The notes beneath the pieces are model-generated. The model was not told the origin of the DNA. It searched no databases and saw only the letters and a list, made by a program, of their open reading frames with translations. 50,557 nt of DNA, taken from the IMG/VR virus record IMGVR_UViG_3300020477_000041, positions 1 through 50,557 of that record. One strand, given 5' to 3'. The stretch is from a virus. Positions 1-50,557 of this stretch are shown here, in pieces. Position numbers and translations under genes: made by a program. Every line of letters starts with the position of its first letter. The first letter of the stretch is position 1.

Positions 1-339
1 GAAGTATCACATCTAGTCTATTACCCAACTAAAGACGGTAAATCTAAGGTTGTGTATGAAGTTAGTTGGCGGTGCAATGGAACGGAAGAAAAGGATGACG
101 AAACTTATTCGTCTTCCGCAGCAGGAAATAATATTATCACATACGATGCGGATGCTTCGTTTACTGCTTTTGACGATCTGACTGAAGAACAAGTTCTAGG
201 TTGGATTTGGAAAACTGACTCAGATGATGAAAATGATATGAGTAAAGTGGTTAAAGCTGATGTTGAAGCTAATGTGCAAGCATCAGTTGATGAACATATT
301 ACGCCAACTTCTGTTGTAGGGTTGCCTTCTGGATGGTAA
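1..339 (+). CDS. Small acidic phage protein, DUF7936-like, 5' end missing
   Basis: The frame is open from base 1, so the gene begins outside the window; 112 residues are visible. The sequence has the pattern of a small protein common beside tail genes in marine phages: an N-terminal strand region ending in VSWRCNGT, a middle FTAFDDLTEEQVLGWIW segment, and a Pro-rich tail ending GLPSGW. That family is known to me only as a domain of unknown function (DUF7936). It lies upstream of small structural-end genes on the same strand, so it is probably part of the late operon. The join of window end to window start does not continue the tail-fibre frame, so this is not the fibre's C-terminus. Function unknown. 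Confidence 0.6.
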   Translation, partial: EVSHLVYYPTKDGKSKVVYEVSWRCNGTEEKDDETYSSSAAGNNIITYDADASFTAFDDLTEEQVLGWIWKTDSDDENDMSKVVKADVEANVQASVDEHITPTSVVGLPSGW

Positions 340-386
340 TGTGGTAATATAAATTATGTTTTGTGTTTTAACAAAGGAGTCTTTAC

Positions 387-626
387 ATGGCTGATACAAA
401 AGACAATATCATTAACATTAATGGTACTGAGTACGACACTGATTCGTTTAACAACGAACAGAAATATGTGATTGCTCAGATCAGAGATTTGCAAGCTAGA
501 TTTGAAGTTGAGAAATTTAAGCTTGATCAAACTCAAGTTGCTTTACAGTCTTTCACTTCTGCTCTTATTAAAAGTTTAGAAGAGAGCGAAGAAGAAAAAG
601 TTGAAGCTGAAAAAGTAGCTTCGTAA
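387..626 (+). CDS. Small phage protein, DUF6447-like
   Basis: A 79-aa acidic protein preceded by a good AAAGGAG ribosome site 6-10 bases before the ATG. It opens with a short beta-like segment (NIININGTEYD) followed by a long helix (about residues 20-75) predicted to be a coiled coil. This arrangement, INGxEYxxDxFxxEQ then a helix with spaced Leu/Val, is that of DUF6447 proteins that are frequent near phage tail and lysis genes. No enzyme motif is present. It sits between the partial first gene and a holin-like gene, all on one strand with short gaps, so it is likely cotranscribed with late genes. Function unknown. Confidence 0.6.
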   Translation: MADTKDNIININGTEYDTDSFNNEQKYVIAQIRDLQARFEVEKFKLDQTQVALQSFTSALIKSLEESEEEKVEAEKVAS

Positions 627-657
627 GAAGTATTCACACATAAAAAAGGGAGGAAGC

Positions 658-822
658 ATGTTAGAAGAAGTAAAGACTGTTGGCGATGTTGTAGGGGTTG
701 GATCAACAGTTGCTCTTTTGGCTGGGTGGCTTCCTCCTTTAGTTTCTATAATTACTTTGATATGGTTTGGAATTAGAATATATGAAACAGATACAGTACA
801 GAAATTGTTGAAAAAAAAGTAA
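658..822 (+). CDS. Holin-like small membrane protein (54 aa)
   Basis: A 54-aa ORF with a strong site (GGGAGGAAGC) just upstream of its ATG. It has an acidic N-terminus, Gly/Val-rich residues 9-22, and a hydrophobic stretch at about residues 18-40 containing GWLPPLVSIITLIWFGIR, followed by a charged tail ending KLLKKK. One or two membrane passes with an internal Pro-Pro and a basic tail fit small phage holins, and I recall similar GWLPP-containing peptides in marine podoviruses. The TAA stop is 6 bases before the next start, so it is translated with the 801-aa virion gene. Holin function is inference; three other small membrane proteins near 12.3-13.4 kb compete for that role. Confidence 0.55.
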   Translation: MLEEVKTVGDVVGVGSTVALLAGWLPPLVSIITLIWFGIRIYETDTVQKLLKKK

Positions 823-828
823 ATAATT

Positions 829-3234
829 ATGGCAGCACTTTTTGATAATACATCTATGTTTACTGAGTCAGAGCCCCCTAAGACTGTTACTGACGTTTAT
901 TATACTTGGGACGAAGAAGACGTTGGAGATGGTGATTGGGAAAGGGTAAGAAAAACACATAAAAGACAAGTAGCTAATCCTGCTTGGGCATCTTGGAATA
1001 CACGTAAACAAGCTTTTGAAGTTGACAAGATAAAAAAAGCTGACGAAGCACGACAGGCTGAAGAAGCACGACAGGCTGAAGAAGCGCGAAAGGCTGAAGA
1101 AGCACGAAAGGCTGAAGAAGCGAGAAGGGCTGAAACGCCTACAGCTACTACGCCTACAGCTACTACGCCTACAGCTACTACGCCTACAGCTACTACGCCT
1201 ACAGCTACTACGCCTACAGCTACAGCCGCTACACCTACACTTACAACCACTACGCCTACACCTACACCTATTACGCCAACTTATACAGGGGAAAAACCAG
1301 TGTCCTATGAAAGATCGCCAGAACCTCCTAAAACTATTTCGCAACCTTACACATACGTAGCTGAGGAAGAAGACCCTAATGTAGAGAATCAAACTATAGA
1401 AGTTACTAAAACAGGAACAAGACAAGTACCTAATCCTGCTTGGGAAGCTTGGAATAATCCTGATATGACGGCTCATAGAGAAGCTCTTTTTGGCCCATAT
1501 GATCCCTCGCGTGTATATCCTGAGTTTACTTCTGCGCCTACTGCTGCGCCTACTGCTGCGCCTACTGCTGCGCCTACTGCTGCCGCTCCTGCTGCGCCTA
1601 CTGGTATCATAGATGAATCTACAGGTATTGATGTAGGTTTAGCAAGAAAAATACGAGAACAACAAGCTTTAGGTGCTGGAAATATTTTAACAAAAACAGG
1701 TGCAACTGGAGTTGATCCTGCAACAGGAAGATTTGATCCTTCTAAAGTAGAAATGTTATATGATCCTGTTAAGTATTCAATTCAAGAAGGAGAATTAAGA
1801 ACAACAGATGATAAACTTATTGATCCTGCTGCATTACCATCACCTGATGATATTTCAGGAGTACAACAAACTTCCGTAGCTCCTCAAGATGCTTCTTTAA
1901 TCAGTAGTATAGAAAGAACTTATTCAAATGTTCCAACTGCTGTTGCTGCACAAGGAACTATATCATCAAAAGATGTAATTGATCCTAATCAAGTTGTAGA
2001 TGAACGTACAAAACAACAAATGTTTGAACGTGGAAGTTTAGCTGAAGCACAAACACAAACACTAGCTCAAGAAGCTTCTACAGCTTATCAGATTGAACAG
2101 CTTACTAAAGGAATAGAAACAGGAAAGTTTCCACCGTGGGCAGCACCTACTGTTCGTAAAGCAAATGAAATAATGAATCAAAGAGGATTAGGTGCTTCCA
2201 GTATGGCAGCAGCAGCAATCGCTCAAGCTATTCAAGAATCGGCTATACCTATCGCTGCTAACGATGCTCAGAAAGCTGCTACACTTCAAATTCAAAATCT
2301 TAACAACAAGCAACAAACTGCTTTAGCTAATGCAGCTACTATTGCAACGATGGATCGTCAGAATTTAGACAATAGAATGAAAGCTGCACAACAGAATGCT
2401 CAATCATTTTTACAGATGAATTTGCAGAATGTTTCACAAGAACAAGCAGCAGCAATAACAAGTTATCAATCTAATGTACAATCTTTATTTACTGATCAAG
2501 CTGCTGAAAATGCTAGATTACAATTTAATGCTACTTCTGATAATCAAGTAAATCAATTTTATGATCAATTAGGTTTGAGTGCTGCTGAAAATAATGCTAA
2601 TAGAGATGTTGCTATTCAAAAGTTTAATAGTGAAGAACAAACAGCAATAAATGAATTTAATTCTAATTTAGATAATGCAAGACAAGTATTTAATGCTAAT
2701 ATGCAAAATGCTATTGATCAGTCGAACGTACAGTGGAGAAGAAATATAAATACAGCTAATACTAATAATGATAATATGGCTTCTCAACGTAATGCTGCTG
2801 TTCTTTTAGGATTGACAACTCAAGCTCAGAATAATCTTTGGCAAGAATACAGAGATGTAGCTCATCAACTTTATGCTTCATATGAGAATGATAGACAAAG
2901 AACACACGATATTGTTGTTCAAGGTATTAAACATCAATTTAGTGCTGAACAATACCAAAATATGTTAGACTACAGAGCTTCAGTAGCAACAGGAGCAAGA
3001 ATAAACGGATGGGTTGAAGGTTTACTAGGTCCAGTTGCAAAAAAAGGCGCTGAAGCAGTAGTAAAGGGGATTTTTGGTGATAATGATAAGGAGACTCCAT
3101 TCTCTTACGGTTCATCTCCTGCTTCGGTGTATACAGATGAATATGAAGGAGCGATATTCGATGATTATGATATAGATACTTTAGAATATGATACTGATTA
3201 CTTCTTGGAAGAAGAAGGTGAATATTATGGATAA
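829..3234 (+). CDS. Large repeat-bearing coiled-coil virion protein (801 aa)
   Basis: An 801-aa protein with three visible zones. Residues about 1-270 are low complexity: a tandem AEEAR repeat (nt 1054-1134), a tandem TPTAT repeat (nt 1135-1230) and an APTA repeat (nt 1531-1600), separating two related copies of a domain that share PPKT near the start and (V/P)NPAWxxWN near the end. Residues about 400-700 are a Gln/Asn/Ala-rich helical region with regularly spaced QFN/KFN/EFN motifs. The C-terminus is very acidic and Tyr-rich. The helical part matches, from memory, a conserved structural protein of marine podoviruses. It begins a run of virion-type genes, so an internal or tail-associated protein is likely. 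Exact role unknown; the repeats probably vary in copy number. Confidence 0.6.
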   Translation: MAALFDNTSMFTESEPPKTVTDVYYTWDEEDVGDGDWERVRKTHKRQVANPAWASWNTRKQAFEVDKIKKADEARQAEEARQAEEARKAEEARKAEEARRAETPTATTPTATTPTATTPTATTPTATTPTATAATPTLTTTTPTPTPITPTYTGEKPVSYERSPEPPKTISQPYTYVAEEEDPNVENQTIEVTKTGTRQVPNPAWEAWNNPDMTAHREALFGPYDPSRVYPEFTSAPTAAPTAAPTAAPTAAAPAAPTGIIDESTGIDVGLARKIREQQALGAGNILTKTGATGVDPATGRFDPSKVEMLYDPVKYSIQEGELRTTDDKLIDPAALPSPDDISGVQQTSVAPQDASLISSIERTYSNVPTAVAAQGTISSKDVIDPNQVVDERTKQQMFERGSLAEAQTQTLAQEASTAYQIEQLTKGIETGKFPPWAAPTVRKANEIMNQRGLGASSMAAAAIAQAIQESAIPIAANDAQKAATLQIQNLNNKQQTALANAATIATMDRQNLDNRMKAAQQNAQSFLQMNLQNVSQEQAAAITSYQSNVQSLFTDQAAENARLQFNATSDNQVNQFYDQLGLSAAENNANRDVAIQKFNSEEQTAINEFNSNLDNARQVFNANMQNAIDQSNVQWRRNINTANTNNDNMASQRNAAVLLGLTTQAQNNLWQEYRDVAHQLYASYENDRQRTHDIVVQGIKHQFSAEQYQNMLDYRASVATGARINGWVEGLLGPVAKKGAEAVVKGIFGDNDKETPFSYGSSPASVYTDEYEGAIFDDYDIDTLEYDTDYFLEEEGEYYG

Positions 3235-3259
3235 AATAAAGAAAAACGGAGATTAGAAA

Positions 3260-3691
3260 ATGGGTTTATTTGACGGTATTGTTGGTTCAGTCGTTAACAG
3301 TGTTGTAGGCAGTGTAGCAAGTAGAGCAGGAGCGGAACTTGGAGAAGCGATATTTGGTGATGATAAAAAATCAACTGCGGCGTCCACTGGTCCTACAGTA
3401 GCTCCCGGTACTCCTTATTCACAGGTAGACCCTCTTAAAGGTCTTGAAGAACCGAAACCACCGCCGGGTGTAGGAGGATTTATGGGAAATGTAACAGTTA
3501 AACCTTCTAGAAGTAGAGAAGAGTACAATCCATATCTAACAGAAGGAGTAAACGGTTTACTTAAAAGTGTAATGAGTGACCCTCCTGCTTCCCCTAAAAT
3601 GGTACAAGAAATAGCGATGGCAAGTGCAGCAAGTAATATTACTTCTTCAGGAAGTAGTAGAAAAGCTCTTCAGAAATTATTTAAAACTTAG
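3260..3691 (+). CDS. Small virion-associated protein, unknown function (143 aa)
   Basis: ATG start with GGAG-type site (AACGGAGATTAG). The N-terminus, MGLFDGIVGSVVNSVVGSVA, is a Gly/Val-rich amphipathic or membrane-seeking helix; the middle is Pro/Gly-rich (residues about 45-80) and the C-terminus is helical and Ser-rich. The GxxxIFGDDKK segment resembles the GIFGDNDKE segment near the C-terminus of the upstream 801-aa protein, which suggests shared ancestry of that patch or a common binding role. Position between two virion-type genes suggests a minor virion component. No enzymatic motif. Confidence 0.5.
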   Translation: MGLFDGIVGSVVNSVVGSVASRAGAELGEAIFGDDKKSTAASTGPTVAPGTPYSQVDPLKGLEEPKPPPGVGGFMGNVTVKPSRSREEYNPYLTEGVNGLLKSVMSDPPASPKMVQEIAMASAASNITSSGSSRKALQKLFKT

Positions 3692-3707
3692 ATATTGGAG
3701 AATATAA

Positions 3708-4223
3708 GTGATTAATCTTGAAGACGATCCTTTTAGATCAAACCCTATTCCCGGTCAATCTTTAACATCAGAACCGGGTAAGCTTCCTTATGAAAAACCT
3801 CCTATGTACGCAAATACAATGGAAGCTTTTCAATCTATAAAATCTTCTTTATATAGAAGTAGGGAATCTGCTGAAGAATTAGCTGAGATTATAAATTCAG
3901 GAATATCTTGTGAAACGCTTGCATCTTCAATCGTTATAAGTAGTTTTATGAAAGGAATGTTTAATCCTGATGTTGCTGAATTGATAAAGCCATTTGTAGC
4001 TCTTGAAATATATAAGATAGCTGAGAGAGTTGGTGTTACTAATATAATTTTATTTAATAAACCTTTAGAAGATAAAGTTTATGATAATAGAAATGTGTTA
4101 GATCAGTTTAAAATGTCAATAGGACATGAAAGCTCAATAGAGGATAAGGAAATTAACGCTCTTATAGAAAAATCTTTAAGTAAAGAACATACTGATGGTT
4201 TTATTAGTAAAGGAGAAGTGTAA
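3708..4223 (+). CDS. Hypothetical protein in virion block (171 aa)
   Basis: The start is a GTG preceded by TTGGAG 8 bases upstream; no ATG fits as well. The first 40 residues are Pro-rich and probably disordered, followed by a mostly helical domain (EAFQSIKSSLYRSRESAEELAEII) with hydrophobic helices at about 63-85. The stop TAA overlaps the ATG of the following 1063-aa gene by one base, indicating translational coupling with it. I do not recognise a family; a chaperone or minor component for the next large virion protein is possible but not shown. Confidence 0.5.
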   Translation: MINLEDDPFRSNPIPGQSLTSEPGKLPYEKPPMYANTMEAFQSIKSSLYRSRESAEELAEIINSGISCETLASSIVISSFMKGMFNPDVAELIKPFVALEIYKIAERVGVTNIILFNKPLEDKVYDNRNVLDQFKMSIGHESSIEDKEINALIEKSLSKEHTDGFISKGEV

Positions 4224-7200
4224 TGTTTGGTCTTAGTGGCCCTGTAAGTTCTGGGCTTATAACTGGATTTATGCAACAAGGTCTTAGGCGTGATCACATG
4301 AAAGCTGTAGCTGAAGCAGAAGCAGCGGCAGCGGCAAAAAAAGCTGAAGAAGAACGTAAGTTACAGAAAATTAAAGACGATGCGGCTGATCTAAGAACTC
4401 TTGCAACTACTCAAGCAACTATGCAAGCTGCTAGATATAGGGCCGATGCAAGTGCACACGCTTCACATCAGAAACTTCAGTTTGAAATGATTCAATCAAT
4501 ACCTGATTTGGCTGAAAAAGGTGTTTTTTCTTTAGAAGCTAAAGATCATTTTACAAGAGCTGATGATGGTACAATAATTCCTATAACTCCGTGGTTTAAA
4601 CTTTATTTTAATAAAAAATATCCTGAGAGATCTGTTAGCATATTTTCTCAAGCACTTAAAATGCAAAAAGATAGAAAACAAGAAGTTAATAAATGGTCTA
4701 ATTATCCTAAATCACTTCAAGAACATTTTCTTTTACAACAAAGCGGAAAATCAGAAAGCTACTATAATCATCTTGTAAAAAAACAGAAAGCTAATAGAAA
4801 ATTAACTCCTCTTGAAGCAAACTATAAAGCATACGTAGATGAGACGACAAAATTTAATAAAGGAGTAAAAGATAATAAACAAAAAAAATCAATTCTTCCT
4901 TTTGAATATTGGTTTGCTTTAAACGCTAAAACGACTGCTGGTCGTACAGAAAAAACACGTGCAAAAGATACGCTTAACAATTACATGAAGGGTTCGTTGC
5001 CAGTATCATTAATATATGTAGACTATGATACAGAAAAGAAAATAGTACATCCTTCTCTTATTAGAACATTAGCTATAAATGATCTATTAGTAGGGGAAAG
5101 CGTAAAAGAATTACGAAATGAAAGCAGAAGACATGCAAAACTATTTTACAATAGGCAACGTCAAGCTAATCAAGAGAATACAAAAGTAACAGGACGTATG
5201 CACATAACAGAGATACCCGGATTACATAATTTAAGAACTGTTATTCCTAATCTTCCTGATTCAGAAACAGTTTTACAAGAAACTTATCAAGGTTCTAAAC
5301 AACTAGATTTTTATAGTGCTTCAGACATGTTAACCAGATTACAGAAATTGGGTCTTTTTGGTAAACCGGGAGATACTGAAAAAAAGAGAATAGACAATAT
5401 AAAAAGGTCGGGTACTTATCAGTATATTCTAAAACTTTTAAATGCTATGTCTAAGGGTGTAGAAAGCGTAGTAGATGGTCAAGAAATAACAACTTATTAT
5501 AATCTTAACGAAAACTTGAATAAAACTCTACAAGTGTTAACAAAAATAGACTCGAATTTACCTAAAACTCATTCGCGTTTTTTTAATCAAAGAAATGAAG
5601 TACACTATACAGATAAAGCCACTCCTCAAAATGGTACAGTTATAACAAAAATAGCACCGGGAGTGTTAGGAACTGAATCTTCTAGAACATTAAATTTATC
5701 ATTACATTTAGAACAAAAAAATCCTGTCTTTAAGAGACTTTCAAACGTTTTAAAGACAGAAGATAATGTAGGACTTTCAAAAGAAGAAGTTTTAGAAGGT
5801 TATCAATATTATTTTCCTACTGATCAAAATCCAAGAGTTATAGATGATGAAGACACTCCTTATGCACGATCTGAAAAATTAGTATTAGAAAATCCTTTTT
5901 TAACTATTATTAGCCCTTATTTATCTGGTTTTGGAAATCTTTTAGAACATAAAAGCGCAATGTCTACTGTACAAAAAAGACTTAAATCTATTAAATATTC
6001 TAAAGGAACTAAAGACCCTAAAAAAATAGAGTTTTGGAAAAAACGTAACAAACTAAAAGAATCTCAAGATGATATTTTCCAACTTATTGATACAACTTTA
6101 ACTTATGTTGGCAGTATAAATGATGCAGATATAAGAGATAGTTCTTTAGATGAACTTATATCTACATTAGAAGAAAATAGTTGGAACGTAACAACAGGTA
6201 TAGGGTCTGATCTTTTTCAAAAAGTATCGGATACTTTAAAAGGTCTTGTTGGAGTAGGTGATACTTACGCAACAGAAATAAGCTCTCTCAGACAGCAATT
6301 TTCTTCTAAATTTCTTAATAATGCAAAAAGCGTAAGTAATTTAGTTAAAACAGATATCAAATTTCGAGATGAAGCTGAACTAATTAGAACAGCGAGAGAA
6401 AAAGAAAGAGGCGGACCTAACGCATCTGAAAAAGTAAAAAGGGACGCAGATAGACGTTTTGCTTTAAGATCAATAATATTATTTAATAAAGTTCAATTAA
6501 CATATAAATTAGCTGGGTTAGTGCAAGGCGATCAAACTGGAGGTAGAACAATTTCTAACCAAGATTTTGATACTGTGTGGAAACATTTATGGGGTAGGTC
6601 TGATCTTTCAAATTTAGCTAATTTAAAAGCATTAAGAACAGACATAAATTTAAGAAGAAAACTGGGAGATGCTTTCGATGTTGTTTACGAATTTGAAGGT
6701 GAAATAAGTGGTACACTTAAACGCGCTGCAAATGAAGTACATCACGATCAAACTAAAAGATGGATAAAATCGCGTCCTGAATACAAGTCACAAATTGATA
6801 GTTATTTAAATAACAATAACAATAATAATAAAGATTCTCTTTTAAAATTAAATGGTCTAATAGGTCTAGGAGAAAATGACGCATTGAAGCCTATGACAAT
6901 AGCAAATGGAAAAATAGCTGGTATATCATATGGACCTAGTGTGACTTCAATTAATAATAGAATGTTAGAATCTCCTAAATCTGAATTAGCAGTACCTAAT
7001 AGATTTATTAATTCTGCTTTACTTTTATCTACTTTAAAAGATAATCCTTCTAATAGTGGTATTACACCAACTTCTAAGCAAATGCGAGGATCAGCCTACT
7101 CTTTAGCTATTACAGCAGGAAGGATATATGGTACTCCTAAAATACTAGACCCTCAATTTGTTCTTAATGATAAGGTTACAAGGGATAATTCAATTTATCC

Positions 7201-7414
7201 AATTTTTAATCCATTAAAAAGTGAATTTTACCAGAGAGTTATTAACGGAGATATGAACACATTTGAACAATTATTAGAACATATGAAAACGATAGATTTT
7301 AGTAATGATAATGGTGATTCTGATATTTCTCGTAAAACGTTAAATATTGAAAAAGAATTTTTAATAAACCTTCTTGAATACACACAACGATATTTTACTA
7401 GAGGAGCTGAGTAA
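4223..7414 (+). CDS. Large virion-type protein, candidate internal/ejection protein (1063 aa)
   Basis: The start ATG overlaps the preceding stop by one base. The N-terminus has a Gly-rich segment (GLSGPVSSGLITGFMQQGLR) followed by an Ala/Lys/Glu coiled coil (about residues 25-75). The rest is long, mostly helical, Lys/Asn-rich and without catalytic motifs that I can see; a poly-Asn run occurs at about nt 6810-6830. Length, composition and position, paired with an even larger helical protein just downstream, resemble the internal core or ejection proteins of T7-like phages (gp15/gp16 positions). This assignment is from context, not from a recognised domain. Confidence 0.5.
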   Translation: MFGLSGPVSSGLITGFMQQGLRRDHMKAVAEAEAAAAAKKAEEERKLQKIKDDAADLRTLATTQATMQAARYRADASAHASHQKLQFEMIQSIPDLAEKGVFSLEAKDHFTRADDGTIIPITPWFKLYFNKKYPERSVSIFSQALKMQKDRKQEVNKWSNYPKSLQEHFLLQQSGKSESYYNHLVKKQKANRKLTPLEANYKAYVDETTKFNKGVKDNKQKKSILPFEYWFALNAKTTAGRTEKTRAKDTLNNYMKGSLPVSLIYVDYDTEKKIVHPSLIRTLAINDLLVGESVKELRNESRRHAKLFYNRQRQANQENTKVTGRMHITEIPGLHNLRTVIPNLPDSETVLQETYQGSKQLDFYSASDMLTRLQKLGLFGKPGDTEKKRIDNIKRSGTYQYILKLLNAMSKGVESVVDGQEITTYYNLNENLNKTLQVLTKIDSNLPKTHSRFFNQRNEVHYTDKATPQNGTVITKIAPGVLGTESSRTLNLSLHLEQKNPVFKRLSNVLKTEDNVGLSKEEVLEGYQYYFPTDQNPRVIDDEDTPYARSEKLVLENPFLTIISPYLSGFGNLLEHKSAMSTVQKRLKSIKYSKGTKDPKKIEFWKKRNKLKESQDDIFQLIDTTLTYVGSINDADIRDSSLDELISTLEENSWNVTTGIGSDLFQKVSDTLKGLVGVGDTYATEISSLRQQFSSKFLNNAKSVSNLVKTDIKFRDEAELIRTAREKERGGPNASEKVKRDADRRFALRSIILFNKVQLTYKLAGLVQGDQTGGRTISNQDFDTVWKHLWGRSDLSNLANLKALRTDINLRRKLGDAFDVVYEFEGEISGTLKRAANEVHHDQTKRWIKSRPEYKSQIDSYLNNNNNNNKDSLLKLNGLIGLGENDALKPMTIANGKIAGISYGPSVTSINNRMLESPKSELAVPNRFINSALLLSTLKDNPSNSGITPTSKQMRGSAYSLAITAGRIYGTPKILDPQFVLNDKVTRDNSIYPIFNPLKSEFYQRVINGDMNTFEQLLEHMKTIDFSNDNGDSDISRKTLNIEKEFLINLLEYTQRYFTRGAE

Positions 7415-7415
7415 T

Positions 7416-10400
7416 ATGGTTGAAAAAGTCGATCCTGTTCTTGGTCTTAGAGATTCTTCTCAAATTCAAAGATGGGAAGAAGCTATAAGAAATCCAAAAG
7501 GTTTTATAGCTTCTCAAGCTCCTTTTGATAGTAGTGAATCTGTACCTGAAGTTAAAGAAGAAGAAGAAAAACCTAATGTTCCGCCTTCTATGGTGAAAGT
7601 AACTGAAACACGTACAGGTGAAAGAAGAGTTATTCCTCCTAGAGCATTGTCACCAGAAACTCCTCCAGAAGAAAGAAGGGGATGGTCACAACCTACTTAT
7701 TATTCTGAAGGTGTATCACCGCAACAAGCTTTATTTACGCCGATAAGCACGGGAGACTACGATCTTTTTGGTAATGCACAAGATAGAGATGTACAAGGTA
7801 AACAAGTACGACCGGACGTTAAGCTTTTAGATGTTCCTTATCAGCCTTTACAAGCAGGAGCATTAGGTGTCAAAATGGGGTTTGAATTTCCTTTTGATAT
7901 TGCTACTAAATGGATTTGGCAAACACTATACACTGGTGTCGGTGCTTATGAGGAATTAATGAACGCACCTCTTAATTTATTCAAGTATTATACAGACACT
8001 CCATTAAGTCCTAGAGAATCAAAGTCACTTGAAAAAATAGCTAACAGATGGGATCAATATAATAAAGAAACTATTCCAATGTTGATAGAATCATATGGTA
8101 AAAAAGGATTTTTATCCCCCATAAAACTTCTTTCAGATGTGTCTAATGTTCCTGTACACAAAAGACACGCTAGTTTTACACCGTTATCTTTTGGTCTTTC
8201 TGGTGCGCTTCCTTTTGGAGGAGTATGGGCTACATCACATAAAGCAAAAAAATTTCTAGACGGTGTATTTAGAGGAGCAGCAGTTTATTCTCAACTTCGT
8301 AAACCTGTTGTTGCTAGTGGATTAGGTTTACGAACTGGAGATGATATTTTTCCTTTTGGTGCAGCAAGTTCAGAAGCACGTTTAAATATGTTAACTGCTG
8401 CAAGATTAGCATTTGAAGAAGCAAGGCAATTTAGACCAAAACTACCGGGAGTAGAACAAATAACTACTTATTCTCAACTTGCTCAAAATAATAAATTTGT
8501 TATAAATCCTGATTTAGAAAAAGCTTTAAATGCAAGGTCTGCTATAAATTTAATTCTACAGAAAAGAAAATATATACCCGGTTATACTTATGAACAAGCA
8601 AGAAAAATGTCAACAAGAAATTATAACAATGCTTGGTTAGGATTGGGTATGGGCGCAGGACACGCTATAGCTAGTCAGTTTACAGATAATGAAATGACTC
8701 AAATGCTTTTTGGTATGATGGCTGGCATTCCTATAGGTAAAGGTAAAATTAGAACAGATAAGGAAGACGGTAAGTATGGTACTTCTCTAGGTCGTCATGG
8801 TGTTAAAGCACGAAAAGCAAATATAGCATTAAGAACTCTTAGAGGTGCCAGTACTATTAGTGGTCAACTAGGTCTGCTTGCTTTAAGTAAAGCAGTTCCT
8901 GTAAAATTTTGGCAAACACTTAAAGGTGATCCTGAAGAGTTTCTAAAAATACTTACACGCAAAGATCATAATCCTGTTGCTAAAACTCTTATAGCTATGA
9001 ATTTTGGATTTTCTCTTCCTCAAATTGCTAAAACTACTAGAGAAAGTATGAAAACAACTAGATACGCTGTTAGAAAACATAGAATATTAGAGGGTGAAGT
9101 AAAAAAAGCAGAAGTAGAAATTGAGAATATAAATAAATCTATACGAGATACTGGTAAAGCTGGAACAGATGTTCATAAAAAACTTATATCTCAAGCAAAT
9201 GCAAAATTAGAAACAGCTCAAAAAGAATTTAAACATTTTAAAAATGAAAAAATAAAACAAAAAGTACTTAAATTAAATAAAGAAGGAGAAATAGAAGGAA
9301 ATCCTTTACATTTAGTTGATGATCTTTTAATGGCACCTTCAGGTAAAATGGAAGCTGTTACTGCTATGGTTAATGCTATGAAAACTACTTCAAAAGATTT
9401 TGAAGAAACTTTAGGTCTTACTTTAAAATCTTTATCTGATATATCTAAACATACTGGATTGGATATGGACGGAATATCTTTAACAATTGGTCAAGCAGCT
9501 AATGCTATTGTATTTTCACAGTACATAGAATCTTCTTTAAATGCCGTCAGAGTATCTTTAATGGATAACGGTTTTAGATTAGATAAAACTTTGTTAGGTC
9601 TTCTAGATAATGAAATAGCAGCGCATCAAGAAAATTTAGCTAAATCTGTTGAAGCTTTAGGAAAATCATTAGATACTATTACTTTATCTGGCAAAGATAT
9701 CCCTAAAGAAGTTAATGATTTTATACAAACATTAAATGGTATAAAAAAATATTATGGAGAAAATCTTCAAACTATTTTTGAAAGCAACAGAAAAAGAATG
9801 ATGGGCATATCTGATGAAACTATGAAAGCTCAACTTTATAGATCATCAAAAAAATATGAAGAAGAGTCTCAAGATTGGTTTAATTCCTCAACTTTAGATG
9901 ATATAAGAATAATTAATGATAGTATTTTTGATAATAATTTTAAAACATTTAAAAAAGATGCTGATAAGTTATACGGAGATGCTACATATGCTTTAAATAA
10001 TTTTAAAGATGTAAATGGAAATAAATACGCTTTTAGTGTTAGCTTTAATCCTGTTAGTGTTTTTAGAAAATCCAATCTTTTAGACAATGATCAAAGACAA
10101 ATATTTAAATCATTATTTGAAGGACAAGTTTTAAAAGAGTACGGATCAATTAATATAAAACCTGTAAATTTAGCTCAAGAAATGAGATTAAATGCTATTC
10201 TTGATGGAAAATTGGAAAATGCAACAAATGTACCTCATTTTAGAAGAGTAAAACAAAAAATACTTGATCCTTATGTAGACGAGCTTGTAGAAATAGAAAG
10301 AAAAAAGATTGAAGGTGCAGGAGGACAATTTAACGAAAAAAAATATAGAGAAGAAACTTTTGATTTCTTTCCTAATAAAGACAGTAGCGGAAAAGGTATT

Positions 10401-12341
10401 TTTGATCAAAAAGCTATAGATTCTATGTTAAAATTTTTAATTTCACGTAAGATTGATGAAACAGCTTTAGCTCAATCATTTATTCCTCAATCAATGCCTA
10501 TAGATACATTAATAAAACTTAAAAGGAAAAAAACAAATGAAGCTCATATAGTTTCAAATGTAGAAAAAATGGATCAAAATCAATACAATCAACTAGAACA
10601 ATTAAAAAAAGAAATAAACTTATTAGACAAAGCTATAACTGACTCTATTGAAGGTATTAAAGACCCAGAATTAGCAGGAACAGTAAAAGATGCTTTAGGT
10701 AAATTAAATAAAGCTAATGATTTTTACGCTAATAATGCCAATCATTTTTATGGTGGAAAAGCTACTGTTTTAGGTAGAGAAATTAATACTTTTAATTCTC
10801 CTTTACATAGAGCATGGCGTTCTCTTAGTCCTTCAGTTAAAAGTGATACTAATCCTGCTACATTTATAAAATTTTTCGTAAATTCTACAAATCCAGAATT
10901 AGCCAAACATCAATTTGATATGTTAGCTAGTATTCCTAAAAAAGTAGGTGATAATAGACCAGATGATGTTGTTAGTTATAATCCAGAAATAGTTAGCGAC
11001 ATGATAAAATCTTTAGGACGAATAGATGAAGCAACTGATATAAGCATGTTTACAAAATGGTTTGATGAAATAGTAGAAAATACTGAAGGTATAGATGATG
11101 TAAAAAAACATTATTCAAACTGGAAAAATTATAATAATGATAAATTTAAATTAGCTACAGATAATCCTGCTCGTATTATTGATAAGACCGATGAAGCAGA
11201 AGTAAGACTTACTTTAGATTATATAAATAAACTTGAAGAATCTTTTATAGAAATATATGATGTAGGTGGATTAGGACAATTAGGAAAAATTAGAAATGAA
11301 GATGAACTAGCAAAAGCAATTTTAGAAAAACATATTATACCATCACAAAGTGTTGAACAAGTAAAAGCAAAACTTCCTTCAGGATATGCTGAAAAACTTT
11401 TTACTGAAACAAATAGATCAGTTTCAAGAGAGCTTACTGATGCCGTTGAAAAAGCAGCACAGTTTGCATCTTCAGATTATAAAATATCACGATTAGACCT
11501 TCTTTTAATAACTTTACAAGAAGGAAGAGCTGCTAAAAGAATAAGTGAAGAAAAATATACAAAAACTATAGATTTTTTACAAAGAGCAGTAGCTACTAGA
11601 TTGTATAATAATGCTCTTAGAAAAACAACTACAAAAAGATTACAAGTTAAAGCTGATGAATTAAATCAACATAGACGAGACTATCTTAATAAAGACAAAG
11701 CAGCAGAGGATGGCTATGTTAGAAAGTATGAAGATACTGCTGATATGGAAAAATGGTTAAGAAAAACACGTAATTTTACTGATCAAGATTTTACAAATAG
11801 AGTAGATTTAAGCGATGCTTTTGATACAACATTTTATAGTTCTTTTTTAACAGAAAATAAACAAGCTTTAAATATGTTATTTGAAAGTAAACCTGAAAAT
11901 CTAAAATTTATAGAAGATATTTTTCAAGTTTCTTTAGCTCTTGATCCTGTTTCAGGTCAAGCTATGGTATCAGCATTAGCAGGAGGAAGATATACTGAAC
12001 AAATGGCTGCTGGTAGGTTATACAACGCAATGAAAGGAGTTGTGTCCTATAGATACCTTTTAATGGAAGCTGGTTTTATGAAAGCTGCTGCTATACAACA
12101 AGGTATGGTTGCTGATATTTTAGCTGATCCTAATTTAGCAGAATCAGTTCATAAAATGTTTCATCTTGGTATTTTTGAAGATAAAACTTTTGACATAATT
12201 TGGATACATATTTTAGGTAGATTAGGTAGAATGGGTTTAACTCACACTGTATTAGATTATGATGAAGTTAAAGAAGAATTTGAAAAACAATCTGAACAAG
12301 CAGCAGAATTTAATGACATTGTGCGACTTACCAGTATATAA
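7416..12341 (+). CDS. Very large internal virion-type protein (1641 aa)
   Basis: The ATG at 7416 follows GAGGAG and a 1-base gap after the previous stop; an earlier TTG in frame at 7374 is less likely. At about 1641 residues it is the largest protein in the window. The N-terminal 150 residues are Pro/Glu-rich. Around residues 265-285 and 415-450 there are hydrophobic Gly-rich stretches (e.g. NAWLGLGMGAGHAIASQF) that could enter a membrane; long coiled-coil segments follow (about 560-620 and 1080-1130). No lytic transglycosylase motif is apparent. Size, helicity and possible membrane segments fit a podoviral ejection protein that enters the cell envelope with the DNA. Function is inferred. Confidence 0.5.
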   Translation: MVEKVDPVLGLRDSSQIQRWEEAIRNPKGFIASQAPFDSSESVPEVKEEEEKPNVPPSMVKVTETRTGERRVIPPRALSPETPPEERRGWSQPTYYSEGVSPQQALFTPISTGDYDLFGNAQDRDVQGKQVRPDVKLLDVPYQPLQAGALGVKMGFEFPFDIATKWIWQTLYTGVGAYEELMNAPLNLFKYYTDTPLSPRESKSLEKIANRWDQYNKETIPMLIESYGKKGFLSPIKLLSDVSNVPVHKRHASFTPLSFGLSGALPFGGVWATSHKAKKFLDGVFRGAAVYSQLRKPVVASGLGLRTGDDIFPFGAASSEARLNMLTAARLAFEEARQFRPKLPGVEQITTYSQLAQNNKFVINPDLEKALNARSAINLILQKRKYIPGYTYEQARKMSTRNYNNAWLGLGMGAGHAIASQFTDNEMTQMLFGMMAGIPIGKGKIRTDKEDGKYGTSLGRHGVKARKANIALRTLRGASTISGQLGLLALSKAVPVKFWQTLKGDPEEFLKILTRKDHNPVAKTLIAMNFGFSLPQIAKTTRESMKTTRYAVRKHRILEGEVKKAEVEIENINKSIRDTGKAGTDVHKKLISQANAKLETAQKEFKHFKNEKIKQKVLKLNKEGEIEGNPLHLVDDLLMAPSGKMEAVTAMVNAMKTTSKDFEETLGLTLKSLSDISKHTGLDMDGISLTIGQAANAIVFSQYIESSLNAVRVSLMDNGFRLDKTLLGLLDNEIAAHQENLAKSVEALGKSLDTITLSGKDIPKEVNDFIQTLNGIKKYYGENLQTIFESNRKRMMGISDETMKAQLYRSSKKYEEESQDWFNSSTLDDIRIINDSIFDNNFKTFKKDADKLYGDATYALNNFKDVNGNKYAFSVSFNPVSVFRKSNLLDNDQRQIFKSLFEGQVLKEYGSINIKPVNLAQEMRLNAILDGKLENATNVPHFRRVKQKILDPYVDELVEIERKKIEGAGGQFNEKKYREETFDFFPNKDSSGKGIFDQKAIDSMLKFLISRKIDETALAQSFIPQSMPIDTLIKLKRKKTNEAHIVSNVEKMDQNQYNQLEQLKKEINLLDKAITDSIEGIKDPELAGTVKDALGKLNKANDFYANNANHFYGGKATVLGREINTFNSPLHRAWRSLSPSVKSDTNPATFIKFFVNSTNPELAKHQFDMLASIPKKVGDNRPDDVVSYNPEIVSDMIKSLGRIDEATDISMFTKWFDEIVENTEGIDDVKKHYSNWKNYNNDKFKLATDNPARIIDKTDEAEVRLTLDYINKLEESFIEIYDVGGLGQLGKIRNEDELAKAILEKHIIPSQSVEQVKAKLPSGYAEKLFTETNRSVSRELTDAVEKAAQFASSDYKISRLDLLLITLQEGRAAKRISEEKYTKTIDFLQRAVATRLYNNALRKTTTKRLQVKADELNQHRRDYLNKDKAAEDGYVRKYEDTADMEKWLRKTRNFTDQDFTNRVDLSDAFDTTFYSSFLTENKQALNMLFESKPENLKFIEDIFQVSLALDPVSGQAMVSALAGGRYTEQMAAGRLYNAMKGVVSYRYLLMEAGFMKAAAIQQGMVADILADPNLAESVHKMFHLGIFEDKTFDIIWIHILGRLGRMGLTHTVLDYDEVKEEFEKQSEQAAEFNDIVRLTSI

Positions 12342-12598
12342 TGAACTTCATAACAGAGCATTGGGATCAACTAATATTTATAGGACTGTTGATCGTTTGG
12401 GCTACTCGCTCAAGAGAACAAGTATCTAGTCTTTTAAAAGATACAGAGATACTTCAAAACAATGTAGAAAGAATATCAACACAAAACAATACACAACAAC
12501 AAACACTGGTGCAGTTACGTGCTGAACAAGACGTTACAAACAAGCAGATAACGGCACTGTGGGACTTTGTAAACAAAATAAAAGATAAGGTAGGTTAA
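12341..12598 (+). CDS. Membrane-anchored coiled-coil protein, spanin-like (85 aa)
   Basis: The ATG overlaps the TAA of the large upstream gene. Residues 9-22 (LIFIGLLIVWATR) form one membrane segment close to the N-terminus, followed by a Gln/Asn-rich coiled coil to the C-terminus. This is the layout of an inner-membrane spanin (Rz type), and the next two genes are small membrane proteins, so a lysis role is plausible. No outer-membrane lipoprotein partner is seen inside it or nearby. An alternative is a virion or membrane scaffold peptide. Confidence 0.45.
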   Translation: MNFITEHWDQLIFIGLLIVWATRSREQVSSLLKDTEILQNNVERISTQNNTQQQTLVQLRAEQDVTNKQITALWDFVNKIKDKVG

Positions 12599-12600
12599 TT

Positions 12601-12888
12601 ATGAATCCACCAAAAGGCATGTACAATGTCGATCTTAATAACGACGGTGTTGTAACAGAAGAAGAACTACGTGCAGCATCCGATGCTGAAAAGATGGAAG
12701 CACAGAAGTCTATGGCGTGGATAGCTATCATATCCATGCTTGTGTTTACTGCGTTAGTCTTCTTACCAATCTTCCCTGACTCAAGAATTAAAGCTTTAGC
12801 AGACCTGTTCTCTTTGTTTTACATAGGCATGGCGGGTGTTGTAGGAGCGTATATGGGCGCATCTGTTATGATGAGTAAAAAGAAGTGA
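12601..12888 (+). CDS. Two-TM protein with an EF-hand-like loop (95 aa)
   Basis: The N-terminal part contains DLNNDGVVTEEEL (about residues 11-23), which follows the EF-hand calcium loop pattern DxNxDGxxxxEE. Residues about 38-58 and 66-88 are two hydrophobic segments ending in a KKK tail. A cytoplasmic or periplasmic calcium-binding loop joined to a membrane hairpin is reminiscent of a class II holin with an extra sensor, but that is inference. Its stop overlaps the GTG of the next gene. The neighbours on both sides are also small membrane proteins. Confidence 0.55.
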   Translation: MNPPKGMYNVDLNNDGVVTEEELRAASDAEKMEAQKSMAWIAIISMLVFTALVFLPIFPDSRIKALADLFSLFYIGMAGVVGAYMGASVMMSKKK

Positions 12889-13358
12889 TCAGTCTTCTAG
12901 GCACTCTTCTAGGCTTTGGTACGTCCATTGTACCTGAAGTCTTAGGATATTTCAAGCAAAAGCAAGCTAACGAACAAGAGCTTAATATGCTTGAAGCTAA
13001 AGCCAAGTACGCTTCGCAACTATCAGAACTAAAGCTTAAAGAGCTTGACGCAGAAGCAGACATTCAAGAAACAAAGAGTATATATGAACATGATAGAACT
13101 ATCGACTCTGGAGCTTTTATCAACTCTCTCAGGGGTTCTGTGCGCCCTGTCATTACTTATCTGTTCTTTATGATGTTTATTTGTGTTAAAGGTGTACTCA
13201 TGTACGCTTTAATCGCGAATCAAAATCTTGATTGGACAGTAGCAATTGAAATGGCGTGGGACTCTGAAACCCAAGCTATATTTTCTGCGATTATAGCGTT
13301 TTGGTTTGGCAACAGAGCTATGTCTAAAGCAAGGAAATACATCGCCTCTAAAGAATAA
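12885..13358 (+). CDS. Holin, 3-TM gene-transfer-agent type
   Basis: GTG start overlapping the previous TGA, 157 aa. The N-terminus is a Gly/Leu hydrophobic stretch (LLGTLLGFGTSIVPEVLGYF), then a charged coiled coil (about 22-75), then RGSVRPVITYLFFMMFI and a last hydrophobic segment IFSAIIAFWFGNRAM. The order of coiled coil, SxRP, and two C-terminal membrane segments matches the 3TM holin family described from gene transfer agents (PF11351). It is the last gene before a terminator and faces the minus-strand endolysin, so it is the best holin candidate in the window. Confidence 0.6.
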   Translation: MISLLGTLLGFGTSIVPEVLGYFKQKQANEQELNMLEAKAKYASQLSELKLKELDAEADIQETKSIYEHDRTIDSGAFINSLRGSVRPVITYLFFMMFICVKGVLMYALIANQNLDWTVAIEMAWDSETQAIFSAIIAFWFGNRAMSKARKYIASKE

Positions 13359-13382
13359 GAAATAAGAACCTAACATGTTTTT

Positions 13383-13414
13383 AAAGCTGCGCTTTGTTTT
13401 TTAAGTGCAGCTTT
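13383..13414 (+). terminator. Rho-independent terminator after the late operon
   Basis: AAAGCTGC (13383-13390) pairs with GCAGCTTT (13407-13414) over 8 bp, followed by further T residues to 13419. It lies between convergent genes, and the T run serves the plus-strand operon. Its T-tract overlaps the end of the minus-strand 44-aa gene by one or two bases. Confidence 0.75.
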
Positions 13415-13417
13415 TTT

Positions 13418-13552
13418 TTATTTGTAATCATATTGAGACTGATCTAATCGTTCTATAGCTTTTTCTTTAGCTTCTTTTTCAGATAATCCTTCTTCCATAA
13501 ATTGCTCCATTAAAGTTTCAAGGTAATTCTGTACACGCCAATCTAAACTCAT
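13418..13552 (-). CDS. Small acidic helical protein (44 aa)
   Basis: A 44-aa ORF starting one base after the HNH gene's stop on the minus strand and ending in the terminator's T-tract. The product is almost wholly helical and charged: it starts MSLDWRVQNYLETLMEQFME and has a helix-turn with LSEKEAKEKAIERL. That second segment resembles a short helical DNA- or protein-binding hairpin. It reads well as a real gene because of the tight spacing in the operon. Function unknown. Confidence 0.5.
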   Translation of the reverse strand: MSLDWRVQNYLETLMEQFMEEGLSEKEAKEKAIERLDQSQYDYK

Positions 13553-13553
13553 T

Positions 13554-13958
13554 TTACAAATGTTCCCATATATCATTTATAGAAGGATTTACATCTCTTA
13601 CAAGACCGCAATTATCTATTTTTAATTTAATATTGTTTTTACGTCTATTGTTAAAAACAATCTTTTCCTTTAATCTACCCTCCATTTCTTCTAGTTCTTC
13701 TTCATCCCAATCAGGTAAAGAAAGTAACTTTTTATATTTTTTATTATATTTAAGTATTAAATATGCTGCCTTTTCACTTATTGTATCAAATAATTTATTA
13801 CCTAACATTGTATTACATTCACTACAGCAAGGAACAACTTTATCTTTAGAATATGTTCTTTTATTGTGTACATGATCATATGAATGAGGAATAACATGAT
13901 CTAAAGTATTTGCATACACACTTCCACAATAAGTACAAGGATATATTCGTCTAACCAT
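13554..13958 (-). CDS. HNH endonuclease
   Basis: 134 aa with a zinc-stabilised HNH core: CTYCG near residue 8, then LDHVIPHS (catalytic His in DH), and VVPCCSECNTMLGNK, where Cys, Asn and the following helix complete the fold. The N-terminal and C-terminal Cys pairs bind zinc. The last third is basic and helical. In phages such proteins are homing nucleases or DNA-packaging partners; its location away from terminase, inside a small minus-strand operon with the endolysin, argues for a free-standing homing-type or DNA-processing nuclease. Start ATG has AAGGAG upstream (nt 13963-13968 on the plus strand read as TCTCCTT). Confidence 0.75.
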   Translation of the reverse strand: MVRRIYPCTYCGSVYANTLDHVIPHSYDHVHNKRTYSKDKVVPCCSECNTMLGNKLFDTISEKAAYLILKYNKKYKKLLSLPDWDEEELEEMEGRLKEKIVFNNRRKNNIKLKIDNCGLVRDVNPSINDIWEHL

Positions 13959-13968
13959 TTATTTCTCC

Positions 13969-14148
13969 TTATTTTTCTTCCGTTGATAACTCTCCTGTAC
14001 TTTGTAAACTATGAACCATCTTACCATGATCAATTAACAAGTTTATCAAAGCCTCTTTAGGCACTGAAACTGTTTTGGTGTTCTCTCTTGCTTTATTAAC
14101 AACAACGTGCAAAAGATGAAACTGATCATCTGTTGTACTTAACTTCAT
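13969..14148 (-). CDS. Small hypothetical protein (59 aa)
   Basis: A 59-aa ORF between the HNH gene and the endolysin on the minus strand, with gaps of 10 and 2 bases. The sequence has a central KTVSVPKEALINLLIDHGKM, which looks like a short strand plus helix as in small helix-turn proteins or phage regulators. The tight packing supports it as a gene. I recall similar VPKEALxxLLxDH peptides in marine phage genomes but no function. Confidence 0.5.
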   Translation of the reverse strand: MKLSTTDDQFHLLHVVVNKARENTKTVSVPKEALINLLIDHGKMVHSLQSTGELSTEEK

Positions 14149-14150
14149 TT

Positions 14151-14828
14151 TTATTTTCCTTTCTCAGAAAATATTTTTTTAAGCAAACGCCTAGACTTAG
14201 TATTTTTTGCGTATTTTAATATAGCATCACTAACTGCTTTCATTCTCATTTTTATGTGCAGTGGAGTTGTAGAATCTTTGTATTCTGAATTATTTAGAAA
14301 CTCTTTAGCTGATTTTTCGTACAACCCTTTATTGAACAATTCAGTAGCTTTAAGATTAAAACCTAAATCTCCACGATAGGCAGCTTGAACAAGTTCCTTT
14401 TTAAGATACAAAGGTAACACATCATAAGATGGTATTACGTTTTTGGTTATAAATATGAAATTATCTATAGTGTATTTAAAAGTTTTATTTCTATACTTTC
14501 CTGTTTGACCAACTCCTACTGTAGGAGTACCTTTTGTATCTTGATAAGGTGAAGAAAACCCTTCCAACCTAACGACATGTTTTTCTATTTCGTTAAGTTT
14601 TCTGTTTTCTATTTTTTCTACGTGTTTAATTGCTTCATCTCCGTACAACAAAACAGTATCTTTCTTTAGTTGTTTTACTTCTTTTTCAAGTTTGTTCATT
14701 CTATGAAAACTTACAACATCTAACATAGATTTAGCTACTACAAGATGTACACAACCATTAAACATGATACAAACTATTACACAAAATAATATTTTACTAA
14801 AACATGTTCTTTTGTTCATATCTTTCAC
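14151..14828 (-). CDS. Endolysin, T4-type lysozyme fold with N-terminal membrane anchor
   Basis: 225 aa. The catalytic signature of glycoside hydrolase family 24 lysozymes is visible: Glu89 in RLEGF, Asp97 in YQDTKG and Thr103 in PTVGVGQTG. They match the Glu-Asp-Thr triad that precedes TIGIGH in T4 lysozyme, with Gln in place of the usual His and an 8- instead of 9-residue Glu-Asp spacing. Unlike cytoplasmic T4 lysozyme, it has a hydrophobic segment at residues 11-32 and a charged coiled coil at about 43-85 ahead of the enzyme domain. That fits a signal-anchor endolysin exported by the host Sec system. The lipobox-like FNGC at 23-26 is weak. It would cleave peptidoglycan at lysis, together with the facing holin. 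Confidence 0.75.
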   Translation of the reverse strand: MKDMNKRTCFSKILFCVIVCIMFNGCVHLVVAKSMLDVVSFHRMNKLEKEVKQLKKDTVLLYGDEAIKHVEKIENRKLNEIEKHVVRLEGFSSPYQDTKGTPTVGVGQTGKYRNKTFKYTIDNFIFITKNVIPSYDVLPLYLKKELVQAAYRGDLGFNLKATELFNKGLYEKSAKEFLNNSEYKDSTTPLHIKMRMKAVSDAILKYAKNTKSRRLLKKIFSEKGK

Positions 14829-14955
14829 TTACTATGTCGTGATATCTAACGTATCTATTATACAGTTTATTAGATACTTTACCTATTCTTTTTGATAAAC
14901 AAAAACAAATATTACCTGTTGTTCTGTAGAAGTATATTTTACATTTATTTATCAT
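14797..14955 (-). CDS. Small basic Cys-containing protein (52 aa), uncertain
   Basis: The ATG at 14955 overlaps the end of the upstream 69-aa gene (the AATGATAAATAA stretch) and its own end overlaps the start of the endolysin by 32 bases, as in a coupled operon. The product is basic, with MINKCKIYFYRTTGNICFCL at the N-terminus and a Tyr/Arg-rich tail. A longer in-frame ATG exists at 15027 but would overlap the 69-aa gene by more. No family recognised; the reading frame could be a chance opening. Confidence 0.35.
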   Translation of the reverse strand: MINKCKIYFYRTTGNICFCLSKRIGKVSNKLYNRYVRYHDIVSERYEQKNMF

Positions 14956-15154
14956 TGTCGTATTCTTTCCAAGAGTAATCTTTATTATCCTTTCCTTTAA
15001 ATGTTTTATAATCTTTATTAAACACATCTACATCAATAAATGATTTTATTGTTGTGTCTAATAGTAACCAAGCATCAGATTCAGTAACATCATTTCTAGA
15101 GCATAGCTGCATATGATCTATATAATCTCTGTATAGAGTACTCATTTGACCCAT
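14945..15154 (-). CDS. Hypothetical protein, first gene of minus-strand operon (69 aa)
   Basis: 69 aa, starting 42 bases downstream of the predicted -10 box, with AAAGGGAT about 8 bases before the ATG. It is acidic and helical (LYRDYIDHMQLCSRND...), with a SDAWLLLDTTIKSFID helix and a Lys/Asp-rich tail. An alternative ATG in frame is 12 bases downstream. As the promoter-proximal gene ahead of the endolysin and HNH gene, it may be an early small protein. Function unknown. Confidence 0.55.
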   Translation of the reverse strand: MGQMSTLYRDYIDHMQLCSRNDVTESDAWLLLDTTIKSFIDVDVFNKDYKTFKGKDNKDYSWKEYDNDK

Positions 15155-15170
15155 TTTTTATCCCTTTTGA

Positions 15171-15226
15171 CCTTGACAGGAGCATTATAATCCTTTAGAT
15201 ACACTATACCGAAACCCATGTCAAGG
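15171..15226. promoter_or_regulatory. Symmetric divergent sigma70-type promoter pair
   Basis: CCTTGACA (15171-15178) and its exact reverse complement TGTCAAGG (15219-15226) form an 8-bp inverted repeat. Each contains a perfect -35 box (TTGACA). Both lie 17 bases from the same hexamer at 15196-15201, read as TAGATA on plus and TATCTA on minus, each a 3- to 4-of-6 match to a -10 box. The plus promoter would serve the gene at 15243 and the replication block; the minus promoter would serve the 69-aa gene and the endolysin operon. RNA polymerase could occupy only one face at a time. Confidence 0.6.
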
Positions 15227-15242
15227 GGGTAAACGAAAGAAA

Positions 15243-15434
15243 ATGTCCTACCAGAGAAAACAAAACGACCGAAAGAAGGGGTCACGCAGAAGCGTCATGG
15301 CGCACAATCTTGAAGACCCATTGTACAGGAAACGTGTTGTAGAATCTAAGCGTAAAAAGAAAACATCTAAAAGATATCCATCTTCAAAATTATTGAAAAT
15401 GGTAGATGAAGATAATGACGAAATTTACGAATAA
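15243..15434 (+). CDS. Small highly basic protein (63 aa)
   Basis: 63 aa beginning MSYQRKQNDRKKGSRRS, very rich in Lys and Arg until residue 47, then an acidic tail (MVDEDNDEIYE). Such charge-split small proteins are common first genes in phage early operons and may bind nucleic acid or host proteins. It sits about 40 bases after the plus-strand -10 box, with AAACGAAAGAAA before the ATG and no strong ribosome site. No recognised domain. Confidence 0.6.
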   Translation: MSYQRKQNDRKKGSRRSVMAHNLEDPLYRKRVVESKRKKKTSKRYPSSKLLKMVDEDNDEIYE

Positions 15435-15439
15435 GAAAA

Positions 15440-15463
15440 TGTATTGCATTATTTTGCAATACA
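15440..15463. promoter_or_regulatory. Perfect 9-bp dyad, possible operator or mRNA hairpin
   Basis: TGTATTGCA (15440-15448) and TGCAATACA (15455-15463) are exact inverted repeats separated by 6 bases. No T-tract follows, so it is not a standard terminator. It lies 6 bases after the stop of the first replication-block gene, so it could be a repressor site, an attenuating hairpin, or an mRNA-stabilising stem. Confidence 0.5.
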
Positions 15464-15487
15464 CTTGTGTTAAAAAGGTGTAAAAAC

Positions 15488-15568
15488 ATGTCAAAAACAG
15501 AGATTATAGTGTGTTTAATGGGTATTTTAATGATTATTGTATATCTCACCTCTCCCTTCCATTACTAG
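15488..15568 (+). CDS. Putative 26-aa membrane peptide
   Basis: ATG with AAAAGGTG upstream; encodes a 26-residue peptide whose residues 6-22 (IIVCLMGILMIIVYLTS) are one hydrophobic segment. It ends inside the 24-nt duplicated element. Similar very short one-TM peptides recur in this window, but there is no independent support that this one is made. Confidence 0.35.
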   Translation: MSKTEIIVCLMGILMIIVYLTSPFHY

Positions 15569-15578
15569 GACTTATTTT
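15555..15578 (+). repeat. Copy 1 of 24-nt intergenic element
   Basis: CCTTCCATTACTAGGAC then TTATTTT. It matches the element at 31988-32011 at 23 of 24 positions; the only difference is T versus A at position 18. Both copies follow a pyrimidine-rich run. This copy lies just upstream of the first replication/nuclease gene at 15582, with AGGA positioned as a possible ribosome site. Confidence 0.7.
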
Positions 15579-15581
15579 GCT

Positions 15582-16091
15582 ATGATAGAAATCAACGTAT
15601 CTGAAAAAGTGCTTGACAAAGCGCAAAAGGCAGCAGACACTCTAGGAGTGCTTAACAACTCTATAGCTCAAGGCAGAGGCAACAAAGCTGGCTACGTAGG
15701 TGAATATTGTGTTATGAACTATCTTCTGAAGAATGATCGTGATGTTGTTGAAGATAATACTTATAATTATGATTTTTATATTAATACAAAAGATAACAAT
15801 AAATTAAAGATTGATGTAAAAACTAAAACAACAGGAGTAAGACCTTTAGACTATTACGAATGTTCTGTAGCAGAATACAACACTAAACAGAAATGTGATG
15901 TATATGTGTTTACTAGAATACTTTACAGTCTTAAAAAGATTTGGTTATTGGGCTGGCTACCTAAACAAGATTACTTTAACGAATCAACTTTCTTAAAGAA
16001 AGGAACAGTGGATGAAGATAACGGTTACAAAGTAAAAGCTTCTTGTTACAATCTAAAGATAGATAAACTTAATCTTATGGAAAACTTGTAA
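15582..16091 (+). CDS. PD-(D/E)XK nuclease-like protein
   Basis: I choose the ATG at 15582 (169 aa), preceded by AGGAC about 10 bases away, over an in-frame TTG at 15537. The pattern GYVGEYCVMNYL (Glu41), NYDFYI (Asp64) and KLKIDVKTK (Asp78-x-Lys80) is that of the PD-(D/E)XK nuclease core, as in Holliday-junction resolvases and restriction-like phage nucleases. The middle has a Cys-Asp-Val-Tyr-Val-Phe strand typical of the fold's last strand. It probably cuts or resolves DNA during replication; the substrate is unknown. Its stop overlaps the thyX start by one base. Confidence 0.6.
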   Translation: MIEINVSEKVLDKAQKAADTLGVLNNSIAQGRGNKAGYVGEYCVMNYLLKNDRDVVEDNTYNYDFYINTKDNNKLKIDVKTKTTGVRPLDYYECSVAEYNTKQKCDVYVFTRILYSLKKIWLLGWLPKQDYFNESTFLKKGTVDEDNGYKVKASCYNLKIDKLNLMENL

Positions 16092-16753
16092 TGGAAGTAA
16101 CTTTAATAGACAGTATGGGTTCTGATCTTACAGTAGTTAATGCTGCAAGAGTTTCTTTTAACAAAGAATCAGAATGGGAAATCATAACACCCGCTGGTCC
16201 TGTAGAAAACGTCTTGACAGAAAAGGACGAACGGCTTATAAACTACCTTGCCAAGCACAATCACTGGACGCCATTCGGGCATTGCTTTCTTCAGTTTCGT
16301 ATCAAAGCGCCCATATTTGTAGCTAGACAGTTGGTTAAACATCAAGTAGGATTGGTCTGGAATGAAGTGTCAAGACGATATGTTGACGATAAGCCAGAGT
16401 TTTTTATTCCTGACGTTTGGCGTAAACGGGCTGAAGACAAAAAGCAAGGTTCATCAAAAGATGGTTCTATCTACTACAATACAGCGCCTTTAATGAAATT
16501 TGTTACTGAATGTTATTCTAATATGATTGATTTAGGAATTGCGCCAGAGATGGCAAGAATGATTTTACCACAAAACATGTACACAGAATGGTACTGGAGT
16601 GGTAGTTTAGTTGCTTTTGCTAGAGTGTGTTCTTTAAGGACAAAAGATGACGCACAAAAAGAAACTAGATATATAGCAAACAGTATTAGAATAGAATGTA
16701 ACAACCTTTACCCTGTATCGTGGAAGGCACTTGATGAACATCTTTTATCTTGA
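16091..16753 (+). CDS. thyX: FAD-dependent thymidylate synthase ThyX
   Basis: 220 aa, the usual ThyX length. The enzyme makes dTMP from dUMP with methylene-tetrahydrofolate and reduced FAD. Diagnostic features: HNHWTPFGHCFLQFRIKAPIFVARQ (the substrate/FAD-binding region, residues about 56-80) and the ThyX signature at 83-97, read here as KHQ-x8-SRRY in place of the classic RHR-x7-S. C-terminal MARMILPQNMYTEWYWSGSL is typical of the catalytic end. It precedes polymerase and works with the class II reductase downstream to supply dNTPs independently of host ThyA. The altered signature is described under findings. Confidence 0.9.
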   Translation: MEVTLIDSMGSDLTVVNAARVSFNKESEWEIITPAGPVENVLTEKDERLINYLAKHNHWTPFGHCFLQFRIKAPIFVARQLVKHQVGLVWNEVSRRYVDDKPEFFIPDVWRKRAEDKKQGSSKDGSIYYNTAPLMKFVTECYSNMIDLGIAPEMARMILPQNMYTEWYWSGSLVAFARVCSLRTKDDAQKETRYIANSIRIECNNLYPVSWKALDEHLLS

Positions 16754-17279
16754 CGAAGACCCTATACTTGCAGCGCAGATGCACTGTGACAAACACGTAG
16801 TTAAAATGATCCTTGAATCTGCACAACTTCTTTCAACAGCGCATCGCTTGATAGACGGTGACGAGCTTGCTGATGAACGAGGTCTGTACAAAGCTACTCA
16901 CAAGAACCATCCCTCTTCCAAGTGGGTTCGCGATTCTTCTGAGAATTATGAGTGGTTGTGGAATCTTTACGATCAGCTTCTTAAAGAATACACTTATCGC
17001 TACGATAAAAACCACAAATCAGGTAGACTGTTACATGATTTATGGATGTTTCCGATGAACATACAACACAACGATTTTACGCCACCACCACAATGTATGC
17101 CTGACTACTGCAAAGGCTCTGACACTGTTGAAGCGTATCGTACTTACTACGTTGTTGAGAAATGTGACTTTGCTACTTGGAAAAAGCGTAACAAACCTGA
17201 GTGGTTTAGAATAGAAGAAGTTAACAAAGATAAATCTTTTTGGCACGGGCTAGGGCTACCTGATGAAACACGTACTTGA
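16734..17279 (+). CDS. Conserved phage protein of unknown function (181 aa)
   Basis: ATG at 16734 overlaps the thyX end by 20 bases; the TTG one codon earlier is not needed. The N-terminus, NIFYLDEDPILAAQMHCDKHVVKMILESAQLLSTAHR, is a pattern I recall from many marine phage and some bacterial proteins of unknown function. Conserved His and Cys (HCDKHVVK) suggest a metal or nucleotide site. A second conserved area contains HPSSKWVRDSSENYEWLW. Location between thyX and polymerase suggests a part in DNA precursor metabolism or repair. Its end overlaps the polymerase start. Confidence 0.6.
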   Translation: MNIFYLDEDPILAAQMHCDKHVVKMILESAQLLSTAHRLIDGDELADERGLYKATHKNHPSSKWVRDSSENYEWLWNLYDQLLKEYTYRYDKNHKSGRLLHDLWMFPMNIQHNDFTPPPQCMPDYCKGSDTVEAYRTYYVVEKCDFATWKKRNKPEWFRIEEVNKDKSFWHGLGLPDETRT

Positions 17280-18981
17280 TATTGAGACTGACCATCTTGA
17301 TGCTAAGAAAATTTGGGTTGTGTGTTCCAAAACAATAGGTAAAAACGAAGTACATGTACACAGAACAAAAGAAGAGTTTTTTTCTCACGGCTTTGATTTT
17401 GATAATGATGTGTTTATCGGACACAATGCTGTAGAGTTTGATTTTCCTGTTCTTAAACGTCTTTGGAATGTAGACATAAAGAAAGCTGAAGATACTTTAA
17501 TTATGTCTAGATTGTTTATACCTGACAGAGAAGGTGGTCACAGTCTTGAGTCTTGGGGTTGTAAACTAGGTATAAGTAAACTCAAGTTTATAGACTTTGA
17601 GAAACTATCAGAAAAGATGGTAGAATATTGTAAACGTGATGTTGAAATAACATACAAAATATATTCTATTCTTACTGAGGAAGGTGCGGACTTCTCGCAA
17701 CAAAGCATTGATCTTGAGCATGAGATTGCTGACATAATATCTAGACAATCTAAGTATGGTTTTTACTTGAACAAACCAAAGACTTTTGAGTTAATAAACA
17801 AGACTCAAAGTAAAGCCAATAGAATAGAGTGTAATATTACTAAGTACTTTCCTCCTAAAGTCAGAGTATTACGTAATGATTTACCTAAGTATACTAAAAA
17901 AGGTACTATGTCTAAGGTAGGTTTGAACGGTTTTGACTATAAGGATGTAGCTGGTCCATTTTGGAAGATAGAGTTTCAACCTTTTAACATTGCTTCACAC
18001 AAACAAATAGTTGAAAGAATGGATGAATCTGGTTGGAAGCCTATTGATTTAACTCCAAAAGGTTCACCGAAAGTAAACGAAACTAATCTTGCTACGTTAC
18101 CAGAATCAGCACCAGAATCAGTAAAGAAACTTTCTGAGTGGAAGATGCTTACTAACAGGTGGAAGACAGCGGAATCTTGGATAGATTCTTTAGGTGATGA
18201 CGGTAGAGTACACGGTAAGGTGTTTACTCTTGGTGCAGTTACAGGTCGTATGACACACAACAATCCTAATATGGCTAATGTAGTAGCTGTAGATAAACCT
18301 TACGGTAAAGAATCAAGGGATTGCTGGTCTTCTCCTAATGATAGCTTTCGTATTGTAGGTATGGACGCTCAAGGTTTAGAATTACGTATGCTTGCACACT
18401 ACATGAACGATGCTGATTACACAAAAGAAGTTCTTTCTGGTGATCCGCATAATGTTACAATGGAAGCGTTAAACATAAATGATCGTAAACTAGCGAAAAC
18501 ATTTTTCTACGCATTCATTTATGGTGCTTCACCTACTAAACTAGGAAGTATTTTAGGTGTTAGTCCAGTGCAAGGTAAGATACTAAAAGACCAGTTTCTT
18601 AGAAATGTACCAAGTTTAGGTGAACTTTTAAGCAAGGTAGAGGATGCAGCTTCACGAGGGTACATTCGCGGTCTGGACGGTCGAAGGCTGTACGTCAGAC
18701 ACGCTCACGCAGCCCTTAACACACTGTTACAGGGTGGTGGAAGTATTGTGTGTAAACAGTGGTCGGTCAACATGGACCGCAGCATACGTTCTGAGAAGCT
18801 GAAGGCTAATCTAGTGAATACGGTCCACGATGAATTGCAGTACGAAAGCCATATGGACGATGCAGAACGATTAGTTGAACTTTCTAGCTTGACAATCAAA
18901 GAAGCAGGACGTATGCTCAAGCTAAGGTTACCAATGGATGCTGAAGCGAAGATTGGAATGTCTTGGGCAGATACACATTAA
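17263..18981 (+). CDS. DNA polymerase family A with 3'-5' exonuclease (T7 gp5-like)
   Basis: 572 aa replicative polymerase. Exonuclease: DIETD (Asp6, Glu8; Exo I), HNAVEFDF (Asp60; Exo II), YCKRD (Tyr122, Asp126; Exo III). Polymerase: motif A DAQGLELRMLAHY (Asp368), motif B RKLAKTFFYAFIYG (408-421) and motif C VHDELQ (His522-Asp523-Glu524). The GLDGRRLYVR...ALNTLLQGGG segment matches T7 polymerase closely. The position equivalent to E. coli Pol I Phe762 is Tyr416, as in T7. It is shorter than T7 gp5, and no DnaJ-like zinc domain is present. It works with the downstream primase-helicase and SSB. Confidence 0.93.
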   Translation: MKHVLDIETDHLDAKKIWVVCSKTIGKNEVHVHRTKEEFFSHGFDFDNDVFIGHNAVEFDFPVLKRLWNVDIKKAEDTLIMSRLFIPDREGGHSLESWGCKLGISKLKFIDFEKLSEKMVEYCKRDVEITYKIYSILTEEGADFSQQSIDLEHEIADIISRQSKYGFYLNKPKTFELINKTQSKANRIECNITKYFPPKVRVLRNDLPKYTKKGTMSKVGLNGFDYKDVAGPFWKIEFQPFNIASHKQIVERMDESGWKPIDLTPKGSPKVNETNLATLPESAPESVKKLSEWKMLTNRWKTAESWIDSLGDDGRVHGKVFTLGAVTGRMTHNNPNMANVVAVDKPYGKESRDCWSSPNDSFRIVGMDAQGLELRMLAHYMNDADYTKEVLSGDPHNVTMEALNINDRKLAKTFFYAFIYGASPTKLGSILGVSPVQGKILKDQFLRNVPSLGELLSKVEDAASRGYIRGLDGRRLYVRHAHAALNTLLQGGGSIVCKQWSVNMDRSIRSEKLKANLVNTVHDELQYESHMDDAERLVELSSLTIKEAGRMLKLRLPMDAEAKIGMSWADTH

Positions 18982-18995
18982 ATGTAAAAAAAGAC

Positions 18996-19024
18996 TTGAC
19001 AAGACCCGTTTCAGCGTGTATAAT
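18996..19024 (+). promoter_or_regulatory. Consensus sigma70 promoter upstream of ssb
   Basis: TTGACA at 18996-19001 and TATAAT at 19019-19024, exactly 17 bases apart, both perfect. They lie in the short gap between polymerase and ssb, with the ssb ATG 34 bases beyond the -10 box. It should give a strong separate transcript for ssb and what follows. Confidence 0.85.
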
Positions 19025-19057
19025 ATTAGAACATTTTACCCTTTAAGGAGAACAAGT

Positions 19058-19531
19058 ATGGATAAAGTTTTGTATGCAACACTCTACTATCCGAGTTTGT
19101 ATGAAGTCAATGATATGTCACAGAAATATGAAGTTACTTTAGGTAATCTTCACAGTGACACAGTTGACGAACTTGAAAACGCTGGCGTTAATGTACGAAT
19201 TGGAGAGGGCAAAAAGGAAGATTTTGAATCTTTTATTGTTGCTCGTTCTAAGTTTCCTATTAAAGTTTTGGATGCAGCAGGAAATCCGTGGAACCCTGAT
19301 GTACGAATAGGCAATGGCACTTATGCCAAAGCTTCTATTCACACTTATCCTTATAACTACAAAGGAAAGAAAGGCGTTGGTATTGGTGTTAATGCAGTTA
19401 TGGTTCTTGAGTTGCAAGAGTACAAGCCTAACAGCATTTCTCTTGATCCAGAGCCACAGTATTTTAACACCAGTGTTCTTGAGTCTTCCAATGTCTTGAG
19501 GACGAATGATCTTGAACAAGAATTGATGTAA
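19058..19531 (+). CDS. Single-stranded DNA-binding protein, T7 gp2.5-like
   Basis: The ATG at 19058 follows TTAAGGAGAACA, a near-perfect ribosome site, so I reject an in-frame start at 18938 that would lie upstream of the promoter. The 157-aa product is beta-rich, with aromatic and Gly positions typical of an OB fold (e.g. NGTYAKASIHTYPYNYKGKKGVGIG), followed by a hydrophilic tail ending NDLEQELM, short and acidic as in phage SSBs that dock on polymerase and helicase. It has its own consensus promoter, as expected for a protein needed in quantity. The family call is by pattern and context. Confidence 0.65.
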   Translation: MDKVLYATLYYPSLYEVNDMSQKYEVTLGNLHSDTVDELENAGVNVRIGEGKKEDFESFIVARSKFPIKVLDAAGNPWNPDVRIGNGTYAKASIHTYPYNYKGKKGVGIGVNAVMVLELQEYKPNSISLDPEPQYFNTSVLESSNVLRTNDLEQELM

Positions 19532-19542
19532 GTCTAAGTGGG

Positions 19543-19637
19543 GTAACTCTAATCGTGAGTTACAGTATCCATAGTGAGGGTCAGCATTGCTGCGGGAATT
19601 GGATACAAATTGATAGAAGAATCACTCTTCTATTTTT
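19543..19637 (+). ncRNA. Structured untranslated RNA with terminator, downstream of ssb
   Basis: Three consecutive foldable elements in 95 bases: a hairpin GTAACTC/GAGTTAC (19543-19549 with 19557-19563); a two-tier hairpin GTATCC/GGATAC (19565-19570 with 19601-19606) enclosing CAGC/GCTG (19582-19585 with 19589-19592); and ATAGAAGA/TCTTCTAT (19613-19620 with 19626-19633) followed by T's, a rho-independent terminator. It may be a processed small RNA or the 3' UTR of ssb. I do not match it to a known RNA family. Confidence 0.5.
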
Positions 19638-19690
19638 ACTAAAAGACTAAGACATCCTGAGTACGATGTAAAACTGCTCAAGTTTTTTTT

Positions 19691-19767
19691 GGTTCCGTAG
19701 CTCAACAGGATAGAGCAATAGACTTCTAATCTATAGGTTGTAGGTTCAAGTCCTACCGGGACCGCCA
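19691..19767 (+). tRNA. tRNA-Arg (anticodon UCU)
   Basis: A complete 77-nt cloverleaf: acceptor GGTTCCG with CGGGACC (one G-U pair), D stem GCTC/GAGC, anticodon stem ATAGA/TCTAT around loop CTTCTAA (anticodon TCT), T stem GTAGG/CCTAC with TTCAAGT loop, discriminator G and encoded CCA. It reads AGA, the arginine codon that dominates in the AT-rich virion genes of this window, so it probably offsets a scarcity of this tRNA in the host. An HNH nuclease gene starts 21 bases after it. Confidence 0.95.
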
Positions 19768-19788
19768 AAATGAAAAAGGACTATATAG

Positions 19789-20241
19789 ATGCCTTTAAAA
19801 GACAAAGAACAACGACGAAAATATTATAAAGAATACAATTCGCGTCCAGAAAATAAGGAACGAAAAAAGAAAGAAAGCAAAAGAAGTTATCGCAATTTTG
19901 AAAAACCATTTTTCGTTCAGAATTTTAACACTAAAAAAAGATCGAGCAATAAAAAATTCCCTGACCGAATTTTTAATATAACCTTAGAGTATTTACAGGA
20001 GATATTTCCTGAAGATAAAAAATGTCCTGTATTAAATATTAAATTCAAAGTAAACAATTTTGGCCCCGGTGACCATTCACCAAGTATTGATAGAATTGAT
20101 AATGATAAAGGATATGAAATAGGAAATGTTATTTGGGTTTGTCAGAAAGTTAACAATATTAAAACAAATGCTACGCCAGATGAAATAATAAAAGTAGGAA
20201 AGTTCTACAAAAAGTTACTTGAAGAAAGGTCTTTAGAATGA
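19789..20241 (+). CDS. HNH-type (His-Me finger) endonuclease, homing-like
   Basis: 150 aa. The N-terminal 55 residues are very basic (RRKYYKEYNSRPENKERKKK), probably DNA-binding. The nuclease core is CPVLNIKF, then DHSPSIDRIDNDKGYEIGNVIWVCQKVNNIKTNAT, in which His (DHSPSID), Asn in GNVIWVC and the NNIKTN motif form the catalytic site seen in phage HNH homing nucleases. It stands just after the tRNA gene and overlaps the next exonuclease gene by 4 bases. It might be a selfish nuclease that targets phages lacking the insertion. Confidence 0.7.
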   Translation: MPLKDKEQRRKYYKEYNSRPENKERKKKESKRSYRNFEKPFFVQNFNTKKRSSNKKFPDRIFNITLEYLQEIFPEDKKCPVLNIKFKVNNFGPGDHSPSIDRIDNDKGYEIGNVIWVCQKVNNIKTNATPDEIIKVGKFYKKLLEERSLE

Positions 20242-21098
20242 CAGTTGAGAAAACAATTCATACTTTAATACCTGATATAAAGAATCTTATATCTGAAGGT
20301 AAGACTGATATAGATGAAGATAACATCGACATCTTTCTTAAAGCTATTACTAGTGATTTAAAGAATTTTCTTAATCCTAAAGAGAAGTCTCGTTCTGGTT
20401 ATCTTCGCATGTCCAGCATAGGCAGAGAAGACAGAAAGATTTGGTACGATGTACACAACAAGACACAAGTTAAACATCCTCCAGAGTTACTGTTAAAATT
20501 CTTTTATGGTAATATAGTAGAAGCTTTGATGTTGTTTCTAGCTGCTGAATCAGGACACAAAGTAACTAATCAACAAGAAGAGGTAAAGATAGAAGGCATT
20601 ACAGGTCACATTGACGCTATGATAGATGGTGCTGTTGTTGATGTTAAGTCTGCTTCTACTCGCGCTTTTAGAAAATTTAAAACAAAAACACTTTTAGGAA
20701 ATGATCCTTTTGGATACATTGGTCAGATCAGTGGTTACATGGACGCAAAGAATGTTCTTGAAGGTGGCTTTCTTGCGTTTGACAAAAGCACTGGCGATAT
20801 CACTTTTATGATGGTCGATGAGTTGACGAAAATAAACGCTACGGACAGAATAAAACATTTGAAAGAGGTTATTTCGCTTGACAGTCCACCAGAGAAGTGC
20901 TATGAACCTGTACCTCTCGGAGTTCAAGGGAACTATACATTAAGCACAGGCTGTTCCTATTGTGATTATAAAAATATATGTTGGAAAGGTGCTAATAACG
21001 GTTCTGGACTACGAGTGTTTCAATACTCTAACAGTTTAAAATATTTTACTCACGTTGAAGTAGAACCAAGAGTAGAGGAAGTTACTAATGAGTTATGA
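20238..21098 (+). CDS. PD-(D/E)XK exonuclease, Cas4/RecB-like
   Basis: 286 aa. Core motifs: FFYGNIVEALM (Glu95), GHIDAMID (His124, Asp126), VVDVKSAS (Asp135-x-Lys137) and YIGQISGYM (the QxxxY motif of RecB-type nucleases). The C-terminus has a Cys cluster CSYCDYKNIC like half of the iron-sulfur site in Cas4/AddB, but no N-terminal Cys partner is visible. In T7-like phages this place in the replication block is held by the gp6 exonuclease; it likely degrades host DNA or removes primers. It overlaps the primase-helicase start by 11 bases. Confidence 0.75.
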   Translation: MTVEKTIHTLIPDIKNLISEGKTDIDEDNIDIFLKAITSDLKNFLNPKEKSRSGYLRMSSIGREDRKIWYDVHNKTQVKHPPELLLKFFYGNIVEALMLFLAAESGHKVTNQQEEVKIEGITGHIDAMIDGAVVDVKSASTRAFRKFKTKTLLGNDPFGYIGQISGYMDAKNVLEGGFLAFDKSTGDITFMMVDELTKINATDRIKHLKEVISLDSPPEKCYEPVPLGVQGNYTLSTGCSYCDYKNICWKGANNGSGLRVFQYSNSLKYFTHVEVEPRVEEVTNEL

Positions 21099-22719
21099 AA
21101 GTAAGTACGAAAAGACTCACCAACCTTGTGCTGATTGTGGATCAAGTGATGCCTTAACAATCTACAAGGATGGTGGGACTTATTGCTTTTCTTGTGGAAA
21201 AGCTAGTTTGCCAGATAAAGACACTTCTGATATTAGAGTTGTAGAAAACAACAATCTAACTTTAGGAGATGTGTCTGCAATAGAACAAAGAAGAATACAC
21301 AAGGAAACTTGTATTAAGTATAATGTTATGCAGAAGACTGTCAAAGGCAAGTCTGTGCATATCTATCCTTATTACAACTCCGGTGGTTTTCACATTGCAA
21401 GTAAGATACGATTTGTTCCTAAACATTTTTTGATAGAAGGACACATTGCTAAGACAGGTTTCTTTGGTCAACAAGCTTTTGGTAAAGGTGGAAAATACAT
21501 TACCATTTGCGAAGGCGAGATAGATGCTTTGTCAGCTTATCAAATGTTTGACAGCAAGTGGCCGTTTATATCTGTTAGAACAGGTGCAGGATCAATTGAG
21601 AAAGATATCAACGATAATTATGATTTTCTTAACAAGTTTGAGAACATAATTATATGTTTTGATAATGACGATGCAGGAAAGATTGCAGCAAAAGTAGCTT
21701 CTGAGTTACTTGCTCCTAAAGCTTCTGTTGTTCGTATGAGGTACAAAGACCCTAACGAGTATTTGTTAAAAGGTAAGGTAGCTGAGTTTAAACAGGATTG
21801 GTGGAACGCTGAAAGATACACACCGGAAGGTATTGTGTCAGGAGATAGTCTTTGGGATGAGTTGTTAAAAGGACCAGAGAAGGCTATTGTTCAGTATCCT
21901 TATAATGGCATTAACAAAGCTACTTATGGTTTAAGAAGCGGAGAGCTTGTTTGTATATGTGCAGGAACAGGTATTGGTAAATCTAGTTTTATGAGAGAAA
22001 TATGTTATCATATTATATCTCACACAGATAACAATGTTGGCCTTTTGTTTCTTGAAGAACCTATCAGAACTACAGCTAAAGCTTTGATGGGCGTTCACTC
22101 AAGCAAGAACTATCATCTTCCTAATGCTGAATACACTATGGAAGAGTACAAAGATGCTTATGACAACACTGTAGGAAGTGGAAGAATATTCTTCTTTGAT
22201 CATTTTGGTTCTAACGCAATTGAGAACATTACAAACAGAATAAGGTACATGGTAAAGATACTTAAATGTAAGTACATTGTTCTTGACCACATATCTATTC
22301 TTGTCAGTTCTCAAGAGTTTGGAATGGATGAAAGAAGAAACATAGATCAGTGTATGACTAAGCTACGTACTCTTGTTCAAGAGCTTGACATTTGTCTTAT
22401 CATTGCAAGCCATCTAAGACGAACTCAAGACGGTTCACATGAAGAAGGTAAAGAGTTGTCATTGAACCACCTTAGAGGATCGCATTCAATTGGTCAGCTA
22501 AGTGACATTGTACTTGGGTTGGAACGCAACGGACAAGCTGATTGTCCTGTTGAAAGAAACACAACAAAAGTACGTGTCATTAAGAATAGGTTCAGTGGAA
22601 TAACTGGTCTTTGTAGTACTTTGTTCTACGATACAAATACAGGAAGACTGAATGAAGTTTCTTCTGAAACCAATATTGCAAACCATGTGAACGATGTTAA
22701 AGATAACGAGTTAATGTAA
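21088..22719 (+). CDS. DNA primase-helicase (T7 gp4-like)
   Basis: 543 aa bifunctional replisome protein. Zinc finger: CADC (14, 17) and CFSC (33, 36). TOPRIM primase: CEGEIDAL (Glu142, Glu144) and FDNDDAG (191-197). Hexameric helicase: Walker A GTGIGKSS (293-300), a Walker B-type LDHISIL, a SHLRR motif and the ERN/TTKVRVIKNRFSG C-terminal arginine region. It primes lagging-strand synthesis and unwinds DNA 5'-3' together with the upstream polymerase. Its length is close to T7 gp4 (566 aa). Confidence 0.93.
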   Translation: MSYESKYEKTHQPCADCGSSDALTIYKDGGTYCFSCGKASLPDKDTSDIRVVENNNLTLGDVSAIEQRRIHKETCIKYNVMQKTVKGKSVHIYPYYNSGGFHIASKIRFVPKHFLIEGHIAKTGFFGQQAFGKGGKYITICEGEIDALSAYQMFDSKWPFISVRTGAGSIEKDINDNYDFLNKFENIIICFDNDDAGKIAAKVASELLAPKASVVRMRYKDPNEYLLKGKVAEFKQDWWNAERYTPEGIVSGDSLWDELLKGPEKAIVQYPYNGINKATYGLRSGELVCICAGTGIGKSSFMREICYHIISHTDNNVGLLFLEEPIRTTAKALMGVHSSKNYHLPNAEYTMEEYKDAYDNTVGSGRIFFFDHFGSNAIENITNRIRYMVKILKCKYIVLDHISILVSSQEFGMDERRNIDQCMTKLRTLVQELDICLIIASHLRRTQDGSHEEGKELSLNHLRGSHSIGQLSDIVLGLERNGQADCPVERNTTKVRVIKNRFSGITGLCSTLFYDTNTGRLNEVSSETNIANHVNDVKDNELM

Positions 22720-22720
22720 C

Positions 22721-23116
22721 ATGCCTATTTATGTTCAACAAAAAGTTCTTCCAGAAGATGTCATCAATAACAGTAACGTAATGTTTGCGTATCTGGAAAA
22801 TGACAAAAAATCTGGAGGAACTGCGTTAGCTATTTTTCTTAGAGATTCTGAACAAGGAATAGGTTTAAGATTAAAGAAAGCTCACGGTGATCAGATAGGA
22901 TGTTACTGGGACGATAAGGAGTTCAGATACAACACAGATAAAATGAAAGAAGATATAGGAAGTTTGGAAGATTTTTTAAAGAACAACGGAACTGCTGTAT
23001 TTGCAAAAGGAGATTTTGATTCCTATAATGAAGATAGGTTTCTTGAGATATCTCCACGTTCTTACAAGTACTTTAAAAATAGAATAACCAAACTTCTTCG
23101 TATCTACAGACCGTAG
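22721..23116 (+). CDS. Hypothetical protein in replication operon (131 aa)
   Basis: 131 aa, starting one base after the primase-helicase stop. Mixed alpha/beta composition with SGGTALAIFLRDSEQGIGLRLKK and FLEISPRSYKYFKNRI. No motif that I recognise. Its position between the helicase and endonuclease I suggests a replication or recombination accessory. The next gene starts 1 base later. Confidence 0.6.
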   Translation: MPIYVQQKVLPEDVINNSNVMFAYLENDKKSGGTALAIFLRDSEQGIGLRLKKAHGDQIGCYWDDKEFRYNTDKMKEDIGSLEDFLKNNGTAVFAKGDFDSYNEDRFLEISPRSYKYFKNRITKLLRIYRP

Positions 23117-23117
23117 C

Positions 23118-23507
23118 ATGGCTAAAAAATATAAAGACTATAGGTTTCGCTCTTTGTTTGAAAGAGACTTTGCTCGTGATCTTGAAGATAGAAATATAGA
23201 TTACGAGTACGAAACTAAGAAACTGTCTTGGATTCCAAAACCTAGAGTTTATACTCCTGACTTTTATCTTCCAGACTATGATCTTTATATAGAAACTAAA
23301 GGAAGGTTTACGTCTTCTGACAGAGTAAAACATCTTCGTGTAGCAGATCAACATCCTGACATTGATCTTAGGTTTGTGTTTATGACACCGTTTAACAAAC
23401 TTTCAAGATCATCTAAAACGACGTATGGTGATTGGTGTACTAAGAATGGTTTTACATTTTCTAAAGAAAGGATACCAAAAGAATGGATGAAGAAGAAGAA
23501 GAGATAA
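23118..23507 (+). CDS. Endonuclease I, Holliday-junction resolvase (T7 gp3-like)
   Basis: 129 aa. The catalytic residues of T7 endonuclease I have clear equivalents: Glu15 (FERDFAR), Asp48 (YTPDFYLP) and Glu59-x-Lys61 (YIETKGR), in the same order and near the same spacing (Glu20, Asp55, Glu65, Lys67). A conserved RFVFMTPFNKL region follows. It debranches replicating and packaging DNA and helps break down host DNA. The C-terminus is very basic (KEWMKKKKR). Its end overlaps the next gene. Confidence 0.88.
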   Translation: MAKKYKDYRFRSLFERDFARDLEDRNIDYEYETKKLSWIPKPRVYTPDFYLPDYDLYIETKGRFTSSDRVKHLRVADQHPDIDLRFVFMTPFNKLSRSSKTTYGDWCTKNGFTFSKERIPKEWMKKKKR

Positions 23508-23872
23508 GAGAAATTCTTGAAGATGAGAGAAAGGATTTAAAGCCTAACAGAGTGTATATTATTCTTGAAGATATTGAAAAAAATCCTTTAAGAGAGAACG
23601 CACTTTTTACAGAATTAGATGAGGAAGAAGAAGTTGATAATGGTTATTTCAATGTAAAGGTTATTGATACAACTAAAAATAGTGATCCAAGAGAATCAAT
23701 GTCTTTTATAATTTCTCAAGGACTCTTTTGTATACTTCAAGAATCTTTGATGGAAGTTTATACGAAAGGTTCTCAATATATTCTTAATCAAATGGGTGAT
23801 AATGTTGTAGACCTTTTACCCAATTTATTGAACAAAGCGAAAGGACCGCCGAATGGCAGCGGATACCATTAA
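23483..23872 (+). CDS. Acidic hypothetical protein (129 aa)
   Basis: Begins inside endonuclease I (25-base overlap) with MDEEEEEIREILEDE and stays acidic. The middle contains IEKNPLRENALFTELDEEEE and a hydrophobic helix (about 82-98, SFIISQGLFCILQESLMEVY). It ends overlapping the DUF3310 gene by 20 bases. No family recognised. A highly acidic small protein here could mimic DNA, but nothing beyond charge supports that. Confidence 0.5.
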   Translation: MDEEEEEIREILEDERKDLKPNRVYIILEDIEKNPLRENALFTELDEEEEVDNGYFNVKVIDTTKNSDPRESMSFIISQGLFCILQESLMEVYTKGSQYILNQMGDNVVDLLPNLLNKAKGPPNGSGYH

Positions 23873-24071
23873 TCATCCTAAACATTACAATATGCAAGGG
23901 CTAGAAGCTATTGATATCATTCAAGCTTCTATGACTGATGAGGAGTTCAGAGGTTACCTAAAAGGTAACATTTTAAAGTATCTTATAAGATACAAACATA
24001 AGGGAAAACCAGAAGAGGACTTGTTAAAATCTTCTTGGTATCTTAACAAACTTACGGAGGGAGTAAAATAA
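23853..24071 (+). CDS. DUF3310 protein (T7 gp1.7-like family)
   Basis: 72 aa with the family's hallmark INHPKHYN at the N-terminus, EAIDII, FRGYLKGNILKYLIRYKHKG and a terminal SWYLNKL, an almost full-length match to DUF3310. T7 gp1.7 of this family is a nucleotide kinase acting on dTMP/dGMP, which fits a location just ahead of the ribonucleotide reductase. Whether this short version is active is unknown. Confidence 0.8.
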   Translation: MAADTINHPKHYNMQGLEAIDIIQASMTDEEFRGYLKGNILKYLIRYKHKGKPEEDLLKSSWYLNKLTEGVK

Positions 24072-24073
24072 AT

Positions 24074-25984
24074 ATGTTGCCAACAGATTATCAAAACTTT
24101 ATACATCTATCTCGGTACTCACGATGGATAGATCAAGAAGAAAGAAGAGAAAATTGGAAAGAAACTATTGATAGGTATCTGTCATTTATGTCAGACCACC
24201 TTAAAGACAATTACAACTATACTATTCCAGATGATATGTATTCTGAAATAGAAACTTCTATGTTAAATCTTGAAGTTCTAGGTTCAATGAGAGCATTGAT
24301 GACTGCTGGTCCTGCTCTTAAAAGAGAGAACATTGCAGGGTATAACTGTTCTTATCTTCCTGTAGATTCACCACGATCTTTTGATGAGTGTTTGTACATT
24401 CTTATGAATGGAACTGGTGTAGGTTTTTCAGTAGAACGACAGTATGTCAACAAACTCCCTACCATTCCTGATACTGACTTTGAAAGTTCTGATGATCTTA
24501 TTTCTGTTGCAGATTCTAAAGAAGGTTGGGCAAGAGGGTTACGTGATCTTATTTCTTTTTTATATACCAATCGTATTCCTAAAATAGATACGTCAAAGAT
24601 TAGACCGGCTGGTGCTAGACTTAAAACTTTTGGTGGACGAGCTTCTGGACCTGAACCTCTTGTTGATTTGTTTGACTTTACAATTAACACGTTTAAGAAA
24701 GCTAAAGGTAGAAAGTTAACGTCAATAGAATGTCACGACATTATGTGTAAGATTGGACAGGTTGTTGTTGTAGGTGGAGTGCGTAGGTCTGCACTTATAT
24801 CTTTGTCAAACTTAACCGATGAACGTATGCGTATGGCTAAGAGCGGAGAATGGTGGATAGATAATCCTCAAAGAGCTTTGGCTAACAACTCTGTTTGTTA
24901 CACAGAGAAACCTGACATTGGTATCTTTATGAAAGAATGGTTGTCACTGTATGAAAGTAAAAGTGGTGAACGTGGAATCTTTAATAGAGTTTCTGCAAAA
25001 GAAAAAGCTTCTTCTAATGGTAGAAGAGATGGTGATATAGATTTTGGAACTAATCCTTGTTGTGAGATTATTCTTAGACCTTATCAGTTTTGTAATTTGT
25101 CAGAAGTTGTTTGTCGCCATGATGATACTATAGATACATTGTTAGATAAGGTTAGGATTGCTACAATTCTAGGAACATTTCAAGCTACGTTAACTAATTT
25201 TAATTATCTTCGTAAAAGGTGGAAAGATACAACAGAAGAAGAGAGATTGCTTGGTGTGTCACTTACAGGAATTATGGATTGTCCTGCTGTTTACAATGCG
25301 ACAGAAGAAGAACTGCAATGGCTAAAAGAAATGGCAGTTGTTGCTAACATAAATTTGTCAGCCGACATAGGGATTAATCAAAGCACCGCTGTCACTTGTG
25401 TCAAACCATCAGGCACAGTGTCACAGTTGGTTGATGCTGCTTCTGGTATTCACGCAAGACACAACGATTACTTTATTCGTACTGTAAGAGGAGACAACAA
25501 AGACCCGTTGACTGAGTTTATGCGTGATATGAATATTCCAAACGAACCTGACTTTACGTCACCGGATAGTGTCACTGTATTTTCATTTCCTATGAAAAGT
25601 CCAGACAACGCAATTTGTAGAAATGATATGTCAGCGTTAGAACAGCTAGAGTTGTGGTTGAAGATTGCAAACAATTATTGTGAACACAAACCTTCTGTCA
25701 CTATTTCTGTCAAAGAACACGAATGGCTTGAAGTAGGTTCTTGGTGTTGGAATAACTTTGGAGCATTGTCAGGAATATCTTTTCTACCATTCTCTGAACA
25801 CACATACAAACAAGCACCTTATCAAGATATAGACAAGAATATGTATCTTGATTTGTCAACTAAAATGCCTTTGTCAATTGATTGGGATAAACTTCAACAA
25901 TATGAAAAAGGCGACACTACAACAGGAACGCAAGAACTAGCATGTACTGGTGGAGTTTGTGAAATTGTAGACATAGGAGCGTAG
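24074..25984 (+). CDS. Adenosylcobalamin-dependent (class II) ribonucleotide reductase, monomeric type
   Basis: 636 aa. It reduces ribonucleoside triphosphates to deoxy forms using coenzyme B12. Key residues line up with the Lactobacillus-type RTPR: Cys92 (NCSYLPVD; equivalent of C119), NPCCEI with thiyl Cys329 and Glu331 (C408, E410), Cys340 (QFCNLSEV; C419, the same 11-residue spacing) and the C-terminal redox pair in CTGGVC (the C731/C736 type). VVVGGVRRSALISL and PSGTVSQLVDAASGIH are family motifs. Needing host B12 places the host among cobalamin users. It works with ThyX. Confidence 0.92.
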   Translation: MLPTDYQNFIHLSRYSRWIDQEERRENWKETIDRYLSFMSDHLKDNYNYTIPDDMYSEIETSMLNLEVLGSMRALMTAGPALKRENIAGYNCSYLPVDSPRSFDECLYILMNGTGVGFSVERQYVNKLPTIPDTDFESSDDLISVADSKEGWARGLRDLISFLYTNRIPKIDTSKIRPAGARLKTFGGRASGPEPLVDLFDFTINTFKKAKGRKLTSIECHDIMCKIGQVVVVGGVRRSALISLSNLTDERMRMAKSGEWWIDNPQRALANNSVCYTEKPDIGIFMKEWLSLYESKSGERGIFNRVSAKEKASSNGRRDGDIDFGTNPCCEIILRPYQFCNLSEVVCRHDDTIDTLLDKVRIATILGTFQATLTNFNYLRKRWKDTTEEERLLGVSLTGIMDCPAVYNATEEELQWLKEMAVVANINLSADIGINQSTAVTCVKPSGTVSQLVDAASGIHARHNDYFIRTVRGDNKDPLTEFMRDMNIPNEPDFTSPDSVTVFSFPMKSPDNAICRNDMSALEQLELWLKIANNYCEHKPSVTISVKEHEWLEVGSWCWNNFGALSGISFLPFSEHTYKQAPYQDIDKNMYLDLSTKMPLSIDWDKLQQYEKGDTTTGTQELACTGGVCEIVDIGA

Positions 25985-25986
25985 AA

Positions 25987-26073
25987 ATGATTTCAACAAT
26001 AATAATTAGTACTATTTGTTTTTTGTCAGTTCCAGTAATTTTGTCAACCTTATACCTTTTGTCAAACATTTAA
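25987..26073 (+). CDS. Putative 28-aa membrane peptide
   Basis: An ATG two bases after the reductase stop encodes 28 residues that are nearly all hydrophobic (MISTIIISTICFLSVPVILS...). It ends one base before the next ATG, so it is spaced like a real operon member. It would be a single membrane-spanning peptide, perhaps with toxic or host-membrane effects, but this is untested. Confidence 0.4.
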   Translation: MISTIIISTICFLSVPVILSTLYLLSNI

Positions 26074-26074
26074 C

Positions 26075-26308
26075 ATGTCAACCGATAACATAGAAGCTTT
26101 GTTGTCACAGATTACGGTAACGCTGACGCAAGATAGTACTATTGTTGTAAAGCAAAGAGTAACGGATATAGGAAATTTGTTATCAGTATTCGAAGAAGAC
26201 ATGCCAGACTATCCTTATATCATACCATTGAAAAACTACATAATAGACTTACAAACTGTAACAAAAGATTATCTTGATAGTTTGAATAAAATATCTATAT
26301 CTGATTAA
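26075..26308 (+). CDS. Hypothetical protein (77 aa), end of replication operon
   Basis: 77 aa, one base after the 28-aa peptide. Regular Thr/Ile/Val pattern near the start (LLSQITVTLTQDSTIVVKQRV) then DMPDYPYIIPLKNYIIDLQTVTKDYLDSL, probably an alpha/beta mini-domain. No family known to me. A strong terminator follows after 27 bases, which ends this transcript. Confidence 0.55.
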   Translation: MSTDNIEALLSQITVTLTQDSTIVVKQRVTDIGNLLSVFEEDMPDYPYIIPLKNYIIDLQTVTKDYLDSLNKISISD

Positions 26309-26335
26309 ACTTATATCTGGTTTAAATAAAATTAA

Positions 26336-26371
26336 GGCTCGGTGCATTTTGTCTATTGACTGCACCGGGCC
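26336..26371 (+). terminator. Strong rho-independent terminator
   Basis: GGCTCGGTGCA (26336-26346) pairs with TGCACCGGGCC (26361-26371) over 11 positions with one G-T pair, followed by TTTCGTTTA. It separates the replication operon from the G+C-richer accessory block. Confidence 0.85.
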
Positions 26372-26424
26372 TTTCGTTTATTGAATAGCATTCGATACCA
26401 CAAACCGCAGAAAAAGGGCCAAAA

Positions 26425-26613
26425 ATGCGCACACATACTAAAACCGAATACACTCGCCGCGCCGATGGTAAATGGAACAAATGGGAACTGCACCCCGCTG
26501 ATGTTTTCGGCGATTATAGCCACGTTGAGGATTGCAGCAATCGCAATTCTTATATCCAGAAAGTTTGGATTCTTACTGGTGTTTTCGATTGGGAGATTAC
26601 CGTTGAGAACTGA
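26425..26613 (+). CDS. Small hypothetical protein (62 aa), first gene of accessory block
   Basis: 62 aa, ATG preceded by AAAGGGCC. The product (MRTHTKTEYTRRADGKWNKW...) looks like a short beta-hairpin protein with many aromatic residues. It starts the block after the terminator, so an unseen promoter must lie in 26372-26424 or transcription reads through. A long overlapping frame (from 26381) covers the same DNA, but its first 70 residues look non-native; I prefer this gene plus the next one. Confidence 0.5.
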   Translation: MRTHTKTEYTRRADGKWNKWELHPADVFGDYSHVEDCSNRNSYIQKVWILTGVFDWEITVEN

Positions 26614-26884
26614 TAATAAGTTTAAATTTATTGTTGAAAGTAAACATCCTCAGCATTTAGATTTTCATTTTTATGCTTCGTCAGGTGCAATTTGGGCTGT
26701 TGATAGTGACGTGGATAAACTAATTTATGATATGAAGAAAGATGGTTATAGTTTTGGTTTGTGGTTTATTCCACACAGTATCAAAACAACTTATGATATA
26801 AAGTTATTTGCTCCTGTTATAGACGGAGCTTTATATCTAGGATATTATGAGTTGCAGCAAAACCTTAACAATGAGGTAAAATAA
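26603..26884 (+). CDS. Hypothetical protein (93 aa), TTG start
   Basis: I place the start at TTG 26603, with GGGAG at 26591-26595, because it begins right at the end of the previous gene (an 11-base overlap). The 93-aa protein has an alpha/beta pattern: FKFIVESKHPQHLDFHFYASSGAIWAVDSD, then SFGLWFIPHS and APVIDGALYLGYYEL. No recognised family. The stop overlaps the next ATG by one base, indicating coupling. Confidence 0.5.
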   Translation: MRTDNKFKFIVESKHPQHLDFHFYASSGAIWAVDSDVDKLIYDMKKDGYSFGLWFIPHSIKTTYDIKLFAPVIDGALYLGYYELQQNLNNEVK

Positions 26885-27261
26885 TGCGCGAGTGGGATAG
26901 CCTTACGTTTACTTATAACGTGATATCAGGCGAAGCTTTCCCTAGTGTCGAAACAGCGGAGAAATTTAAACAATGGCGTAAAGATATAAGCGAATGTGAA
27001 GTCTATACTTCCATTTCGCTTTACTATTTAGATTTTATATATGACGTAATGGGTGAACTGGAACGCCAGCGTGATATACTAGAAAAAGAAGAAGAGGATA
27101 ACTTTAACAAACCGCTTTCACGTTATCTATGGGAAAAATTATTGGAAAGTAATTATACTATAATGCCTAAATGGTATTACAACAAAATCGAATGCGATAG
27201 GCGGTATGATGAATACTGCCACGCATTTAATCGTAATAATAGGAATACGGAGAACGATTAA
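26884..27261 (+). CDS. Hypothetical protein (125 aa)
   Basis: ATG overlaps the preceding stop. Largely helical, with VMGELERQRDILEKEEEDNF as a short coiled coil and many aromatic residues (KWYYNKIECDRRYDEYCHAF). Cys at about 38 and 110-119. Ends 1 base before the gp88-like gene. No known domain; likely an accessory early protein. Confidence 0.55.
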   Translation: MREWDSLTFTYNVISGEAFPSVETAEKFKQWRKDISECEVYTSISLYYLDFIYDVMGELERQRDILEKEEEDNFNKPLSRYLWEKLLESNYTIMPKWYYNKIECDRRYDEYCHAFNRNNRNTEND

Positions 27262-27262
27262 T

Positions 27263-27859
27263 ATGCTTAAAATAAGCACAATGTCTGGAAAGCTTAAAGG
27301 CTTTAAAGCTTTAAACACAAACACACTATCAAATGATTTTTGTGTTAAGATGTACAATAGCGGAAAGAATGACGTTATTTGTACATTTTGTTATAGTCAC
27401 CGAATGCTTAATACTTATCGCAAGTCTTGTGTCGATCCGTGGCAGAATAACAGTGATCTACTTAGTAAATCCTTATTAAAAGATTATCAAATACCACGTA
27501 TCACAGAAAGTGAATTTAGGTTTCACGGTCATGGTGAATTGATAAACAGAACACATTTAAGGAATTTAGCGTTAATTGCAGAACACAATTCTCATTGTAA
27601 CTTTGCGTTGTGGACAAAGCGCAAAAATATTGTTCGTGAAGTGTTTGATGATCAGGAACGACCGTTTAACTTAATTCTAATTTATTCTAATCCTGTTATT
27701 GATAAAGTTATGAGAAAGCCACCAAAACGATTTGACAAAGTGTTCAACAATGTCAATAGTCCTACTGATGGCGAGAATTGCACAGGTCAAAAGTGCAAAG
27801 ATTGTTTAGCTTGTTATGAGTTTAATGATACCAACGTAATCATCGAAAGGAAAAAGTAA
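27263..27859 (+). CDS. Cys-rich protein resembling mycobacteriophage gp88 family
   Basis: 198 aa from the ATG at 27263. It contains ICTFCYSHRM near residue 40, FRFHGHGELINRTHLRNL (about 90-107), CNFALWTKR and a C-terminal Cys cluster CTGQKCKDCLACYEF. The order CxxCY, then R-x-x-GxGEL, then FALWT follows the pattern I recall for gp88-domain phage proteins, a family of unknown biochemistry. The spaced Cys sets could bind zinc or an iron-sulfur cluster. It sits in the G+C-richer accessory block. Confidence 0.5.
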   Translation: MLKISTMSGKLKGFKALNTNTLSNDFCVKMYNSGKNDVICTFCYSHRMLNTYRKSCVDPWQNNSDLLSKSLLKDYQIPRITESEFRFHGHGELINRTHLRNLALIAEHNSHCNFALWTKRKNIVREVFDDQERPFNLILIYSNPVIDKVMRKPPKRFDKVFNNVNSPTDGENCTGQKCKDCLACYEFNDTNVIIERKK

Positions 27860-27862
27860 GTA

Positions 27863-28264
27863 ATGGAAACACAAACAACTGAGTTTTTTACAGGACGCGA
27901 CGAGCTTCAAAAGCTAGGAGCTTTTAATAATAATATCCAAAACTGGATAGACTTACTTGGCAATAATATCTTCACGGTACAATTTGTCAAAGAAAATGGT
28001 TCTCTGAGAACTATAACCGGACGCTTGAATTGTCATAAGTTTACGAAATCAGGTAAACCACGAAACAGAGTTAATGATGAAACTTTGTGTATGTTTGATA
28101 TGAAGTATCGTTGTTATCGTAATGTCAACATTAATCGTGTTGTTACTTTGTCTTGTCATAATGTTGTGTTTAGGTATAGCACCCATCACGTTCTACGAAC
28201 TTTGGCTGATAAACACGGTCCTTTTTACACAAACATTGTCAATCACAAGGATTGTCAACAATAA
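27863..28264 (+). CDS. SH3-like beta-barrel protein (133 aa), putative
   Basis: 133 aa, starting 3 bases after the gp88-like gene. The segment NNIFTVQFVKENGSLRTITGRL...KYRCYRNVNINRVVTLSCHN has the alternation and the TVxFVKxxGxxR pattern that I recall from small phage proteins annotated as SH3 beta-barrel folds. Such proteins are often regulatory or DNA-binding, but no function is established. Its 3' end runs into a set of direct repeats (28252-28296). Confidence 0.5.
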   Translation: METQTTEFFTGRDELQKLGAFNNNIQNWIDLLGNNIFTVQFVKENGSLRTITGRLNCHKFTKSGKPRNRVNDETLCMFDMKYRCYRNVNINRVVTLSCHNVVFRYSTHHVLRTLADKHGPFYTNIVNHKDCQQ

Positions 28265-28296
28265 GTTTTGTCAACCATAAAGTTTTGTCAACCATA
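28263..28296 (+). repeat. Two perfect 17-bp tandem repeats plus a partial third
   Basis: AAGTTTTGTCAACCATA occurs at 28263-28279 and again at 28280-28296. A degenerate unit, GATTGTCAACAATA, precedes it at 28251-28264. The repeats straddle the stop of the preceding gene and could be a regulator's binding sites or replication slippage. Confidence 0.75.
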
Positions 28297-28311
28297 ACAT
28301 ATTTTCAAAAA

Positions 28312-28545
28312 GTGAAAATAGAACACAACACAAGCCACCCTAGCCATCGCTCCGACGCTGGCTCGACCGTCGAGAGAAATTCCTGTTTTTTGAATAATTC
28401 TCGGCGGTCGATTTTATTCTTATTATTGGAATGCCTAGCCTCAACTGTGGCGATTGGCGTTATCTCGATTTTGTGGCTTGCGCTGATTTTCTTTTGGTTT
28501 ATATTCGTATCAGTCGTGGCAATGGCTGCGATATTCAAGCACTAG
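28312..28545 (+). CDS. Putative small membrane protein (77 aa), start uncertain
   Basis: From GTG 28312, the frame gives a polar N-terminal third and a hydrophobic C-terminal part (residues about 35-74) with two membrane segments, STVAIGVISILWLALIFF and WFIFVSVVAMAAIF. A strong hairpin (28363-28411) lies within the N-terminal third, so the true start may be a later TTG (28438 region) giving about 40 residues. The membrane segments read as genuine coding sequence; the N-terminus does not. No family recognised. Confidence 0.4.
   Translation: MKIEHNTSHPSHRSDAGSTVERNSCFLNNSRRSILFLLLECLASTVAIGVISILWLALIFFWFIFVSVVAMAAIFKH
28363..28411 (+). terminator. Stable hairpin with T-rich tail, possible terminator or attenuator
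   Basis: TCGACCGTCGAGA (28363-28375) pairs with TCTCGGCGGTCGA (28399-28411) with a single T-G wobble, extended by AATT/AATT, and is followed by TTTTATTCTTATTATT. This is terminator-like, but it lies within a possible small reading frame. It may separate the gp88/SH3 genes from the DUF932 gene. Confidence 0.5.
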
Positions 28546-28563
28546 ATAAGGAAAAAATACGTT

Positions 28564-29721
28564 ATGTCTCACGAAATAGAAACAATGGCTTTCGTAGGTG
28601 AAACACCGTGGCACGGTTTGGGCCGTTCTATAGATTATGTCGATGCTGGTGATATCGAAGGCTTTCAGATTGAAGCCGGTTTGGATTGGGAGGTGCGGCT
28701 AGATAACAACAGGAAAGCAGATAACACGCCCATCGAAGGTTCGTTCTATATAGAGCGTATCAGCGACGGTAGCGTTCTAGGTAAATCAGTGACAAACCTG
28801 TACAAGCCTGTGCAAAATGCTGCGCTTTTTGATTTCTTTCGCCCCTACGTCGATAGCGGCAAGCTTCACCTCCACACTGCCGGTTCGTTGTTTGGTGGTC
28901 GTAAGGTTTGGGTTATGGTGTCGCCAATGCGTGGCTTTACGCTTGATGGCAACGACGACGTAAGCAGTAACGCTATATTTACGTTGGACCATACCGGACT
29001 GCGTGCCAACAGTATGATGCTGTCGCCTGTACGCGTTGTGTGTAACAATACGTGGACGCTGGCAAAGGAACTCGCTAGCGATGAAGTCAAGCACAACCAT
29101 AAAGTCGTGTTTGATCGTGAAGTTATGGATCGCGCTCTCAATTATTTCAACGCCGCGTTTGATGATTTTGAAAAAGAAGCAATCGCGATGGCCCGCCGTG
29201 TCTTAACTGGTGAGGAAGAAATAGAGTTTTTCCAACGTGTTTTTGGCGGAAAAGAAAAAGAGGTTGACGGTAAAATAATAAGATCACGAGCAGTTCAAAA
29301 AGCTCTTGCAATGTCGCGAGGTAAGGAGCTTCCAAAAACCAACACTAAAACCGGTCCAACTAAAGCAGAAACACAAAGCAAGCTTGATGCTTTAACGCGA
29401 TTAATGGAAGAGGCCGCACAATCTGGCAAGGTGTTAGATACCGATCAACTTGCGAGTATCACCGGCAAAGAAGATGACGATAACACCGACAGCGGTCGCG
29501 TGATCAATCCCGGCCACGATTTGGAAAGTACTCGGCGTGACGATGGCGTTACAGTCTGGGGAGCCTTCCAGACTGTGACAAACATAGTCGATCACAATCC
29601 GGTTAAGGCTTATAAATCAGACGATCACCGTGCAGATAGAGCATTATACGGCGCTCCTGCCGGTCAACGTGATGCTAAATCAATCGCGCTTCAGGCTGCG
29701 CGGGAATTGGTAGCGGCATAG
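28564..29721 (+). CDS. DUF932 / phage-plasmid-like protein (TIGR03299 type)
   Basis: 385 aa. The start MSHEIETMAFVGETPWHGLG and the run VRLDN...FDFFRPYVDSGKLHLHTAGSLFGGRKVWVMV, then LSPVRVVCNNTW, are the signature of the DUF932 / LGT_TIGR03299 family, found widely in phages, plasmids and genomic islands, with no firm biochemical role. The C-terminal third is charged and includes a linker rich in Asp/Gly. Clearly higher G+C than the replication genes. ATG preceded by AAGGAAAAAAT. Confidence 0.8.
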   Translation: MSHEIETMAFVGETPWHGLGRSIDYVDAGDIEGFQIEAGLDWEVRLDNNRKADNTPIEGSFYIERISDGSVLGKSVTNLYKPVQNAALFDFFRPYVDSGKLHLHTAGSLFGGRKVWVMVSPMRGFTLDGNDDVSSNAIFTLDHTGLRANSMMLSPVRVVCNNTWTLAKELASDEVKHNHKVVFDREVMDRALNYFNAAFDDFEKEAIAMARRVLTGEEEIEFFQRVFGGKEKEVDGKIIRSRAVQKALAMSRGKELPKTNTKTGPTKAETQSKLDALTRLMEEAAQSGKVLDTDQLASITGKEDDDNTDSGRVINPGHDLESTRRDDGVTVWGAFQTVTNIVDHNPVKAYKSDDHRADRALYGAPAGQRDAKSIALQAARELVAA

Positions 29722-29722
29722 C

Positions 29723-29815
29723 TTGATCGATGCAATTTTGGCTATCTATAGGTTCTGTCTAGCATTAGTTATTTTTGGAGGTTTAACGCTACTACTTGTG
29801 ATAATGTTTGGATAG
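29723..29815 (+). CDS. Putative 30-aa membrane peptide, TTG start
   Basis: One base after the DUF932 stop, a TTG opens a 30-codon frame (LAIYRFCLALVIFGGLTLLLVIM in the middle) with a single hydrophobic segment. It ends 7 bases before a terminator. No clear ribosome site; similar 30-aa membrane peptides occur at 30882 and 30979 in the same block, which raises the odds a little. Confidence 0.3.
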   Translation: MIDAILAIYRFCLALVIFGGLTLLLVIMFG

Positions 29816-29822
29816 ATACCGG

Positions 29823-29863
29823 AAAAAGGCTGGGCAGCGTTTTAATTTGCCCAGCCTTTTTTT
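29823..29863 (+). terminator. Strong rho-independent terminator
   Basis: AAAAAGGCTGGGCA (29823-29836) pairs fully with TGCCCAGCCTTTTT (29848-29861), with more T's to 29863. It ends the transcript of the DUF932 gene. Confidence 0.9.
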
Positions 29864-29912
29864 ATTGTGTTAGGATCAATCACTGAAACAAATCAAGCAA
29901 AGGATTTAAACA

Positions 29913-30239
29913 ATGAGTGGATATTATCAGACTGATTTGGAAGTGATCGCCGCTTTCTTGCATGACGTTGTGAAACCGCAATTGCGCACTACTGAATTTG
30001 ACACAATTATGGATTGCTACAGCAAGATACGCGGAGAGCATGACGCGATTGAAGCCAAATTAGACCCTGCGTTTCTGTTTGCTCGTTTCATGTATCGTGG
30101 CGCTCTTGTGCTTTCAAAGGATGCCGATATGCCAGTGCAAAAGACAACACCACTACCACCAGTGATAGACACTGTTCGAGATCGCAACAGAAAATACACG
30201 TGTGTTGCATTGCGCGACGATCATCCGTGGATGAAATAG
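29913..30239 (+). CDS. Hypothetical protein (108 aa)
   Basis: 108 aa starting after AAAGGATTTAAACA. A helical N-terminal half (YYQTDLEVIAAFLHDVVK) with FDTIMDCYSKIR and LFARFMYRGALVLSKDADM suggests a small all-helical domain; the C-terminal third is Pro/Thr-rich. It starts the second transcription unit of the accessory block, right after a terminator. No family recognised. Confidence 0.55.
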   Translation: MSGYYQTDLEVIAAFLHDVVKPQLRTTEFDTIMDCYSKIRGEHDAIEAKLDPAFLFARFMYRGALVLSKDADMPVQKTTPLPPVIDTVRDRNRKYTCVALRDDHPWMK

Positions 30240-30258
30240 GGGAAAAAGGACAAATCAA

Positions 30259-30885
30259 ATGGCTAATGCTTTTTATTACGATGATCAAATAGTGAATACT
30301 GCTATCGTCGACGCGATAAAGCCGGATAGCGATATCATGCCTTTGAGAACAATAGGCACGTTTGAAAAAAACGAATATCCGTGGTTAGCAGAGGATAAGG
30401 TTTGCGTCGAGTATGTCGATCCAAATCATCAGGATAAAGTCGTAGCTCAGTATCTGCTTGAAAAAGTACCCGAAGCTATAAGGAAATATGGCGAGTACAA
30501 AGAAGCAAAAAAGCGGGATAAAAAAGAAGATAAAATGTTTGTCGCATGTACCGCTAAAGTTGCAGAAGTGCGCGGAAATATGTTCGGCGTTATAAACATT
30601 AAAAACCCACAAAAACAGCATTTGCACCACCCGAATGCTCGTAACAGCGGCGGGAAGGCGGTAGGAGAAAAAACAGAGCAACCAAAATGGTCTGAGCATA
30701 AAAGACAAATGGAGATGAAAACGCTTGATGCGCTCAAGCGGATAGAGGAAAAAAATGACCGGGATCACGCAAAAGAGTTGGATGAGCTTAAGCGGTTAGA
30801 GGAAAAAATAGACCGGGTTGAGGAAAAAATAGACCGGGTTCAAGATTTCAATCTTCGCCTTGCAAAAGAGTTGGGCATGAAATGA
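30259..30885 (+). CDS. Hypothetical protein with C-terminal coiled coil (208 aa)
   Basis: 208 aa, with AAAAAGGA before the ATG. The N-terminal half is mixed alpha/beta (YDDQIVNTAIVDAIKPDSD). From about residue 150 it is a coiled coil built of LKR(I/L)EEK units, including an exact 21-bp tandem duplication (30799-30819 and 30820-30840) encoding EEKIDRV twice. Such duplications make the coil length variable. Stop TGA overlaps the ATG of the next peptide. Function unknown. Confidence 0.55.
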   Translation: MANAFYYDDQIVNTAIVDAIKPDSDIMPLRTIGTFEKNEYPWLAEDKVCVEYVDPNHQDKVVAQYLLEKVPEAIRKYGEYKEAKKRDKKEDKMFVACTAKVAEVRGNMFGVINIKNPQKQHLHHPNARNSGGKAVGEKTEQPKWSEHKRQMEMKTLDALKRIEEKNDRDHAKELDELKRLEEKIDRVEEKIDRVQDFNLRLAKELGMK

Positions 30886-30974
30886 AACAGACGCTGCACG
30901 ATTTCTCATTGGGCTTTATCTGCGGTCTGGTGATTGTTGGTGTAATCTGGTCTATCTACGGCTGTGGGATCTAG
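30882..30974 (+). CDS. 30-aa membrane peptide, translationally coupled
   Basis: Its ATG overlaps the TGA of the preceding gene (ATGA). The 30 residues have a short polar head then SLGFICGLVIVGVIWSIYG, one membrane helix with two Cys. The overlap argues for real translation. Function unknown; could be a membrane-active peptide or holin-like. Confidence 0.5.
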   Translation: MKQTLHDFSLGFICGLVIVGVIWSIYGCGI

Positions 30975-30978
30975 CGCG

Positions 30979-31071
30979 ATGGCACTGTGGGAATACGTTC
31001 TGTTTTTTCTTTTGACATTGTGCACTGGTGCGCTAGTCTATCACTGGCTTAGTGCAGTTTTCCCAGCTTGA
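30979..31071 (+). CDS. 30-aa membrane peptide
   Basis: Starts 4 bases after the previous peptide and its stop overlaps a TTG upstream of the next gene. Residues 3-27 (LWEYVLFFLLTLCTGALVYHW) form one membrane helix. Same length and topology as its neighbour, without evident sequence identity. Confidence 0.45.
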   Translation: MALWEYVLFFLLTLCTGALVYHWLSAVFPA

Positions 31072-31085
31072 AAGGATCGAAAGTG

Positions 31086-31349
31086 ATGGCGGAATTAACC
31101 TTCCAAGAGTGCAAAACACACAACGAGATTTACGTCTCTAACAGGGATTTGAGCGTTGGCACGATTAAACAAATGGATTATGGCGGGCTGGTGACCGTGT
31201 TTCAGTTTCAATCGGAACCTGACGAGGACAATTATCCGCTGCGTTATTCTCTGCACGCTGCTAAATTTGACGCTATGGCTCACGATGCAGAAAGGAAAGT
31301 ACGAGCAACCATCCCGGACACGATCTCGACAGTATCACAATTCACATAA
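31086..31349 (+). CDS. Hypothetical protein (87 aa), last gene of accessory block
   Basis: I choose ATG 31086, with AAAGGA at 31072-31077, over a TTG at 31068. The product begins MAELTFQECKTHNEIYVSNR and has a beta-rich middle (IKQMDYGGLVTVFQF). A terminator follows 34 bases after the stop. No family recognised. Confidence 0.55.
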   Translation: MAELTFQECKTHNEIYVSNRDLSVGTIKQMDYGGLVTVFQFQSEPDEDNYPLRYSLHAAKFDAMAHDAERKVRATIPDTISTVSQFT

Positions 31350-31383
31350 AACTTCCCCTTACTACAGTCTCCCTCCCAAACTT

Positions 31384-31413
31384 AGCCCGGCATGTTCGCC
31401 GGGTTCTTTTTTT
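31384..31413 (+). terminator. Rho-independent terminator closing the accessory block
   Basis: AGCCCGGC (31384-31391) pairs with GCCGGGTT (31398-31405), one G-T pair, loop ATGTTC, followed by CTTTTTTT. Confidence 0.85.
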
Positions 31414-31826
31414 GCCTGATAGGCTGTGCTGGCTGGTGATATATCCGCAAGGTGCTGGTTTGATTGCATAAGGCTTTATTGGTGGTGTGTTCTTGGTAGT
31501 GCGCCACCCCGCCCCAGACAGTGCTTGTTTTCAAACTTCATAATTTTGTTGTCAGTATAAACAAATCATGCCTGCGTGCATCTGCGTGCGTATAAGAGCT
31601 GTATTGTGTGGAAAGCTTGGCATTCTCGCTATATAGACTATCAAGATTTATCGCCGATGACTTTATGTCAATTTTGTTGAACAAAATGAGAACAAACTAG
31701 GCTGGGGAGGGATGGGCCACTGGGGGGGCTCCGTATACTTATATACATAACCAAGAATTTTATTATAATTTCAAAGAGATACATGTAAAAATGCTTATAA
31801 ACTACTATCAAGCCTCTACTCAGAGC

Positions 31827-31846
31827 TAATTAGTACTAATTAGTAT
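31827..31846. repeat. Tandem 10-bp palindromic repeat, iteron-like
   Basis: CTAATTAGTA occurs twice in a row. The block contains the perfect palindrome TACTAATTAGTA. AT-rich tandem palindromes of this type bind replication initiators or repressors, but no partner is known here. Confidence 0.6.
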
Positions 31847-31987
31847 ACCTTGTATGATATGTATATACTACCTCCGCGCAGGAGTACCTCCTATTATACA
31901 CCTGAAATAGCATCTTGTCAAGTAAAAAATGCACTAAAGTTAATTTTTTTTATTTCTTTATGTAAAATCATCACACTCCTCCCCCCT

Positions 31988-32011
31988 CCTTCCATTACTA
32001 GGACATATTTT
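31988..32011 (+). repeat. Copy 2 of 24-nt intergenic element
   Basis: CCTTCCATTACTAGGAC then ATATTTT, 23 of 24 identical to 15555-15578. Here it is 135 bases upstream of the late promoter and follows a long pyrimidine run, as the first copy does. Confidence 0.7.
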
Positions 32012-32145
32012 ATTTTCTCTCTCTCTGTGTGTTAAAATCTACAAAATGTTAGAAAATACGTAAGATTTAGCTTGTTAAAGCATTACTATCTTTTCTTTTA
32101 TAATCAACAACTTATAAAAAATATTAACTTTTATTTATTTTTTAC

Positions 32146-32174
32146 TTGACAAAGTGCTAAATCATTGTTATAAT
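32146..32174 (+). promoter_or_regulatory. Perfect sigma70 promoter with extended -10
   Basis: TTGACA (32146-32151), 17-base spacer, TATAAT (32169-32174), preceded by TGT, giving an extended -10. It is the strongest-looking promoter in the window and should drive the packaging and structural genes. It overlaps the ATG at 32173, so that ATG cannot be the start of the following gene. Confidence 0.85.
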
Positions 32175-32295
32175 GTATAATAAGATGAAAATAATGTGCA
32201 GTCATATCTCCTCAAATCATTTATTTTTTATACAAAAGAGGGAAGGATTGATTCAACATTATTTTCCATCTTTCACACACACACACACAAACGCA

Positions 32296-32703
32296 ATGGA
32301 GATTATCATTTTTAATTTTTTTACAACTTTCACAAAAAGGATAATTTTATTTTTATTTTTATCTTGTGTTATTATGTTAGCTACCAACACTGTAGCTGCT
32401 GAAAGTTGGAAGAAAAAGGATATCATACACTCCAGCGTTGTGTGTTTAAATGAAGAGACAATTCTTGAAGTAGCACGACACGACTCTGAAAGCTTAGAAG
32501 GCACTGTATCTTTTATACGAAGAATGATTATAGAAGGACGGTGTGTGTCCTTTATGCAACCTGTAGAATTTCAAGTTGACGATACTATTCTTAATTACAC
32601 AGATTATTCTAAAAATAAAAGTGCAGTGCTACGTCTCAATCATCCTTATTCCGACAACAACCCATTTGGATTTGTAATTGCTTTGCATAAGCCAAGCGTA
32701 TGA
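32296..32703 (+). CDS. Small secreted or periplasmic protein (135 aa)
   Basis: I place the start at ATG 32296, after a 115-base leader that includes a CA-repeat; no strong ribosome site is visible, so the start is uncertain (TTG 32248 is an option). Residues about 14-33 (KRIILFLFLSCVIMLATNTVAA) are a signal peptide with a plausible cleavage at AxA before ESW. The mature part (about 100 residues) is mixed alpha/beta with two Cys, perhaps a disulfide. As first gene after the strong promoter it is made early and in quantity. No family recognised; superinfection exclusion or envelope action are guesses. Confidence 0.5.
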   Translation: MEIIIFNFFTTFTKRIILFLFLSCVIMLATNTVAAESWKKKDIIHSSVVCLNEETILEVARHDSESLEGTVSFIRRMIIEGRCVSFMQPVEFQVDDTILNYTDYSKNKSAVLRLNHPYSDNNPFGFVIALHKPSV

Positions 32704-32880
32704 ATGAAAGAGCTAGATTCTTTATTGGAAATGGTTATACGTATGGCATCTAAAGCGTGTAAGAATCCTTATTGTAATTGCGATGGATGCAAAGGATGTG
32801 ACTGTACTTATGTTTGTGTTAACGAAACTTGCAACTGCAACAAAGAATCAAAAGACCTTAATTCAACAAACGATGGCTAG
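32704..32880 (+). CDS. Metallothionein-like Cys-rich protein (58 aa)
   Basis: ATG 32704 gives 58 aa; a shorter version starts at ATG 32743 (45 aa). Residues 19-45 contain nine Cys in the order C-x4-C-x-C-x2-C-x2-C-x-C-x3-C-x4-C-x-C (Cys 19, 24, 26, 29, 32, 34, 38, 43, 45), with CDGCKGCDC in the centre and Lys/Asn/Gly between. The repeated CxC and CxxC motifs are the defining feature of metallothioneins, which bind Zn, Cu or Cd through thiolates. The stop (TAG) lies within the ATGGCTAG that starts the next gene, so the two are coupled. The next gene is a zinc-ribbon protein. Confidence 0.65.
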   Translation: MKELDSLLEMVIRMASKACKNPYCNCDGCKGCDCTYVCVNETCNCNKESKDLNSTNDG

Positions 32881-33034
32881 TAACGATAACAATTCGTATC
32901 AACACGACGATGGATTTGACACTAAAGAATTTCAACAGTGTACAAAATGTGAGTACATTCTTTATTTAGAAGATGTAGAAAAAAACCTTTGTCCTATGTG
33001 TGGACACGAAATAGTTTCAGAAGTATGGAGATAA
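32873..33034 (+). CDS. Zinc-ribbon protein (53 aa)
   Basis: Starts at ATG 32873, overlapping the metallothionein-like stop. It has an acidic N-terminus (about 18 residues) then QCTKCEYILYLEDVEKNLCPMCGHEI, a CxxC-x14-CxxC zinc ribbon. Small zinc ribbons bind nucleic acid or proteins. Together with the preceding gene this is a two-gene metal-binding unit directly upstream of terminase. An ORF opening further upstream at 32783 is not needed. Confidence 0.7.
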   Translation: MASNDNNSYQHDDGFDTKEFQQCTKCEYILYLEDVEKNLCPMCGHEIVSEVWR

Positions 33035-33076
33035 AATTAAAGAATATGAATTTTTATTTTAAAAATTGGAAATATC

Positions 33077-33517
33077 GTGTCTGGTAAAGCAATAGCTGGT
33101 ACACCATTTCGTACTGATCCAAAGCGTAAGCTTACAGAGAAGCAAGCAAGCTTCTTAGACGCTTTGTTTGAAAATGGTGGAAAGATAAGCGAAGCCATGC
33201 GTACAGCAGGATATAACACATCCAGATCAAAGCTTATGCAGTCTATGCGAGAAGAGATAGCAGCACGTACAAAGGACTATCTGGCTGTAAATGGCGTTAA
33301 AGCAGCAACAAGAATAGTAGAAGGCTTGGACGCTGATGGCACTACACCGCTGAACCAGATGGACATGCGTATGAAGGCTGCTGAGTCTATTTTAGACCGT
33401 ATTGGTGTGTCAAAGAAACAAACACAGGAGATTACAGGACAGGTCGTACATGGTGTTGTGTTGCTTCCTGCTAAAAATGAACTTAAAGACGTTACCTTAG
33501 AGGGGGAGACAATATAA
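33077..33517 (+). CDS. terS: Terminase small subunit
   Basis: 146 aa, GTG start 33077 with TTGGAAAT before it. KLTEKQASFLDALFENGGKISEAMRTAGYNTSRSK carries a helix-turn-helix of the small-terminase type (about residues 17-52) that recognises phage DNA; a helical multimerisation region and a C-terminal beta tail follow (VVHGVVLLPAKNELKDVTLEGE). Position one small gene cluster before the large subunit is standard. Confidence 0.75.
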   Translation: MSGKAIAGTPFRTDPKRKLTEKQASFLDALFENGGKISEAMRTAGYNTSRSKLMQSMREEIAARTKDYLAVNGVKAATRIVEGLDADGTTPLNQMDMRMKAAESILDRIGVSKKQTQEITGQVVHGVVLLPAKNELKDVTLEGETI

Positions 33518-33816
33518 TGCCTAGTAATATGACAGTAGCAGAAGCTTACGCGGTTAAACAAGAAATGTTGGATGCTAATAATGGTAAACCACCAACGAAT
33601 AGTCCAGAATATGACGCTGCTATGAAAATACTTAACGAAGCAAAAGAAGATCAAATTAAACACGCTAAAGATTTTGTAGCTACTGCTGATCCTAAAATGA
33701 AAAAAGGCGGTAAAGTAAAAAAGTACATGGGTGGCGGTAAAGTCTACACAACCCACAACAAACGCTACGCACACGGTGGCAAAGTATCAGGTAGAAAGGC
33801 TAAATACAATGGATGA
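33517..33816 (+). CDS. Small Gly/Lys-rich protein with GGGKV motifs (99 aa)
   Basis: Starts overlapping the terS stop by one base. The first 60 residues are helical (TVAEAYAVKQEMLDANN). The C-terminus is a string of KKGGKVKKYMGGGKVYT and YAHGGKV motifs, basic and Gly-rich. The same motif occurs in the next gene and in other proteins of this block. Probably a nucleic acid- or virion-binding accessory of packaging. No domain name. Confidence 0.5.
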   Translation: MPSNMTVAEAYAVKQEMLDANNGKPPTNSPEYDAAMKILNEAKEDQIKHAKDFVATADPKMKKGGKVKKYMGGGKVYTTHNKRYAHGGKVSGRKAKYNG

Positions 33817-34057
33817 AGAAGAAGAATTAGACAAAAAAATAAAATTTTTCAGAAAACAAAAAGCCCGCTCTAAAAAAATGTCGTTGGAACCAACGATACC
33901 GGGAGATACGTTGCTGACACCCTACCAATATGATGGATTGATTCGAGAGTTATTAAACAAGAAAAATAAAAAGAAAAAGAAAAATAAAGGTTTTCAAGGA
34001 ATGAAAGGCGGCGGTAAGGTCTACACGAACAACACTCGTCGCGCTAACTACAAATAG
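33809..34057 (+). CDS. Small basic protein with C-terminal KGGGKVYT motif (82 aa)
   Basis: ATG 33809 overlaps the previous gene by 8 bases; a frame opening at 33731 is not needed. The product is highly basic, with poly-Lys (KNKKKKKNKGF) and the C-terminal GMKGGGKVYTNNTRR, which mirrors the end of the previous protein (MGGGKVYTTHNKR). The shared tail suggests a common docking partner, possibly terminase or capsid. It ends 6 bases before the large terminase. Confidence 0.5.
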   Translation: MDEEEELDKKIKFFRKQKARSKKMSLEPTIPGDTLLTPYQYDGLIRELLNKKNKKKKKNKGFQGMKGGGKVYTNNTRRANYK

Positions 34058-34063
34058 TACATC

Positions 34064-35713
34064 ATGGCTCAAAGAGGAAGACCAAAGCTTAAACCCGGCG
34101 AAAAGGGCAAATATCAACAATCAAGCGTTCAAAAGAAGCGAGTTGAAGCAAGGCGTAATATTAAAAGACAAAAGGAAAAAATAGAACGCGCTGAAGCAAG
34201 CCTTAAAAAACTTACTAAAAAGAAAGAAAATATAAAAACTGCTGATAAAGTATCAAAACAAGGTGGAGTTATAGACGATGATTTCATTAACAATTTACCC
34301 GCTTCTGTACGACAAAACCTTGAGGACGACACAGAACTCGTATTCAGACCTAACGAAGGTCCACAAACCGACTTTCTTGCAGCGCCGGAAAAAGAAGTTC
34401 TTTACGGAGGTGCTGCGGGCGGTGGCAAATCATACGCGATGCTTGTTGATCTCCTGCGCTATGCAAATAATCCTAATCACAAAGCACTTCTACTGCGAAG
34501 AACACTTGCCGAACTCACGGAACTAATCGAACAATCAAGAAAACTTTATCCTAAAGCATTTAACGGAGCAGTATTCAGAGAATCAAAGTCTACGTGGATT
34601 TTCCCAAGCGGTGCAACAGCAATGTTTAGCTACGTAGACAAAGACCACGACGTAACACGATATCAAGGACAAGCGTTCACTTGGATTGGTGTTGACGAAC
34701 TAGGACACTATCCTACACCGTATGTGTGGACGTATCTACGAAGTCGCCTAAGAACCACAGACCCAACTATAGAGACTTATATGAGGGCATCAGCTAACCC
34801 CGGTGGTCAAGGTGGATGGTGGATTAAAAAGATGTTTATTGATCCTGTACCGCCAAACACACCGTTCTGGGCGATTGATCCTGAAACAGGAAGAACTTTA
34901 AGAAATCCACGAACTCAAAATCCGTTGTTTCAAAGAAAGTTTATTCCTGCAAGATTAACGGACAACCCTTATCTAGCGGAGTCAGGCGAATATGAATCAA
35001 TGCTTCTCAGTCTTCCTGAAGTTGAAAGACGTAGGCTACTTGAAGGAGATTGGGATGTTGCGGAAGGGGCAGCATTTTATGAGTTCGATAGATCAGTACA
35101 TGTTGTTGAACCATTTGAAGTTCCCTTTAGTTGGCCCCGTATACGAGCAATGGATTACGGTTACAGTAGCCCTAGTTGTGTCTTATGGGGCGCGGTAGAT
35201 TGGGACGGGACAATATGGGTGTATAGAGAATTGTACGAAAAAGGACATACAGGAGAAAGCCTAGCAAGTCTTATTCTTGCTTTAGAATACGACGATCCTC
35301 CTATGACGCAAAATGTTCTTGACGGGTCTTGTTGGTCAAATCACGGCACAGGACCAAGTATTGCTGAAACAATGATCCGCAACGGTGCAAGATTTATACC
35401 AGCGGATAGAAATCGCATGGCCGGAAAAATCGAACTTCACAGAAGACTTGATGAAGACAAGCCACTAAGTTCTAAAGGTGGTAACGGTTTGCGTATCTTT
35501 AGCACTTGTACAAATCTCATACGCACTCTTCCCACTTTACCTTTGTCTCGCACTAATTCAGAGGACGTAGACACTAAAGCAGAGGATCATGCGTATGATG
35601 CCCTACGATACATGTGCATGACGCGCCAGACCGGCTATGCAACCAGTTCGATGTTCAACTCTATTAAACAACAACAATCTTACGAACCCTCTAACCAAGT
35701 GTTTGGATATTAA
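34064..35713 (+). CDS. terL: Terminase large subunit
   Basis: 549 aa ATP-driven DNA packaging motor. After a basic, coiled N-terminal extension (about 1-70), the ATPase has Walker A GGAAGGGKS (115-123) and Walker B FTWIGVDE (Asp211-Glu212). The nuclease domain starts near AMDYGYSSPSCVLWGAVDWDG, with the first catalytic Asp in DYGYS, a further Asp in NVLDGSCW and the last acidic pair in EDHAYDALRYM. Length and motifs are those of a large terminase. The long basic N-terminus is unusual and could bind DNA or the small KGGGKV proteins. Confidence 0.93.
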   Translation: MAQRGRPKLKPGEKGKYQQSSVQKKRVEARRNIKRQKEKIERAEASLKKLTKKKENIKTADKVSKQGGVIDDDFINNLPASVRQNLEDDTELVFRPNEGPQTDFLAAPEKEVLYGGAAGGGKSYAMLVDLLRYANNPNHKALLLRRTLAELTELIEQSRKLYPKAFNGAVFRESKSTWIFPSGATAMFSYVDKDHDVTRYQGQAFTWIGVDELGHYPTPYVWTYLRSRLRTTDPTIETYMRASANPGGQGGWWIKKMFIDPVPPNTPFWAIDPETGRTLRNPRTQNPLFQRKFIPARLTDNPYLAESGEYESMLLSLPEVERRRLLEGDWDVAEGAAFYEFDRSVHVVEPFEVPFSWPRIRAMDYGYSSPSCVLWGAVDWDGTIWVYRELYEKGHTGESLASLILALEYDDPPMTQNVLDGSCWSNHGTGPSIAETMIRNGARFIPADRNRMAGKIELHRRLDEDKPLSSKGGNGLRIFSTCTNLIRTLPTLPLSRTNSEDVDTKAEDHAYDALRYMCMTRQTGYATSSMFNSIKQQQSYEPSNQVFGY

Positions 35714-35715
35714 AT

Positions 35716-35937
35716 ATGGCTAAGAAAAAAACTACAACAGATCACATTCCTTTTATCTTTCATTCTTTTGGTACAAACTTGAGTAAGTTTAACTTCAATC
35801 CTTATGATACGGGTGAAGAAAGAGCTTATCCGTACAAAGAAGTGGAGTACACAAAAAAGAAGACTGATTCTGCTGTTCCTAGTGCTGAACTGGACCTAGC
35901 AAGAATGGAAGCACTTTATAAGAAGTTTGATTGCTGA
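35716..35937 (+). CDS. Hypothetical protein (73 aa)
   Basis: Two bases after terL. The product starts MAKKKTTTDHIPFIFHSFGT and contains a Pro/Tyr-rich centre (NPYDTGEERAYPYKEVEY) and a C-terminal helix. No family recognised. It is likely a head-assembly accessory by position. Confidence 0.5.
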   Translation: MAKKKTTTDHIPFIFHSFGTNLSKFNFNPYDTGEERAYPYKEVEYTKKKTDSAVPSAELDLARMEALYKKFDC

Positions 35938-35939
35938 TC

Positions 35940-38588
35940 ATGGCTAAAAAAGATAAAGGTTTTATAGCTACTCGTAGAGTTCCAAAAGCTGATGCTGAAA
36001 AGTTAATTGGTTTTTTTCAATCATTTGGAGATGAACTTCCAAGTGTAAAAGATTTACAAACAAAAATAGAAAAAGAAACTATTACTGTAAGAGAAGCAAT
36101 TTTATTAGCTTTTTATAATAAAGGAATATCTGCTGATAGTGTTGATGATATTTTAATTACAAATTATGGTCGTGTTAAAGATGGAAATAAATTTAGGTCA
36201 AGAACAGATGCAGAAAAAAAATTAATAGAAAATTCATTGAAAAAGAACTTAGAAAAATATATAAACATTTCAAATAGCGATAAATCTAAAACAATAAGTA
36301 GTTGGATGAAAGGAATAATAAATTTAGAAACGTATTACGATAAAACATCGCAAAGTCTAGATTCTCCTTTAAAAACTGCATTTAATACTAATTTTATGGT
36401 GAACGATCTTTTTCAAGGTGTAACTTCTAGACCAGCAGCGGCAAGTATAATAGGAGATGTAGTCGATGCTGTCTCTTCAAATGTTGTAGGATGGCAATCT
36501 GAACCTCTTGTAGGAAACAGAAAACTTCCAAGTTGGCTTCCTGAATTTAAAACACTTAAAGTAGATTTATTAACAAAAGGAATAACTGCTCAAAAAAGAG
36601 ATTTAATTGGTGCTGAAGGAGCTGCTCCATCTATAGCTAAATCAGTTTCTCCCTCTAAACATTTTGAGACTCTTATAACTTCTTTACAAACTATTCCAGA
36701 TCAAGATATAAGAAATTTTATGTACATGTCTCATTTTATTCCTACAAGACTAGAAAAGCTATTTAATTTAACTTATGGTGCAGGAAAATCAATTCCTTAC
36801 TACGATCCTGAAAGACAAATGATTGTTTTTCAACCAGATTTTAGTAAATCAGGTACACTAGAAGAAAGTGGTATGAAAAAGTATCATAATTTTCAAATAT
36901 CTGATGCTATGGCTGCTTTTATTGAAAACATTAAAAATAGTAAAGGTTTACAAAATGGACAACGGTTATTTCCTGATGATGATGAAGGTAGTTTTTCTAA
37001 TAAAATTTCCTCTCAATTAGCTTCGCAAGGAGATGAAGGATTTACAAAAAGAACTCAATCACGAGACTACGATTCTTGGGGTAGAAGAGCTATTAAATAT
37101 GCAAAAGATATGAGAGCAGTAACTTCAACTTTTTATCTTGACACTTTTCCTGATATGTCAAATGCTTTAAAACAACTTATGGGACATGTTCTTAATCCAC
37201 AAAAAACTTCTGAAGGAAGAACAAATATACAGTCAGCTTATGGTGGAGTAATCGGTGATCCTAATTATATGGATGATGCTGCTAGAATGATGGAAAAACA
37301 AGAAGAACTGTTTATAGAACAATGGAGAGAAATGTATCGTGATGAAATATTTGAATATGAAAAAACAACAGGAAGAAAATTAGATTTACGTACAGGTCAT
37401 CTTCCTTTTCTTGTTAATGTTGATTTTAGTTCAGATGGTATATATAATAAAGATTTCAGTCTTGATTTAAGTAGATTACCAACTAATGTTGAAGGCTCTA
37501 TGGCTGGTTTAGATGTACTAAAAACAAACCTAAAAGATAATCGATTTATACAAAGACTTCAAAAAGAACTAGAGATTAGTTTTGAAGATGCTAAAAGTAC
37601 TAAACAAAATTTAGAACGTATCTCTCCGCACAGAGGCGGTATTTCTCCAGAAATTATTTACGATGAAATATTTAGTATGAATCCTGTAGATGAATTTGAT
37701 AGTGCTACAGATGCACGGAAATTCTATTTAACTGCATTTAATATGCTTGAAGATGATATTAAAGAAGAAAATAAAGCAAAACAACAAAAAGCACAAAAAC
37801 TACAACCTACGCCTGAAGTTAAAGAAACAAAAGTAGAGACACAACCAACGGATGAACTTGTAGAAGAACCTAAATCTAAAACATCTGAATGGAAAAATCC
37901 AGCAGATGTTTTGGATACATCAGAAAATCCTGACTATAAACCAGATCAGGGGATGCCCGACAGAATTTCAGATTGGTTGTACAGCCGACTTAGAGATGGA
38001 AACAAACTTAAAAATGTTATTGGTCCTATTATTGCAGGAACAGCAGCAGGGTTAGCATCTTTTCATCCTGTAACACGGCCATTAGCTGGTCCTCTTCTAA
38101 AAGAAGCTGGCTTGGAAACTGGTTTACAGACTTTTGATCCTACTACAATAGGGGAAAGACCAGAAGGAGGATTTGCACCGGATTTTGGTCTTCAATTACC
38201 GCAATCTTTAGATATGAATGAAATGGAAAACTATCTAAGAGCTGCTCAACGATTTGAGGTAAGCGGTGATCCTAATTTAGAAACTGCTGCTGATAGAATG
38301 TATGATCAATATGCTCAGAATTTTCGAGATCAAGCATCTATTGAAGCAAGAAACGATTTAGCTACTCATAAATATACAGAAGAAGACTTCACTACGTCTG
38401 CACTTGATAGATATAACTACGCTCAAAGTTTACCTAAACCAAGTGAAATGCCAGAAGTTAATCGTCAAAATTTACAAAAAGATTTTGGAAGAGAACTATT
38501 TCAAAAAGATACTAAGGGTGAAACACCTTTAGGAACATTAGAACAGTACGAAGAAGAAATGAGACAATTATTTGATTTACCCACTTAG
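35940..38588 (+). CDS. Large protein with tyrosine-recombinase-like domain (882 aa)
   Basis: The ATG at 35940 is 2 bases after the previous stop. Residues about 245-440 match the layout of a tyrosine recombinase: Arg270 with Glu272 (FIPTRLEKLFNL, the RxxE helix), a beta region with Lys303, AKDMR (Lys389-x-x-Arg392 where H-x-x-R is normal), LMGHV (Gly415-His416) and a Tyr434 in SAYGG. Spacings Arg270-Arg392 (122) and Arg392-His416 (24) are as in XerD/Cre; His-Tyr is 18 instead of 9. Residues 1-240 may hold the core-binding part. The C-terminal 440 residues are helical, Glu/Lys-rich, with a Gly/Pro segment at about 690-720. It lies between terminase and portal, an odd place for an integrase. 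See findings. Confidence 0.5.
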   Translation: MAKKDKGFIATRRVPKADAEKLIGFFQSFGDELPSVKDLQTKIEKETITVREAILLAFYNKGISADSVDDILITNYGRVKDGNKFRSRTDAEKKLIENSLKKNLEKYINISNSDKSKTISSWMKGIINLETYYDKTSQSLDSPLKTAFNTNFMVNDLFQGVTSRPAAASIIGDVVDAVSSNVVGWQSEPLVGNRKLPSWLPEFKTLKVDLLTKGITAQKRDLIGAEGAAPSIAKSVSPSKHFETLITSLQTIPDQDIRNFMYMSHFIPTRLEKLFNLTYGAGKSIPYYDPERQMIVFQPDFSKSGTLEESGMKKYHNFQISDAMAAFIENIKNSKGLQNGQRLFPDDDEGSFSNKISSQLASQGDEGFTKRTQSRDYDSWGRRAIKYAKDMRAVTSTFYLDTFPDMSNALKQLMGHVLNPQKTSEGRTNIQSAYGGVIGDPNYMDDAARMMEKQEELFIEQWREMYRDEIFEYEKTTGRKLDLRTGHLPFLVNVDFSSDGIYNKDFSLDLSRLPTNVEGSMAGLDVLKTNLKDNRFIQRLQKELEISFEDAKSTKQNLERISPHRGGISPEIIYDEIFSMNPVDEFDSATDARKFYLTAFNMLEDDIKEENKAKQQKAQKLQPTPEVKETKVETQPTDELVEEPKSKTSEWKNPADVLDTSENPDYKPDQGMPDRISDWLYSRLRDGNKLKNVIGPIIAGTAAGLASFHPVTRPLAGPLLKEAGLETGLQTFDPTTIGERPEGGFAPDFGLQLPQSLDMNEMENYLRAAQRFEVSGDPNLETAADRMYDQYAQNFRDQASIEARNDLATHKYTEEDFTTSALDRYNYAQSLPKPSEMPEVNRQNLQKDFGRELFQKDTKGETPLGTLEQYEEEMRQLFDLPT

Positions 38589-38607
38589 AAAAAAAAGGAA
38601 TAACATT

Positions 38608-38838
38608 ATGCCATACGGAAACAAACAGATGTACGGTAAAGATTACATTATGAATCAGATGTCCAAACAGGGCGAGATGAATGATGCAAACGAAAGTGCG
38701 CTTTACCGTGAAAAGGCTGAGTTTGATATGAAAATCAAACACGGTGTTCTTATTGAGGACTTTGGTAAAAAGGGTGGCGGCAAGAACGTAGATTCTAAAG
38801 TTCTTGGCAGTCTTGCTAGTAAATCTCCTCATAGCTAG
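38608..38838 (+). CDS. Small protein before portal (76 aa)
   Basis: ATG 38608 with AAAAGGAATAAC upstream. The product begins MPYGNKQMYGKDYIMNQ and is helical; it contains GKKGGGKN near residue 55, another form of the KGGGK motif. I see no enzyme features. Position just upstream of the portal suggests a small head protein. Confidence 0.55.
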   Translation: MPYGNKQMYGKDYIMNQMSKQGEMNDANESALYREKAEFDMKIKHGVLIEDFGKKGGGKNVDSKVLGSLASKSPHS

Positions 38839-38863
38839 AAAATAGTACGAAAGTAATCTTAAT

Positions 38864-40933
38864 ATGGATGAATACGAAGAATATAAGCTAGTAGGCTTAG
38901 TAAAATCAAGGTTTATGGATGCTGAAACAGGTCGTAGACCTGATGAAGAACGCTGGCTTAAAGCTTATAAAAATTATCGCGGTATCTACGATTCTACCAC
39001 ACAGTACCGTGATAACGAGCGTAGTAAAGTCTTTATAAAGATTACAAAGACAAAGGTACTTGCTGCTTACGGACAGATTGTAGATATTTTATTTTCACAA
39101 AACAAGTTTCCTATTACTGTGGAGTCTACACCTGTTCCTGAAGGTATTGCTGAGTTCGCTCATCTTTCGCAGCAACCACAACAACCAGAACAAGAAGAAA
39201 GCCCTTATGGTTTTCCCGGTGACGGAAAAGAACTTCCACCGGGTGCTACAGAAGCTACTCTTCTTGCGGGTCTAAGTAATAAGTACGAAGGTGCTAATTT
39301 AGAAGAAGGCGTAGCTAAAGCTCCAAATGCACCTCAAATAGCTCCAGCAAGAGAATCCGCACGTTATATGGAAAAGTGCATTCAAGATCAGCTTTTGGAT
39401 ACTAACGCAGTAACTATTATGAGGCACTCTTTGTTTGAGTGTTCTTTGTTAGGCACTGGTGTTGTAAAAGGACCGTTTAATTATAGCAAGACAGTACACA
39501 ACTGGGCAGTTCCAGAAGAAGGTAGCCCTGAAGGCGAGAAACAGTACGAACCTTACGAAAAGACTGTTCCTCGTTTAAGCTCTGTTAGCTGTTGGGATTT
39601 TTATCCTGATCCTTCTGCTACCTCTATTAGTGATTGTGAATACGTTATTGAAAGACACAGATTTAACAGGGAGCAATTGCGTGATCTTCTTAATCGTCCT
39701 TTATTCGATGAAGACGCTATTAAACGAGTTCTTGATGAAGGTCCAAACTATCAAGAACGCTATTTTGAAAGTACTTTGTACAATAATGAAAAGGATACTA
39801 ATAATGAGAAAAATCGTTATGAAGTATTGGAATACTGGGGTATCATGGATACGGCACTTGCGCGAGAAGCTGGTCTTGAAATATCGGAAGATTCGGGACG
39901 ATCTGTTCAGGTAAACGTCTGGGTTTGTGGTGAAGAAGTTCTTAGAATTGTTTCTAATCCGTTTCTTCCTACTAGACTACCCTACTACTCATTTCCGTTT
40001 GAACTCAACCCTTATCAGATTTTTGGTGTAGGTGTTGCAGAAAATATGGAAGATAGCCAGCTTCTTATGAACGGTCACGTAAGAATGGCTATTGACAATC
40101 TTGCTTTAGCTGGCAATCTAGTTTTTGACATTGATGAAACACAACTTGTACCGGGACAATCTTATGATGTATTTCCCGGTAAAGTTTTTAGAAGGCAATC
40201 TGGTGTAACAGGAACAGCTATCAACGGTATCAAGTTTCCTAATACTGCTGGAGAGAATATTCAGATGTACGACAAAGCAAGACAACTTGCTGACGAACAA
40301 ACTGGTATTCCAAGTATCATGCACGGGCAGACAGGTGTTACAGGAACAGGAAGAACTGCCGCTGGTTTAAGTATGCTTATGTCCAGTGCAGGATTAAGTA
40401 TTAAGACTGTTATCAAGAATATTGATGATTTTCTTTTAAAGCCTCTTGGAGAATCTTACTTTCAATGGAACATGCAGTTTAATTCAAACATGCCTGAAAT
40501 ACACGGTGATCTTGAAATCAAACCACGAGGTACAAGCGCAGTAGTTCAAAAGGAAGTACGTAGTCAGCGTCTTACTACACTTCTTCAAACTATTTCCAAT
40601 CCAATGCTTGCTCCTTTTATCAAGATTCCAAACCTTATAAAAGAACTTGCTATTAGTCAAGATATTGATCCTGATCTGCTTGTAAACGACGTAAATGACG
40701 CAGCTATTTTCGCAGATATTTTGAGAGGTATAAATGCACAACCGACAGGCCAAGAACCTTCTCCCGCTGGTCAGCAACCCCCAGCTATGGGAGCCGCTGG
40801 AGGAGTACCTCAAACAGTTGGCCCAAATGATGCAGCGGCAACTGGTGGTGGCGGAATCGGAGTTGGAGATGCGCCGATTGCAGGGGAAGCTGGCTTTGCT
40901 GGAAACATTGGTGAACCTCAAGGTATCGGCTGA
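38864..40933 (+). CDS. Portal protein
   Basis: 689 aa, the usual size for a podoviral portal that forms the ring at the capsid vertex. The N-terminal helical part (EERWLKAYKNYRGIYD, SKVFIKITKTKVLAAYGQIVDILF) and the middle (RLPYYSFPFELNPYQIFGVGVAENMEDSQLLMNGHVRMAIDNLALAGN) with DEQTGIPSIMHGQTG are typical portal features. The C-terminal 80 residues are Pro/Gly/Ala-rich and flexible. The order terminase, portal, scaffold, capsid supports it. Confidence 0.85.
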   Translation: MDEYEEYKLVGLVKSRFMDAETGRRPDEERWLKAYKNYRGIYDSTTQYRDNERSKVFIKITKTKVLAAYGQIVDILFSQNKFPITVESTPVPEGIAEFAHLSQQPQQPEQEESPYGFPGDGKELPPGATEATLLAGLSNKYEGANLEEGVAKAPNAPQIAPARESARYMEKCIQDQLLDTNAVTIMRHSLFECSLLGTGVVKGPFNYSKTVHNWAVPEEGSPEGEKQYEPYEKTVPRLSSVSCWDFYPDPSATSISDCEYVIERHRFNREQLRDLLNRPLFDEDAIKRVLDEGPNYQERYFESTLYNNEKDTNNEKNRYEVLEYWGIMDTALAREAGLEISEDSGRSVQVNVWVCGEEVLRIVSNPFLPTRLPYYSFPFELNPYQIFGVGVAENMEDSQLLMNGHVRMAIDNLALAGNLVFDIDETQLVPGQSYDVFPGKVFRRQSGVTGTAINGIKFPNTAGENIQMYDKARQLADEQTGIPSIMHGQTGVTGTGRTAAGLSMLMSSAGLSIKTVIKNIDDFLLKPLGESYFQWNMQFNSNMPEIHGDLEIKPRGTSAVVQKEVRSQRLTTLLQTISNPMLAPFIKIPNLIKELAISQDIDPDLLVNDVNDAAIFADILRGINAQPTGQEPSPAGQQPPAMGAAGGVPQTVGPNDAAATGGGGIGVGDAPIAGEAGFAGNIGEPQGIG

Positions 40934-40964
40934 ATCAGATTCTAAAATGAAAGAATAGTCTTTA

Positions 40965-42797
40965 ATGGCGTATGCAGATGAATATCAAGGCTTTGTACCA
41001 GTTGTAGGAGGTTTTTCTGATCCTTCTATTACTTCTTCTAATAGGTCAAGTGGTTTTATTCCTGTTGTAGGAGGGTTTAGTCAACCTCAATATCAATCGC
41101 CTCAATATGATTTTTCTAGTTCAGATAGTTTTATTCCAAAAAAATCAAACTACTATCCAAGCTATGATTTTTCTGCATTTTCGTCACAAGAACCTGAAGA
41201 TACTTCTGAAGTTATTTCGCCTGTTCCTACTACTCCGATTGTTTCACTAGATGATGTCTCAGATGATGGTTCGGATGATGATGGTGATGATACAGATACA
41301 GAAGGTCAAGATACGAATACAGGAGCGGAAAATACTACTGGAGCAATATCTAGTGTTGCTGATGCGCTAGGAATATCCAGTATTACTGATACATTAGGAT
41401 TCACTGAACCAGATGTTAATACTTATACAGAACCAGATATATTCGGTTCTAATCCTTTTAGTGTAGAAGCTGCTTTCACGGGAGCAGCACAAAACGCTGT
41501 TCTAGGTTTCTTAGGTGTACCTGAACCTGTATCTACAGCTATTGGACTTGCTGTAGGGGCAGTTGGTGTTGCAAATCATGCTCAAGCACTTAATAACGCT
41601 ATAGAACTAGAAGCTGCTATGTGGGGGCAACCACCGGGAAGAACAATAGATTTTTTTAGTGCTATTCCGTCTTATTTAGGACTTGCACCAGCGCCAATTA
41701 CTGAAGAGGAGGCTGACACGGCTCTCGCGGCAAAAGGAGCATATTTTGCTGAAGGACCATTATTTGGGGAACCTCATGCTGCTGGAGTTCCTAATCAAAA
41801 AACCCAACTTGAAATTGAACTAGCACTATATGAAGCGGAAGAAGAAGCGGCAGAAGAAGCAGAAGCATCGGGTCCAGATAGTGAAGGTCACGGACCTGAT
41901 GATGATATTGAACCCGGCACATTTGGAGCTATTTCAGAAGTCGGCGTAAGTATTGCGGAAGCAATATCACAGGCAGCAGAAGCATCAGCAGCAGAAGAAG
42001 CAGAAGCAGCAGAAGCAGCAGAAGCAGCAGAAGCAGCAGCAGCCGGTTTTGATGTAGACGAAGAGGATATAGCAGCAGAAGAGATTTCTGAAGCAACTTC
42101 GGAAGAAGCAGCAGAAGCAGCAGCAGCAGAAGCAGACGCAGAAGCAGCAGCAGATGTAGCAGAAGCAGAAGCAGAAGCAGAAGCTATGTCCGATCCTGAT
42201 GATGATGATGATGGCGATGACGAGGGAGGTGATGATGGCGATGATGATGGTGGTGGTCCTTGTTGGGTTGCTGGAACACAAATCTTAATGAAGGACGGTT
42301 CTTGTAAAAATATTGAGAATTTAAAAATAGGCGATATGGTTATGTCCTTTCCAGAAAATTCTAAGATTAGACGTTGGAACACTTCACTAGAAGCTAAACC
42401 TATTATTAATCTTTTAGTATCTAAAGCTAATATATGGCATTTAAATGATTCTATGGTTTCTGAAAATGAATGGATGGTAAAATCAGATGGAACAGCTAGT
42501 CTTGTACAGTGGTTAAATGTTGGTGACGAACTTATGGATCAAGATGGAAATAAAGTAAAAGTTTATAGAAATGAACCTGCTGAAGGAAAACTTTCAAGAC
42601 AAGTTGTTTATAACTTTGAATCAGAAAATAATTACTCTTACATAGCAAATAATATGAGAACATTAAAAGGTAAAGCAGTAAGAATGGCTGAATCTAAAAT
42701 GAATAGTTTTAGCGAAGGTTATTTTTCTGATGAAGGCAGCAGTATGAAGCAAGGGTGGAGTATGCAAGACGAGTACAGAAGAAAATTCGGTAGTTAA
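40965..42797 (+). CDS. Virion-locus protein with C-terminal Hint domain (610 aa)
   Basis: 610 aa. N-terminal duplicated motif GF(V/I)PVVGGFS (residues about 9 and 30), a Pro/Ser-rich region, a Gly/Ala hydrophobic zone (about 175-205), an Ala/Glu repeat region (AEAAEAAEA, about 335-405) and a poly-Asp/Gly stretch leading to Cys433. From Cys433 follows a Hint (hedgehog/intein) domain: CWVAGTQILMKDGSCKNIENLKIGDMV, then WMVKSDGTASLVQWLNVGDEL and VVYNFESENNYSYIANN. Such domains cleave or splice their own protein through the first Cys. The usual TxxH histidine and a terminal HN are not seen. Its place between portal and scaffold suggests a virion component processed before or during assembly. See findings. 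Confidence 0.65.
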   Translation: MAYADEYQGFVPVVGGFSDPSITSSNRSSGFIPVVGGFSQPQYQSPQYDFSSSDSFIPKKSNYYPSYDFSAFSSQEPEDTSEVISPVPTTPIVSLDDVSDDGSDDDGDDTDTEGQDTNTGAENTTGAISSVADALGISSITDTLGFTEPDVNTYTEPDIFGSNPFSVEAAFTGAAQNAVLGFLGVPEPVSTAIGLAVGAVGVANHAQALNNAIELEAAMWGQPPGRTIDFFSAIPSYLGLAPAPITEEEADTALAAKGAYFAEGPLFGEPHAAGVPNQKTQLEIELALYEAEEEAAEEAEASGPDSEGHGPDDDIEPGTFGAISEVGVSIAEAISQAAEASAAEEAEAAEAAEAAEAAAAGFDVDEEDIAAEEISEATSEEAAEAAAAEADAEAAADVAEAEAEAEAMSDPDDDDDGDDEGGDDGDDDGGGPCWVAGTQILMKDGSCKNIENLKIGDMVMSFPENSKIRRWNTSLEAKPIINLLVSKANIWHLNDSMVSENEWMVKSDGTASLVQWLNVGDELMDQDGNKVKVYRNEPAEGKLSRQVVYNFESENNYSYIANNMRTLKGKAVRMAESKMNSFSEGYFSDEGSSMKQGWSMQDEYRRKFGS

Positions 42798-42823
42798 TTT
42801 TACAAACAAAAAGGAAAGATAAA

Positions 42824-43552
42824 ATGGCATTAGTAGATAGACCAGAAATGATGGATGCAGAACAAACATCACCACCTCCCTTACTAGAAAACGATGCTTT
42901 GGAACTGGGAATGGTGAATGAGGCTGAAGGTGCTTTGCCAGATGAAGGCGGTGTAGAATCTATGAAAGATGATGTCTCTGCAACTGCTCAAGAAGGTGAT
43001 TTTATTCTTCCTTATGAAAGCCTTCTTTTTTATGGATTTGAAAAGATCAATGAAATAGTAAGAAGTGCTATTGAGCAACTTGGCCCAGAAATTGATCTAG
43101 AAAATGTTGACGAAGGAGCGGAAGTTCCTATTCAAATTTCTAACTTTGAATATCGTATTCCAAGCAGATTGGTTCCTATTATTGGTGAAGAAGAATTGGA
43201 AGCTATTCGTACTAAAGGTTTAGAATTTAGAGATCAACTAGAATCTGTAAGAACTGAAGGTTTTGTAGAAAGAGATGCTCCTTCTCCAGAAGAAGACATG
43301 CCAATGCCTTCAGAGCAAGATATGGCTATGGCTGAAGCACCTATGCCAATGCCACAAGAAGCTCCAGCCATGCCTATGCCACAACAAGCTCCAGCCATGC
43401 CTATGATGAAAGGCGGCGGATACGTTCCTATGCAAGGTGTTGGTGGCGTAGACAATCCCGGTTTCAACAATCCTTTACAACCTCCTACAAAGACTATGGA
43501 AGAACAGACTTTGGATATGAGAGGTGGAGGGCTTGTACAAAAAAAGAGATAA
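42824..43552 (+). CDS. Pro/Met-rich structural-block protein (242 aa)
   Basis: ATG after AAAAAGGAAAG. An acidic N-terminal third, a central domain with FEYRIPSRLVPIIGEEELEAIRTKG and a C-terminal low-complexity region with the tandem motif APAMPMPQ, followed by MKGGGYVPMQGVGG and a final MRGGGLVQKKR. The GGG-V signatures recur in small proteins at 33517, 33809 and 38608. Its place between the Hint protein and scaffold suggests a head-assembly factor. No family known to me. Confidence 0.5.
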   Translation: MALVDRPEMMDAEQTSPPPLLENDALELGMVNEAEGALPDEGGVESMKDDVSATAQEGDFILPYESLLFYGFEKINEIVRSAIEQLGPEIDLENVDEGAEVPIQISNFEYRIPSRLVPIIGEEELEAIRTKGLEFRDQLESVRTEGFVERDAPSPEEDMPMPSEQDMAMAEAPMPMPQEAPAMPMPQQAPAMPMMKGGGYVPMQGVGGVDNPGFNNPLQPPTKTMEEQTLDMRGGGLVQKKR

Positions 43553-43575
43553 GACTGAAGAAAGTCTTTAAACGG

Positions 43576-43658
43576 AGCGGCTACCCGATTCAATATTGGC
43601 CCCGCTAATTAACACTACTCCTCTGAACGGCTACCCGACTACGTGTCGGCCCCAAGAG
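43576..43658 (+). ncRNA. Two tandem copies of a structured RNA motif in the scaffold gene leader
   Basis: CGGCTACCCGA occurs at 43578-43588 and 43628-43638, 50 bases apart. Each copy can fold as GG, asymmetric loop CTAC, stem CCGA with a partner 7 bases later (TTGG in copy 1, TCGG in copy 2), then CC loop and CC closing. Copy 1 adds AGCGG/CCGCT and copy 2 adds CTCT/AGAG. The inner stem and outer stems vary in compatible ways while the loops are identical. The scaffold ribosome site begins right after copy 2 (43659 on). Not matched to a known RNA family. Confidence 0.5.
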
Positions 43659-43673
43659 AAAAAGGAGATAAAA

Positions 43674-44519
43674 ATGACTGATACAACACAAGAAGAAGAA
43701 TTACTAGAGCCTACCCCATATGAAAATGCGTACAGGCGAACATTGAATGAACCAGAGTGGGATGATCAACTGGACCCCGCTGTAGAACAAGCGGCTACTC
43801 CTAGAAAGTCTGATGGTGTAGTTCAAAGAGAGGAACACGACTACAAAAAGCGTTATGACGATCTCAAGAAACACTATGATTCCAAACTTAATGAATGGCG
43901 TCAAAATCGAGAGATCATGGAAGCAAAGCTTAAAATGTCTGAACAACCTGTTAATGTTGCTCAAGAACTTCCAAAGACACGCGAAGAACTGGATAACTTT
44001 AGAGATCAATATCCAGATGTTTACGATGTAGTCGAAACTATCTCTACTCTTCAAGCACAAGATAAAGTAAAGGAAGTTGAAGAGAAACTTGAAAGTCTGA
44101 GAGAAAAAGAAGTAGAAGCTGAAAGAGTTACTTCAGAAAAACAACTTCTTGCACTTCATCCAGATTTCAACGAACTTAAAACTGACGAAAACTTTATCAA
44201 TTGGCTTGATGAACAACCTGAAAATATATCTGATGGCGTGTATCACAACAACACAGATGTAAAATGGGCCGCTAGAGTAATTGATCTTTATAAAGGTGAT
44301 ATCGGTCAATCAAGGTCTAGACGTTCTAATTCAAAACAAACTAATGCAGAAGCTGCACAAGTTGTTACAAGAACCAGTAAAGGTTTAGAGCCTTTAGGTT
44401 CTGATAAGAAAGTTTGGACCATTGAAGAAATCTCCCGCTTAAAACCGTGGGAATATGAAAAACTAGAGAAAGAGATCGACGCTGCTGCCCGTGATGGGCG
44501 TGTCGTTGACTCGCTTTAA
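43674..44519 (+). CDS. Scaffolding protein
   Basis: ATG 43674 has AAAAAGGAG 10 bases upstream; a frame starting at 43596 runs through the leader and is rejected. The 281-aa product is charged and helical, with a coiled coil (DYKKRYDDLKKHYDSKLNEWRQNREIMEAKLKM) in the first half, an Asp/Glu-rich N-terminus and a conserved C-terminal WTIEEISRLKPWEYEKLEKEIDAA. It lies just before the capsid gene as a scaffold does. It would direct capsid assembly and be expelled. Confidence 0.7.
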   Translation: MTDTTQEEELLEPTPYENAYRRTLNEPEWDDQLDPAVEQAATPRKSDGVVQREEHDYKKRYDDLKKHYDSKLNEWRQNREIMEAKLKMSEQPVNVAQELPKTREELDNFRDQYPDVYDVVETISTLQAQDKVKEVEEKLESLREKEVEAERVTSEKQLLALHPDFNELKTDENFINWLDEQPENISDGVYHNNTDVKWAARVIDLYKGDIGQSRSRRSNSKQTNAEAAQVVTRTSKGLEPLGSDKKVWTIEEISRLKPWEYEKLEKEIDAAARDGRVVDSL

Positions 44520-44548
44520 CCTTTAACCAAAATTAAGGAGAAACAAAA

Positions 44549-45499
44549 ATGGCTTTTACTCGCGCTGGTGGGTATCAGAATTTACCGTCAGGTAATTTTG
44601 TACCTACAATTTACAGCCAAAAAGTTCTCAAGTTTTTCCGACGCGCATCGGTAGCTGAAGCAATCACCAATACCGACTATGCTGGTGAAATTGAGAATTT
44701 TGGCGATACCGTGAACATCATCAAAGAACCATCCATCACGGTGCGTTCTTATGCTAGAGGTTCGACGGTAAATACAGAAGATTTGTCTGATGACCAGATT
44801 CAACTGGTTGTTGATCAGGGCAACTACTTTGCCTTTAAGGTCGATGACATTGAAGAACGTCACAGTCATCTTAACTTTGAATCGCTTTCGACTTCTTCGG
44901 GTGCTTACTCGTTGAAGAAAGCGTTCGATTATAATGTCCTCAAGAACATTTACGACAATGCCGCTGCTTCCAGTGGCACTCTTGCAACACAAAGCACTTC
45001 TGCCGATACTGGTGATGAAGTTGCTAATCTGGTTGCACAGGCTGCTCGTAATCTTGACGAGAATGATGTTCCTGAAGAGAATCGTTGGCTTGTGGCACCA
45101 CCACAGTTCTACGAAGTTCTTAGAGGAGCATCGTCTAAGGTTATGGACATGTCGGTCACAGGTGGCGGTTCCTCGCCTCTTTTGAACGGCAAAGTAACTG
45201 CCCAACAGTTGCATGGTTTCGACCTGTATCAGTCCAACGCTATTGCAGTTGGTTCTACAGGTACTGCGGCTACGCATACTTTTGGCTCTGGTACAAACTC
45301 TGGTGAAACTCTTATTCTGTATGGGCATCAAAGTGCTGTTGTTACTGCTTCGCACATTGCCAAGACAGAAGTGATTCGTGACCCCGACAGCTTTGCTGAC
45401 ATTGTTAGAGGTCTTCACGTTTTCGGACGTAAGGTTCTCAAAGGCAGTGGCACTGGCTTCAAGGGCGCGTTCAAGGGTTTGCTGGACTTAGACAGTTAA
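44549..45499 (+). CDS. Major capsid protein
   Basis: 316 aa with a strong AAGGAGAAA site. The N-terminus FVPTIYSQKVLKFFRRASVAEAITNTDYAGEIENFGDTVNIIKEPSITVRSYARG is the typical opening of marine podoviral HK97-fold capsids, followed by TFGSGTNSGETLILYGHQSAVVTASHIAKTEVIRDP near the C-terminus. Codons are visibly richer in C than in the neighbouring genes, as expected for a very abundant protein. It follows the scaffold directly. Confidence 0.88.
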   Translation: MAFTRAGGYQNLPSGNFVPTIYSQKVLKFFRRASVAEAITNTDYAGEIENFGDTVNIIKEPSITVRSYARGSTVNTEDLSDDQIQLVVDQGNYFAFKVDDIEERHSHLNFESLSTSSGAYSLKKAFDYNVLKNIYDNAAASSGTLATQSTSADTGDEVANLVAQAARNLDENDVPEENRWLVAPPQFYEVLRGASSKVMDMSVTGGGSSPLLNGKVTAQQLHGFDLYQSNAIAVGSTGTAATHTFGSGTNSGETLILYGHQSAVVTASHIAKTEVIRDPDSFADIVRGLHVFGRKVLKGSGTGFKGAFKGLLDLDS

Positions 45500-45515
45500 A
45501 AGGGAGGACTGAAAA

Positions 45516-45983
45516 ATGGCTACTTATACTATTACAGGTGGTGGCACTACAGGTCTTTCCTCTAGTGCGCCTAAAGTTCGCGTAGCAAGCGTAGTTGTTG
45601 ACTTCTCGTCTACTACGAATGCTGCGGGTGATGTTTTTGAGTGTATTGAAGTTCCAGCAAATAGTTATGTTGTTACTGCTGGTGTTGATATTCTTACTGT
45701 TGGAACAGGCAGTGGAACTATCTCTCTTGGAGATGGTGATGATGTCGACCGTTATGTAGCGGCTGTTGTTATGACAGCGGCTGGTCAGAAAACTATCGTA
45801 GCTCAAGCTGGTACTAGTGTTATGGGTACTACTTCTGCGGGATACGGCATTTATGCTGATTCTGATACAATTGATATTGTTACTGCGACTGCTGCCGTAA
45901 ACGGTGTTTGCCGTGTTTGGGCAATTATTGCAGATGTTGATGGTATTGGTGACGGTCAAGGTCAAAAGGTAACTTTCGCCTAA
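45516..45983 (+). CDS. Capsid decoration or head-fibre-type protein (155 aa)
   Basis: 155 aa, GGGAGGA before the ATG, right after the capsid gene and just before a terminator. It is a Gly/Ala/Thr/Val-rich beta protein (e.g. TISLGDGDDVDRYVAAVVMTAAG) with no charged helices. Small beta proteins at this place usually decorate the head. Function by position. Confidence 0.55.
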   Translation: MATYTITGGGTTGLSSSAPKVRVASVVVDFSSTTNAAGDVFECIEVPANSYVVTAGVDILTVGTGSGTISLGDGDDVDRYVAAVVMTAAGQKTIVAQAGTSVMGTTSAGYGIYADSDTIDIVTATAAVNGVCRVWAIIADVDGIGDGQGQKVTFA

Positions 45984-45997
45984 CCTGATCTAAAATT

Positions 45998-46027
45998 GTG
46001 TGGGGGAGATTAATTTCTCCCTCACAC
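45998..46027 (+). terminator. Terminator after capsid operon
   Basis: GTGTGGGGGAGA (45998-46009) pairs with TCTCCCTCACAC (46016-46027), one G-T pair, followed by TTCATATCTTTTT. It lowers expression of tail genes relative to capsid. Confidence 0.8.
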
Positions 46028-46068
46028 TTCATATCTTTTTAATTCTTTTAAAACAGCATGGATGAAAA

Positions 46069-47112
46069 ATGGCTACATTTCTAGCACTGACGAATAGAAT
46101 ACTTAATGAGTTAAATGAACCTGAACTTACTTCAGGTACTTTTACAAGTTCTAGAGGTATTCAGACTATCGCTAAGAACATGGTAAATAAAAGTGTTCAC
46201 GATATCTATAATTCTGAAATAGAGTGGCCTTTTATTCATAGCGATCAAACTGACTCTCTTACTGCTGGAACACAAGAATATAGCTTTCCTTCTGATCACA
46301 GAAAAGTTAAAGTAGGTACGTTTATTCTTGTTCCTTCTAATCTTATTACAAACGGTACGTTTGATTCTAATATTAATTCTTGGTCTACAACATCTGGTAG
46401 TCCATCTCACTCATCAGGTGTTATGAGACTTAACTCCGCTGGCGCAGAACAATCATTTAGCACTGTAGTAAATAAACAGTATGTTCTAAGATGCCGTACA
46501 TTTGGAGGTGATCTTACTTTAAATATAGGAACTGGTTCTGGTGGAACTCAAATAGATACACAAACATTAAGTGTTGACAACGTAGGTGACGGACAGTATC
46601 ATGCAATTAAGTTTGCTGCTACAACAACTACAACATATGTAGGATTTGTTAACTCTGCTTCTGCTAATTACGATGTAGATAATGTAGAAGTATCTGAAGA
46701 TATTCCACCAAGACGATTAAAATTCTTGTCGTATGAGGAGTGGTACGAGAAATTTTCAGCAAGAGATTTAGACCCTACTCAAAAGGAACAGTTTGGTCTT
46801 CCTGAGTATGTGTACGAAACATTTGATGATAAGTACGGTCTTACTCCTATTCCAGATAGAAGTACTATAAGTGTAAAGTACGAATATTACAAAGTACACA
46901 CTGATTTAGATGCACATGGCGACACGCCTGATCTTCCATCGCGATATGACGATGTAATAGTAAACAGAGGAAAGTATTATCTGCACATTGTAAGAGCTAA
47001 TATGCCAGCAGCGCAACTTTCTGAAAAAGATTATAAAGAAGGTTTATCCAGAATGAGGATTGAACTTATAAATAAAAGAAATTATATTTTTGCATCAGGA
47101 TTGCATATCTAA
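46069..47112 (+). CDS. Tail tubular/adaptor protein with inserted carbohydrate-binding-like module
   Basis: 347 aa. Residues 1-90 and 212-347 read as the T7 gp11-type tail tubular protein A (LALTNRILNELNEPEL, SVHDIYNSEIEWPFI, RRLKFLSYEEWYEKFS). Residues about 91-211 are an insertion (NLITNGTFDSNINSWSTTSG...DVDNVEVSEDI) with the layout of a beta-jelly-roll binding module of the CBM4/9/22 kind. It joins the head-tail tube and may contact surface glycan. The stop overlaps the next ATG. Confidence 0.65.
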   Translation: MATFLALTNRILNELNEPELTSGTFTSSRGIQTIAKNMVNKSVHDIYNSEIEWPFIHSDQTDSLTAGTQEYSFPSDHRKVKVGTFILVPSNLITNGTFDSNINSWSTTSGSPSHSSGVMRLNSAGAEQSFSTVVNKQYVLRCRTFGGDLTLNIGTGSGGTQIDTQTLSVDNVGDGQYHAIKFAATTTTTYVGFVNSASANYDVDNVEVSEDIPPRRLKFLSYEEWYEKFSARDLDPTQKEQFGLPEYVYETFDDKYGLTPIPDRSTISVKYEYYKVHTDLDAHGDTPDLPSRYDDVIVNRGKYYLHIVRANMPAAQLSEKDYKEGLSRMRIELINKRNYIFASGLHI

Positions 47113-48605
47113 TGACACAACAAGTTACTTCCAGTATCGTTACCGTAAGTGGCGGTCTTATTCTTGATCAAGACGTTTATTCAACGCCGCCGGGAGCAGC
47201 TTCAATTTTAAGTAATTTTGAACCGTCTATTTTAGGAGGATACAGAAGACTTGAAGGAACTGCAAAATATTCTTCTTCTCAAGTAAACGGTTCTAATGTT
47301 GTTCAAGGTGTGTTTGTGTACAATGATCAAGTCTTCGCCATTTCTAACGGCACGTTAGCTCGTAGTTCAGGAAGTACTTGGACAAGTGTTACAACAGGTC
47401 TTAACTCAAGCGGAAGGTATATAGGAGAAAGATTTAATTACGAAAATACGGAAAAACTTATTCTTGTGAATGGAGCGGATGCTCCTCGCGTTCTTACTGG
47501 AAATACTGTTGCTACTATATCTTCTAGCGGAGTTGAAGGCGCTCAATACGTAGCTTCTTTTAGAAATCACATGTTTTATGCAGGAATGTCTTCAAATCCA
47601 CAAGAAATAGTTTTTTCTGCACCATTTAATGAAGATGATTTTACATCAGGAAATGGTGCTGGCTCTATTAAGGTTGACGATAGTGTTACAGGATTAAAAG
47701 TTTTTCGTGATAACCTTTTCATCTTTTGCCGCGATAGAATATTCAAACTTACAGGAAGTGGATTAGCTTCTTTTGCTATTGAGAATGTTTCTAGATTTAT
47801 TGGCTGTTTAGATGGATTTAGCATACAGGAGATAGGAGGTGATCTAGCGTTTCTCGGTCCTGATGGTATTCGCACAGTGCAAGGTACTGCTAGGATTGGC
47901 GATATCGAATTAGGTTCAATTTCTAAACCTATTCAAAGAAGATTTGAAGGCATTATACTAGACAGAATTAGTTCTGTTGTTATAAGAGAAAAAAGTCAAT
48001 ATCGTTTATTTACACCTTCAACAGGCGGTATTGAAAAAGCAGCAAAAGGTATAATAGGTGTTATTAAAGCTACTCCTCAAGGTGGTATAGGTTGGGAGTG
48101 GTCGGATTTAAAAGGCATCAAACCTTCTTGTTGTGATTCTCAATATATAAGTAACAGCGAAGTAGTTGTACATGGTGCGTATGATGGTTATGTATATCAA
48201 CAAGAAAGTGGTAATACTTTTGCAGGAACTAATATACGAGCATCTTATCGTTCTCCTGATCTTACATTAGGTGACGCGGGTATTCGTAAAAATATGCAAA
48301 GAATAAATGTTAACTACGATTCAGCGGGTGAAGTAGACCTTATGTTAGGTGTTAAGTTTGATTTTGAAAATGCTGATATTCCACAACCAGCTAACTACAG
48401 TCTTACTACTCAAGTTTCACACGCTTTGTATGGAAGTACAACATACGGTGGATCGACATACGGATCAGAAGGTTTTCCAATTGTGAGACAACCTATAGAA
48501 GGAAGTGGATTTACGGCAGTTGTTAAAATTGACGATACATCAAGTAATCCACCTATTACGTTAAAAGGTTTTCAATTAGAATTTACACCGGGAACAAGGA
48601 TGTAG
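47112..48605 (+). CDS. Tail tubular protein B-like / stabilisation protein
   Basis: 497 aa, starting at the last base of the previous gene. The N-terminus VSGGLILDQDVYSTPPGAASILSNFEPSILGGYRRLEG is the recognisable start of a family of podoviral tail-tube or stabilisation proteins. Beta-propeller-like repeats follow (VFVYNDQVFAIS, SFRNHMFYAGMSSNPQEIVFSAP, GLKVFRDNLFIFCRDRIFKLTG). The C-terminus ends LKGFQLEFTPGTRM. It should form the distal tube and hold fibres. Confidence 0.65.
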   Translation: MTQQVTSSIVTVSGGLILDQDVYSTPPGAASILSNFEPSILGGYRRLEGTAKYSSSQVNGSNVVQGVFVYNDQVFAISNGTLARSSGSTWTSVTTGLNSSGRYIGERFNYENTEKLILVNGADAPRVLTGNTVATISSSGVEGAQYVASFRNHMFYAGMSSNPQEIVFSAPFNEDDFTSGNGAGSIKVDDSVTGLKVFRDNLFIFCRDRIFKLTGSGLASFAIENVSRFIGCLDGFSIQEIGGDLAFLGPDGIRTVQGTARIGDIELGSISKPIQRRFEGIILDRISSVVIREKSQYRLFTPSTGGIEKAAKGIIGVIKATPQGGIGWEWSDLKGIKPSCCDSQYISNSEVVVHGAYDGYVYQQESGNTFAGTNIRASYRSPDLTLGDAGIRKNMQRINVNYDSAGEVDLMLGVKFDFENADIPQPANYSLTTQVSHALYGSTTYGGSTYGSEGFPIVRQPIEGSGFTAVVKIDDTSSNPPITLKGFQLEFTPGTRM

Positions 48606-48609
48606 AAAA

Positions 48610-50557
48610 ATGGGTACAGCTTATTCAGCTAGACAAAGTAGTTACACACAAGGCGATACTATTGACGCTGATGATTCAAATGATGAATTTGATGCTATTT
48701 TAGCAGCGTTTGGAACTAGTGGACACTCACATGATGGTACTGCCGGTGAAGGTGGAGCAATTGCTAAACTTCTAAGCAATACTCTTACATTTGGTGCTGC
48801 TACGGCTGGAACAGATATTACCATTACGTTTGATGGCGAATCAAATGATGGTGTTCTTGCTTGGATGGAAGATGAAGACTACTTTAAATTCTCTGATGAT
48901 ATTCTTGTTAATTCTACAGAAAAGATTATGTTTGGAGATACTGCTTCATTTATTCATCAAAGTTCAGATGGTGTTCTTACTATTGATGGCGAAGCTACAA
49001 TTGACCTTAACGCATCTACAGCAGTTCTTGTAAGTAACGATCTAAAACTTAACAGCGATGCTGCTGTATTAGGTTTTGGTGCAGATAATGATGTAACACT
49101 AACTCACGTTGCTGATACTGGTGTGCTTTTAAATGGCACAATGGCTATTCAGTTTAATGACGCTTCTCAATATATCAACGCTCCAAGTGCTACTGTACTT
49201 GATATTAATGCTACAGATGAAGTTGAACTTAACGCTACATTAGTTGATGTAAATGCTAATCTTGATGTAAGTGGTACTTATACTGGTGGCGGTCTTATGA
49301 CTACTGGCGGTAACATTGTTATTCCTAATGCTGGTAATATTGGTTCTGCCAGTGATACTGATGCTATATCCATCTCTTCCGGTGGTGTTGTAACAATGAA
49401 TCAAATACCAGTATTTAGTGCTGGTATTAATGTTTCAGGTGGAACAATTGCTGGTACTCTTGCTACTGCCGCTCAAGGTAATGTTACTTCTCTTGGAACT
49501 CTTACAACTCTTACAATAGATGATATTATCATTAACGGTACTAATATTGGTCATACTTCTGATACTGATGCAATAGCCATCTCATCTGGTGGTGTTGTAA
49601 CAATGAATCAAATACCAGTATTTAGTGCTGGTATTAATGTTTCAGGTGGAACAATTGCTGGTACTCTTGCTACTGCCGCTCAAGGTAATGTTACTTCTCT
49701 TGGAACTCTTACAACTCTTACAGTTGATAATATTATTATTAACGGTACTACTATTGGTCATACTTCTGATACGGATTCAATAACAATTGCTTCTGATGGT
49801 AAAGTTACTTTTTCACAAGCAATACTAGCTGGAAGAACCTCCTCTACTATCACTTCAAATGCGCTGCAAGCATCTCTTCAAGTAATGGGGAATGACTACA
49901 ATAGTTCATCTATTTCTGCGATGAGATGGGGTGCAAATGCTAATGGAGCAACATTAAATCTAGGAAAATCAAGGAACGCCACCGTTGGAAGTAATACAGT
50001 TGTTAACAATAGCGATGAGTTAGGAAGGATTGATTTTAGCGGTGATGATGGGACAGATTATCAAACGCTTGCCGGTCGCATTAGCTCCGTTGTAAACGGT
50101 ACACCCGGCACTGGAGATATTCCTGCTGACCTAGTTTTCTCTCCGGGTGACGGCGGCTCGGTTGCTGAAGCTCTACGTCTAGCGGGTACTGGGTTAGCTG
50201 CCACATTCAAGGGTAACATTGTTATTCCTAATGCTGGTAATATTGGTTCTGCTTCTGACACAGATGCAATGGCAATTGCTTCTGACGGTAAAGTTACTTT
50301 TTCACAAGCAATGATTGTTCAAAATCAAGTCATCGCTACTTCACTAGATATATCTGGTGATGTTGATATTGATGGCACAACAAACCTAGATGCTGTTGAT
50401 ATTGATGGTGCTGTTCAAGCTGATGGCGCAATTACAGTTGGCGTAGACGGTACTGGTTATGACGTTAAATTTTTCGGCGATACGTCTGGCAAATACATGC
50501 TATGGGACGAAAGTGCTGATGTCCTGCATCTGCCTGACAACACAAAATTAAGGCTTG
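48610..50557 (+). CDS. Tail fibre protein with internal repeats, 3' end missing
   Basis: ATG 48610, open to the window end: 649 residues seen. The start (SYTQGDTIDADDSNDEFDAILAAF) is the conserved trimeric-fibre N-terminus for tail attachment. A beta-rich, Gly/Asp/Thr shaft follows, with a 135-nt perfect direct repeat (49381-49515 and 49588-49722) within a 207-nt period. From about 49860 to 50210 there is a distinct G+C-richer module (RWGANANGATLNLGKSRN...SVVNGTPGTGD) common in marine fibres. Modular make-up suggests host-range switching by recombination. Confidence 0.8.
   Translation, partial: MGTAYSARQSSYTQGDTIDADDSNDEFDAILAAFGTSGHSHDGTAGEGGAIAKLLSNTLTFGAATAGTDITITFDGESNDGVLAWMEDEDYFKFSDDILVNSTEKIMFGDTASFIHQSSDGVLTIDGEATIDLNASTAVLVSNDLKLNSDAAVLGFGADNDVTLTHVADTGVLLNGTMAIQFNDASQYINAPSATVLDINATDEVELNATLVDVNANLDVSGTYTGGGLMTTGGNIVIPNAGNIGSASDTDAISISSGGVVTMNQIPVFSAGINVSGGTIAGTLATAAQGNVTSLGTLTTLTIDDIIINGTNIGHTSDTDAIAISSGGVVTMNQIPVFSAGINVSGGTIAGTLATAAQGNVTSLGTLTTLTVDNIIINGTTIGHTSDTDSITIASDGKVTFSQAILAGRTSSTITSNALQASLQVMGNDYNSSSISAMRWGANANGATLNLGKSRNATVGSNTVVNNSDELGRIDFSGDDGTDYQTLAGRISSVVNGTPGTGDIPADLVFSPGDGGSVAEALRLAGTGLAATFKGNIVIPNAGNIGSASDTDAMAIASDGKVTFSQAMIVQNQVIATSLDISGDVDIDGTTNLDAVDIDGAVQADGAITVGVDGTGYDVKFFGDTSGKYMLWDESADVLHLPDNTKLRL
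49381..49722 (+). repeat. 207-bp period direct repeat in tail fibre gene
   Basis: A 135-nt stretch beginning GGTGGTGTTGTAACAATG at 49381 recurs identically at 49588. Shorter related pieces, e.g. GTTATTCCTAATGCTGG, occur at 49318 and 50220. The repeats encode a 69-residue shaft unit. Confidence 0.85.

Follow-up and report, generated by a model that had tools for sequence, protein, structure and literature searches.

Is a short, cysteine-packed reading frame just ahead of a phage terminase region a real gene, and if so, does it encode a metallothionein? The question is raised by a marine bacterial virus, IMG/VR virus record IMGVR_UViG_3300020477_000041, of which we analysed a stretch of 50,557 nucleotides, hereafter the window. 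An earlier note on this DNA had proposed a phage-borne metallothionein-like protein, coupled to a zinc-ribbon protein in a two-gene metal-handling unit.

A cysteine-rich frame and its neighbours

The translation of the frame, MKELDSLLEMVIRMASKACKNPYCNCDGCKGCDCTYVCVNETCNCNKESKDLNSTNDG, contains nine cysteines in 27 residues, with exactly the spacing that had been claimed (C-x4-C-x-C-x2-C-x2-C-x-C-x3-C-x4-C-x-C), together with two tyrosines and no histidine. The 58-aa form starts at an ATG that abuts the upstream stop (TGA-ATG), an arrangement also kept in the relatives L001, L010, L011 and L169, found in other IMG/VR contigs. The copies in L002 and L003 begin at MEKSC, three bases past the upstream stop; the 13-residue N-terminal extension of the window protein would therefore seem dispensable, and the inner ATG may be a start. 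Since the longer start is conserved too, both candidates stand, giving a protein of 4.8 kDa with 20% cysteine (45 aa) or of 6.4 kDa with 16% cysteine (58 aa).

Table 1. Features around the cysteine-rich gene, with a further promoter-like site (window coordinates).
Feature	Position	Strand	Remarks
Sigma-70-type promoter	18996..19024	+	12/12, perfect match
Divergent sigma-70-type promoter	31893..31921	-	perfect (12/12); counterparts in relatives
Sigma-70-type promoter, TTGACA-17-TATAAT	32146..32174	+	12/12, perfect match; TG before -10
135-aa protein, apparent signal peptide (by eye)	32296..32703	+	directly upstream of metallothionein-like gene; same place in relatives
Metallothionein-like gene	32704..32880	+	58 aa; alternative 45 aa from ATG 32743; Cys core 32758-32838
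Zinc-ribbon-like protein, 53 aa, CxxC-x13-CxxC	32873..33034	+	Cys invariant in relatives; sub-cut-off Pfam zinc-ribbon matches
Terminase small subunit (TerS)	33077..33517	+	phrog_51, E 5e-6
Terminase large subunit (TerL)	34064..35713	+	profile and sequence matches

The 9-Cys pattern is not a product of chance, since dinucleotide shuffling of the whole window, repeated 200 times, never produced it. The 6-Cys core is likewise found in 0/200 shuffles, and none of them contains an open segment of at least 40 residues with nine cysteines in 27. Two more cysteine-dense segments of the real window do not have the 9-Cys pattern, and look like low-complexity frames.

We then compared codons between the window copy and those of L001, L010, L011 and L002. 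These differ at 11 to 12 synonymous and 8 to 10 nonsynonymous positions, with a dN/dS of approximately 0.08 to 0.10, a rough value as dS is near saturation. The cysteine codons vary only between TGT and TGC. The frame is thus under purifying selection. An 83-aa frame that overlaps it was rejected as a gene upstream of 32873, because in that part the relatives differ from the window by only 1 to 3 synonymous changes and by 9 to 16 nonsynonymous ones; there, the longer frame is non-coding and spurious, as had been suspected. Cysteine spacing is conserved in the relatives, and no frameshift occurs in the six full-length relatives from the lineage of the window, two points on which the earlier note had made its proposal depend. 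On sequence evidence, the cysteine-packed frame is a real gene.

The rightward promoter at 32146 precedes the genes for the signal-peptide protein (no Pfam match), the metallothionein-like protein, the zinc ribbon and TerS. The gene had been described as lying downstream of the strongest promoter, directly ahead of terminase. The promoter does have a perfect score, but shares it with two other sites in the window, and the gene lies just ahead of TerS, while TerL comes further on. For both this promoter and the divergent one, counterparts are present in all examined relatives whose sequence extends far enough.

Relatives in two phage lineages

The cysteine array is found again in 55 further IMG/VR contigs, which belong to two phage lineages. 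A search of IMG/VR with a DNA version of C-x-N-P-x-C-x-C-x2-C-x2-C-x-C matched 52 stretches, 50 of which encode a genuine protein (5 in the lineage of the window and 45 in a second group), the other two (L094 and L137) being chance matches. Profile searches add L158, L159, L160 and L166 to the second group, for 49 contigs, and L169 joins the lineage of the window, for 7 contigs in all. When relaxed, cysteine-only patterns were used, almost all of the matches listed were low-complexity frames; IMG/VR may hold more divergent members of the family.

In the lineage of the window, all nine cysteines are kept (L001, L010, L011, L002, L003/L134 and L169), and the gene sits between the apparent signal-peptide protein and TerS, with L169 stopping short of TerS. 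A 23-aa mini form with seven cysteines occupies the same slot in L035, a relative with 82% TerS identity.

The second group shares a Pam1-like structural module, and carries the gene within a head/tail cluster. Its head protein has 53-58% identity to those of Phage DSL-LC04 (whose annotation includes a Pam1 adaptor protein), Planktothrix phages and Roseobacter phage CRP-901. On one side of the gene lies a 51-55-aa ORF ending in GQGYGAARKGP, on the other a 92-aa putative membrane protein, and a putative adaptor gene is found downstream. Five members (L014, L160, L166, L161 and L104) have a 9-Cys spacing identical to that of the window, and the remaining ones an 8-Cys form, in which the seventh cysteine is missing. 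An ATG is preceded by a Shine-Dalgarno sequence in L097 (a perfect AAGGAGGTGATC) and L104 (AGGAGG). Most other members lack an ATG, and TTG is their probable start. The remark that usual ORF calling would miss so short a gene is apt for these, but overstated for the window copy.

Across the family, an asparagine between the cysteines is invariant in the alignment and a glycine nearly so. Cysteine makes up 20-24% of the residues (30% in the mini form), with 0 to 2 aromatics, at most one histidine and a net charge of 0 to -6.

As for the 53-aa neighbour, its ORF overlaps the metallothionein-like gene, as reported, by 8 nt; the spacing is CxxC-x13-CxxC and not the x14 first given. Its Pfam zinc-ribbon matches are all below cut-off, and the core of its AF2 model (pLDDT approximately 80) has as best PDB match the AccD zinc ribbon, a weak one (E 0.45). 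It follows the gene in 7/7 contigs of the window lineage, and the sequence search for it found it only beside this gene. In the 49 Pam1-like contigs there is no zinc ribbon beside the gene (in four, the only trace is a weak CxxC-type match in an unrelated frame), and L035 has none next to it either. The zinc ribbon is therefore not a required partner, and the two-gene unit holds for the window lineage, but not for the Pam1-like group or L035.

Likeness to metallothioneins and proposed role

The general metallothionein class is marked by low mass, a cysteine content of about 15-35%, conserved CxC/CxxC arrays, and few aromatics and histidines, all of which we find in the window protein, and by the binding of several d10 metal ions through thiolates, which we predict for it. 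There is no match to it in Pfam, PHROG, NCBIfam or PDB families; the PDB search returned no known metallothionein structure, and its matches to receptor ectodomains are due to chance (E 0.15). Composition, conserved cysteine spacing and a virus-only family speak for the proposed phage-borne metallothionein-like protein, with no known family profile to match it: judged by sequence, it is metallothionein-like in composition and outside every described metallothionein family tested.

BmtA, SmtA and PmtA (Pfam Metallothio_Pro type) are also small and cysteine-rich, with CxC motifs, and are located in the bacterial cytosol, presumably like the phage protein. Unlike these, the window protein has no Metallothio_Pro match in Pfam (E up to 1) or NCBIfam, and five relatives have none in Pfam (E up to 5). 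Histidine is common in bacterial metallothioneins (PMC10612145), whereas the phage proteins have 0 or 1. MymT, the mycobacterial copper metallothionein, is another short, cysteine-rich prokaryotic protein, but its type was not matched in the Pfam and NCBIfam scans. The vertebrate beta domain (Zn3Cys9) has nine cysteines in about 30 residues, few aromatics and little histidine. It resembles the phage protein in cysteine count and composition, a likeness that serves as orientation and not as a test, but the order of the cysteines differs and no homology is detectable. Among other cysteine-rich types, an Fe-S ferredoxin was ruled out, as no CxxCxxCxxxC is present in the family, and a disulfide-rich secreted peptide by the lack of an evident signal peptide (by eye), the odd number of cysteines and the CxC motifs.

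A scan of 84,980 bacterial and archaeal genomes with the same motif, which requires the N-P pair and would miss cellular relatives without it, gave 14 matches, all by chance and none a credible gene, in contrast to BmtA, SmtA and PmtA. An alignment-based search of prokaryotic genome contigs found no relative, and neither did tblastn and blastn against INPHARED phages, a weak result since BLAST masks low-complexity sequence. The Cys-core pattern is absent from seven whole genomes of isolated phages (HTVC033P, HTVC103P, HTVC115P, CRP-738, HMO-2011, CRP-901 and DSL-LC04), and profile searches of five of these found nothing. As these seven isolated relatives do without the gene, it is dispensable in general. 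With relatives in two phage groups and none found in about 85,000 prokaryotic genomes, this is probably a virus-only, metallothionein-like protein, with metal binding predicted.

Our preferred reading, to which we give a probability of about 0.7, is a small cytosolic, phage-only protein of metallothionein-like type, whose thiolate clusters would take up zinc or copper and buffer the metal of the infected cell. The thiolates would gather d10 metals into one small cluster; if nine-Cys metallothionein domains are a guide, nine cysteines would accommodate about three Zn(II) or several Cu(I). Once produced during infection, the protein would buffer zinc or copper and hold down the level of free metal as host homeostasis breaks down. 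It may also keep zinc available to phage proteins, the zinc domain of the primase among them, an idea whose only ground is that the phage encodes zinc proteins; the DnaJ-type zinc insert of HMO-2011-type DNA polymerases is not among these (see below). Such buffering may serve zinc supply, detoxification or redox defence, and the uses suggested in the earlier note (seizure of host zinc or copper, protection of a metal-dependent phage enzyme, supply of zinc to phage proteins) are likewise candidates. In the window lineage, a strong host-type promoter probably drives one transcript for this protein, the signal-peptide protein, the zinc ribbon and TerS. AF2 predicts hardly any secondary structure and no stable fold (pLDDT 53), which fits a peptide that is ordered by metal, although low confidence is weak evidence.

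The conserved asparagine and glycine could, against metal buffering, reflect a specific binding partner. The protein might bind nucleic acid or a host protein in the manner of a zinc knuckle, for example in anti-defence, which would agree with these residues and with the adjoining zinc ribbon of one lineage. We consider this quite unlikely, given the neutral to acidic charge, the few aromatics, and an array of 8-9 cysteines in CxC/CxxC, or seven in the L035 mini form, that is unlike a single zinc-knuckle site. Another option is mainly a thiol redox buffer or scavenger, shielding phage DNA synthesis from oxidative stress, with metal binding secondary. The window encodes a ribonucleotide reductase, an enzyme that needs a thiol reductant, and the protein combines high cysteine density with no catalytic motif. 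There is also a precedent in the bacterial metallothionein PmtA, linked to oxidative stress (PMC11237414). A pure thiol buffer, however, would not need invariant cysteine spacing, and here it is exact between distant lineages, which makes this option unlikely.

The location of the Pam1-like copy among head/tail genes suggests late expression, which argues somewhat against an early seizure of host metal; the strong promoter of the window is compatible with early or late timing. A small metal protein associated with assembly, produced alongside the late genes and possibly packaged in the virion, would suit this location (beside the GQGYGAARKGP-tailed ORF, the membrane protein and the adaptor) and that of the window copy just ahead of TerS. 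Still, the neighbours differ between the two lineages and the window copy lies behind a host-type promoter, and we find this explanation very unlikely.

Returning to metal buffering, we propose only tentatively, at somewhat less than even odds, a virus-only metallothionein family that is swapped between two distinct podophage lineages, is absent from cells and gives phages control over cellular zinc or copper during infection. If true, such a virus-specific family would allow phage control of host metal homeostasis to be tested directly with a peptide of some 45 residues. Zinc and other trace metals are in short supply in the open ocean, and metallothioneins from prokaryotic viruses may already have been considered elsewhere. 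We found no description of phages with their own metallothioneins in the literature searched, which covers subscription papers and preprints poorly and leaves novelty unproven.

Genomic surroundings

The TerL of the window is closest to those of the Pelagibacter phages HTVC103P, HTVC104P and HTVC115P (48-49%). DNA polymerases of HMO-2011-type phages are reported to contain a partial DnaJ zinc insert with CXXCXGXG repeats (PMC9038755). This motif is absent from all plus-strand open segments of at least 50 residues in the window, and since the insert is missing from the polymerase region, we place the window, by sequence, in a separate lineage, distantly related to HMO-2011-type phages.

Both divergent promoters are housed in a region of approximately 800 bp (31350-32170) with little coding potential, which has counterparts even in relatives whose TerS identity is as low as 82%. 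No obvious minus-strand gene lies ahead of the leftward promoter. The 51.7-kb contig of L169 (IMGVR_UViG_3300030329_001756) has an end at 4147, past the zinc ribbon and short of TerS, which may be a genome end or the result of a permuted cut.

In TerS relatives without the metallothionein-like gene, a different small Met/Gly-rich ORF occupies its slot. Such contigs carry an Hsp20-like gene (260-709 in L018, Pfam HSP20, E 9e-13, with equivalents in L019-L036) ahead of the signal-peptide or lipoprotein-like gene.

Lastly, small ORFs between TerS and TerL have a common C-terminal tail, GGKVYxxHNKRYAHGGKVSGRKAKYNG, and unrelated N-termini. They are found in the window (33517-33816 and 33731-34057), in L001 (1126-1467), in L002 (2362-3239), and in L010 and L011. 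Within the Pam1-like group, L098, L104, L107 and L117 have a shared ORF tail of their own, AVGGPVKPAWMRNR. Shared C-terminal tails of this kind look like a transferable targeting or packaging tag.
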